Part shown: positions 1-41,015 of the stretch, in pieces
Layout: each line of letters opens with the position of its first letter
How positions within the stretch are numbered: the first letter of the stretch is position 1
NCBI GenBank assembly: GCA_900318205.1
Contig: ONJS01000026.1
Coordinates: 1-41,015 of the forward strand
DNA length: 41,015 bases
Source of the DNA: an uncultured Prevotellaceae bacterium
GTDB taxonomy: Bacteria > Bacteroidota > Bacteroidia > Bacteroidales > Muribaculaceae
Direction: 5' to 3'
Notes under the pieces: model-generated
Told to the model about the DNA's origin: nothing
What the model saw: the letters and a program-made list of their open reading frames with translations, nothing else
Database searches by the model: none
Position numbers and translations under genes: made by a program

Positions 1-32
1 CTGCGAAAGTGGGAGAGTAGGTAACCGCCCCC
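1..32 (+). rRNA. rrf: 5S rRNA, 3' end (partial)
   Basis: The first 32 bases contain GTGGGAGAGTAGGT followed by an ACCGCC-type end, the usual 3' portion of Bacteroidales 5S rRNA. A strong intrinsic terminator follows within a few bases, as expected at the end of an rRNA operon. Only the last quarter of the gene is in the window; the exact 3' end (about 30-32) is approximate. Confidence 0.75.
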
Positions 33-35
33 TAA

Positions 36-75
36 GAGGGAGTCACTGGTCAAACAGGGGCTCCCTCGTTTTTTT
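36..75 (+). terminator. Intrinsic terminator of the rRNA operon
   Basis: GAGGGAG at 36-42 pairs with CTCCCTC at 61-67, and a run of seven T follows at 69-75. It lies directly after the 5S rRNA end, so it most likely ends the rRNA transcript. Confidence 0.85.
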
Positions 76-83
76 GTTGGGGG

Positions 84-124
84 CTGGGAGCAATGGGAGC
101 TACTGGGAACACTGGGATGAGTGG
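84..124 (+). repeat. Degenerate minisatellite, period about 9-10 (TGGGA-type)
   Basis: Four imperfect units of TGGGA plus four or five variable bases stand in a row between the rRNA terminator and the GH97 promoter region. No coding potential is seen. It resembles the other short-period tracts in the gaps of this window. Confidence 0.5.
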
Positions 125-156
125 TTCTTGGGAGGTCCTTGTTTTTTATTCTTGGA

Positions 157-189
157 TTTGGGGGTGATGGGGAATTTTTAGTATCTTAG
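157..189 (+). promoter_or_regulatory. Candidate promoter for the GH97 gene
   Basis: TTTG at 157-160, a 21-base spacer and TATCTTAG at 182-189 approximate the Bacteroidetes TTTG / TAnnTTTG promoter (one mismatch in the -7 element). This would place the transcript start near 196 and give a leader of about 35 bases before the ATG at 231. Confidence 0.4.
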
Positions 190-224
190 CAACCTTAAAA
201 CATGAGCGTTAGTAACCAAAATGA

Positions 225-2405
<2,181 letters not shown>

Positions 2406-2406
2406 C

Positions 2407-2471
2407 TACCACGAAGTGGTAATATCGTTGTTAACGCATTGTGGCCTGCTCGGCATCACCGGGCAGGCCAC
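2407..2471. terminator. Double hairpin after GH97 (probably bidirectional terminator)
   Basis: TACCAC-GAA-GTGGTA (2407-2421) directly follows the GH97 stop. A second, 13-bp hairpin (2441-2471) has GTGGCCTGC pairing with GCAGGCCAC, extended by TCGG/CCGG around a CATCA loop. No T run follows on the plus strand. It separates the plus-strand GH97 gene from the minus-strand tRNA-Asp and could end both transcripts. Confidence 0.6.
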
Positions 2472-2533
2472 TGTGCGTAAAAAAAGAATGGGCAAGCAGC
2501 CGAAGCATACTTACCCAAATCCTCTCTCCACTG

Positions 2534-2607
2534 CGGTGTGTACGTGACTCGAACACGCGACCCCCTGCGTGACAGGCAGGTATTCTAACCAACTGAACTA
2601 ACACACC
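2534..2607 (-). tRNA. tRNA-Asp (anticodon GTC)
   Basis: Read on the minus strand, the acceptor arm GGTGTGT pairs with ACACACC and the discriminator base is G. The anticodon arm is CCTGC-CTGTCAC-GCAGG, giving anticodon GTC. The T-arm loop is TTCGAGT. A full CCA end is not encoded. The gene stands alone with its own promoter 31 bases upstream. Confidence 0.95.
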
Positions 2608-2637
2608 AACAGGAGCATTTCTTTTCCAAAGCGACTG

Positions 2638-2668
2638 CAAAGGTACGGCGACTTTTTGAATTGACAAA
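2638..2668 (-). promoter_or_regulatory. Promoter of tRNA-Asp
   Basis: On the minus strand TTTG (2668-2665), a 19-base spacer and TACCTTTG (2645-2638) match the Bacteroidetes housekeeping promoter consensus essentially perfectly. The start of transcription should be near 2631, about 24 bases before the tRNA. Confidence 0.85.
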
Positions 2669-2695
2669 GGATTTTTCAAGAAATTTTTCAAAAAA

Positions 2696-2782
2696 ATATC
2701 ACATCATCAATTAATAATCTGTAAACCAGGATAATAGAATAATGCTCTATTGATGAAATCAGATTATCTGATGATGTGATAT
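2696..2782. repeat. Long imperfect inverted repeat
   Basis: ATATCACATCATC at 2696-2708 is repeated in inverse at 2770-2782, and an inner ATAATCTG/CAGATTAT pair extends the stem. The two arms differ by a small asymmetric bulge (AATTA versus AG), and the loop is about 35 bases. It lies between the end of the TonB-type gene and the tRNA-Asp promoter, so it may serve as a 3' end structure for the former. Confidence 0.6.
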
Positions 2783-2836
2783 AGAAAAATGAAACAGGTA
2801 TTCTGAATTTAGTATGAGTAATAGTTTATTTACAGG

Positions 2837-2877
2837 CTCCTAACTCCTAACTTCTCATTTCTAACTCCTAACTATTA
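2837..2877. repeat. Degenerate minisatellite (CTCCTAA-type, period about 7)
   Basis: Repeats of CTCCTAA/CTTCTCA/TTCTAACTCCTAACT fill the last 40 bases before the stop codon of the minus-strand TonB-type gene. The tract is non-coding and borders that stop codon directly. Confidence 0.55.
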
Positions 2878-5187
2878 TTACAGCCTTTCCTTCTCGCTGG
2901 CGCCTGCACCGGTGCCCTTGTACTTGCTCTGGGCAGCGTTGAACTTGTAGCGTACCGTGAATTCCACCTCGCGGGCATCGCGTCGTTGGGTCTGGCATGC
3001 CGTGCGTAGCCCGTAGCGCAACTTGTAATGCTCCTGCGAATTGAGCAAGTTATGCCCTGTCACCTTGATGGACAGGCGGTCGTTCAGGAAGGTCTTGGTA
3101 GCGCCGATGTCAAGCAGATAGCCAGGCTCGGTGAGGGTGACGTTTTCCATGTCGCCACGGCTGGTGAAATTAAAGTTGACGTTAGCCGTCAGCGTGGGGA
3201 TAATCTGGAAATTGTTGTTGAACTGCACCAGGAAGAAAGGATTTCGTGGCGTAATAAAGCCGATGGGTGACGGTATCTTGATCCAGTCCTTAATCATGCC
3301 CAAGGTGAGTGACGGCTGATAGAGTCCGAAGCGGGGCGAGAAGGTGAGCATTACGCGCATGGCGTCCTTGTGGTCCACGTTCTCATGCGTCATCAGTGTG
3401 GTGGCCTCGCTGCCGGGTATCTCGTGTGCCACGTTGACGATTACGTCACGGTCATGCTTGTAGCCCAGCACCAGGTTGACCCATTTGTACATCGCCATGA
3501 GTGACACCTCGTTGTTGATGGTGGGTTTGAGCAGGGGATTACCGCTGTCCCAGGTGAAGCGGTTGGCGTAGGTGACACTGCCACGCAACTGCCAGTAGCC
3601 GGGACGCTTGATCTTCATCGCATAGTTCAGCATCAGTTGCACATTGCCTGCCCTTGCCATCAGGCCCAGGCTAGGGAAGAAGTGGTGATAATTACGGCTC
3701 TGCTCAGACATGTGCACGCCCTGGCTGTAGTAGTCGGTGTTGACGTTCTCGTTGCGCAGACCCACCTTCAACTGACCGAAGGGCAACGGATGGCCGTACT
3801 CGGCAAAGAAGATGTAGTTGCGTTCCTTCTGCTCGGTAAAAGATGTGGGCACGACCTGCTCAGGATTGATGTAGTCGTCGTTGCGGTGAGTGTGGTCATA
3901 CTCACTGCCCACCTGCAGATTACCACCCCACAACGGCCAAGAGAGGACGAGTTTGGCCGCCCACAGCTGGTTGCGAATCACACTGGTGCTGGTCACCGTG
4001 CGGCTTTCCCACTCCTGGCTCACCTCGTCGTTGAATTGGCTCTTGCGTTCCTTGTGGAAAACGTAGTCGGTGTTAAAGTCAATCGACGTTTTGCCCACTT
4101 TACCATTGTAGTAGGCATTGAGGGTGTGGGGCATGTTGAATTTGCTGGACATGTGTATACCATTTTCCAAGTGGTCATAAAACTCGCCGTTGGCCATCAC
4201 ATCGGCGGTGAAGGTGCCGCGGGTGCGGTTCAGGAAAAAAGCTTTGGTGTCATACCTGAAACCCATCGAATGGTTGTCATTAAAGATGTAGTTCACGCCC
4301 GCCGAGGTATAAATCGAGTTGTCGTGGCTCTTGATGTCAGAATGTTCATTCATGCGCCAAGTGGTGTCGGCTTGCACGTCAAAGACGAAGTCGTCATTCT
4401 CGATGTACCTGTCATCATTATACCACACGCTACCGAATACGTCTAGCCCGCGATGGCGATAATTCCAGTTGAGGCCCAGCGCCAGGTCGGGTCCCTCACC
4501 CACGTAGTAACTGGCCTGGGTGTTGAAGCTGAAACCCTCGCCTTGGGGACGCTTGGTCTTGATGAGGATGACCGACTCGACCGTGGCGTCATATTTCGCG
4601 CCAGGGCTGGTAATCAGTTCCACACTCTGGATGTCCTCGCTGCTGATTTGGTCCAGCTCGGTTTGGTTTTGGAGTTTGCGGCCGTTGATGTAGATGAGCG
4701 GAGTGCCCTTGCCGAAGACCTCCAGTCCGTCCTTCTTGCGCTGCACGCCCGGCAGATTCTCGAGCACAGCCTTGGCGGTGCCCACCTTGCTCAGCAGTGT
4801 GTTTTCCACCTCAGTCTTGAGACCCTCGGTCGTCAGTTTAAAGGCAGGGCGCTGGCCCTTGACGACGACCTCGCCCAGCATGGTCGTTTCAGGCTCCAGT
4901 GCGATGGTGCCCAAGTCGCTGCCTGCTGCATCCAGCACCAGCGTCTTGTACCCTAAATAGGAAATCTTAATGAGCGGTTTTGCTGCATTTCCTGCAAGGG
5001 AGAATTGTCCATCAGTGCCAGTTGTTGTACCGGCTACAAAGGCACTGTCGCTGCTGTTAAGCAGCACCACGTTGGCAAAGGGAACCGGAGCCTGAGTCTC
5101 ATCGACTACCCGCCCGGTGAACGTCTCGGCAGCTGCCGTCATCACGGTCAGCACAGCCATCATCATTGTAAAAAAGTATCTTCTCAT
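2878..5187 (-). CDS. TonB-receptor-like outer-membrane beta-barrel protein (OMP_b-brl_3 type)
   Basis: A 769-residue outer-membrane protein. It opens with a signal peptide (MRRYFFTMMMAVLTVMTAAA). A carboxypeptidase-regulatory-like Ig domain covers about 22-105 (VPFANVVLL, TGTDGQFSL). A plug-like domain follows at about 115-215, with VLENLPGVQ, IYINGRKLQN and the SVELITSPGAKYDA signature seen in this barrel family. The rest is beta-barrel strands. A TonB box is not obvious. No SusD-like lipoprotein lies next to it, so the cargo is unknown; relatives occur as orphan barrels all over Bacteroidetes genomes. It is transcribed toward tRNA-Asp. An upstream TATTTTG at about 5227-5233 is only a weak promoter match. 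Confidence 0.85.
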   Translation of the reverse strand: MRRYFFTMMMAVLTVMTAAAETFTGRVVDETQAPVPFANVVLLNSSDSAFVAGTTTGTDGQFSLAGNAAKPLIKISYLGYKTLVLDAAGSDLGTIALEPETTMLGEVVVKGQRPAFKLTTEGLKTEVENTLLSKVGTAKAVLENLPGVQRKKDGLEVFGKGTPLIYINGRKLQNQTELDQISSEDIQSVELITSPGAKYDATVESVILIKTKRPQGEGFSFNTQASYYVGEGPDLALGLNWNYRHRGLDVFGSVWYNDDRYIENDDFVFDVQADTTWRMNEHSDIKSHDNSIYTSAGVNYIFNDNHSMGFRYDTKAFFLNRTRGTFTADVMANGEFYDHLENGIHMSSKFNMPHTLNAYYNGKVGKTSIDFNTDYVFHKERKSQFNDEVSQEWESRTVTSTSVIRNQLWAAKLVLSWPLWGGNLQVGSEYDHTHRNDDYINPEQVVPTSFTEQKERNYIFFAEYGHPLPFGQLKVGLRNENVNTDYYSQGVHMSEQSRNYHHFFPSLGLMARAGNVQLMLNYAMKIKRPGYWQLRGSVTYANRFTWDSGNPLLKPTINNEVSLMAMYKWVNLVLGYKHDRDVIVNVAHEIPGSEATTLMTHENVDHKDAMRVMLTFSPRFGLYQPSLTLGMIKDWIKIPSPIGFITPRNPFFLVQFNNNFQIIPTLTANVNFNFTSRGDMENVTLTEPGYLLDIGATKTFLNDRLSIKVTGHNLLNSQEHYKLRYGLRTACQTQRRDAREVEFTVRYKFNAAQSKYKGTGAGASEKERL

Positions 5188-5326
5188 TTGTCTATAGGTT
5201 TTATTGAGTTATCGTGTTTCTGGTAGCAAAATATCCTACCGTTTTCCCTATAGACACACACCAGTGGGTAAAAAGTTGCAACCTTCAAGAAAAAAACGCT
5301 TTTTCACCCTTTAGTGTGTTAAAAAC

Positions 5327-5414
5327 GGCCGCGGCGGAGCCGCGACACGGAGGACTGGCCTTGTGTTGTCAAGGCACTTGGGCGTGTTCCCTGTGCCGGG
5401 GCTTAGCCACGGCT
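5327..5414. repeat. REP pair (BIME-like), upstream copy
   Basis: Two REP-like hairpins face each other. The first, at 5327-5350, is a GCCGCGGC stem-loop followed by the tail GACACGG. The second, at 5391-5414, is the inverse, GTGCCGGGGC with TTA then GCCACGGC. The reverse complement of the second aligns with the first over about 22 bases. The same arrangement recurs at 6443-6516, just beyond the transposase gene. Confidence 0.85.
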
Positions 5415-5474
5415 TTAATGATAATTCTTGCTTGTTTTTTTGGTGATGTGTCGCTATTGAGGTAATTTTGCTTT

Positions 5475-6440
5475 ATGGATTGGGAAAGATATAAGAGCAA
5501 GAAGCAGTGGGCTGGTGACTTGAAGCCATCGATGAAGCGCCGCCGTGTGGGGCATGACTATCAGGGCCGTTGCATCTACATGATAACACTGGTTGTCAAG
5601 GAGCGTCGGCCGTTACTCGGTACCCTCAAAGGTGATGGGGAGAGGGAACCAGCCATTGTGGAGCCGAGTCCACTCGGACAAGCTGTTATCCAATCTCTTG
5701 TCAATATTCCCCGATTCTATCCCGAGATTGCTATTTGGACATTTCAATTGATGCCTGATCACCTTCACTTTATCGTCTTTGTTAAGGAACGTATTCCAGT
5801 ACACCTGGGTAAGGTGATTAATGGTTTCAAAGTGGGATGTAACCATGTTTATAAAGAACTTGTCAAAAGTGAACTGTCTGGATTGTGGGAAGATGGTTAT
5901 AACGATATTATTCTTGGCCAAGAAGGGCAACTGCAGCACATGAAGGCGTATATCCTTGACAATCCTCGTCGTCTCGCTATCAAGCGTAGCCATCCTGATT
6001 TGTTTAAAGTCCAAAGAAATATACAAGTGGGAGACTACACCTTTGCTGCCTTAGGGAATGTCTTCTTGCTTGATGCCCCATGCCTGTTGCAAGTGCAATG
6101 TACCCGCAAACTCACAAAGCTGGAAATCACAGCCACTGTGCAGCAGTTCTTGTCACATGCCCAGAATGGGGCGGTCCTCGTCTCCCCAAGCATTAGTCCA
6201 GGAGAAAAGGCTGTGATGAAGGCGGCATTCGAGCATGGTTTTCCCGTTATCGTGCTTCAGGAAAACGGATTCGTACCCCTTGCTAAGCCTGGAGGCCGCC
6301 GCTTTGACGCTTGCGCACAAGGTCGCATGCTCATGATTGCCCCATGGGAACATCACAATGACAAGAGGGTAATCAAGCGCAGCCAGTGCCTTGACCTCAA
6401 TGAAATGGCCAGGGTGATCTGCATCAAGAGTGAGCAATAA
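5475..6440 (+). CDS. REP-associated tyrosine transposase (RAYT) with SLOG/DprA-like C-terminal domain
   Basis: A 321-residue protein. Residues about 25-185 form a Y1 (IS200-like) transposase domain. The metal-binding HUH motif is present as H96-L-H98 in MPDHLHFIV, and the likely catalytic tyrosine is Y159 in AYILDNP. RAYTs cut and join single-stranded DNA at REP hairpins, and REP pairs stand on both sides here (5327-5414 and 6443-6516). Residues about 190-321 look like a second, Rossmann-type domain of the SLOG/DprA kind: GAVLVSPSISPGEKAVMKAA, GFPVIVLQENG, then RRFDACAQGRMLMIAPW. That assignment is by pattern only. Start: ATG at 5475, without a Shine-Dalgarno sequence, usual for this phylum. 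The stop codon lies two bases before the downstream REP. It converges with the DUF3298 genes. Confidence 0.85.
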   Translation: MDWERYKSKKQWAGDLKPSMKRRRVGHDYQGRCIYMITLVVKERRPLLGTLKGDGEREPAIVEPSPLGQAVIQSLVNIPRFYPEIAIWTFQLMPDHLHFIVFVKERIPVHLGKVINGFKVGCNHVYKELVKSELSGLWEDGYNDIILGQEGQLQHMKAYILDNPRRLAIKRSHPDLFKVQRNIQVGDYTFAALGNVFLLDAPCLLQVQCTRKLTKLEITATVQQFLSHAQNGAVLVSPSISPGEKAVMKAAFEHGFPVIVLQENGFVPLAKPGGRRFDACAQGRMLMIAPWEHHNDKRVIKRSQCLDLNEMARVICIKSEQ

Positions 6441-6442
6441 AG

Positions 6443-6522
6443 GGCCGCGGCGGAGCCGCGACACGGGGAACCGGGCTTGCTGGGCTGGTCCACTGTGCCG
6501 GGGCTTCGCCACGGCTATTTTT
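6443..6522. repeat. REP pair (BIME-like), downstream copy, with T run
   Basis: The GCCGCGGC hairpin with ACACGG tail occurs at 6443-6466 and the inverted GTGCCGGGGC-TTC-GCCACGGC hairpin at 6493-6516. The REP halves are nearly identical to the copy at 5327-5414, while the spacer between them differs. The second hairpin is followed by TATTTTTT (6515-6522), so this copy probably also terminates transcription of the transposase. Confidence 0.85.
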
Positions 6523-6557
6523 TGTTAGCTCGAGGGTTAGAAGGCTCGATTGACGGG

Positions 6558-7391
6558 TTACCAGGGGGCTTCGGCTTGTGATTCCTCCATGAGTTGTTTG
6601 CCGTAGGGAGTGAGGTACTCGGGGTCGCTTGGATCGTTGGGATAGAAGAGGGGGACGTCGATGTCGCCTTGGGCGAAGCTGGCGATCTCATAGACCTGAT
6701 AGACGAGATGCAGAAAACCTTCCTCGAAATACCATACCGAAGGAATCTTCAGGATACCGTCATCGGGGAGGAACAGGTCCTCCTCGGTGTAGTCATACTT
6801 GAGGTTGATGGACTTTAGGATGTGGGGACGGATTAATTCCGGGTCAACCAACACATCGTCCAGCGTGACGATTTTGCCGAGTTCGGTATCGTAGGTGATG
6901 TAGTTGTGGAGATACATGCCATGGGCTGCTCCTTCATAGTACATATAGGAAAACAGGTGGAACACGGCGAACCGCTTGCCCAAAGTTTTGAGTTCGATTG
7001 ACTCGGTAGTGGAAGAATAAGAGGATTCTATATCATTGAAATTGTCAAGAATCAGATAAGGGCCATTGTCGCCAAAGGGCACATTCTCGATGTCGGTGTA
7101 CAACGTGTACTCGATAGCCCGGTCCATCAGTTTGATATCGTCCTTGTCGGTCAGCCATTTGCACAAGGCCTCTTGCAACTTGGGACATTCCTTGCCGTTG
7201 AGCATCACGGGCCAGAGGGCCTTGATGGAGTTTTGCTGATACTGGACATCTTCCCCTTCGCCGAGTTTTGCCCTGACGGTCTTGTCGATGTTATAGAACT
7301 GGCATTGTTCTCCATATGCCGATTGTGCCATGGCAGGGCATGCCCAAGTCATGAGCACAATGGTGATGACGCTGATGGTTATCTTTTTCAT
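6558..7391 (-). CDS. Secreted DUF3298 (RsiV C-terminal-like) protein, copy 2
   Basis: A 277-residue exported protein whose signal peptide is cut near AMA-Q23. The second half matches the DUF3298 pattern: GAAHGMYLHNYITYD, then a LDDVLVDPELI segment, a DLFLPDDG segment and the closing LVYQVYEIASFAQGDIDVPLFY. This fold occurs in the sensor part of the anti-sigma factor RsiV and in PdaC-like proteins, where it can bind cell-wall-related ligands; no function is established here. It is a clear paralogue of the gene 24 bases upstream (7416-8273) and is probably cotranscribed with it. The upstream copy is a lipoprotein, while this one appears to be cut by signal peptidase I. Confidence 0.75.
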   Translation of the reverse strand: MKKITISVITIVLMTWACPAMAQSAYGEQCQFYNIDKTVRAKLGEGEDVQYQQNSIKALWPVMLNGKECPKLQEALCKWLTDKDDIKLMDRAIEYTLYTDIENVPFGDNGPYLILDNFNDIESSYSSTTESIELKTLGKRFAVFHLFSYMYYEGAAHGMYLHNYITYDTELGKIVTLDDVLVDPELIRPHILKSINLKYDYTEEDLFLPDDGILKIPSVWYFEEGFLHLVYQVYEIASFAQGDIDVPLFYPNDPSDPEYLTPYGKQLMEESQAEAPW

Positions 7392-7415
7392 AAGGAATGT
7401 TGTCGTGAGGGATGA

Positions 7416-8273
7416 TTACTCGTCGAGGTCGAGGAGCTCGAGGCCGTAGGGGGTGTAGAGTTGTTTTATCTCCTCGGGCTTGAGCAGGTAGGGATAGATG
7501 GGGGCGTCGATCATGCCCTGGGCATAGCTGGCGATCTCATAGACCTGATAGATGGCGTGGAGTACCGTGCCGTCGATAAAGAAGTCGCGGGGCAGGGGCA
7601 GCAGGCCGTTGTCGGGAATGAAGAGGTCGTCCTTGTCGTAGTTGTAGTTATTCTTGATCGCCTTAAAGATGGCGGTGCGCAGCAGGGTAGTGTCGGCGAC
7701 GATTTCCTCGAGGGCAACGGCTTTCTCGGTCTTGAGGTCGTAGGTGACGTAATTGTTGGCGTAGATGCCGTGTGCACCACCAGCCATATAGGAAGAGGTG
7801 CCCAGATGGTAGAGCAGCAGGCGGTCGGTCATGCTTTGCATGATCACGTCCACTTCACTGGTCGATAACTTGCCATCATCCTTGACCTCGGTGACAGGGA
7901 CGAATTTCTTGGCGTCATAGTCGGTGTAGTTGCCTGGATTGAGCAGAAACTCGGTGACCTTGTCCAACTGGTTGAGTTCGGCGCTATCGGTCATGGCGCG
8001 GAACAAGGCTTGCTGCAGGTTGGGGCAGGGCTTGCCATTGATGATTTGTGGCCAGAAAGCCGAGAAGGAGTTGGAAAAATACAGCGTGTCGCCGTCGTCA
8101 TCAATGTAGGAGAACTGCTTGTCCATGTCAATGTTGCTGAACTGGCACAGGGTGGTGTCGGAGCTTCCTTGTTCATTGACTGCAGTGGAACCGTTGTTGC
8201 TGTTGATATTGCCGCAGGACCATAAAACGGAGATGGCCAGCAGAGCGAAAAAGAAAATCTTGTTCATAGTCAT
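7416..8273 (-). CDS. DUF3298-type lipoprotein, copy 1
   Basis: A 285-residue lipoprotein with a lipobox near residue 20 (VLWSC-GN) followed by an Asn/Ser-rich linker. The C-terminal half repeats the DUF3298 landmarks of its neighbour: GGAHGIYANNYVTYD, VALEEIVADTTLL, DLFIPDNGLLPLP, AIYQVYEIASYAQGMIDAPIY. Together with 6558-7391 it forms a tandem duplication on the minus strand. The ATG at 8267 (MNKIFF) is an equally good start. A Bacteroidetes -7 element (TAACTTTG) lies at 8304-8297, which would give a leader of about 15-20 bases. Confidence 0.75.
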   Translation of the reverse strand: MTMNKIFFFALLAISVLWSCGNINSNNGSTAVNEQGSSDTTLCQFSNIDMDKQFSYIDDDGDTLYFSNSFSAFWPQIINGKPCPNLQQALFRAMTDSAELNQLDKVTEFLLNPGNYTDYDAKKFVPVTEVKDDGKLSTSEVDVIMQSMTDRLLLYHLGTSSYMAGGAHGIYANNYVTYDLKTEKAVALEEIVADTTLLRTAIFKAIKNNYNYDKDDLFIPDNGLLPLPRDFFIDGTVLHAIYQVYEIASYAQGMIDAPIYPYLLKPEEIKQLYTPYGLELLDLDE

Positions 8274-8296
8274 TAATTTGTTTAGAATACTGCCTG

Positions 8297-8304
8297 CAAA
8301 GTTA
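8297..8304 (-). promoter_or_regulatory. -7 element for the DUF3298 gene pair
   Basis: The minus strand reads TAACTTTG, a full match to TAnnTTTG, with GC just after it. No good TTTG element is seen 19-21 bases upstream, so this is a partial promoter match. Confidence 0.5.
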
Positions 8305-8337
8305 TATAATATTCCGATACTCTATTCCGGTAGGCGC

Positions 8338-8493
8338 AAAAAAAATCCTCGACTCACGTCGGGGATTGCTTAACTAATTAACCTTCTAATACCATTAACA
8401 TAAACCTTAAAACATTTTTTGTTTTTACCTGAAAAGTCAACTGTCTCACGACACCTGAAATTTCATAACCTTAAAAACTATTACCATGAAAAA
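8338..8493 (-). ncRNA. Candidate free-standing small RNA of about 155 nt
   Basis: The gap between the NUDIX gene and the DUF3298 genes holds, on the minus strand, a -7 element TACTTTTG (8507-8500) and, about 130-150 bases later, a 10-bp hairpin (8344-8367, AATCC-TCGAC pairing with GTCGG-GGATT, loop of four) followed by a run of eight T. The downstream DUF3298 pair has its own -7 element after this terminator, which argues against a simple mRNA leader. Inside are a TGTC-GTGA-GACA stem with a GNRA loop (8442-8453) and two copies of TTTCAGGT. A 13-codon ORF starting MVIVFKVMKF is also present, so a leader peptide cannot be excluded. I cannot match it to a named Rfam family. Confidence 0.5.
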
Positions 8494-8499
8494 CCAATG

Positions 8500-8507
8500 C
8501 AAAAGTA
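8500..8507 (-). promoter_or_regulatory. -7 element of the candidate small RNA
   Basis: The minus strand reads TACTTTTG followed by C, a full match to TAnnTTTG. No convincing TTTG element is seen at the right distance. The implied transcript start is near 8493. Confidence 0.45.
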
Positions 8508-8624
8508 GTACCAATATGTTTTATAACATAATTTTCGAACACAAAACAACCAAAAATTAACACAAATTTGCGACATTACTTAAAAATGCCGCAAATTTTT
8601 ACATTTATTAACACAAAAGTCAGA

Positions 8625-9149
8625 TTATCGTTTAGTCAGGGTGGCGAAGTAGATCATGTCGATTTCCTCGTAGGAAAAGTCGCCGCTGATGAAATTGCCG
8701 GTCTTGAGTTTGAGGCAGTCGGACAACCGTTGCAACGCCTGTTCAAACATCTGCTGATGGTCAAATGCCAGTGGCGGTAACTTGTTGATGGGGAACCAGC
8801 ATGCCAAACGGGCATCGTCACCACCGAATACTTCCTGAACGCGGGTGAGCGTGAAATATGCAATCGAGATGACGCGTTCGCGTGGATCGCGGTCGGGCGA
8901 GGCAAAGGCGCCCAACTGCTCAATGTTAGTCACTTGCATGCCCGTTTCCTCGAGCAGTTCGCGGCGAGCACCATCAGGAGCGTCCTCGTCGATGTTGAGA
9001 AATCCGCCAGGGAAGGCCCAGCAGCCCTTGTAGGGTTCGCCGCCGCGTTCAATCAGCAGCACATTGAGTCTTAGCCCGTCATAGCCGAACACGACACAGT
9101 CGGTCGTCACGGCAGGATGAGGATATTTATAGCAATAATTACCTTCCAT
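8625..9149 (-). CDS. NUDIX hydrolase
   Basis: A 174-residue cytoplasmic enzyme of the NUDIX family, which hydrolyses nucleoside diphosphates linked to another moiety. The Nudix box is complete at G49-M71: G, five residues, E55, seven residues, R63-E64, then E67-E68, G70. The glutamates bind the catalytic metal. The N-terminal form (VTTDCVVFGYDG, VLLIERGGEPYKGCWAFPGGF) is common in Bacteroidetes ADP-ribose/NrtR-like NUDIX proteins, but no DNA-binding domain follows, so an enzyme is more likely than a repressor. The substrate cannot be told. It is last in the probable operon running from 12322, nine bases after the preceding gene. Confidence 0.88.
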   Translation of the reverse strand: MEGNYCYKYPHPAVTTDCVVFGYDGLRLNVLLIERGGEPYKGCWAFPGGFLNIDEDAPDGARRELLEETGMQVTNIEQLGAFASPDRDPRERVISIAYFTLTRVQEVFGGDDARLACWFPINKLPPLAFDHQQMFEQALQRLSDCLKLKTGNFISGDFSYEEIDMIYFATLTKR

Positions 9150-9158
9150 AGCGCGTCG

Positions 9159-9644
9159 TTATTTTTCGAGGAAGAAAATATTCATTTCCTTTTTGCTGGC
9201 TGGCTTGTCAACCGCCACAGCAATAAAGGGTACCATCTTGTGGGACATATTGTCGCCCTTCTTTACTAGGTAACTGAATACCAGGATATTGTTGTCAGTT
9301 GCCTTGACGTTAACAGGGTAGATTGAAGTCGCGCGCTTGGTCTCGGGCAAGACGAGGGCAATGACAAACTGCTTGTTCCAGTTCACCTCGGTGGGCAAGC
9401 CGCCCATGTGGGCTGCCATGCCGAAATATTTCTCAAATTCGGCTTTGTTGTTGATGATGAGGCGCTGCTGCTTGGAGCAGTCCACATCGTTGCGCACGAA
9501 GTAGTTTTCCAACGTCGTGTACTTAATAGGTGTGGCAACTTGGTCGATTTTTTGAGCCGCATACATTTTGTCCATAAAGGAGCAGTTGCTGCACAACAGG
9601 AGCAGCAGGGCACCCATGGCGAGAGCGATGGTCAGATGTTTCAT
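9159..9644 (-). CDS. Small putative lipoprotein, possibly PrcB-like
   Basis: A 161-residue protein with a hydrophobic N-terminus and cysteines at about 18 and 21 (LLLLCSNCSF), suggesting a lipoprotein. The body (AEFEKYFGMAAHMGG, VNWNKQFVIALVLPETKRA, then a strand rich in V and I) has the layout of PrcB/protease-complex-like C-terminal domains; this is a weak resemblance, not an assignment. Its ATG overlaps the stop of the MeaB gene as ATGA (9644-9641), a sign of translational coupling. Function unknown. Confidence 0.65.
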   Translation of the reverse strand: MKHLTIALAMGALLLLLCSNCSFMDKMYAAQKIDQVATPIKYTTLENYFVRNDVDCSKQQRLIINNKAEFEKYFGMAAHMGGLPTEVNWNKQFVIALVLPETKRATSIYPVNVKATDNNILVFSYLVKKGDNMSHKMVPFIAVAVDKPASKKEMNIFFLEK

Positions 9645-10798
9645 TGCTTGGAGTGTTCGTTAGTGATTTTATCGTAGTAGAAGTTGAGCACGTCGCTGGC
9701 GGCAACAAACGAAGTCTGCTTGCCGGCGAGCACCGTTTCCTCCTTGATATTGAGCAATCGTTCAATCTCGGGGTCGAAGTAGAAGCGTGCCAGCAGTTGC
9801 TCATTGATGGTCTCACGCATCCAGTAGCGTTCCTGCTCGTGACGTTTCTCGTCGAAGTAGCCATTGGCCTTGACGTGGGCAAAGTAGCGGTCGATCATGT
9901 CCCACACGCCCTCGATGTTCAGGTCATAATAGCCCGAATAGGTGATGACCTCGGGCAGGAAGCCGCTGGGGGGCAGGGGATAGAGGTGCAGTGCGTTGCG
10001 GAACTGGGCGGCAGCCAGGTTGGCGCGCTCAACGTTGTCACCATCGCACTTGTTGATGACGATGCCGTCGGCCATCTCCATGATGCCACGCTTGATGCCC
10101 TGCAACTCATCACCCGTTCCAGCGAGCTGGATGAGCAGGAAGTAGTCCACCATCGAGTGGACGGCGATCTCGCTCTGTCCCACACCGACGGTCTCGACAA
10201 AGATAGTGTCGTAGCCTGCCGCTTCACACAGCACGATGGTCTCGCGTGTCTTGCGTGCCACACCACCCAGTGAACCGGCCGAGGGGGAAGGGCGAATGAA
10301 GACGTCAGGTTCGATGGCTAGACGTTCCATGCGTGTCTTGTCGCCCAGAATAGAGCCTTTGGAGCGCTCGCTGCTGGGGTCAATGGCGAGGACAGCCAGT
10401 TTGTGCCCTCCCTTGATGACATGCATACCGAAGGAATCAATCGACGTGCTCTTGCCTGCACCGGGCACACCCGTGATGCCGATGCGGCGCGAGTTGCCCG
10501 TATAGGGCAGGCACTTCTCGATGACCTCTTGGGCGATGATCTGGTGTTCGGCATTGCGGCTCTCTACCAGTGTGACCGCCTGGCCCAGCACGGCGCGATT
10601 GCCCTTGCGGATGCCTTCGACATATTCGGCGGGCGTCAGTTGCGGTTTGCGTTTGCGTTTCAGGTAAGGGTTCACGCTAGGCAGTTGCTCCACGCCGCTG
10701 TTTACCTGCAGGCCAGTGTATTGTGCATCATTTTCGGGATGCTGCAGCGAGGGGCACTCCTCGGTATGTTGTACGATCTTAGTATTTTTCTTTGCCAT
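9641..10798 (-). CDS. meaB: MeaB/ArgK-type GTPase (methylmalonyl-CoA mutase chaperone)
   Basis: A 385-residue G3E-family P-loop GTPase. In characterised systems MeaB gates cobalamin loading and protects methylmalonyl-CoA mutase, the enzyme of the succinate-propionate pathway of Bacteroidales. Visible motifs are the P-loop GVPGAGKST at 110-118, the Mg/base region AIDPSSERSKGSILGDKTRM at about 139-157, VETVGVGQSE at 201-210 and the guanine-specificity NKCD at 249-252. The first 50 residues form a Lys/Arg-rich extension of low conservation. The mutase genes are not in this window. It sits third in the minus-strand run starting with the two DUF1573 genes. Confidence 0.92.
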   Translation of the reverse strand: MAKKNTKIVQHTEECPSLQHPENDAQYTGLQVNSGVEQLPSVNPYLKRKRKPQLTPAEYVEGIRKGNRAVLGQAVTLVESRNAEHQIIAQEVIEKCLPYTGNSRRIGITGVPGAGKSTSIDSFGMHVIKGGHKLAVLAIDPSSERSKGSILGDKTRMERLAIEPDVFIRPSPSAGSLGGVARKTRETIVLCEAAGYDTIFVETVGVGQSEIAVHSMVDYFLLIQLAGTGDELQGIKRGIMEMADGIVINKCDGDNVERANLAAAQFRNALHLYPLPPSGFLPEVITYSGYYDLNIEGVWDMIDRYFAHVKANGYFDEKRHEQERYWMRETINEQLLARFYFDPEIERLLNIKEETVLAGKQTSFVAASDVLNFYYDKITNEHSKQ

Positions 10799-10819
10799 TA
10801 TCTGTATGTCGGTTTGATA

Positions 10820-11923
10820 TTATTTCTTGTCAATGATGCCCACGAGGCGGATGGTCAACTGTGAAGAGTCAGGATCGTTGCTCATGAGTGTGAGGGGCAC
10901 GTTGAGTATCTCGCCCTTAATCTGTGATGTGTCCACGGTCACTGTGACGGTGGCCGACTTGCCGCGCTTGATTTCAGTGCGGTTAGTCTTCACCGTAACA
11001 CCCTCTCCGTCAGGAGCCCACAAGCGTCTGATGGCGAGCGGTGATTTGCCCTTGTTGGTGACGGTGAAGGTGCGGGTCATCTTTTCTCCTGGCGCCAAGG
11101 TGCCGAAATCAAGACTCTCGCCGCAACCCACCCCCACGACAGGGGCGTCAAGGCGTTCCTTGTCGGTAAGCCCTTCAAAATCCTCTATTACCTGAGCCAT
11201 CACATTGATTGTCGCCGTTCCTGACTCAGCGTTGGATGTCTGCCTGAGGGGCTCGCAGGTCAGTGTCAAGGTATCCACATTGAGGCCCCAGAGCGGCGCA
11301 TGTCCCGAGAGGTAGTGTACCGTCAGTGCAGTTACCCGTGCTGGAGGCACCGTGTCGGGAACCAGGGCAGGGTGGAGGTGCGGCTTGTCGCCGGTGACAT
11401 GGACCAGGATGGTGTCGGTCGCCGAGTTGTAGGCACTCAGGAATTGTGTTGTGTTCTTGCCTTTCACCATTTGCCCGAGGGGGATAGAGCCTTGGCTGAT
11501 GCGCAACGCACCGGCACGCAAGGGGTACTGCTTGTTGAGTGTCGCGTCGGTAGGAATTACGTTACCGCTGATTTCCAGGATGGTGCGCTTGGGCTCAGTG
11601 TTGGTGAAGATGATGGCCTGTTTGGTGAATTGTCCCGGGCGGCCAGTCGGGTTATAGGTGATGCTGACTGCGGCGGTATCTCCGGGTTGGATGGGGGCTT
11701 CAGGATAGTTGACGGCGGTGCAGCCGCATCCAGCCTGAGCCTTGACGATAAGCAATGGCGCGTCACCTGTGTTTACCAGTCGCAATTGGCAGGTTACTTT
11801 GCCGTTTTTCTCCTGGAAAACCCCGAAGTCATAATGCCGCTCCAGCCAGGTCACTTGGGGCTGGGCGACAGCAAGCATTGCCGTCAATGCGAGCAGTAGC
11901 GTTATGGTCAATGAGCGTCTCAC
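10820..11923 (-). CDS. Secreted DUF1573 protein with additional Ig-like domain
   Basis: A 367-residue exported protein (signal peptide 1-20, AVA-QP). Residues about 22-127 form a DUF1573 domain: HYDFGVFQEKNGKVTCQLRLVNTGDAPL, the cysteine pair in GCGCT, and PTGRPGQFTKQAIIFTN. A second, related Ig-like unit is visible near the C-terminus (DFGTLAPGEKMTRTFTVTNKGKSPLAI through MSNDPDSSQLTIRLVG), in which the GCGCT motif is lost. The middle part is less clear. DUF1573 proteins are abundant, poorly characterised envelope proteins of Bacteroidetes. Its start lies immediately after the stop of the single-domain paralogue at 11924-12322; the two share DFG, NTGD and GRPG motifs, indicating local duplication. 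Confidence 0.8.
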   Translation of the reverse strand: MRRSLTITLLLALTAMLAVAQPQVTWLERHYDFGVFQEKNGKVTCQLRLVNTGDAPLLIVKAQAGCGCTAVNYPEAPIQPGDTAAVSITYNPTGRPGQFTKQAIIFTNTEPKRTILEISGNVIPTDATLNKQYPLRAGALRISQGSIPLGQMVKGKNTTQFLSAYNSATDTILVHVTGDKPHLHPALVPDTVPPARVTALTVHYLSGHAPLWGLNVDTLTLTCEPLRQTSNAESGTATINVMAQVIEDFEGLTDKERLDAPVVGVGCGESLDFGTLAPGEKMTRTFTVTNKGKSPLAIRRLWAPDGEGVTVKTNRTEIKRGKSATVTVTVDTSQIKGEILNVPLTLMSNDPDSSQLTIRLVGIIDKK

Positions 11924-12322
11924 TTACTGCTTGGGGGTGACAGTGCCATGGATGCGCAGAGTCGTGGTGCGTTCCTTGCCGTTGGTTTTCACCTTGACTG
12001 TCTTCTTGAAGGCACCAGGGCGGCCGATGGGGCTGAAAGTCACTTTGATTTTGCCCTTCTTGCCAGGCTTGATGGGCTTGGTGGGAAATTCAGGACGCGT
12101 GCAACCACATGATGCTATCGCATCGATAATGAGCAGCGGCTTGTCGCCCGTGTTGGTGAATTCAAAGGTGCATGATACGGGCCCTTTCTCTTCCTGGATG
12201 GTACCAAAGTCATGGCTCTTGGTGGCAAATGTCGCCTCGGCCTGCTTGTCTTCGGCCACGGCACTCAGTGCTATCAAACTAACGGCGAATAACGCCAAAA
12301 AAAACCGTTTCGTCATTGTCAT
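11924..12322 (-). CDS. Secreted single-domain DUF1573 protein
   Basis: A protein of about 132 residues: signal peptide (MTMTKRFFLALFAVSLIALSAVAE) and one DUF1573 domain with SHDFGTIQEEKGPVSCTFEFTNTGDKPLLI, the GCTRPEFP cysteine motif and IGRPGAFKKTVKV. The frame stays open to an ATG at 12364, but the -7 promoter element TAACTTTG lies at 12357-12350, downstream of that ATG. Translation must therefore begin at 12322 or at the ATG at 12316. It heads the minus-strand run ending with the NUDIX gene. Confidence 0.82.
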   Translation of the reverse strand: MTMTKRFFLALFAVSLIALSAVAEDKQAEATFATKSHDFGTIQEEKGPVSCTFEFTNTGDKPLLIIDAIASCGCTRPEFPTKPIKPGKKGKIKVTFSPIGRPGAFKKTVKVKTNGKERTTTLRIHGTVTPKQ

Positions 12323-12349
12323 TATTGTAATGGTGTTAAGTATAACCTG

Positions 12350-12357
12350 CAAAGTTA
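12350..12357 (-). promoter_or_regulatory. -7 element of the DUF1573-meaB-nudix operon
   Basis: The minus strand reads TAACTTTG, a full TAnnTTTG match followed by C. A TTTTG element lies 23 bases upstream, slightly farther than the usual 19-21. The predicted transcript start is near 12343. It is divergent from the promoter at 12430-12460. Confidence 0.6.
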
Positions 12358-12429
12358 GGAACATTTTTTGTGATACATGTCAAAAAACGGAAAATTTGTA
12401 TGGATGTTGTGAAGCCAATGTGTTTAAAT

Positions 12430-12460
12430 GTTGGATTGTTATGAAAAATGATTAGTTTTG
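12430..12460 (+). promoter_or_regulatory. Promoter of the DUF2059-like gene
   Basis: GTTG at 12430-12433, a 19-base spacer and TAGTTTTG at 12453-12460 match the Bacteroidetes consensus well. The implied leader is about 35 bases before the ATG at 12503. Confidence 0.7.
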
Positions 12461-12502
12461 CAACATCAATCCAATTGGAATTAACTTTAAAACAATAACT
12501 AG

Positions 12503-13375
12503 ATGAAAAAGACAAGATTACTTTTTGCATTGCTGGTGATGCTGGTTGCCGCCAGTGGTTATGCCCAGGACACTTATCGTGAGGCCGTGAAGCAGTACCT
12601 GAATGTGGATGAGAAGTTTGAACGGAGCAAAGCCATCATTCCGTTCTTTAAGATGATGTTCGTCAGCGATGGCAAGGTGAACCTTGACCAGTTGAACGAA
12701 CGTTATCTCAAAGAGCAATTGGCGGATGATTATGCTGAATCACTGATTCCCATTTTACAGGCCCAAAAAATAACAGAAGCCGACTTGCAGGAAGTTTACT
12801 CATTGCTTTCCACACCGCAGGGCAAGACTTATGCAGCTCATAAAGCGGAATGGGAAAGCGAGTTAAGTTCCGAGTTCACGAGCCTCATGCTTGAGGCAGT
12901 CTTAGACATGGAGCCTGAAGGGGAATTCAACCTAGAGCCAATTCAACCCGATGCCGACATCGATGCCGCCTATGCCGCAAAGATGATGAAGTTACTGGAT
13001 GACATGTCTCTCGTTTCGAAAATGATTAAAGAGTTGGAAGAACCCAGTTCAGATGGTTCCGAAGATGAGATGGACCCAAAGATAATAGACTGGTTCAAAG
13101 ACAATATGCCTGTCATTGCATTGAATATGGCTTATGGCACGTTAACTGACGAAGATCTGGATTTCGGCCAATTGCTTTTCACCAAGGAGTCCTATCGTAA
13201 AGTTATGGATGTATTCAACAACACTAAAGTTGTAGAAGAAAATGTGGCCGCCTTGTTTACAAAGTATTTTGACTGGATGCAGGCACAAGGTGCAACAGTC
13301 AAAGAGGGACCCGATGCTGTCGGGGGACTATTTAAGGGACTATTAGATGGTTTAATGGGTGCAGGTGCCGACTAA
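12503..13375 (+). CDS. Secreted DUF2059-like protein with two repeat units
   Basis: A 290-residue exported protein (signal peptide 1-21, GYA-Q). Residues about 70-135 resemble the DUF2059 pattern: ILQAQKITEADLQEVYSLL followed by STPQGKTYAAH. A diverged second unit appears at about 205-275, with MAYGTLTDEDLDFGQLLFTKESYRKVMDVF in the equivalent place. The linker between them is strongly acidic (EPEGEFNLEP, EEPSSDGSEDEMD). DUF2059 proteins are uncharacterised. It has its own promoter and is followed by tandem stops TAA TAG and structured intergenic DNA. Confidence 0.65.
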   Translation: MKKTRLLFALLVMLVAASGYAQDTYREAVKQYLNVDEKFERSKAIIPFFKMMFVSDGKVNLDQLNERYLKEQLADDYAESLIPILQAQKITEADLQEVYSLLSTPQGKTYAAHKAEWESELSSEFTSLMLEAVLDMEPEGEFNLEPIQPDADIDAAYAAKMMKLLDDMSLVSKMIKELEEPSSDGSEDEMDPKIIDWFKDNMPVIALNMAYGTLTDEDLDFGQLLFTKESYRKVMDVFNNTKVVEENVAALFTKYFDWMQAQGATVKEGPDAVGGLFKGLLDGLMGAGAD

Positions 13376-13446
13376 TAGTTTGACAAAGAATATATCGATG
13401 ATATCGACCTTGGCAACCTCAAGTCCAACGGGCAGGTGCATGATTA
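13376..13446 (+). other. In-frame open tail after the tandem stop codons
   Basis: Directly after the TAA TAG that follows the DUF2059-like gene, the same frame is open for about 22 codons (FDKEYIDDIDLGNLKSNGQ onward) to a TAG. The composition looks protein-like, so it may be the remnant of a longer C-terminus or of another gene. It is too short to be decisive. Confidence 0.25.
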
Positions 13447-13468
13447 GCGATATTTCTTAAGAACTCAC

Positions 13469-13555
13469 GTTTCGGCGTTGAAAATCCGAGATTAATCTCG
13501 CATTTGCCGAAACAGGTCCACCAGCCGCTGTCAGGTTAATCTATGGCAGCGGCTG
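13469..13555. other. Two strong hairpins between the DUF2059-like and Tricorn genes
   Basis: GTTTCGGC (13469-13476) pairs with GCCGAAAC (13506-13513) and encloses the perfect 14-base palindrome CGAGATTAATCTCG (13487-13500). A second stem, CAGCCGCTG/CAGCGGCTG (13522-13555), follows. Neither has a T run. They may act as an mRNA end, a processing signal or a REP-like element. Confidence 0.55.
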
Positions 13556-13626
13556 ATGTCACACATAGACAGATGGTTTTTTAGTGTTTTTCTGCGAGAA
13601 ATGGGGGGCTGTAATGGCTTTTTTTG

Positions 13627-13634
13627 TAAATTTG
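13627..13634 (+). promoter_or_regulatory. -7 element of the Tricorn-like peptidase gene
   Basis: TAAATTTG followed by C is a full match to TAnnTTTG, 30 bases before the ATG. No good TTTG element is visible at the expected distance. Confidence 0.5.
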
Positions 13635-13663
13635 CAGGATAAAACCCAAAATTAAGTACAATC

Positions 13664-16600
13664 ATGATGAAAAAATTCTTGCTTTCCCTCGCCGCGGTGA
13701 CGGCTATGACAGCAATGGCCGACACGCCATTGTGGATGCGTTTTGCGAGCATCTCGCCTGACGGTAACAAGATTGCGTTCTGCTACAAGGGTGACATCTA
13801 TGTGGTGCCCAGCAGTGGCGGACAGGCTGTGCAGTTGACCTCACAGTCGAGTTATGAATCCATGCCCGTGTGGTCGCCCGACGGTACGACATTGGCCTTT
13901 GCCAGTGACCGCAAGGGTAACAATGACATCTACGTGATGCCCTCGACTGGTGGTCAGCCCAAGCAGCTCACGCGCAACAGTGCAGCCGAGACACCGTGGA
14001 CTTTCAGCCCCGACGGCAAGTACATCTACTACAGTGCCGCTATCCAGGACCCCGCCAGCAGCATGCTGTTCCCCTCAGGTCGCTTGACCGAGGTGTATAG
14101 GGTGCCCGTTGAGGGTGGCCGTTCCACTCGCGAGTTGGGTACTCCTGCCGAGTACATTACTTGGAACAAGACCGGCGACTATTTCGTTTATCAGGACCGC
14201 AAGGGTGGTGAGGATGAATACCGCAAGCATCACACCTCGTCGATTACTCGCGACATCTGGTGCTATGACGCCAAGACTGGTCACCACACCAATTTGACCA
14301 ATATCGGTGGCGAGGACCGCAATCCCGTTCTCAGCCCCGACGGCAAGACGGTCTATTTCTTGAGCGAGCGCAACGGTGGTTCGATGAACGTCTACTCGAT
14401 GCCCCTCGACCATCCTAGCCAGCTCAGCAAGGTAACCAACTTCACGGTCAATCCCGTGCGCTTCCTCTCTATTGATAACAAGGGTACCCTGTGCTTTACT
14501 CAGGACGGCGAACTCTACACCATGCACCAGGGCGGTCAGCCCAGCAAGGTGAACATCAGCCTGTGGCACGATGACAGCGACCAGATACAGAACATGTCGT
14601 TCTCCCGCGGTGCTACCGATGCCGCCGTGTCGCCTGATGGCAAGATGGTAGCCTTTATCGTTCGTGGTGAAGTCTTTGTGACCTCGGTGGAATACAGCAC
14701 CACCAAGCGCGTCACCAACACCACCGCTGCCGAGAATTGGGTATCGTGGGGTGCCGACAACCGCACGCTGGCCTATGCCACCGAGCGCAATGGCAACTGG
14801 GAGCTTGTCCTCGCCACCATCGAGCGCAAGGATGACCCCAACTTTGCCAACGCCACCCTCATCAAGGAAGAAATCCTGTTGCCCTCGACCACGGTTGAGC
14901 GCATGTATCCCTGTCTGTCACCCGACGGCAAGAAACTGGCCTTTATCGAGGACCGTATCTACCTCAAGGTGCTGGACCTCAAGACCAAGCAGGTCACCCA
15001 GGTGACCGACGGCTCGACCTGGTATGAGACCAACGGCGGCTTTGACTACAGCTGGTCGCCCGACGGCAAGTGGTTTGCCCTCGAGTTCATCGGCAACCAG
15101 CGTGACCCCTATACCGACATCGGTATCGTGTCGGCCAATGGCGGCCCCATTACCAACATCACGGGTAGTGCCTACATTAGTGAAGGTCCCCGCTGGGTGA
15201 TGGAGGGCAATGCCATCATGTTCCGTAGCAACCGTTTCGGTATGCGCAGCCACGCCTCATGGGGCTCGCAGGACGACGTGTTCCTGGCCTTTGTCAACCA
15301 GGAGGCACTGGATCGCTACAACCTCAACAAGGAGGACTATGAACTGCTGACCGAGGCCGAGAAGGAAGCCAAGAAGGCTGAGGAGAAGAAGGCCGAGGCT
15401 GCTAAGAACAGCAAGAAGAAAGGCAAAGCCGATGCAACGGCTGACAAGCCCGCCGACAAGGGCGTCAAGGTGGAACTGGAGGGTATCGAGGACCGCATCG
15501 TGCGCGTGACCCCCAACTCGAGCAATATCTCGGGCTGCATGATCACCCCCGACGGCGAGTCACTCTATTACCTGTCATCATTTGAGAAGGGTTATGACCT
15601 GTGGAAGATGGACCTGCGCAAGCACGAGACCAAGTTGCTGAACAAGATGGGCGGCGGTGGCGCCGACATCCAGGCCAGCAAGGACGGCAAGACGCTGTAC
15701 ATCCTGGGCGGTAGCAAGATGCAGAAGCTCACCGTAGCCGGTGACAAGCTTGCCGGCATTGACTACAAGGCCGACATGAAGATGGACTTGTTCGCCGAGC
15801 GCGAGTACATGTTCAACCACGTGGACAAGCAGATCAGCAAACGCTTCTACAACCTCAACTACCACGGCTGTGACTGGAAAGCCAACGTGGAGACCTACCG
15901 CAAGTTCTTGCCCCACATCAACAACAATCAGGACTTCGCCAACCTGTTGAGCGAGTTGCTGGGTGAGTTGAACGCTTCCCACACCGGTGGCCGTTACTAT
16001 CCCACCGCTGGCGAGGCAACGTCTGACTTGGGCCTTATCTACAACTGGAACTATACCGGTAACGGCCTCAAGATCGACGAGGTCATCGAGGGCGGTCCCC
16101 TGGCCAAGGCCAAGAGCCAAGTCAAGCCCGGTACCATCCTGGAGAAGATCAATGGCGTAGCCATCGACGAGAATAACGACTATACCGAGCTGCTCAACGG
16201 CCAGGCTGGCAAGAAGACCCTGCTCTCGCTCTACAACCCCAAGACCGGCAAGCGCTGGGAAGAGGTGGTGAAGCCCATCAGCAAGGGTGCCCTGGGCGAC
16301 CTGATGTACAAACGCTGGGTAAAGCGCAACGCCCACATTGTGGACAGCCTGTCAGGCGGTCGTCTGGGTTATGTGCATCTGGAATCGATGAACGATGCCA
16401 GCTATCGCGACATCTACAGCGATGTGCTGGGTAAGTACAACAAGCGTGACGGTATCGTCATCGACACCCGCTTCAACGGCGGTGGTCGCCTGCATGAGGA
16501 CATCGAAGTGCTCTTCAGCGGTAAGAAGTACTTCACCCAGGTCATCCGCGGCCGCGAGGCTTGCGATATGCCCAGCCGCCGCTGGAACAAGCCCAGCATC

Positions 16601-16918
16601 ATGCTGCAGTGCGAGGCCAACTACAGCAACGCACACGGCACACCCTGGGTTTACAGCCATGACAAGTTGGGCAAACTCGTCGGTATGCCCGTTCCCGGCA
16701 CCATGACCAGCGTGTCGTGGGAGCGCCTGCAAGACTCATCGCTCGTGTTTGGTATCCCCATCATCGGTTACCTGCTGCCCGAGGGTAACTACCTCGAGAA
16801 CACACAGTTGGAGCCTGATATCAAGATTGCCAACAATCCCGAGACCGTGATCAACGGTGAGGATCTGCAGCTCAAGGCTGCTGTCGAAGAGTTGATGCGT
16901 GAATGTGGACTTAAATAA
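13664..16918 (+). CDS. Secreted Tricorn-like S41 family peptidase
   Basis: A 1084-residue exported serine peptidase (signal peptide about 1-19). The first half consists of WD40/TolB-like beta-propeller blades, recognisable by repeats such as ISPDGNKIAF, WSPDGTTLAFASDRKGNNDIYV and LSPDGKTVYFLS. After about residue 560 comes a Lys/Ala/Glu-rich insert (EKEAKKAEEKKAEAAKNSKK, about 568-602). A PDZ-like region lies near 800-880, then the C-terminal S41 core. Likely catalytic residues are H773 in NASHTGG and S988 in NYSNAHGTPW, the equivalents of H746 and S965 of Thermoplasma Tricorn. The usual S-D-G context at the serine is S-N-A here. Members degrade oligopeptides; in Bacteroidetes they are exported. 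A second Met codon one position later is an alternative start. Confidence 0.88.
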   Translation: MMKKFLLSLAAVTAMTAMADTPLWMRFASISPDGNKIAFCYKGDIYVVPSSGGQAVQLTSQSSYESMPVWSPDGTTLAFASDRKGNNDIYVMPSTGGQPKQLTRNSAAETPWTFSPDGKYIYYSAAIQDPASSMLFPSGRLTEVYRVPVEGGRSTRELGTPAEYITWNKTGDYFVYQDRKGGEDEYRKHHTSSITRDIWCYDAKTGHHTNLTNIGGEDRNPVLSPDGKTVYFLSERNGGSMNVYSMPLDHPSQLSKVTNFTVNPVRFLSIDNKGTLCFTQDGELYTMHQGGQPSKVNISLWHDDSDQIQNMSFSRGATDAAVSPDGKMVAFIVRGEVFVTSVEYSTTKRVTNTTAAENWVSWGADNRTLAYATERNGNWELVLATIERKDDPNFANATLIKEEILLPSTTVERMYPCLSPDGKKLAFIEDRIYLKVLDLKTKQVTQVTDGSTWYETNGGFDYSWSPDGKWFALEFIGNQRDPYTDIGIVSANGGPITNITGSAYISEGPRWVMEGNAIMFRSNRFGMRSHASWGSQDDVFLAFVNQEALDRYNLNKEDYELLTEAEKEAKKAEEKKAEAAKNSKKKGKADATADKPADKGVKVELEGIEDRIVRVTPNSSNISGCMITPDGESLYYLSSFEKGYDLWKMDLRKHETKLLNKMGGGGADIQASKDGKTLYILGGSKMQKLTVAGDKLAGIDYKADMKMDLFAEREYMFNHVDKQISKRFYNLNYHGCDWKANVETYRKFLPHINNNQDFANLLSELLGELNASHTGGRYYPTAGEATSDLGLIYNWNYTGNGLKIDEVIEGGPLAKAKSQVKPGTILEKINGVAIDENNDYTELLNGQAGKKTLLSLYNPKTGKRWEEVVKPISKGALGDLMYKRWVKRNAHIVDSLSGGRLGYVHLESMNDASYRDIYSDVLGKYNKRDGIVIDTRFNGGGRLHEDIEVLFSGKKYFTQVIRGREACDMPSRRWNKPSIMLQCEANYSNAHGTPWVYSHDKLGKLVGMPVPGTMTSVSWERLQDSSLVFGIPIIGYLLPEGNYLENTQLEPDIKIANNPETVINGEDLQLKAAVEELMRECGLK

Positions 16919-16925
16919 ATGAACC

Positions 16926-16955
16926 AGTGGGGCCCTTTGTGGGTCCCACTTTTTA
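16926..16955 (+). terminator. Intrinsic terminator after the Tricorn-like gene
   Basis: AGTGGGGCCC (16926-16935) pairs with GGGTCCCACT (16941-16950) over ten pairs with one G-T, loop TTTGT, followed by TTTTAT. It separates the peptidase from the SemiSWEET gene. Confidence 0.85.
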
Positions 16956-16970
16956 TACCTAAATATTTTT

Positions 16971-17258
16971 ATGATAGACTTTATTACTAATAATTTGACC
17001 GACATTATCGGTTACACCGCGTCAGTGTGCTTGATTCTAGGCTATATGCCCCAAGCGATTTACACCATCCGTACTCATGACACCGAAGGCATCGCTCTGC
17101 CCACGTTCCTGATGATGGGACTGGGTGGTATCTTCTTTGCCATCCAGGGCCTGATGCTCAAGAACTGGCCCTTGTTCATCACCAATGTCATCACGACCAT
17201 TTCGAGCGCTATTGTGTTTGGCATAAAGATGTATAATGACTATTTTAAGAAAAAGTAA
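16971..17258 (+). CDS. SemiSWEET family sugar transporter
   Basis: A 95-residue membrane protein with three predicted helices (about 10-30, 42-62, 68-88), the size of bacterial SemiSWEETs, which dimerise to pass sugars down a gradient. The PQ motif sits at the end of helix 1 in GYMPQAIYTIRTHDTEG, and the Asn-containing third helix (LFITNVITTISSAIVFG) is typical. It starts 16 bases after the terminator of the peptidase gene, so some read-through or a nearby promoter must serve it. Transport of a particular sugar cannot be inferred. Confidence 0.88.
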   Translation: MIDFITNNLTDIIGYTASVCLILGYMPQAIYTIRTHDTEGIALPTFLMMGLGGIFFAIQGLMLKNWPLFITNVITTISSAIVFGIKMYNDYFKKK

Positions 17259-17278
17259 AAAATTGCCTGGTGTTTTTT

Positions 17279-17309
17279 CTTGACAAGTCAGAAATAAACT
17301 GTACTTTTG
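17279..17309 (+). promoter_or_regulatory. Promoter of the TonB receptor-DUF5689-EEP operon
   Basis: CTTG at 17279-17282, a 19-base spacer and TACTTTTG at 17302-17309 match the Bacteroidetes promoter closely. Transcription should start near 17316, giving a 5' leader of about 110 bases. I see no clear operator in the leader. Confidence 0.7.
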
Positions 17310-17427
17310 ACAAATTTTACTTATCAAAGGAAATGCCGTTGATCTGGTTAAATTAAATTAACTTAAAAAAAAGTGTCAGTACTCTGTCAAGCAAACATCT
17401 ATAACTTTAAATACAATTTGTGATTTT

Positions 17428-20193
17428 ATGAGACTTAAATTGTTTTTGCTATTAGCACTCTTTGCCAGCCTGCCGATGCTGGCGCAGCACACAGGCGTGC
17501 ATGGCGTGGTGCTTGACGCCAGGAACGGCCTTCCTGTGGAGGGTGCTACTGTCATTCTTGACAATCAGGGCATCGTGGCGACAACAGGTCACAACGGTGA
17601 CTTCCTCATTGACGATGCCAGTCAAGGCAATGACGTACTTTTGGTCCTGTGCTACGGCTTCAAGGACTGGTCACAACCGGTTACCATCGTCAACGGTGTC
17701 GTTGAGGATTTAGGCGTCATCCGGGTGGAACATCTCTCGTTTGAGACCGCCGAGGCGATGGAATTCCGCAATACAGTGGCCGATATGGCCCTTTCCGAGT
17801 CGCAACTTGAGGACGAGGAAGGCAACACCCAGGAGGTGGCACTGTTGAGTGGAGCGACCGACAATCCTTTCTATCAGGCTTCGAGTTACACCTTCAGCAC
17901 CGCTCGTTTCCGCATCCGCGGTTATGAGAACAACAAGACCGAGACCTACATCAACGGCGTGCCGTTTAATGATGCTATCCGCTTCTCGTTCAACTACTCG
18001 ATGACGGGCGGCATGAACCAGGCATTCAGGAACAAGACCATCGGCATGGGTCTTGAGGAAAATGTCTATGGCTTCGGTGGTATTGGCGGTGCCAACAACA
18101 TCAAGACCTTTGCTGCTGATTATGCTCCTGGCACTCGCGTGAGCCTTGCTTACACCAACGGTAACTACCGCTGGCGTGGCATGGTCACTCACGCTACGGG
18201 TCTGAACAAGCACGGCTGGGCAATGACATTGTCTGCAGTGGGACGATATGCCAAGGAGGGTGTTTATCCCGGTTCATTCTACAATAGCTGGGGTTACTTC
18301 CTCTCGTTGCAGAAGGTGTTCAATCCACAGCATACGCTGTCGCTGACCACCTTCGGTGCACCGACCAAGCGTGCAGCCAACTCGGCCATCTATGAGGAAT
18401 GCGCCAACTTGGTGGGTAGCAACATGTACAGCCCTGACTGGGGTTGGCAAGCAGGCAAGAAACGCAACTCCAAGGTGGTTGAATCCTTTGACCCGACTGC
18501 CATCTTGAACTGGATTTGGAAACCCGATGATCACACCTCGCTGAACACGGGTTTTGCCTATCACAAGTCATTCTACAGCAAGGCCGCCCTCAACTGGCAC
18601 AAGGCTGCTGACCCGCGTCCCGATTATTATCGCTATCTGCCCTCGTATTATGATGTGAATTCCGAAGTGTTTGACGTCTATTTCGACCGTTGGCGCGATG
18701 AGAGCGAATATACCCAGATCATGTGGGACGACCTGTTTCAGACCAACTACCTGAACAATTACCTCGCCGACGAGACCGGCGTGGAGAAGGGTTCGACCTA
18801 CATCCTTGAGAACCGCCACAGCAACCAGTCCAGCTTCACGCTGTCGTCGTTGCTCAACAAGCGTTTCTCCAATCAACTGACGATGCAAACCGGTGTTAAC
18901 GCCAACTATACCTTGTCATCCTACTACAAGACCATCAAGGATCTGCTGGGTGGACGCTATTGGCTGGATATCGACAACTTCAGCGAGCGCGACTTCCCCG
19001 AGAATCCCGAAATGGCCCAGAACGACCTGGACAATCCTAACGCTAAGGCCCTCAAGGGTGACCGTTTCGGTTATGACTACAACATCCTTACCACCAAGGC
19101 CCAATTGTGGCACCAGTGGGTGCTCAACCTGGCCAAGTGGGAAATGTTTGCCAGTGTCAAGGGTGACTACTTCCAGTTCCAGCGAGACGGTAAGATGCGC
19201 AATGGTCGTGCTCCCGAGAATTCCTATGGCAAGGGCAAGACCCATCGCTTCTTGACCTACGGCGCCAAGGCCGGTATCACCTTCAAACTCGATGGCCGCA
19301 ACAGCTTCTCGGGCCATGTCTTCTATGGTACCGAGGCACCGCGTCCCTACGATGCTTACATCTCATCTCGCACCAAGGATGATGTCATCGACCTCAAGGT
19401 AGAGAAAGTCTTCTCGGCCGACCTGAGTTATGCGATGAACTTCCGCAACTTCAAGAGTGTGGTGAGTGTATTCTTTACCGATCAGCGTGACAACACCGAG
19501 CGCACGGCATTCTATGATGACCAGTACAGCACCTTCTGTAACTTTGCGCTCACGGGTGTTCACAAGCAGTATAAGGGCGTTGAGTTGGGACTCAGCTACA
19601 AGTTGTCGCCCTCGCTCACCATGAGTGCAGCGGCCAATATCGCCCGCTACCAGTACAAGAACCGTCCCACCGGTACCCGAAGCTATGAAAATGGCGTTCA
19701 GGAAGACATCGCCCAGACGGTTTATCTGAAAAACTTCTACGTTGGTGGAACACCCCAGGAGTGCTACATGTTGGCCTTCAACTGGGCTGGCCCCAAGCAG
19801 TGGTTTGTTGAAGTGAACGGTGCATGGATGAACCGTTCTTATGTCAACCTCTCTCCCGTGCGCCACGTTGAGATTCCTGAACTGTACACGATGGCCAATA
19901 GCGAGGAGCACCTCCAGCAGATGATTAAGGACATCAGCCAGCAGGAGAAACTCAACGAGGCTCTTGTTATCAATGCCAGCATCGGTCATGTAATCTACAT
20001 CAACCGCACGGCATCGTTCAACATCAACTTGAACCTGAACAACATTCTCGACAATAAGGACATCCAGACGGGTGGTTACCAGCAGGGTCGTATCGACACC
20101 AAGGATTATGCCAACACCGCCAACAAGTTCCCCAATAAGTACTACTATGGACAGGGGTTCAAGATGTTCCTGAACTTGGGTCTGAAGTTCTAA
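17428..20193 (+). CDS. TonB-dependent outer-membrane receptor
   Basis: A 921-residue receptor with signal peptide 1-19 (MLA-Q). A carboxypeptidase-regulatory-like Ig domain covers about 22-100 (VHGVVLDARNGLPVEGATVIL). The plug lies at about 140-260 (FRIRGYENNKTETYINGVPF, GFGGIGGANNIKTF). A large beta-barrel follows and ends in an aromatic residue (GLKF), as outer-membrane barrels do. It imports an unknown ligand with TonB energy. It is not a canonical SusC, because no SusD gene follows; a DUF5689-type lipoprotein begins 65 bases downstream and may act as the surface partner. The next two genes encode secreted EEP enzymes, pointing to products of nucleic acid or phosphoester cleavage as cargo (inference). 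Confidence 0.9.
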   Translation: MRLKLFLLLALFASLPMLAQHTGVHGVVLDARNGLPVEGATVILDNQGIVATTGHNGDFLIDDASQGNDVLLVLCYGFKDWSQPVTIVNGVVEDLGVIRVEHLSFETAEAMEFRNTVADMALSESQLEDEEGNTQEVALLSGATDNPFYQASSYTFSTARFRIRGYENNKTETYINGVPFNDAIRFSFNYSMTGGMNQAFRNKTIGMGLEENVYGFGGIGGANNIKTFAADYAPGTRVSLAYTNGNYRWRGMVTHATGLNKHGWAMTLSAVGRYAKEGVYPGSFYNSWGYFLSLQKVFNPQHTLSLTTFGAPTKRAANSAIYEECANLVGSNMYSPDWGWQAGKKRNSKVVESFDPTAILNWIWKPDDHTSLNTGFAYHKSFYSKAALNWHKAADPRPDYYRYLPSYYDVNSEVFDVYFDRWRDESEYTQIMWDDLFQTNYLNNYLADETGVEKGSTYILENRHSNQSSFTLSSLLNKRFSNQLTMQTGVNANYTLSSYYKTIKDLLGGRYWLDIDNFSERDFPENPEMAQNDLDNPNAKALKGDRFGYDYNILTTKAQLWHQWVLNLAKWEMFASVKGDYFQFQRDGKMRNGRAPENSYGKGKTHRFLTYGAKAGITFKLDGRNSFSGHVFYGTEAPRPYDAYISSRTKDDVIDLKVEKVFSADLSYAMNFRNFKSVVSVFFTDQRDNTERTAFYDDQYSTFCNFALTGVHKQYKGVELGLSYKLSPSLTMSAAANIARYQYKNRPTGTRSYENGVQEDIAQTVYLKNFYVGGTPQECYMLAFNWAGPKQWFVEVNGAWMNRSYVNLSPVRHVEIPELYTMANSEEHLQQMIKDISQQEKLNEALVINASIGHVIYINRTASFNINLNLNNILDNKDIQTGGYQQGRIDTKDYANTANKFPNKYYYGQGFKMFLNLGLKF

Positions 20194-20258
20194 TCATTCA
20201 TCACATCTAATTCAACTATCAACAACCAGATATTAATAAAACAAACAATACAACCACT

Positions 20259-22475
20259 ATGAAACGTTTTAATTATTATCTCAGCTTGATGCTTCTGTTG
20301 GTGTTCACCGCTGCCTGCAGTGATGAGTTTGACCAGCCGCCCATGGTGATCCCCACCGCCCAGCACCACGCCAACATGACCATCGCTGAATTCAAAGCCA
20401 AGCACTGGCAAGATGACCGCAACTACATCGACACTGTAAAGGAGGACGAGATTATCCATGGTTGGGTGACCAGCAGTGACGAGAGTGGCAATGTTTACAA
20501 GAGCCTCTACATCATGGATGAGTCGGGCTATGGACTCTCCATCTCCATCAACCAGAACAGCCTGTACAACAACTACCGCATCGGTCAGGAAATCGTCCTG
20601 CCCATGAAGGGTTACTTTGTGGGTAAGTACAATGGCCAGCAGCAGCTGGGTTATCCCCAGTGGTATGCCTCTGGCAATGCTTGGGAGGCTACCTTCCTGC
20701 CCCAGGCCATGTGGGAATCCCTTGTTGAGATCAATGGCCTGCCCGATTTGAGCAAGGTGGACACCCTCGAGGTGAGCATCAGCGAGTTCCAGGGCAAGAC
20801 CGATCCCGAGACCCTGATGAAGTATCAGGGCCGCCTCGTGCGCCTCAACGGTGTGACCTTTGACGATGCCGATGGTAAGACTCCGTTCTCTGAATCGGGC
20901 TCTTCTACCAACCGCAATATCACCGACTCCGAAGGTCTGTCCCTCACCGTGCGCAACAGCAACTATGCCGACTTCCGTGCCGACATCCTGCCCGACGGTG
21001 AAGTGGATGTTGTCGGTCTGCTCGGTTCCTATGGTACCACCTGGCAGCTGGTGCTCCGCAGCGCCAGCGACGTCATCGGTGGCGGTTCTCCCGGTACCCA
21101 GAGCAATCCCTATACTGTGGGTGATGCTATCAGTTACCAGAACAAGTCTAAGGGCTGGGTTGTCGGTTATGCTGTAGGTGCCGTTGCTCCCGAGGTGACC
21201 AGCGTTACCAGCAATGCCGACATCGAGTGGAAGGTTCCGACCACCTTGAGCAATACCCTCGTACTGGCCGATGATCCCAACTGTAAGGACTACACCAAGT
21301 GTATCATCGTTCCTCTGGCTCAGGGCAGCCTCTTCCGTGACGAGGCCAACCTGCATGACAATCCCGTTTACTATCAGCAGCTCATCAAGGTAAAAGGTCA
21401 TTTCGCTCCCTTCATGGGCGCTGCTGGTGTGAATCCGGTTGATGACTATCGTTTGCCCTTCGAGCCTCCCGTAGTTGAGTTGGAAGAGACCTTCGATGCT
21501 GGTCTGCCTGACAGGTGGGGCAACTTCAAGGTCACTGGTGACAAGGCCTGGTACCAGACCACCTTCAACGACAACGGTTATGCTGCCATGACGGGCTATA
21601 AGGGCACTCAACCTCCCTTTGACGCTTGGTTGGTATCGCCTGCGCTTGATATTAAGAATGCTGCCAGCAAGTCTTTGAGCTTCGCAACCCAGGTTAACGG
21701 CTATGGTAGCACGACGACCATCTTTGAGGTCTATGTACTTGACGCCAAGGATCCCGAACAGGCAACGGTAAAGGCTAAACTCAATCCCAAGCTTGCTACG
21801 GCTCCCAGCAGTGGTTACAGCAGCTGGGTTGAGTCAGGTGAACTTGACTTGAGCCAGTGGGCCGACGGTGTGTACTACATCGGCTTCCGCTTCTATGCTA
21901 CCCAGGATGCCAACTACGCCACCTGGTGTGTTGACAACGTGGTATTCGGCAAGCAGCCGCCCGTTGACACCCGTGCCGACTTTGAGACGATGCCTGCCCG
22001 CACCACGACGCTGGGAACCTATACCTCCGAGAAGGGTTGGGTAGCCAAGAACTGCACCCTGCTGGAAGGCGGTGCTGCCGACGGCAACCCCGTGTTTACC
22101 TTCATCGGTAATGTGACCGGCTCATCCACCGAGTATGCCAAGGCGCCCACCATCAATGGTGGCACCGCAACCACGGGTACCATCGTGTCTCCCGTCCTGA
22201 AGGGTGGCATGACCAAGCTGCGCTTCAACTATGGCTGCGCTTACTCGGGTAAGGTACTCTCCTTCCGTGTCGACGTGAAGCAGAATGGCAATGTGGTCAA
22301 GACTTGGACCATTACCAACGAGAACGTGACGCAGAAGAACGCTTACGCCTTTGAAGAGAATTGCAATGTCAATGGTGACTTCACCATCGAGTTCACCAAC
22401 CTGTGCCCGTCAGCAGCGACCGGCAACAAGGATCGCGTCTCGATCTGGAACGTCAACTGGGACGCTGCCAATTAA
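20259..22475 (+). CDS. DUF5689-type surface lipoprotein with choice-of-anchor (jelly-roll) domains
   Basis: A 738-residue lipoprotein with cysteine at about 20 (FTAAC-SD) and acidic residues after it, as in surface-exposed Bacteroidetes lipoproteins. The N-terminal OB-like DUF5689 region spans about 40-275 (IIHGWVTSSDESGNVYKSLYI, GQEIVLPMKGYFVGKYNG, LVLRSASDVIGGG), with a similar segment to about 405. A choice-of-anchor/cleaved-adhesin-like domain is at about 408-568 (FDAGLPDRWGNFKV, AWLVSPALDI, WCVDNVVFG), and a related C-terminal domain at about 572-738 (GTIVSPVLKGGMTKLRFNYG). It likely captures ligand at the surface for the receptor encoded just upstream. No catalytic residues are recognised. 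The OB-like fold is often used for nucleic acids, which fits the neighbouring nucleases but proves nothing. Confidence 0.8.
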   Translation: MKRFNYYLSLMLLLVFTAACSDEFDQPPMVIPTAQHHANMTIAEFKAKHWQDDRNYIDTVKEDEIIHGWVTSSDESGNVYKSLYIMDESGYGLSISINQNSLYNNYRIGQEIVLPMKGYFVGKYNGQQQLGYPQWYASGNAWEATFLPQAMWESLVEINGLPDLSKVDTLEVSISEFQGKTDPETLMKYQGRLVRLNGVTFDDADGKTPFSESGSSTNRNITDSEGLSLTVRNSNYADFRADILPDGEVDVVGLLGSYGTTWQLVLRSASDVIGGGSPGTQSNPYTVGDAISYQNKSKGWVVGYAVGAVAPEVTSVTSNADIEWKVPTTLSNTLVLADDPNCKDYTKCIIVPLAQGSLFRDEANLHDNPVYYQQLIKVKGHFAPFMGAAGVNPVDDYRLPFEPPVVELEETFDAGLPDRWGNFKVTGDKAWYQTTFNDNGYAAMTGYKGTQPPFDAWLVSPALDIKNAASKSLSFATQVNGYGSTTTIFEVYVLDAKDPEQATVKAKLNPKLATAPSSGYSSWVESGELDLSQWADGVYYIGFRFYATQDANYATWCVDNVVFGKQPPVDTRADFETMPARTTTLGTYTSEKGWVAKNCTLLEGGAADGNPVFTFIGNVTGSSTEYAKAPTINGGTATTGTIVSPVLKGGMTKLRFNYGCAYSGKVLSFRVDVKQNGNVVKTWTITNENVTQKNAYAFEENCNVNGDFTIEFTNLCPSAATGNKDRVSIWNVNWDAAN

Positions 22476-22483
22476 TAGAATCA

Positions 22484-22519
22484 AGGAACTTAGGGACCTT
22501 AAAGACCTTAAGGTCCCTA
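22484..22519 (+). repeat. Period-9 minisatellite forming a perfect 11-bp hairpin
   Basis: Units of AAGGAACTT, AGGGACCTT and AAAGACCTT stand in a row. The segment 22493-22519 folds as AGGGACCTTAA / TTAAGGTCCCT with a five-base loop. It lies between the DUF5689 gene and the first EEP gene and has no T run. It could attenuate or stabilise the operon transcript so that receptor, lipoprotein and enzymes are made in different amounts. Confidence 0.6.
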
Positions 22520-22539
22520 TAGATAATACCAATTAAGAT

Positions 22540-23691
22540 ATGAAACGGTTATTATACTTTGTCCTGGCATTGGCAGCCTTGCTGCCGGCCAAGGCTTTGG
22601 CTCAGGACATCGAGGTGAAGACCGACACGATCATCGATCAGCCTGCCGACCAGCCTACCGACCAGCCTACCGATTTGACAATTGACCAGCCTGGGCGTCG
22701 CTACACGATGTATGGCGTGATGTTCTATAACCTCGAGAACCTGTTCGACACCATCAATAACAACGGTGTGTATGACTTGGAGTTCTCACCCCAGGGCGCA
22801 CGCCAGTGGAATGGCACCAAGTACTGGCAGAAACAGCACAACATGGCCTATGCCATCAGCCAGATGGAGGTCAAGGGCTCGCCTGCCGAGGGTCCTGTTA
22901 TCATCGGTGTGAGTGAGATTGAGAACATCACTGTCTTGCAGGATCTTGTGCGTCAGCCCGAGTTGAAGGACCGCCGCTACCAGATCGTTCACCATGACAG
23001 TCCCGACCGCCGTGGTGTGGATGTGGGCTTGCTTTACAATCCCCGCTTCTTCAAGGTGCTGAACGTGACCAATCAGCGCATCAACAAGTATCTGCCCGAC
23101 TATCCCGAGTTCCGCAGCCGCGACCAGCTCTGCGTCACCGGTATGCTTGCTGGCGAGAAAGTGTCGGTCATTGTTAACCACTGGCCCTCACGCTTGGGCG
23201 GCGAGGAGCAGTCGAGCTACCTGCGCGAGGCAGCCGGCCGCATGGCCCGTGAGACGATGGACTCGCTGCTGGCCGATGATCCCAATCAGGGTATCATCTT
23301 CATGGGTGACTTGAACGATGACCCGCAGAACAAGTCCTGCCGTGAGGCCATCGGTGCCAAGAAGGAGATCAAGGACTGCCCGGGTGACGGCACCTGCTTC
23401 AACCCGTGGTGGAACATCCTGAATAGGGGCATCGGTACTCTGGGCTACAGGGGCAATTGGAACCTGTTTGACCAGATCATCTTCACCGACTACTTCCTGC
23501 GCAACTACGACAGCAAGGACAAGCCCACCTTGACCTTCTCCCGTGCCGAGGTGTTGAACCGCAAGTTCCTCCGCAGCAATGAAGGCGACCGCCAGGGTTA
23601 CCCCCTGCGTACCTTCTCGGGTGGTGTGTTCCTCAACGGTTATAGCGACCACTTCCCCACAATGATTTATTTGGTGAAGGAAATCAAATAA
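22540..23691 (+). CDS. Secreted endonuclease/exonuclease/phosphatase (EEP) family enzyme, copy 1
   Basis: A 383-residue exported metal-dependent phosphodiesterase or phosphatase (signal peptide 1-21, ALA-Q). All EEP landmarks are present: N64/E66 in FYNLENLFD, E126/E128 in SEIEN, N213/H214 in VNHWPSR, D257/N259 in MGDLNDDP, and the closing D370/H371 in GYSDHFP. Substrates of the family include DNA, RNA and phospho-sugars or lipids; which one applies here is unknown. Between the signal peptide and the domain is a short tandem repeat (DQPADQPTDQPTD) missing from the next gene. It is third in the operon headed by the TonB receptor, with one base between its stop codon and the next start codon. 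Confidence 0.9.
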   Translation: MKRLLYFVLALAALLPAKALAQDIEVKTDTIIDQPADQPTDQPTDLTIDQPGRRYTMYGVMFYNLENLFDTINNNGVYDLEFSPQGARQWNGTKYWQKQHNMAYAISQMEVKGSPAEGPVIIGVSEIENITVLQDLVRQPELKDRRYQIVHHDSPDRRGVDVGLLYNPRFFKVLNVTNQRINKYLPDYPEFRSRDQLCVTGMLAGEKVSVIVNHWPSRLGGEEQSSYLREAAGRMARETMDSLLADDPNQGIIFMGDLNDDPQNKSCREAIGAKKEIKDCPGDGTCFNPWWNILNRGIGTLGYRGNWNLFDQIIFTDYFLRNYDSKDKPTLTFSRAEVLNRKFLRSNEGDRQGYPLRTFSGGVFLNGYSDHFPTMIYLVKEIK

Positions 23692-23692
23692 G

Positions 23693-24793
23693 ATGAAAAA
23701 GTTATTTCATATAGTTCTAGCGCTGGCAGCTTTCCTGCCGGCGCTAGCTGTTAATCAAACATTGGCTCAGCAGCCCCAGGATGAACAGCAACAAGACCGC
23801 CGCTACACGATGTACGGCGTGATGTTCTATAATCTCGAGAACCTGTTCGACACCATCAATAACAATGGCAGGCAGGACTATGAATTCACGCCCCAGGGCG
23901 CTTACCAGTGGAACGACATCAAGTATTGGCAGAAGGAGCACAACATGGCCTATGCCATCAGCCAGATGGAGGTCAAGGGCTCTCCTGCCGAGGGGCCGGT
24001 CATCATCGGTGTGAGCGAGATTGAGAACATCACCGTCCTGCAGGACCTCGTGCGTCAGCCCGAGTTGAAGGACCGCCGCTATCAGATCGTTCACCACGAC
24101 GGTCCCGATCCCCGAGGCATCGATGTGGCGTTGTTGTACAATCCCCGCTTCTTCAAGGTGCTCAATGTCACAACCCAGCGTGTCAACAAGTATCTCCCCG
24201 ACGATCCCGACTTCCTCACCCGCGACCAGCTGACGGTGACGGGCATACTCGCGGGCGAGAAGGTATCGATTATGGTCAACCACTGGCCATCGCGACGACG
24301 TGGTGCCGAGGCCTCAAGCTACCTGCGTGAGGCTTGCGGACGCATGGCCCGCGAGACGATGGACTCCCTGCTACGTGACGACCCCAACCAGGGCATCATC
24401 TTCATGGGAGACTTGAACGATGACCCGCAGAACAAGAGCTGTAGCGAAGCACTCGGTGCCAAGAAGGAAATCAAGGACTGCACTGAGCCAGGCTCATGCT
24501 TCAACCCGTGGTGGAACATCCTGAACAGGGGCATCGGCACCCTCGGCTACAAGGGCAACTGGAACCTGTTTGACCAGATTATCTTCACCGACTATTTCCT
24601 GCGCAACTACGACAGCAAGGACAAGCCCACCTTGACCTTCTCCCGCGCCGAGGTACTGAACCGCAAGTTCCTCCGCAGCAACGAGGGTGACCGTCAGGGC
24701 TACCCCCTGCGCACCTACTCCGGCGGCATCTTCCTCAACGGTTACAGCGACCACTTCCCCACAATGATCTACCTAGTAAAAGAAATCAAGTAA
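23693..24793 (+). CDS. Secreted endonuclease/exonuclease/phosphatase (EEP) family enzyme, copy 2
   Basis: A 366-residue tandem paralogue of the preceding gene, nearly identical over most of the catalytic domain, with all active-site motifs kept (NLENLFD, SEIEN, VNHWPSR, MGDLNDDP, GYSDHFP). The differences are concentrated in the N-terminal linker, in the loop after HWPSR (RRGAEAS versus LGGEEQS) and in scattered positions near the active site. Both are exported (here cleavage near LAQ), so they would act together outside the cytoplasm. Duplication may have raised dosage or split substrate preference. It ends the operon; a perfect 12-bp hairpin follows ten bases after the stop codon. Confidence 0.9.
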   Translation: MKKLFHIVLALAAFLPALAVNQTLAQQPQDEQQQDRRYTMYGVMFYNLENLFDTINNNGRQDYEFTPQGAYQWNDIKYWQKEHNMAYAISQMEVKGSPAEGPVIIGVSEIENITVLQDLVRQPELKDRRYQIVHHDGPDPRGIDVALLYNPRFFKVLNVTTQRVNKYLPDDPDFLTRDQLTVTGILAGEKVSIMVNHWPSRRRGAEASSYLREACGRMARETMDSLLRDDPNQGIIFMGDLNDDPQNKSCSEALGAKKEIKDCTEPGSCFNPWWNILNRGIGTLGYKGNWNLFDQIIFTDYFLRNYDSKDKPTLTFSRAEVLNRKFLRSNEGDRQGYPLRTYSGGIFLNGYSDHFPTMIYLVKEIK

Positions 24794-24803
24794 ATCAAGT
24801 AAC

Positions 24804-24841
24804 CCCACCGCTCCCCTCTAATTTTAGAAGGGAGCGGTGGG
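24804..24841 (+). terminator. Strong hairpin ending the EEP operon
   Basis: CCCACCGCTCCC pairs perfectly with GGGAGCGGTGGG, and the loop itself can form TCTAA/TTAGA. There is no T run after it. It probably marks the mRNA 3' end, by termination or by protecting a processed end. Confidence 0.65.
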
Positions 24842-24991
24842 CGTTGATGCAGCCTATGGATTTGTTATTTATAATGATGTAGGCCTGTGATAAATCCGTG
24901 CATAGGTCTACTGGAAACCCTTAGATTGCCTCCAATTTTTTGGTACTTTTTTTGATATTTGATTTTTGTTTGAAAAAAAGTGAGGTGTGGT

Positions 24992-25023
24992 ATTGTGGGG
25001 GTGATTTATTGTATATAACTTTG
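24992..25023 (+). promoter_or_regulatory. Promoter of the 1491-residue surface protein gene
   Basis: ATTG at 24992-24995, a 20-base spacer and TAACTTTG at 25016-25023 match the Bacteroidetes consensus. The stretch from 24842 up to this promoter is AT-rich and shows no gene. Confidence 0.65.
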
Positions 25024-25029
25024 CCGGCA

Positions 25030-25242
25030 AATTAGCTGCGTTAGTAGAGATATACTGTGGTATAAAGAAAATGAGTGCGTTTATCACAATGATGGAATTC
25101 ATTGTCTATCAGCTGTTTAGTTGTATCAACCGAACAGCCAAGATAGATTTGGGCGCCATTTTTTGTTGTATTTCCAACAGCCATCAAAAGAATATATTGA
25201 AACATCAGATACTATAATTTCTATTTTTTAAATTCTCATGTT
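25030..25242 (+). other. Long structured 5' leader
   Basis: The inferred transcript start leaves about 210 untranslated bases before the ATG at 25243. Two hairpins are visible: CAATGA-TGGAAT-TCATTG (25087-25104) and GCTGTT/AACAGC enclosing GTTG-TAT-CAAC (25112-25138). No known riboswitch consensus was recognised, and no ORF of note is present. Confidence 0.4.
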
Positions 25243-28200
25243 ATGAAAAAATTGCTAACGTTTTTCTTAGTTGCCCTGCTGGCCTTCGGCGTCGGCTGGG
25301 CAGAAACGGTAACATTGTCCAATGCAAATATTGTCGCTGCTGGTTCAGCAGAGAATAGCTATCAAAATTGGACAATAACTGATGGTAATAACAACACCTG
25401 GCTTGCCTATGCTATTAAAAAGCAGCATAGCAATGCTACAAGCGGTTATCATTATCTTCAGATTAAAAAGTATGCAAGTAATACTGCGTACTATATCCAA
25501 GTGCCAGAATTGGGTACAAAGATTACACAAATCGTAATGACGGTTTCCAGTTCTAGCCAACCTATGACTGGAGGAGGTAATACTGCAACACTTTACTTCA
25601 GCAGCTCGAACTCAACTTCAGAAACAGGCACTGGTGTTGCTTCTGGAACAGGAGCAAGTTCCGTTACGATTGACTGTTCTTCTTTGAATTTGAATACTGG
25701 TTACATTACAGCCAGCGCTGGCATTCGCATTTGGGATATAACGGTTACTTATGATGCAGGTAGTACTCCTCCTGCTCCAGAAAAATGGTATCGTAAGGTG
25801 ACCAGCGCCAATGACCTTGTCGTCGACAAAAAGTATATTTTCATGAAGGAGAATGGCCAGTCTTCCGTTGGTATGGGTGCCATCACTAGCAGCTATGGTA
25901 CACCTGTGACTGGATTAGCCATCAGTGACAATAGGGTTAATATCGGTGGTACAGGTGTTGTTGAGTTTACCCTCGGTGGCTCTTCTGATGCTTGGACCTT
26001 CAAGAATCCAGATAACAGGTACTTAGGTGTGGTATCGGAAACTGGAGATGGTTTTGCTACTAGTGCAACATTGGGTGGTTATACTGATTTGAGATGGACG
26101 GTTACCAGCACCGGTACTGTAAGAAATAACAAGTACACTTCAAAGTATATAAGATGTAATTCTGCTAATTCCTTTGGATTGTATTCTTCAGGAACGAATG
26201 CTTATCTTTACGTTGAAGATTTGGAGGATTGTGAGGCACCGACTTTCTCGCCTGATGGCGGTATTTTCACGGGTTCTGTTAATGTTACCATTACCAGTGA
26301 TACCGAGGGCGCAACTATCTATTATACCACCGATGGAACTGATCCCGTGGTGGGTGGAAGCAGCATCACCAATGGCGGTACTGTTGAACTGACTGAGAGC
26401 TGCACTCTCAAGGCCATGGCTGTCAAGAGTGGTATGGACAACAGCCCCATCTCCACTAGCCAGTCCTACACTATCAATCCAGGTAGTGTCAGTGATTCAA
26501 AGATTTACCGCAAGGTAACCAGTACGAGTGACCTTAAGGCTGGCAAGAAGTACATTATCGTGTATGAGGACGGTAATTCTTCGGTCGGAATGGGTGCTTT
26601 TGAGACCACAACTAGCCCTAAGCATTTCACTGCCGCTTCTGGGTTATCTGTCAGCAATGGTCAGGTTGATATTTCTGGAAAGAATGTTCTCGAATTGACC
26701 CTTGGCGGCACGGAAGGCGCTTGGGTGTTATTCACAGGCAATGGTTACATTCAAGGTGCTGATGCTGTACAATTCAATATTGTAAGCGATGTTTCGGCAG
26801 ATAACTCCAAGTGGGTTATCACGAATTCCGTTGCTAATACAAGTATAAATGGCTTCGTTGTAAAAAATGCCCAGTATGACCGCTACATTAAGCATTTCAG
26901 AGGCACAGGTGGTGACAGTTTCAGACATTACAATACTGCTAATGGCTCATGGGCATACCTCTATGTTCAAAACACTGAGCCGACGCTGTTTGCTGATCCC
27001 AATCCGCTGAACATCAACGACACGAATGAGACTAACGGCAGAATCGGCACTTTCACGTTGAGTGGTCTGAACTTGGGCACGGACAACGTTGGTGTGAATG
27101 TGCTTCCTGGCTCGGGCAATTTCGAGAGATGGACAAGCGACCAGTCCTGGGGCTTCAACAACCAGGGCGGTACAGTCAACGGTACGGTATATGTGAAATA
27201 TAACGGCTATGCCCTGAGTGCCACTGGTCAAGTTCAACCTGCCAACAATATCGTGAACACGATTGTTGACGTGAACTACCTCTACACGGGTCCCATCTAT
27301 GTAGCGGGAGACGTGAACGATACCCACTGGAACACCAACGAGGGTGCCCAGCTGACTCGTGATGATAACGGTCTCTATTCTGGCATCATCACAGTACAGC
27401 AGAGTGACGGTACAGCCGGTTATATCACCTTTACCAAGCAGTTAGGTTCTAATTTCAACGACGGTCGATTTGGTCCCATAAGCTCCGGCAACTGGTGGCT
27501 TGATGGGCACGAGGGCGTTTACGTGCCCATTGATACCCTGGGAAATAAGAACAACATCCGTCTGCTTCCCGGTGTTTATACTGTCAACGTCAATCCGGCG
27601 ACCAATCAGTTCATGATTACACCTTATGTGATCACCGTGACGATTTCTCCCGAGGATGGCACCCATTTCACGGGCTCAACCATCAGCGGTACAATCACCG
27701 ACAGTCCTGCCGGCACCATCGAATGGAGCACCGACGGCACCAACTGGCAGTCCTATACCGACGGCTTTACTGCTACGGTAGATCAGGTGGGCGGCAGCGT
27801 GACGATTTATGCCCGCTCGACGAGCAATGGCGTGACCAGTGACGTGGTGAGCGCAACCTATACGCGTGACCTTGCTCCCGCTCCTGAGGCTCCCAGCTTC
27901 AGCATGGGTAGCAGTGCGGTGACTGCAGGTACTGTAATTACCATCACCGCTCCTGAAGGATGCACCCTCTATGTGGACGGTCAGCAAGTGAACAGCCCCT
28001 ATGACGTGGTTATCAACCATGGCACTACCATCACTGCCTACTGTGTCAACGACGAGGGCACCTCGAGCGCAACGGTGACCAACACCTACACCATCGCAAC
28101 CGTCTGCAATGCAGTGGTTGAGTTCAAGAACCTCGACGATGACGAAACTGCCGCAACGACTTGGGATAAAATTGGCGGTGAGGATGATAACAACTACTTT

Positions 28201-29718
28201 GAGGCTGGTAAATCTTACATTGGCAGCGCCGAAAATATTCTCCGAGTCTATAAGGGCAAGACAGGTCTCAAGTTTGGAAACTCAAGCAATGGTGGTACCA
28301 TTACTTTCATCCTCGATGGCGATACCGAGTGGAAGGTGAGCCACATCACCCTGAACGCCAAGAATTATAATGGCAACGAAGTCACCTTCACTGTGACGAC
28401 CGATAACGACCAGTCAAATACCACCTCTAATATCAGCAGCAATCTGGGTGGCTATACGCTTGACTTCAATAGTTCGGCAATCACTTCGATTACTATCAGT
28501 TCCAGTGCTCGTGCCTATTTGCAGGGCTTCACCATCACCTATGACTGCGCTCCCGAAATTGAGACTGCATCACTGGCTGAAATCGAGTCCACTTCCGGTC
28601 TGGACCACAAGGTAGTGAAGGTTAGTGACGAACTCATCGGTGCCTGGGCTGTAGTGAATCCCCAGACTGGTGCTAAGCTCTTGTGGGCTAAGGACCAGGG
28701 CAATGCTTCGATTAAAAAGTTGCCCGGCAAGACTGCTGGACAGCGCGACTATGTGAAGGACATCCTCAAGTATAAGCGCATCCTCGATGATGAGGTTCAG
28801 CCGACCTGGGACGAGAGCAACTGGGTTGTCCTTGACTTCTCTGACATCAATGATGTTGATCCGTTTGAGTTTGTTGGTCACAAGATTACTGAAAACACTG
28901 TCATTGGCGAGTACTATGAGTACTCTGATGGTATGAACTACGTGATCAAGATCACAGAGAAACCTGCTCAGCTCAACGGAAATGCTCTTGAGATGGATGT
29001 TGACGAGTATCCGGGCTATGATGGTCCGTTCCCCGAGAACAAGCTGGGCGATAAGTATGACTTGGCTTATAACACCTATGTTCCCGCCAACTTCATGACC
29101 GAGAACCACAACCATGAGGTGGATGGCAAGGTAGTGGGCTTTGTGGCTGACAACGGTGCCCTTCCCAGTTGCCAGGGTGACTCGCTCTACTTCGTCAATC
29201 CCAAGATTCAGGAGGTTGCCCACATCTGGGCTGTCTGGAACGGTGGTGAAGACGATATCTTCACGGTTTACGAAACCGAGCACAGGGAGAATGAGAACAT
29301 CAACGCTTGGCACCTGAACGGTACGTTCCGGGTTAATTGGACCTATAACTGCACGGGTGTCGATCCCAATGAGAACACGGCTCTCGTTTATGGCCGTCCC
29401 ACTGACCTCGTGCCTAACATGGCCTATGAGTTCCATGCAGTGGTCATGAGACCTGCTAACGGCACTCGCCTGACTGTGGCTCCTCAGGGTACTGCCGAGC
29501 CCGGAACTCCCAGTACGAGCTATATGGTTTATCCTCTGGATATGTCTAACGACGGTACGCCTACCGCTGTCCTCGAGCTCAGCGCCTTGAAGACAGTAGC
29601 TAGCGTGACCTATTATAACCTGATGGGTGTGGAGAGCAAGAAGCCGTTTGATGGCGTCAATATCGTTGTGACGCGCTACAGCGACGGCAGCATCTCGACC
29701 CAGAAGGTACTGCGTTGA
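25243..29718 (+). CDS. Large mosaic secreted/surface protein with CHB_HEX-type repeats
   Basis: A 1491-residue exported protein (signal peptide 1-20, GWA-E). Residues about 21-175 form a beta domain; a similar one recurs at about 955-1105. Two copies of a module of about 150 residues start at 181 (WYRKVTSANDLVVDKKYI) and 421 (IYRKVTSTSDLKAGKKYI). Chitobiase/beta-hexosaminidase C-terminal-like repeats lie at about 331-411 (FSPDGGIFTGSVNVTITSDT, ATIYYTTDGTDP) and about 800-880 (EDGTHFTGSTISG). An uncharacterised region follows to about 1440. The end (VTYYNLMGVESKKPFDGVNI, TRYSDGS, KVLR) resembles the type-A C-terminal signal of type IX secretion. No catalytic domain is recognised, so a binding or adhesive role is a guess. 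The first third is visibly AT-richer than the rest, suggesting modular assembly. Confidence 0.75.
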   Translation: MKKLLTFFLVALLAFGVGWAETVTLSNANIVAAGSAENSYQNWTITDGNNNTWLAYAIKKQHSNATSGYHYLQIKKYASNTAYYIQVPELGTKITQIVMTVSSSSQPMTGGGNTATLYFSSSNSTSETGTGVASGTGASSVTIDCSSLNLNTGYITASAGIRIWDITVTYDAGSTPPAPEKWYRKVTSANDLVVDKKYIFMKENGQSSVGMGAITSSYGTPVTGLAISDNRVNIGGTGVVEFTLGGSSDAWTFKNPDNRYLGVVSETGDGFATSATLGGYTDLRWTVTSTGTVRNNKYTSKYIRCNSANSFGLYSSGTNAYLYVEDLEDCEAPTFSPDGGIFTGSVNVTITSDTEGATIYYTTDGTDPVVGGSSITNGGTVELTESCTLKAMAVKSGMDNSPISTSQSYTINPGSVSDSKIYRKVTSTSDLKAGKKYIIVYEDGNSSVGMGAFETTTSPKHFTAASGLSVSNGQVDISGKNVLELTLGGTEGAWVLFTGNGYIQGADAVQFNIVSDVSADNSKWVITNSVANTSINGFVVKNAQYDRYIKHFRGTGGDSFRHYNTANGSWAYLYVQNTEPTLFADPNPLNINDTNETNGRIGTFTLSGLNLGTDNVGVNVLPGSGNFERWTSDQSWGFNNQGGTVNGTVYVKYNGYALSATGQVQPANNIVNTIVDVNYLYTGPIYVAGDVNDTHWNTNEGAQLTRDDNGLYSGIITVQQSDGTAGYITFTKQLGSNFNDGRFGPISSGNWWLDGHEGVYVPIDTLGNKNNIRLLPGVYTVNVNPATNQFMITPYVITVTISPEDGTHFTGSTISGTITDSPAGTIEWSTDGTNWQSYTDGFTATVDQVGGSVTIYARSTSNGVTSDVVSATYTRDLAPAPEAPSFSMGSSAVTAGTVITITAPEGCTLYVDGQQVNSPYDVVINHGTTITAYCVNDEGTSSATVTNTYTIATVCNAVVEFKNLDDDETAATTWDKIGGEDDNNYFEAGKSYIGSAENILRVYKGKTGLKFGNSSNGGTITFILDGDTEWKVSHITLNAKNYNGNEVTFTVTTDNDQSNTTSNISSNLGGYTLDFNSSAITSITISSSARAYLQGFTITYDCAPEIETASLAEIESTSGLDHKVVKVSDELIGAWAVVNPQTGAKLLWAKDQGNASIKKLPGKTAGQRDYVKDILKYKRILDDEVQPTWDESNWVVLDFSDINDVDPFEFVGHKITENTVIGEYYEYSDGMNYVIKITEKPAQLNGNALEMDVDEYPGYDGPFPENKLGDKYDLAYNTYVPANFMTENHNHEVDGKVVGFVADNGALPSCQGDSLYFVNPKIQEVAHIWAVWNGGEDDIFTVYETEHRENENINAWHLNGTFRVNWTYNCTGVDPNENTALVYGRPTDLVPNMAYEFHAVVMRPANGTRLTVAPQGTAEPGTPSTSYMVYPLDMSNDGTPTAVLELSALKTVASVTYYNLMGVESKKPFDGVNIVVTRYSDGSISTQKVLR

Positions 29719-29760
29719 AAATGACGTCAGGGCTATAGCCCGTCAATAAAACTGTGCAGG

Positions 29761-29790
29761 AAGGTGTGTCAAAGTCTGACGCACCTTCTT
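29761..29790 (+). terminator. Hairpin after the large surface protein gene
   Basis: AAGGTGTGTCA (29761-29771) pairs with TGACGCACCTT (29777-29787) with one G-T, loop AAGTC, followed by CTTGTTG. The palindrome GGGCTATAGCCC precedes it closely after the stop codon. Confidence 0.65.
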
Positions 29791-29890
29791 GTTGAATGGC
29801 GGAGAGAAAAGGCAGCCGGCAAAGTTCCAGCCATTGGAATAATGCGTCATTTTTTTGGGATAAAAGTGTGTGTTGTACAGAAAAAGACAT

Positions 29891-29946
29891 TAAATTTGCA
29901 CATTTAACTAGTATGTTCTGGCTCTATTTTGTCCCCTTGGGGACAA
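29891..29946 (+). promoter_or_regulatory. -7 element and leader hairpin of the BspA-like gene
   Basis: TAAATTTG at 29891-29898 followed by C fully matches the Bacteroidetes -7 consensus; the -33 element is weak (TGTG). In the resulting leader of about 100 bases, TTGTCCCC pairs with GGGGACAA at 29929-29946 as a tight hairpin. Confidence 0.5.
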
Positions 29947-30002
29947 GGAGTGAGGGCTCGGTTGATGTCTAGAAATATGATTATCAATTAAAACAGGAAA
30001 TA

Positions 30003-31964
30003 ATGAAAAGAATCGTCATAGCAACAGTGATAGCCATTATGGCTCTGCAGGCGCTCGCCATCAATGTCGAGAGTAGCGCCGGTGGCTTGTCCGAACAAGT
30101 GACCGACGTGAACGCCACCACGCTTGTCGTGACTGGTACCATGGACGCACGGGATTTCTATTTCATCGTCGATAACATGAAGAAGCTCACGTCAATCGAT
30201 TTGACAGGAGTGCAGGTCATGCCGTATTCGATGCTGTATCAGCGTTACTGGCAGGAGAAATTTGCTGCCGATGAGGTTCCCGTGGGTGCTTTTGCCGGCA
30301 TGGGTGTGACTACTGTTAAGCTGCCGTCAACGCTCAAGTCTATCGCCGAGGGAGCTTTTACGGGCTGTTATAAGTTGACAAACGTGGTGCTGCCGTCAAC
30401 GCTCGACAGCATCGGTGACTATGCCTTTGCTGGCTGCACAGCACTCCAGACGGTCACGCTGCCCGCCAGCGTGAGGGTCGTGGGCAAGGGTGCTTATATG
30501 CACTGCTCGTCACTCAAGCAACTGAGCGTACAATCCGGTAGCAAGTTACAGCGGCTTGAGGCCTCAACGCTGCTTGATTGCCCCAAACTGACGACGGTAT
30601 CCCTGGGTGCCAATGCACAGTCAATAGGCGAACGCGCCCTGGCTGGAACTGCTATCGAGCAGCTGGATTTGTCGGCAAGCAAGAAGTTGACGACCATCGA
30701 TGACTGGGCTTTTGTCCAGATGCCGCTGCAGAGTGTGGTATTGCCCACCAGCGTGACGAGTGTGGGCGACGGTGCGTTCCTTTATGACAGGGGACTGACC
30801 CAGGTCAATCTGGGAGGCAAAGTGACGGAATTGAGCGATTTCCTGTTGGCAGGAACGTCATTGAGCGATGGCCTTGACCTGAACGGAATCGAGCGAATCG
30901 GCGATTACGCCCTCTATAATGTCTCGACGATGTCTGTCGTGGAACTGCCTGCTACCATGACCTGGCTCGGATCCTATGCCATGGCGGGAATGACCGGCAT
31001 GACGGCTCTGACCTGCAATGCCATCGAGGTGCCTGCTCTGGGTATTGACGTGTGGGCAGGCGTGAATCAGAAGTCCATTCCGCTGACTGTCCCTGCCGAG
31101 TCCAAGGAATTGTATCAGGTGGCAAGCCAGTGGCGCAACTTCCTCTATGAACTGGCATGGTTGCGTGGCGATGTCAACAACGATGGCGAGGTGAATATCG
31201 CCGACGTCAATACGTTGATTGACATCATCCTGGGCGGAAAATTTGACGACATGACGATGCTGCGAGCCGATGTCAACGAGGATGGAGAAATCGGTATCGC
31301 CGACATCAATGAGGTACAGGATATCATCTTGACTTCTTCCAGCCATGCTCCGGCTATCATCGACACCGATGACCAGTTGCACCTCAACGACGTGGATCTG
31401 CATCCCGGAGAGCAACGCACCATCAACGTTACTGTTGACAGGGCGTCGGCCTACAGTGCCCTGCAGTGTGACCTGAACCTGCCTCAGGGCTTGAGCCTTG
31501 TGGAGGCACGTTCGGCCCAGGGCCACAAGATGGAGTCCCGTGACATGGGTGGTGCCACCACGCGCCTGTTGATGTACTCGATGGACAAGCAGGCCTTTGA
31601 CGAGACGGCAGTGCTGCGGATTACCGTACGTGCCGACGAGGCCCTCAGTACCGAGAGCATGATCTCGCTGAGCAATGTTGTCCTTGCCGATGACAATAAC
31701 AAGGGCTGGCACATCGCCGACTGCACCGCTCGGGTAAACAACAGCAGTGGCATCGAGGACCTGTCAGCCGCCTGCGACCGCTTGTGGGTAGAAGGCCATG
31801 ACTTGTGCATCGAGAGCCGCAACGACGGCGATGCCCAGGTGGTAGCCGTCAACGGCACATCGCGCAGCATCCATGTGGCTGATGGCATGACGCGTCACCA
31901 GCTTGATCCGGGCATCTATGTAGTCGTGCTCAACGGCAAGAGCTACAAGATTGCCGTACATTAA
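30003..31964 (+). CDS. BspA-like leucine-rich-repeat surface protein with dockerin-like and cohesin-like modules
   Basis: A 653-residue exported protein (signal peptide about 1-19). Residues about 85-365 are BspA/LRR_5-type leucine-rich repeats (VKLPSTLKSIAEGAFTGCYK, VVLPSTLDSIGDYAFAGCTA). At about 386-443 two calcium-loop units match a dockerin type I domain (GDVNNDGEVNIADVNTLIDI and ADVNEDGEIGIADINEVQDI), with D-x-N-x-D-G ligands. Residues about 452-580 look like a cohesin-type beta sandwich (INVTVDRASAYSALQCDLNL, LVEARSAQGHKM). The tail from about 585 (GIEDL, then GIYVVVLNGKSYKIAV) resembles a type IX secretion signal. BspA-like proteins bind host matrix or other microbes; here the dockerin/cohesin pair suggests assembly with itself or other surface proteins (inference). 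Confidence 0.8.
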   Translation: MKRIVIATVIAIMALQALAINVESSAGGLSEQVTDVNATTLVVTGTMDARDFYFIVDNMKKLTSIDLTGVQVMPYSMLYQRYWQEKFAADEVPVGAFAGMGVTTVKLPSTLKSIAEGAFTGCYKLTNVVLPSTLDSIGDYAFAGCTALQTVTLPASVRVVGKGAYMHCSSLKQLSVQSGSKLQRLEASTLLDCPKLTTVSLGANAQSIGERALAGTAIEQLDLSASKKLTTIDDWAFVQMPLQSVVLPTSVTSVGDGAFLYDRGLTQVNLGGKVTELSDFLLAGTSLSDGLDLNGIERIGDYALYNVSTMSVVELPATMTWLGSYAMAGMTGMTALTCNAIEVPALGIDVWAGVNQKSIPLTVPAESKELYQVASQWRNFLYELAWLRGDVNNDGEVNIADVNTLIDIILGGKFDDMTMLRADVNEDGEIGIADINEVQDIILTSSSHAPAIIDTDDQLHLNDVDLHPGEQRTINVTVDRASAYSALQCDLNLPQGLSLVEARSAQGHKMESRDMGGATTRLLMYSMDKQAFDETAVLRITVRADEALSTESMISLSNVVLADDNNKGWHIADCTARVNNSSGIEDLSAACDRLWVEGHDLCIESRNDGDAQVVAVNGTSRSIHVADGMTRHQLDPGIYVVVLNGKSYKIAVH

Positions 31965-31978
31965 TCTTTATTTACAAC

Positions 31979-31983
31979 AGGAG
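31979..31983 (+). promoter_or_regulatory. Shine-Dalgarno-like site of trmB
   Basis: AGGAG stands five bases before the ATG at 31989. This is unusual in this window, where most genes lack such a site, and it supports the chosen start. Confidence 0.55.
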
Positions 31984-31988
31984 ATATC

Positions 31989-32777
31989 ATGGGAAAGAAC
32001 AAGCTCAAGAAATTTGCCGACATGGAGCGCATGCAGTGTGTGTTCCAGTTCCCCTTCGCGGTGGTGACACAGGAGGGTGGCTGCCCCATGCGCGGCAAGT
32101 GGAATGAGCAGTATTTCAAGAATGACAACCCCATCGTGCTGGAGCTGGGCTGCGGCAAAGGGGAATATGCCGTGGGACTGGCGCAACGCTTCCCTGGCAA
32201 GAACTACATCGGCGTGGACATCAAGGGTGCACGCATGTGGACCGGCGCCAAAATGGCGACCGAATTGGGACTGCCCAATGTGGCTTTCCTGAGAACGAGC
32301 ATCGAGCTGATTGACCGCATGTTTGCCCCCGATGAGGTGTCTGAAATCTGGATTACGTTCCCTGATCCGCAGATGAAGAAGGTGAACAAGAGGCTGACAT
32401 CGACCCGTTTCCTGGACAACTACCGTCACATCCTGTGTGACGGCGGCACGGTCCACCTCAAGACCGACAGTCCCTTCCTCTACACCTACACCCATGCGCT
32501 GGTCGAGGAAAACCACCTGCCCGTGACTGCCGACACCGACGACCTGTATGCCAGCGGCATGGCCGATGACATCCTGGACATCAAGACGCACTATGAGATG
32601 CAGTGGCTGCAACGCGGATTGACCATCAAGTACATCCGTTTTGCCCTGCCTCACGGCGTGGAACTCGTCGAGCCCGACATCGAAATCGAGCCCGACACCT
32701 ACCGCAGCTACAACCGCGGCTACATCCAGATGCCCCAGCTCATGCCCGCTCAAGAGGATCAAAAAAATGACAACTAA
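31989..32777 (+). CDS. trmB: tRNA (guanine-N7-)-methyltransferase
   Basis: A 262-residue S-adenosylmethionine-dependent enzyme that makes m7G46 in tRNA. The SAM pocket is [16 protein letters not shown] at about 51-66, followed by [12 protein letters not shown]. The family motif [12 protein letters not shown] (usually PDPWPKK-like) is at about 118-129, and the substrate-binding region [13 protein letters not shown] follows. It starts 24 bases after the BspA-like gene and ends inside a degenerate tandem repeat that supplies its last codons and stop. It begins a block of housekeeping genes continuing with mrp. Confidence 0.93.
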
Positions 32778-32818
32778 AAACTGGCAACTGACAACTAAAA
32801 ACTTAAAACCAACAACTC
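32768..32818 (+). repeat. Degenerate minisatellite (ACAACTAAAA/CAACTG type, period about 7)
   Basis: Imperfect units of CAACTAAAAACTGG, CAACTGA and CAACTAAAAACTT run from the last codons of trmB to three bases before the mrp start. The tract closely resembles 36829-36883, before xseB. Confidence 0.6.
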
Positions 32819-32821
32819 AAT

Positions 32822-33925
32822 ATGACCATTTATCCGAATCTGATATTGGACGCCCTGCGCACCGTGCGCTATCCCGGTACGGGAAAAGACATCGTCGAGA
32901 TGGGCATGGTAAACGATGACATCCGCATCGACGGCAACCACGTGAGCCTGTCGCTCACCTTTGAGAAACCCACCGACCCCTTCATCAAGAGTGTTGTCAA
33001 GGCCGCCGAGGCCGCCATCATCGCCCACGTGGGCAGCGAGGTGGACATCAAGGGCAACATCGGGGTGAAGACCGCACAAGACAACCCTGTACGCAAAATA
33101 GAAAAACCGCTGCCAGGAGTGAAGAACATCATCGCTGTGAGCTCCGGCAAGGGCGGTGTGGGAAAATCCACGATCGCCTGCAACCTCGCCGTGGCACTTG
33201 CTCTGCAAGGCTACCGTGTGGGCCTGCTCGATGCTGACATCTTCGGTCCCTCGATGCCTAAGATGTTCGGTGCCGAGGACGAGCAGCTCTATATGCACGA
33301 GGTGGACGGCAAGAACCTGATTATCCCTCTGGAGAAATATGGCGTGAAGATGCTCTCGCTGGGCTTCCTCGTGGACAAGGAGAAAGCAATCCTGTGGCGC
33401 GGCGCCATGGCGAGCAATGCCCTGCGCCAACTCATCAACGAGGCCGACTGGGGCGAGCTGGACTACTTTGTCATCGACCTGCCTCCTGGCACCAGCGACA
33501 TCCATCTGACACTGGTACAGACACTCGCCATCACGGGCGCTATCGTGGTCACCACACCGCAGCAGGTGGCACTGGCCGACGCCCGCAAGGGCATCAGCAT
33601 GTTCCTGGGTGAGCATGTCAATGTTCCCGTCCTGGGTATTGTTGAGAATATGTCCTGGTTCACGCCTGCCGCTCACCCCGACGAGAAATATTATATCTTC
33701 GGGCATGACGGTGGCAAGCAGCTCGCCGAGACCTTGAACGTGGAGCTGCTGGGACAGATTCCTATGGTAGCCAGCATCTGCAAGGGCAGTGACGACGGAC
33801 AGCCCGTCGTGCGCATGAATGATGTAAGCGGTGTTGCCTTCAAGCAACTTGCCACGCGCGTCGTCGAGGCCATCGACCGCCGCAACGAGACCCTGCCGCC
33901 TACCGAAGTCGTGCAAACACATTGA
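32822..33925 (+). CDS. mrp: Mrp/NBP35-type iron-sulfur cluster carrier ATPase
   Basis: A 367-residue P-loop ATPase of the Mrp/ApbC family, which carries and transfers Fe-S clusters. Residues 1-90 are a DUF59/MIP18 domain. The deviant Walker A is SSGKGGVGKST at about 104-114, with the two conserved lysines, followed by LDADIFGPSMPKMFG and DYFVIDLPPGTSD. The C-terminal CxxC that bridges the cluster in E. coli-type Mrp is absent: ENMSWFTPAAHPDEKYYIFG has no cysteine. From memory other Bacteroidetes Mrp proteins share this form, so it may be lineage-typical; cluster binding would then need other residues. Confidence 0.92.
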   Translation: MTIYPNLILDALRTVRYPGTGKDIVEMGMVNDDIRIDGNHVSLSLTFEKPTDPFIKSVVKAAEAAIIAHVGSEVDIKGNIGVKTAQDNPVRKIEKPLPGVKNIIAVSSGKGGVGKSTIACNLAVALALQGYRVGLLDADIFGPSMPKMFGAEDEQLYMHEVDGKNLIIPLEKYGVKMLSLGFLVDKEKAILWRGAMASNALRQLINEADWGELDYFVIDLPPGTSDIHLTLVQTLAITGAIVVTTPQQVALADARKGISMFLGEHVNVPVLGIVENMSWFTPAAHPDEKYYIFGHDGGKQLAETLNVELLGQIPMVASICKGSDDGQPVVRMNDVSGVAFKQLATRVVEAIDRRNETLPPTEVVQTH

Positions 33926-33975
33926 TAACCAATGGTATATAATACTATAATGTATAACTCAAAAATCTGTTGAAT

Positions 33976-34776
33976 ATGAAAAAGATTATCGCAATGTTGG
34001 CAGTAGCAGCTATGCTGCTCACCAGCTGTGGTTCGGTTCCTATTACCGGCCGCAAACAGTTAAACCTTGTCAGTGACCAGGAGGTGCTGGCAGCAAGCCT
34101 CCAGCAGTACGCCAGCTTCATGCAGACGGCGACCATCTCGAACAAGAAGACCCAGAGTGCCCAGGTAACTCGCGTGGGACAGCGCATCGCACAAGCTACC
34201 GAGGCCTATCTCAGGTATGCCGGTCTGGAGAGCGAGTTGCAGAATTACGCTTGGGAGTTTAACCTCGTCAAGAGTGATGACGTGAACGCTTGGTGTATGC
34301 CGGGTGGAAAAATCGTTGTCTATGAGGGCATCATGAACCTCGTCAGCAGCGATGACGAGCTGGCTGTTGTGATTGGCCACGAGGTGGCACATGCCATTGC
34401 CAAACACAGTAACGAGCGCATGAGCCAGCAGGTGCTCGCCCAGTACGGAGCCAATGCCATCGGTATCTTTACCAGCGGCAAGAGTGCTGCCACCCAGCAG
34501 ATTGCACAGCAGGTTTATGGCCTGGGTGCACAGTATGGCGTGATGCAGCCCTTCTCGCGCAAGCATGAGAGCGAGGCCGACAAGATGGGACTCGTGCTGA
34601 TGACCATCGCCGGCTATAATCCCGATGTGGCAGTGACCTTCTGGCAGAAGATGGCGGCTACCACGACTCAGGAGCCGCCCGAGTTCATGAGCTCGCACCC
34701 GAGCCACGCAACCCGTATCTCTGACATCAAGAAGTGGTTGCCTGAGGTGAAGAAGCAGTATGGCGCTAAGAATTAG
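33976..34776 (+). CDS. M48 family metalloprotease lipoprotein
   Basis: A 266-residue periplasmic or membrane-anchored zinc protease of the Oma1/LoiP/BepA-like M48 group, expected to act in envelope protein quality control. The lipobox cysteine is C18 (LLTSC-G). Zinc ligands are H135 and H139 in HEVAH, with catalytic E136, and E198 in HESEADKMG. The segment DDVNAWCMPGGKIVVYEGIM preceding it is diagnostic. It is short: no TPR domain follows. The ATG at 33976 is preferred to an in-frame TTG two codons earlier. A perfect 12-bp hairpin follows the gene. Confidence 0.92.
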   Translation: MKKIIAMLAVAAMLLTSCGSVPITGRKQLNLVSDQEVLAASLQQYASFMQTATISNKKTQSAQVTRVGQRIAQATEAYLRYAGLESELQNYAWEFNLVKSDDVNAWCMPGGKIVVYEGIMNLVSSDDELAVVIGHEVAHAIAKHSNERMSQQVLAQYGANAIGIFTSGKSAATQQIAQQVYGLGAQYGVMQPFSRKHESEADKMGLVLMTIAGYNPDVAVTFWQKMAATTTQEPPEFMSSHPSHATRISDIKKWLPEVKKQYGAKN

Positions 34777-34793
34777 TTGCCGTTAAACCATTG

Positions 34794-34831
34794 ACATGGT
34801 GGACCTGCTGTCAAGGCTGGGTCCACCATGT
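34794..34831 (+). terminator. Strong hairpin after the M48 gene
   Basis: ACATGGTGGACC (34794-34805) pairs perfectly with GGTCCACCATGT (34820-34831); only TTAAAA follows, not a true T run. It sits between the M48 gene and the DUF3256 gene. Confidence 0.7.
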
Positions 34832-34857
34832 TTAAAACGCATTATTGCTGAGTGAGA

Positions 34858-35499
34858 ATGAGGAGATTTCTGACCATTTTAGCCTTGTCGTTGGCGCTGT
34901 TGCCATCGACGGGCGTGGCACGCACGATTACCGATATGCTGGCGTTGGAGCCTGGCAGGATTTTCCCGTTGTTGACCAAGACCCACCGCTTGGATATGGT
35001 GGACTATTACAACAGCGGACAAGTCGTTGATATCCAGAACAACCTGGTGGGCGAGAGCCGGCTGTTGGAACTCGACAGCAGTTACCTCAAGATGCAGACC
35101 AGCCCCAGCCGTGTCGTGGAGATGCGCATGAGGACCGTGGGCAAAGACACCGTCATCACTGTCATTGAGACGGTGTTGACTCCTGTGCCCGATAGCCGCC
35201 TCACGCAGTGGAATGTCCACTGGCAGCGTTATACCAGCGACAAACTCTTCAAGATGCCTGGCATCGACGATTTCATCGTGAAAAAGATGTCACCCGAGAA
35301 GCGTGCCGACCTCGAGGCTGTGATGATTTTCCCGCTCGTGCAACTCACGTTCAAGGGTGAGAACCACGACATCATCGAGGCGACGCATGGGCTGGAGCAA
35401 TTTCTCGCTCCCGTTGAATACAAGCGTTTTGCCGAGCACTTCAAGCCGTCGATCAGTTACCAATTCAATGGACTGAAAATCAAGCCTGTCAAGAAGTAA
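34858..35499 (+). CDS. Secreted DUF3256 family protein
   Basis: About 213 residues, with a signal peptide (MRRFLTILALSLALLPSTGVA) and the DUF3256 pattern throughout: MLALEPGRIFPLLTKTHRLDMVDYYNSGQ, then LDSSYLKMQTSPSRVVEMRM, and a C-terminal YQFNGLKIKP strand. The family is specific to Bacteroidales and of unknown function. An in-frame GTG at 34852 is an alternative start. xseA begins two bases after its stop, so the two are probably cotranscribed. Confidence 0.8.
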   Translation: MRRFLTILALSLALLPSTGVARTITDMLALEPGRIFPLLTKTHRLDMVDYYNSGQVVDIQNNLVGESRLLELDSSYLKMQTSPSRVVEMRMRTVGKDTVITVIETVLTPVPDSRLTQWNVHWQRYTSDKLFKMPGIDDFIVKKMSPEKRADLEAVMIFPLVQLTFKGENHDIIEATHGLEQFLAPVEYKRFAEHFKPSISYQFNGLKIKPVKK

Positions 35500-35501
35500 C
35501 C

Positions 35502-36827
35502 ATGCAGCAGCCGTCTCTTTTTCCTGATCAGCCCCAAGGAATGACTCTGAGCGAGTTCAACGCTCGCATCGAGAGGCAGGTCAATGGTGTGCCCGGCCTA
35601 CAGAACCAGTGGGTCATCGCCGAGACCAGTGACTTGCGACTCAATCGTAGTGGGCATTGCTATACCGAGCTCATCGAGAAGGATGACCGTGGCATTACCA
35701 TCGCCAAGATTGGAGCCGCCATTTGGGCGGGTACCTACAGGGATTTGTATAACAAGTTCTTGAGGTCCACTGGACAAGTACTTGCTACGGGTATGAAGGT
35801 GATGGTCAAGGTGACGGTCAATTTCCATAGCCTTTATGGCATGAAGGTTGTCATCAACGACATCGACCCTAACTACACCCTGGGTGATATGGCACGCCAG
35901 CGGCAGGAAATCATCAACCGCCTCACTGCCGAGGGCATCATCGACCTGAATAAGGAGCTGCCGTGGCCCGAAGTGCCCCAGCGCATCGCCATCATTTCGG
36001 CCGAGGGGGCAGCAGGCTATGGCGACTTCATGAACCAGTTGACGGGTAACCCCTATGGCTTGCAGTTCTATACCTGCCTGTTCAATGCCGTCATGCAGGG
36101 CGCACAGACGGTGCCCACCGTGATGGCAGCCATGGACCGCATCAACCGGCACATCGACTTGTTTGATTGCGTGGTCATTATCCGTGGCGGTGGTGCAACC
36201 TCTGAACTCAACTCGTTTGACAACTATGACTTGGCGTCCTATGTCGCCAATTTCCCGATTCCCGTCATCGTGGGCATCGGACACGAGCGCGATGTGACGG
36301 TACTGGACTATGTCGCTGCCTTGCGCGTCAAGACACCGACCGCCGCTGCCGAGACCCTTATCCAGCGCGGAACTACAGCGTTAGCCCATCTTGACGAGTT
36401 GCAGGATGCTGTCGTGACTGCCGTGCGCGACACGGTGGGTCAAGCCAGGGAGCATCTGGCATTTTTCACCACCATGATACCCGCTGCAGCACGGCACCTG
36501 ATTGACACCAACCGCATCAGGCTCGACAACCATGCCAGGAATATCCCCTTTGCTGCCCAGGGTCTCATCGTCAACCAGCGCACGCGTCTGGAACGGGCCG
36601 TGGAGCGCATGGGCGACGCCGTGTCGCGGGCCTTGCAGCGCGAACAGCAACGTCTGGTGGCTTTGGGCGACAAGGCGACACTGCTATCACCCGTCAACAC
36701 CTTGCAGCGAGGTTATTCCCTCGTGAGACTTGGCGACAAATGCGTCACAGCAGCCGACCAGTTGCACTCCGGCGACCAGATTACCGTGCAGTTTGCCACC
36801 GGCACCACCGACGCCACCATCAATTAA
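35502..36827 (+). CDS. xseA: Exodeoxyribonuclease VII large subunit
   Basis: A 441-residue catalytic subunit of ExoVII, which degrades single-stranded DNA from both ends to oligonucleotides. An N-terminal OB fold (about 15-115, WVIAETSDLRLNRSGHCY) is followed by the nuclease domain with AIISAEGAAGYGDFMNQL, then RGGGATSELNSFDNYDLASY and GIGHERDVTVLDYVA. The Arg/Gln-rich coiled region and the closing LQRGYSLV with a short beta end complete the family layout. Length is normal. It pairs with xseB at 36885. Confidence 0.95.
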   Translation: MQQPSLFPDQPQGMTLSEFNARIERQVNGVPGLQNQWVIAETSDLRLNRSGHCYTELIEKDDRGITIAKIGAAIWAGTYRDLYNKFLRSTGQVLATGMKVMVKVTVNFHSLYGMKVVINDIDPNYTLGDMARQRQEIINRLTAEGIIDLNKELPWPEVPQRIAIISAEGAAGYGDFMNQLTGNPYGLQFYTCLFNAVMQGAQTVPTVMAAMDRINRHIDLFDCVVIIRGGGATSELNSFDNYDLASYVANFPIPVIVGIGHERDVTVLDYVAALRVKTPTAAAETLIQRGTTALAHLDELQDAVVTAVRDTVGQAREHLAFFTTMIPAAARHLIDTNRIRLDNHARNIPFAAQGLIVNQRTRLERAVERMGDAVSRALQREQQRLVALGDKATLLSPVNTLQRGYSLVRLGDKCVTAADQLHSGDQITVQFATGTTDATIN

Positions 36828-36828
36828 C

Positions 36829-36883
36829 AAAAACTGAAAACAACTGACAACTGAAAACTGAAAACTAACAACTGACAACTGAA
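36829..36883 (+). repeat. Degenerate minisatellite (AACTGAA/CAACTGA type, period about 7)
   Basis: The whole xseA-xseB gap is filled with imperfect copies of AAACTGA and CAACTGA. It is of the same family as the tract before mrp (32768-32818). Confidence 0.65.
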
Positions 36884-36884
36884 T

Positions 36885-37097
36885 ATGGAAGAAAACACTC
36901 AAATGACCTATACCCAAGCCGTGACCGAGCTTGAGCAACTCGTGCAGAAGATGCAGGACCCGCAGTGCAGCATCGACAACCTGACCGACTACACCAAGCG
37001 CAGCAAGGAACTCCTTGACATCTGCCGCAAGAAGCTCACCCAAGCCGACGAGCAACTCAAGCAGATCCTCGCCGATATCCAGCAGCAAGGCCAATAA
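36885..37097 (+). CDS. xseB: Exodeoxyribonuclease VII small subunit
   Basis: A 70-residue, all-helical subunit that binds the long helical part of XseA. The hallmark TQAVTELEQLVQKMQDPQCS followed by a second helix ending in LKQIL is present. The start ATG at 36885 gives the usual length. Confidence 0.93.
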   Translation: MEENTQMTYTQAVTELEQLVQKMQDPQCSIDNLTDYTKRSKELLDICRKKLTQADEQLKQILADIQQQGQ

Positions 37098-37152
37098 ATC
37101 CAGTTGATAGACGAATGGCTCTCCAGCCAGAAACCAAGAGAAAATCCAACTA

Positions 37153-37180
37153 TTCTCTATTAACTGTTCTCTATTAACTA
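37153..37180 (+). repeat. Tandem 14-mer before tRNA-Leu
   Basis: TTCTCTATTAACT with one following base occurs twice head to tail (37153-37166 and 37167-37180), just upstream of the tRNA promoter. Confidence 0.7.
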
Positions 37181-37189
37181 AAAAAAGCC

Positions 37190-37197
37190 TATCTTTG
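37190..37197 (+). promoter_or_regulatory. -7 element of tRNA-Leu
   Basis: TATCTTTG followed by C is a full match to TAnnTTTG, placing the transcript start about ten bases before the tRNA. The -33 element (TTCT) is poor and lies in the tandem 14-mer. Confidence 0.65.
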
Positions 37198-37214
37198 CAC
37201 CCGCAAAAAAGCCC

Positions 37215-37296
37215 GCGCCTGTGGCGAAATTGGTAGACGCGCCAGACTTAGGATCTGGTAACTCCGGTTGTGTAGGTTCGAGTCCTATCAGGCGCA
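37215..37296 (+). tRNA. tRNA-Leu (anticodon TAG)
   Basis: The acceptor GCGCCTG (37215-37221) pairs with CAGGCGC (37289-37295) with discriminator A at 37296. The anticodon arm is CCAGA-CTTAGGA-TCTGG, anticodon TAG. A long variable arm is present, as in class II tRNAs. CCA is not encoded. The last 16 bases are repeated at 40772-40787, marking this gene as an integration site. Confidence 0.95.
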
Positions 37297-37367
37297 CTGG
37301 AAATCAAAAACCCGCTGAACTCCAGCGGGTTTTATGCGTTAATATAGGCCCTAAAATGAAACTGAAC
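37281..37367 (+). repeat. Left direct repeat of the tRNA-Leu island (att-like)
   Basis: It covers the tRNA 3' end from AGTCCTATCAGGCGCAC, the tRNA terminator, and the sequence ATGCGTTAATATAGGCCCT to AAACTGAAC. The same sequence recurs at 40772-40860 with few differences. Confidence 0.85.
37307..37334 (+). terminator. Terminator of tRNA-Leu
   Basis: AACCCGCTG (37309-37317) pairs with CAGCGGGTT (37323-37331), followed by TTT. An equivalent hairpin lies at 40801-40824 in the right repeat, where the stem is one pair longer. Confidence 0.85.
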
Positions 37368-37417
37368 CGATTGTGGTTGGTTTCGTCGTTGCTTTGATGT
37401 GCAAAGGTGTTTCTATG

Positions 37418-38512
37418 CTATAATGTAGGAATAATAGTTAAATCGTATTTTAGGCTATTAGTATCAAGAACTACGTCATATTCTTTTATTCCTTTTTGCT
37501 TTGCAATTCTTCTCAAATGCTCTTTATATCTCGATTCTATTTCTGGACCATAATATATGGCTTTTAGACTATTTACATCATTAATTTCAAAAAAATCATC
37601 TTTTGCTTCAGGAGAGTTTAAGTCTTCAATATCCAAAAGACGCCATTCTTTTTCATGGGAGTATTCAGCTTTGTCTTTATAAAGATATACTTTTTGGAAA
37701 TACAAACGATCTATTGGAACCATTGCAGCATACTGTTTTTTTATGTCTTCGGGCACATTATTATTAAATACCATATAATTTTGACCTATAAGCCTATCTA
37801 TCATTTCCGTCGCATCCATCTTATGAGAAGAATAAATTATAGGGAAAAGCATGATTGCATGATTGTTAATAGATAAAGAGCGCCAACGTCTAAAATCATA
37901 CTCCAAAGCAAATCCTGAATATCCGTTAGCATAGTTGTCCCACATGAATTTTGATTTGACCGTTTCCGTAAAGCATGCTATTTTTGTTGCCTTGTTTGCT
38001 CTTGGCCATTGTTCTTGAATTGTAATCTGATTTATAAATTCGGATAGTGAGTTTTCGTATTCGTGCCAAAACAACTCTAGAATGTCCTCAACCTTTTTTG
38101 AACTATTGATAAGTTCTAAAAGTTTCGATGTCATTGCATTTGATGGCAGTGCTGAAGGATTGCTTTTAAGCACTAATATCAATTGGGGTATAAGCTGATT
38201 ATATGCATCTCTGGCTCTTTTCGTAATTGTCTTGTGATCATAGTAGATTGTCGAATCGTATTTATCTGCAAATTTATATGCTGCACAAACAGGAATTGTG
38301 TTCTGTTCAAATGAGATCATACTATTAATATCACATTTGCGAAAGCGAAATAACTTTTTGGGTATATGTGGTTCGACAAATGAAAATATTTCTGAATATC
38401 GTTTTATTATATCCACATCGGGCATATTGCTTGGAATTGACATTGATTCCATTAATATCGCAAACTCTTTCTTGAATTGTATTCTTGAATATGATTTCCT
38501 TTTTTTGCTCAT
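37418..38512 (-). CDS. DUF2971 domain protein
   Basis: A 364-residue soluble protein without signal peptide. The DUF2971 landmarks are present: LFRFRKC at 54-60, a dispersed central region, ACFTETVKSKFMWDNYANGY at 179-198 with the following SGFALEYDF, a YSSHKMD strand near 227, and the EKEWRLL motif at about 287-293. The molecular function of the family is not established; it is spread sporadically through genomes, often in accessory regions. It lies inside the tRNA-Leu island, downstream of and in the same direction as the AlbA_2 gene, but 341 bases separate them, so separate promoters are likely. The gene is much AT-richer than the housekeeping block to its left, a sign of transfer. Confidence 0.8.
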   Translation of the reverse strand: MSKKRKSYSRIQFKKEFAILMESMSIPSNMPDVDIIKRYSEIFSFVEPHIPKKLFRFRKCDINSMISFEQNTIPVCAAYKFADKYDSTIYYDHKTITKRARDAYNQLIPQLILVLKSNPSALPSNAMTSKLLELINSSKKVEDILELFWHEYENSLSEFINQITIQEQWPRANKATKIACFTETVKSKFMWDNYANGYSGFALEYDFRRWRSLSINNHAIMLFPIIYSSHKMDATEMIDRLIGQNYMVFNNNVPEDIKKQYAAMVPIDRLYFQKVYLYKDKAEYSHEKEWRLLDIEDLNSPEAKDDFFEINDVNSLKAIYYGPEIESRYKEHLRRIAKQKGIKEYDVVLDTNSLKYDLTIIPTL

Positions 38513-38853
38513 ATTGTTATTTTGTGATTTTTAGAAAAACAAAACCGTTAATAGTCTTCAAAAAATTTCCGAAAGTCGTATTACACACGATAAGATTCAT
38601 AACTGAATAAGAAACCAACTAAAAAATCATTACTGTCCTCTATATAACTGAATTAGTCATTACTTCGATGATTCTATAAAAGACTCAAAATCAATCACAT
38701 TTTTTATCAAGTGGTTCCGTATCAATTGATTTGTGATTATAATATTTCTTTTTTTTGTTAAAAATACAATAAAAAAAGACAAACTTTTTGATTATCAAGT
38801 ATTTATGATTTTTCCTTTTTCAGTTTTTTCTTTTTTCTTTTTTTTTATGCCAC
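38513..38853. other. AT-rich gap inside the island
   Basis: 341 bases separate the two island genes. No ORF, tRNA, REP or TAnnTTTG element on the minus strand was recognised. The end next to the AlbA_2 stop (about 38811-38848) is a nearly pure pyrimidine tract on the plus strand (purine on the coding strand). Confidence 0.5.
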
Positions 38854-40485
38854 TCAAATCAAACTATATCTTCTATATGTTTTGCTGCCTTCAGCTTTGA
38901 TTTCATGTCCGACCATACTATAAACCATTTTGCGCAGTTCATCACGTTCCACATCGGGGAGGCGATTTGCCATTTCTGAGATTAAGCTTTGCGGATGGTA
39001 CTTCAAATCCTCTAGAATCAATGCCTTTAATGCATAAGGCTCTATGGTTTTAAGCGATGTCTTGATATTGGCCTTTGAATTGGCTATCAATTTAGGATTA
39101 ACATAATAGGTAGTTCCTTTTTTGGTCCCACGTTTGGTGATAAGTCCATCACGCAACAAGGGATCAACATAACTCCTCAATCGTTCATCGTCGGATAACT
39201 GGAGATAGGCACTTAATTTTGTTGCTTGCAACTTAGAAGATACAGCAATAGCACCAAAGGCCATATAGCCTTTCTGAGATAATCTATAATTGTTCAAAGT
39301 AAAATCTAACAAAGGTAAAACTTCAACATTCTGGATTTCAGAATACAGCGTTACTCTTGTTTCATTAAACGAAGACTCGATGAATGGTGGTTTCTTGCCT
39401 TCCATGCCATTAAGCTCATAAATCAAATCATAACCAGACCCTTCTCCCTCCATCAGTTTGAGATCACTCATGATTGTGATAAGGTATGGGTTGCGGCGAT
39501 GCCGTTGGTGAAGGATATTATCTTTGGTAACACCCAAAGGTAGGCCTCCAGGATTGGAAATCTCTAAACGATCGGGATAGACGCATATCATGATATCATT
39601 AGAGATGGTGAAACTCTTGTGGGCGAATGCGTTGAGCAGCAATTCGCGCAAAACCTTGGGATTATAGTGACGGATCTGCTTGCGGAACAAGCCATCGGGG
39701 AATTCATGAGAGTAACACAATTCTGTAGCCTCATCTTCGATTGCCAATAATAGATCTTTGGGATTAAGTGTATTGTCATGCCATTCCACCTTTCTCACTT
39801 TCTGCTCCAAGTGGTTATAAACAATGTATTGTACTGTGATAGGGAAGGAAATGCGGCTGCGTTGTTTGGCATTACCTAACCATAAGACACCCAAATTGGT
39901 GACCTTTTCGTTATCCACAAGATTGTAATGCTCTAGAATCTCAGGATCGGACATCTGTTTGACATGCTCCTTGACTCGGTCAGATTGTCTTATGTCATTA
40001 GCAAAACGTTTAATATTCTCAACGGGTAAATCCGAAAGTAAATAACGCGTTGACAATAATTCCCATTGGTAGGCACCTTTTTCAATAGACAATCGTTGTA
40101 AATCCTCATTGCGAACTGGCTCACATTTGTCTGCAATTCTACGATATATCTTACCATCAGATGTAGTAGCTATGGACTTTGTTGACGGAGCAACATCAAT
40201 CTTGAAGTAGTCCCCGCCATTTTCGTGTTTTATTAATCCCGAGGAAGACAAACTCACATTGAAACATAGACTGTTCAAGCGCGATACAGCGTCATTGATT
40301 TCATTCTCGCCAATGATTTGTCCATCAGGAGGAGTTAGTGTGTCATCTTCTATGCCAATATACAACGTTCCCCCTAATGCATTAGCAAAGGCTACACATG
40401 ATATTGCTAAATCTTTAAAGCCCTTATCACCCGTGCGAATTTTGCGGATACTTTTATAATCTATTTTCTGATTCTCTATATCCAT
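38854..40485 (-). CDS. Schlafen-type AlbA_2 domain protein with GHKL-like ATP-binding region and winged helix
   Basis: A 543-residue cytoplasmic protein. Residues about 1-120 form an AlbA_2 (Schlafen-like, nucleic-acid-related) domain, with KIDYKS near the start and VAFANALGGTLYIGIEDD at 31-48. Residues about 275-385 carry an HATPase_c_4-type ATP-binding region: VLRELLLNAFAHKSF at 278-292 (N-box with E281 and N285), ISNPGGLP at 309-316, then GEGSGYDLIYE. The C-terminal third (about 395-543) contains winged-helix-like segments (LSAYLQLSDDERLRSYVDPL, RDGLITKRG). Such proteins are annotated as RecG-like or transcriptional regulators, and related architectures occur among defence genes. It is the first gene of the island read from the right end and has a -7 element at 40563-40556. 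Confidence 0.85.
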   Translation of the reverse strand: MDIENQKIDYKSIRKIRTGDKGFKDLAISCVAFANALGGTLYIGIEDDTLTPPDGQIIGENEINDAVSRLNSLCFNVSLSSSGLIKHENGGDYFKIDVAPSTKSIATTSDGKIYRRIADKCEPVRNEDLQRLSIEKGAYQWELLSTRYLLSDLPVENIKRFANDIRQSDRVKEHVKQMSDPEILEHYNLVDNEKVTNLGVLWLGNAKQRSRISFPITVQYIVYNHLEQKVRKVEWHDNTLNPKDLLLAIEDEATELCYSHEFPDGLFRKQIRHYNPKVLRELLLNAFAHKSFTISNDIMICVYPDRLEISNPGGLPLGVTKDNILHQRHRRNPYLITIMSDLKLMEGEGSGYDLIYELNGMEGKKPPFIESSFNETRVTLYSEIQNVEVLPLLDFTLNNYRLSQKGYMAFGAIAVSSKLQATKLSAYLQLSDDERLRSYVDPLLRDGLITKRGTKKGTTYYVNPKLIANSKANIKTSLKTIEPYALKALILEDLKYHPQSLISEMANRLPDVERDELRKMVYSMVGHEIKAEGSKTYRRYSLI

Positions 40486-40555
40486 ATTACGACAGTTTTT
40501 ACCATAGAAAAATCGTAAAATATCACATTAACGTATACTATTTTAGTAAGCACTG

Positions 40556-40563
40556 CAAAGGTA
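40556..40563 (-). promoter_or_regulatory. -7 element of the AlbA_2 gene
   Basis: The minus strand reads TACCTTTG followed by C, a full consensus match. An ATTG lies 16 bases upstream, nearer than the usual 19. It implies a leader of about 65 bases before the ATG at 40485. Confidence 0.6.
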
Positions 40564-40637
40564 CGAAAAGTTTTGCTCACAATTAATTGAAGAGGCCATG
40601 AATGATATCTTGATTATTGTTTTCTGTTGCATTCTCT

Positions 40638-40665
40638 GGGGGGAGCGTGCGCTCCCCCTTTTTGT
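40638..40665 (+). terminator. Intrinsic terminator near the right end of the island
   Basis: GGGGGAGCG (40639-40647) pairs with CGCTCCCCC (40650-40658), followed by TTTTTG. It is oriented for plus-strand transcripts although no convincing plus-strand gene precedes it; it may insulate the island or end a short RNA starting in the divergent region after 40565. Confidence 0.75.
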
Positions 40666-40771
40666 GTCGTTCAACACCTTTCAACGTCTAAATGGCGTTT
40701 TCTATAGGCGTTCAAATGACTGGTTATCAGTTTTTAGAGGTTTTTTATGGTTTTTGGAGGGTTCAAAAACA

Positions 40772-40860
40772 AGTCCTATCAGGCGCACAGAAAAAAACAA
40801 AACCCGCTGGAATTCCAGCGGGTTTTATGCGTTAATATAGGCCCTGAAATAAAACTGAAC
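40772..40860 (+). repeat. Right direct repeat of the tRNA-Leu island (att-like)
   Basis: It carries AGTCCTATCAGGCGCAC (16 bases of tRNA 3' end plus one), the hairpin AACCCGCTGG/CCAGCGGGTT (40801-40824) and ATGCGTTAATATAGGCCCT through AAACTGAAC. It differs from 37281-37367 at a handful of positions, mostly in the tRNA-terminator spacer. The rest of the tRNA is missing, so it is not a functional tRNA gene. Confidence 0.88.
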
Positions 40861-40917
40861 ACATAATTGTTGTTATTTCTTACATCAAGAGAACCTTCCA
40901 CTTTTTCTTCTTCGGAT

Positions 40918-41015
40918 TTAGTCTTTATCGATGAATTTGTTGATCTGTTCTTGGATGTTCGGAGCCAGTGGGGGAATCTTGTTGACTTTCTCGAATCGGC
41001 GCAGTTCGTCGATGT
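40918..41015 (-). CDS. Unidentified protein, C-terminal end only (partial)
   Basis: On the minus strand a frame is open from the window edge to TAA at 40920-40918 and encodes about 31 residues (IDELRRFEKVNKIPPLAPNI, then QEQINKFIDKD). The helical, charged end looks like a genuine protein C-terminus and has the base composition of the chromosomal genes rather than the island. I do not recognise the family. It is probably the original neighbour of tRNA-Leu. Confidence 0.6.
   Translation of the reverse strand, partial: IDELRRFEKVNKIPPLAPNIQEQINKFIDKD

Follow-up and report, generated by a model that had tools for sequence, protein, structure and literature searches.

When single genes are captured as cassettes, the usual explanation is an integron; integron attC sites recombine as a folded single strand and conserve structure over sequence, with R''/R' boxes of the consensus RYYYAAC..GTTRRRY; clusters of attC sites without an integrase are termed CALINs. 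To our knowledge, few integrons have come from the order Bacteroidales. NBU1-type integrative elements of Bacteroides use tRNA-Leu as their target, with a core of about 14 bp. IntN1 is mentioned in the excerpted text of PMC6764341.

Other described systems share single traits with the locus reported here. In the excerpted account of PMC3146451, the ssrA islands of Dehalococcoides target the tmRNA, 16 carrying a serine-recombinase module and 15 of 31 lacking an integration module. These islands, like our units, stand in tandem and are bounded by a repeat of the 3' end of an RNA gene, there of 20 bp, with a conserved 15-bp motif adjacent to the repeat. As excerpted, PMC10872708 presents tycheposons as cargo units bounded by tRNA, similar in this to ours, but spanning 4-200 kb and equipped with a tyrosine recombinase, and, for Methylopumilus, the additive flexible genomic island fGI-2 as islands of 330 bp-42 kb, with no description in that text of a conserved right-hand element or of cassette transfer across species. 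Here we report that the repeats beside tRNA-Leu(TAG) in a rumen Bacteroidales genus delimit exchangeable cassettes, the majority with one or two genes, arranged in a row much as in integrons and apparently dependent on a recombinase gene located elsewhere. Integron cassettes and the Dehalococcoides ssrA islands are its closest relatives.

Results

The tRNA-Leu(TAG) locus of the window

The stretch analysed (the window) is the whole of contig C46, 41015 bases. Its chromosomal left flank holds a plus-strand ORF of family F1 (35502..36827), a family present in 28 of 61 loci and presumably xseA. The tRNA-Leu(TAG) gene follows at 37215..37297 on the plus strand (ARAGORN; Rfam tRNA, 61.1 bits), the sole match at Rfam gathering score in 36900-41015 (two sub-threshold matches were disregarded), and its last bases form the attachment site. 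Exact-match search and alignments place a 15-base core, TCCTATCAGGCGCAC, at 37283..37297 within the tRNA and again at 40774..40788, both on the plus strand, the second copy marking the border between cassettes 1 and 2. The core has a shared minimum of CCTATCAGGCGCAC, set from alignments A1 and A2 and the integrase elements described below, and the 30 bases preceding its two copies are unlike. The sequence-only reading had proposed that the tRNA-Leu 3' end, its terminator and flanking bases recur 3491 bases downstream, and this was borne out, with 37281-37367 and 40772-40860 matching at 90% identity (E 7.7e-26) at that spacing.

Cassette 1 opens with a terminator hairpin, AAAACCCGCTG..CAGCGGGTTTT, and flank in common with the second copy (37298..37379, plus strand; repeat family D1, nhmmer). 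Two genes then follow on the minus strand, as identified from ORFs and domain searches, the first encoding a DUF2971 protein (37418..38512) that is a PADLOC candidate, PDC-S31, and the second a protein with SLFN AlbA_2 and HATPase_c_4 domains (38854..40485). The right element (RE, 40638..40773, plus strand; nhmmer, alignment A1) consists of a hairpin with a T-run, GGGGGAGCGTGCGCTCCCCCTTTTT, and about 110 bp up to the 40774 core, the nhmmer match to the RE model covering 40638-40865 (185.7 bits); the tRNA copy of the core has no RE. Cassette 2 begins with its own terminator hairpin (40789..40872, plus strand; repeat family D1, fold), followed by the 3' end of a minus-strand gene read from the sequence (40918..41015), the rest lying beyond the contig end. 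As the window is an entire contig, the unit after 40788 is incomplete. The DNA between the repeat copies is AT-rich (35.4% G+C compared with 52.3% in 1-37214), and neither of its two genes has an integrase domain, in agreement with the earlier description of an accessory segment lacking a local recombinase.

The same reading had taken the segment for a lone island, which proved wrong, since the window unit is one of a multi-cassette array and this genome has two further repeat copies, 2.1 kb apart, on its contig C39. It had also described the repeat as longer than an att core. The length holds, but the shared core itself is only 14-15 bp and the remainder is cassette terminator; the repeat exceeds the core because a terminator adjoins the core in each cassette and many terminators are similar.

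Cassette architecture across the genus

At least two exact 15-mer cores on one contig were found in 28 of 101 genus genomes. When counted by hand, multiple cores on a contig had the same strand in all 28 (the two cores of G031 each belong to a complete tRNA gene), and the reversed 15-mer had no match in any of the 101 genomes, making chance an unlikely source of the repeat. All 42 RE matches of at least 50 bits in loci with the tRNA lay on the tRNA strand. We delimited 49 cassettes with a median of 1.9 kb (range 0.3-5.0 kb, mostly 1-3 kb), 30 of which hold a single ORF. Their order is constant, from the core through a private terminator and the gene or genes to the conserved RE of about 150 bp and the next core, and 58 of 75 ORFs are directed toward the tRNA. 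Cargo includes serpins, leucine-rich-repeat proteins, AAA ATPases, proteases and defence candidates.

The border assignment used RE matches of at least 50 bits that began no later than model position 60; as a consequence, one unit or more in the list (L059, from the tRNA to 11149) in fact comprises two cassettes. Alignment A1 holds 29 of 33 type-A elements and A3 holds 22; the L075 core (oriented 9862) was dropped from RE alignments and folds because it has no preceding RE. Within A1 the only true 10-bp RE insertion is in L005 (oriented 1481), and among RE lengths at least two of three values of 160 (L059:13441, L091) are a default start. The RE contains repeats of about 10 bp. In type B, the post-core sequence is unrelated among the 8 aligned units.

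Every array genome is a multi-contig assembly. The ends of some contigs coincide with a core or lie a few bases from one, and copies occur on contigs without the tRNA (e.g. G054:C69 and C71, G072:C3, G018:C137). The latter two observations are what one would expect of a tRNA-derived or terminator repeat dispersed through the genome, or of faulty assembly, with mobility irrelevant. Yet the cores keep one orientation per contig and border different genes in different species, and the same structure appears in many separate assemblies, so we regard this explanation as very improbable. A common interspersed repeat unrelated to the tRNA had been named as evidence against integration; there are copies away from the tRNA, but they have the tRNA-derived core and most have an RE. 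The DUF2971 gene was found in 3 loci in a contig search, one copy (L057) being without tRNA-Leu or RE, indicating that this gene also occurs outside arrays.

Cassettes shared between species

The window cassette (DUF2971 plus AlbA_2/HATPase_c_4) is common to two other species and adjacent to the tRNA each time, and several cassettes that immediately follow the tRNA in one species stand behind an RE in another. The presence of the same two genes in all close relatives would have spoken against insertion. We instead observed other tRNA-proximal cassettes in G054, which is 94.3% identical to the window's genome (G000) in the xseA region. No cleanly empty site was found in a close relative; in G051 (L096) the tRNA is directly followed by genes that sit beyond a cassette in G069 (L076). 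In a pair of loci from two species (L073 and L090) the flanks match (left 79-81%, right 85.4% over 6.7 kb) and the cassettes differ.

Comparison of loci downstream of the tRNA gave 125 matches of at least 400 bp and 80% identity. Twenty-one start within 30 nt of the core in both loci, 20 of them 10-20 nt before the core's end; ten of the 21 pair an RE with a tRNA and four more also involve a tRNA. These ends are partly forced, as tRNA and RE are unlike upstream of the core. The other 104 matches include flanks, run-ons through shared REs and partial matches.

Among pairs picked from the best matches, cassette identity exceeded that of the xseA region in 11 of the 12 with a value, including G073/G069 from core to core (97.4 versus 85.2), G080/G066 (94.9 versus 74.4) and, for the window cassette, G000/G067 (91.1 versus 78.8). 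The close pair G000/G054 shows the reverse, with cassettes at 88.7%, below its xseA region. The G054 and G052 cassettes match at 99.2%, compared with 81.0% at xerD. The arrays could also be remnants of autonomous integrative elements that accumulated at tRNA-Leu, since lost their integrases and are now mobile by deletion only, as truncated or degenerate REs and cores (truncation or another ending at L104:4826-4967 and L093:4829-4690) and the integrase-bearing elements still at the site might suggest. Such an origin is improbable, however, because the small cassette size, the one RE common across species and identities of up to 99.2% between species 81% identical at xerD indicate that cassettes moved as units without an integrase gene.

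The point of exchange

Within 60 nt after the core, 40 of 41 RE cores have a fold of -12.4 kcal/mol or lower (raw energies, without shuffles), in many cases from unrelated sequence. Terminators special to families F17, F21 and F40 accompany their genes in both tRNA and RE contexts, which puts the exchange upstream of the terminator. Against this, L067 and L076 differ from core to terminator loop with the remainder 97% identical. That unusual terminators travel with their cassettes places the crossover in the core, and they are better evidence for this than the match ends above. The earlier proposal of site-specific integration at the tRNA 3' end is supported.

Part of the data is also consistent with homologous recombination after DNA transfer, between repeats of about 230 bp in which old att sites now serve as homology blocks plus terminators, with no dedicated recombinase at present. 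The repeats are about 80-90% alike and REs can be mosaic; the window cassette, for instance, has an inner RE unlike that of its counterpart in G078 (L061). Over a set of 20 pairs, mean identity was 80.3% for the 12 bases that follow the core and 87.4% for the terminator, lower than the 91.1% of the 185 bases beyond. However, cassettes with terminators unlike those of their neighbours occur both after the tRNA, where no RE lies upstream, and after an RE, which leaves as homology upstream of the terminator only the core and a few bases, and the unrelated post-core sequences of type B also argue against this route. We consider it unlikely, though the least so of the three alternatives.

Search for the recombinase

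PF00589 had no match inside an array in 12 genomes, the nearest on tRNA-bearing array contigs being approximately 46, 62 and 95 kb away, and Pfam identified no recombinase or transposase among 46 cassette proteins (45 of 75 plus one). Among the ORFs of 64 loci, an XerD profile and 13 recombinase queries together picked out a single strong match, in an element in G006; the profile screen had overlooked this integrase, later found with the 13 queries, and its negative outcome reflects the profile's limit. G006 and G049, two species of the type-B group, each have a tyrosine-integrase element at this tRNA core, and in G049 the element separates the tRNA from a cassette whose RE is intact. Their arms are conserved between the two species. 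Arms and RE showed no clear likeness, with at least 18% of 200 shuffles as high in 14 of 16 comparisons and lower counts (0 and 3 of 200) in two. No integrase element was found at the tRNA in type-A array genomes, where one ambiguous candidate, a 43% relative, lies on G054:C69 about 11 kb from a partial RE. Contigs C33 and C26 of G000 also encode integrases.

Two Xer-like matches are typical of the 12 genomes searched, and XerCD is not favoured as the cassette recombinase, nothing tying these matches to the core. AGTCCTATCAGGCGCAC occurs in two viral contigs, each time inside a coding ORF and with no tRNA, and was judged a chance match; the RE pattern had no match in viral sequences. The integrase type of G006 and G049 is a plausible helper and the best candidate, and forms the weakest step of our reading.

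Discussion

We propose that cassettes enter an integron-like array at the tRNA-Leu(TAG) 3' end by core-to-core site-specific recombination, a reading to which we assign a probability of roughly 75%. A cassette would comprise the core (identical to the final 14-15 bases of this tRNA) and a terminator at its left and the RE at its right. Passing through a putative circular intermediate, it would be placed beside the tRNA by recombination between cores, restoring the tRNA, which would gain the incoming terminator, and shifting older cassettes one place outward into a head-to-tail array. The recombinase would presumably act in trans, a tyrosine integrase of the kind in the G006 and G049 elements being a candidate. 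The chance seems about even that the array is a living integron analogue without a linked integrase, in which the tRNA is the capture site, the RE the recombination site, and cassettes are mobilised in trans by a recombinase outside the array. The earlier suggestion of a trans-mobilised cassette stands as a possibility.

Integron arrays and CALINs agree with this locus in head-to-tail, mostly single-gene cassettes with one conserved element each, apparent entry at one fixed end and a recombinase outside the cassettes; here too such cassettes are exchanged as units. Unlike in integrons, the entry site is a tRNA gene, cassettes supply its terminator and most ORFs face the entry site. No IntI-type integrase was found beside an array in the 12 genomes, 64 loci and 46 proteins searched. 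The RE is foldable, suggestive at first sight, but homology to attC is not claimed: the attC signature was present on each strand in 1 of 41 elements (mean after shuffling, 0.245), covariation was no greater than in shuffles, 488 of 500 of which reached the observed 2 of 41 pairs with changes on both sides, and mean DNA-fold z was -0.8 (top) and -1.4 (bottom) for the 33 type-A elements and -0.8 and -0.9 for the 8 of type B.

Compared with the ssrA islands as excerpted in PMC3146451, the target here is a tRNA, units mostly carry one or two genes and an RE of about 150 bp, and a recombinase was found only in the two integrase elements. Those elements resemble the NBU1 type in their tyrosine integrase and in having the core at the 3' end of tRNA-Leu; the cassettes differ from it in having neither an integrase nor a recognised transfer gene. 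As in tRNA islands, a displaced tRNA 3' fragment lies at the distal end of the unit; an integrase gene inside the unit was found in none of the cassettes searched. Cores flank units on both sides; a cis-mobilisable element has such flanking att sites and is excised by a recombinase encoded elsewhere, as the cassettes may be. Their size and the failure to find a recombinase in them also set the cassettes apart from tycheposons.

At this locus a tRNA gene and a different recombination element underlie an integron-like architecture. Two questions become testable, namely which recombinase moves units that have none and whether, in this genus, genes could be landed at a tRNA gene. If the array is a living analogue of the integron, accessory genes would be passed singly among members of a rumen Bacteroidales genus, and the array would give these bacteria a common, countable accessory-gene pool.

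Repeat copies and array across the genus

The sequence-only reading had described how the 3' end of tRNA-Leu(TAG), the terminator that follows and some 40 bases beyond it recur 3491 bases downstream, with an AT-rich two-gene stretch lacking an integrase between the copies. Both features are present in the sequence, and G+C content between the copies was 35.4% versus 52.3% for positions 1-37214. The last 15 bases of the tRNA gene (the core) lie at 37283-37297 and their second copy at 40774-40788. Two additional repeat copies, in the same orientation and 2.1 kb apart, were observed on contig C39 of the same genome (G000). The repeat is part of an array, a head-to-tail row of cassettes beside tRNA-Leu, each running from a core through a terminator and one or more genes to a right element that ends at the next core.

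By pattern search, the 15-mer TCCTATCAGGCGCAC was present in 77 of the 101 genomes of the genus (G numbers), while the reversed pattern, used as a control, had 0 matches in all 101. At least two exact copies per contig were observed in 28 genomes, on a single strand in every one, a count that includes G031, where both copies are tRNA genes. We fetched and oriented 61 array or tRNA loci (L numbers); within loci containing the tRNA, all 42 right-element matches of at least 50 bits were on the tRNA strand. Searching the 101 genomes for an exact hairpin-spacer-core pattern gave matches in 24. A looser version, run on a set of 397 genomes from the family (84 of the same genus, 313 others), matched 22, all within this genus.

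Copies were also observed on contigs without the tRNA (C39 of G000, G054:C69, G054:C71, G050:C50, G018:C137, G072:C3, G046:C2 and G022:C65), which may represent a broken array or a second location, either of which fits. Three contigs end at the core or a few bases off (G049:C62 at its end, G057:C31 and G100:C57 at their starts), consistent either with several junctions coexisting in the population or with the repeat breaking the assembly. In two species a second complete tRNA-Leu(TAG) gene, perhaps brought by an element, was observed in or past the array region (L115, tRNA genes at 2975 and 15484; L120, at 2999 and 9047).

Cassette anatomy and cargo

Taking the tRNA or one right element to the next right element as borders, we delimited 49 cassettes of 0.3-5.0 kb (median 1.9 kb), at least one of which is really two cassettes because a split right-element match was not taken as a border. 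Counting ORFs from 90 aa upward, thirty cassettes contained one, twelve two, five three, one six and one none, with 58 of the 75 ORFs facing the tRNA. Judged by raw folding energies, 40 of 41 cases had a hairpin of at most -12.4 kcal/mol within 60 nt past the core. A similar hairpin is common to many cassettes, which accounts for the length of the repeat first noted, and unrelated hairpins occur in others, above all in type B species. In L068 (near 7684, minus strand), L075 (near 8157, minus) and L076 (near 6023, plus), a cassette left end has no tRNA or right element before it, in L068 and L076 beside gene family F48; this may reflect another entry site or rearrangement of the array.

The right element, of types A and B in two species groups, is about 150 bp long, with GGGGGAGCGTGCGCTCCCCCTTTTT at its start and the core at its end. 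Hairpin and core are common to both types, while similarity between their inner parts was not above that of shuffles. Type A elements carry repeats of about 10 bp (ACGCCTTTAR-like) and were 150 bp long in 24 of 33 cases, the variants including one with a 10-bp insertion and three shortened elements, two by 20 bp and one by 47 bp. The fold appeared attC-like (resembling integron cassette recombination sites) under RNA energies, but covariation on a named structure was no higher than in shuffles and z-scores with DNA energies were weak; we do not claim a functional hairpin here.

Forty-six cassette proteins (L062:173-1870 and 45 from the set of 75 ORFs) were scanned one by one against Pfam, and many had no family. 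Families observed included serpins with or without TonB_C, BspA-type LRR, aspartyl protease, ATPases (AAA_14/DUF4143, ATPase_2, AAA_15/21), Exo_endo_phos, Mrr-like nuclease, LPD13, DKNYY, HAD_SAK_2, DUF2971 and AlbA_2, with no recombinase or transposase among the 46. PADLOC labelled the DUF2971 protein PDC-S31 and ATPases PDC-S27 and PDC-S01, putative defence candidates by label only. A C10 peptidase lies past the last right element of L060.

Movement of cassettes between species

The DUF2971 gene of the window's cassette was also observed in G067 and both of its genes in G078; the unit lies directly past tRNA-Leu in all three genomes, and the genes upstream of that tRNA differ in G078. Between G064 (L073) and G053 (L090), different cassettes lie between matching flanks (left 79-81% alike, right 85.4% over 6.7 kb).

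Blast among loci gave 125 matches downstream of the tRNA (at least 400 bp, at least 80%). In 21 of these the match starts no more than 30 nt from a core in each locus, for 20 at a point 10-20 nt ahead of the core's end; this position is partly forced, since tRNA and right element differ upstream of the core. Ten of the 21 join a right-element context to a tRNA context, and in four more the core labelled 'other' is a tRNA by ARAGORN. The remaining 104 include chromosomal flanks and run-ons through shared right elements. The special terminators of families F17, F21 and F40 stay with their genes after both tRNA and right element, with some stem change, placing the exchange point in the core; these travelling terminators are stronger evidence than the match ends.

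Cassette identity exceeded core-gene identity in 11 of the 12 selected pairs for which the xseA region gave a value (cassette/xseA region, %: 97.4/85.2, 94.9/78.1, 93.9/78.1, 93.3/76.4, 92.5/88.5, 91.7/73.5, 90.4/75.7, 89.7/75.0, 91.1/78.8, 94.9/74.4, 94.9/75.4), the twelfth, G000/G054, being opposite (88.7/94.3). Cassette identity was 99.2% versus 81.0% for xerD in G054/G052, and 89.8% versus 82.9% for a core gene in G000/G078. As judged from these identities, cassettes are transferred between species; the pairs were selected from best matches and show that transfer exists, not its frequency. Within a cassette that is 99.2% identical between two loci, most differences gather in the stem of the terminator (L059:10128-10160, L095:3083-3115) and leave it paired, a hint that the terminator is under selection or that the hairpin drives change.

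Integrase elements at the core

A PF00589 search of 12 genomes found no match within an array, and screening the loci with a XerD profile gave no hit. Thirteen recombinase queries against the ORFs of 64 loci gave one strong match, in G006, within an element of about 7.6 kb between tRNA-Leu and another core. Its 447-aa integrase contains Phage_int_SAM_5 and PF00589, with an Arm-DNA-bind_5 match just below cut-off, and is accompanied by HTH, AAA_25 and DUF6371 proteins; past the element lies a type B right element with a degenerate core. Relatives at E ≤1e-40 were found in 44 of 101 genomes; G000 has two relatives (45% and 43%) at other places. The closest of all (80% identical) is in G049, where its element again lies between tRNA-Leu and a core, and next comes a cassette of four genes whose right element is intact. 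Integrases for this core thus exist in the genus, beside the tRNA and ahead of a cassette. The element arms are conserved between G006 and G049 but show no clear resemblance to the right elements: of 16 comparisons 14 were unremarkable, and in the other two 0 and 3 of 200 shuffles reached the observed value. We propose this integrase type, with modest support, as a candidate mover of the cassettes.

Directly past the tRNA core in L111 and L224, integrase elements start with a conserved inverted repeat in which a stretch of the core recurs in reverse, a candidate binding site. In L231 (G054:C69:15000-31272), from a genome with a type A array, the contig end carries a partial right element and a near-exact core; a relative (43%) of the G006 integrase is encoded some 11 kb away. 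A 267-aa tyrosine recombinase (L185:2190-2993, L186:2382-3197), beside genes whose ends resemble, in our reading, type I restriction specificity subunits, is probably unrelated to the array.

Relation to known systems

No description of this array was found in the open-access literature, judged by titles and abstract starts. The nearest precedents found were the Dehalococcoides ssrA islands (PMC3146451) and the Methylopumilus tRNA-Lys island (PMC10872708). Cassette mobility, as a reading of the sequences, has good comparative support, and the whole is a tRNA-anchored cassette array across a genus, a variant of known systems.
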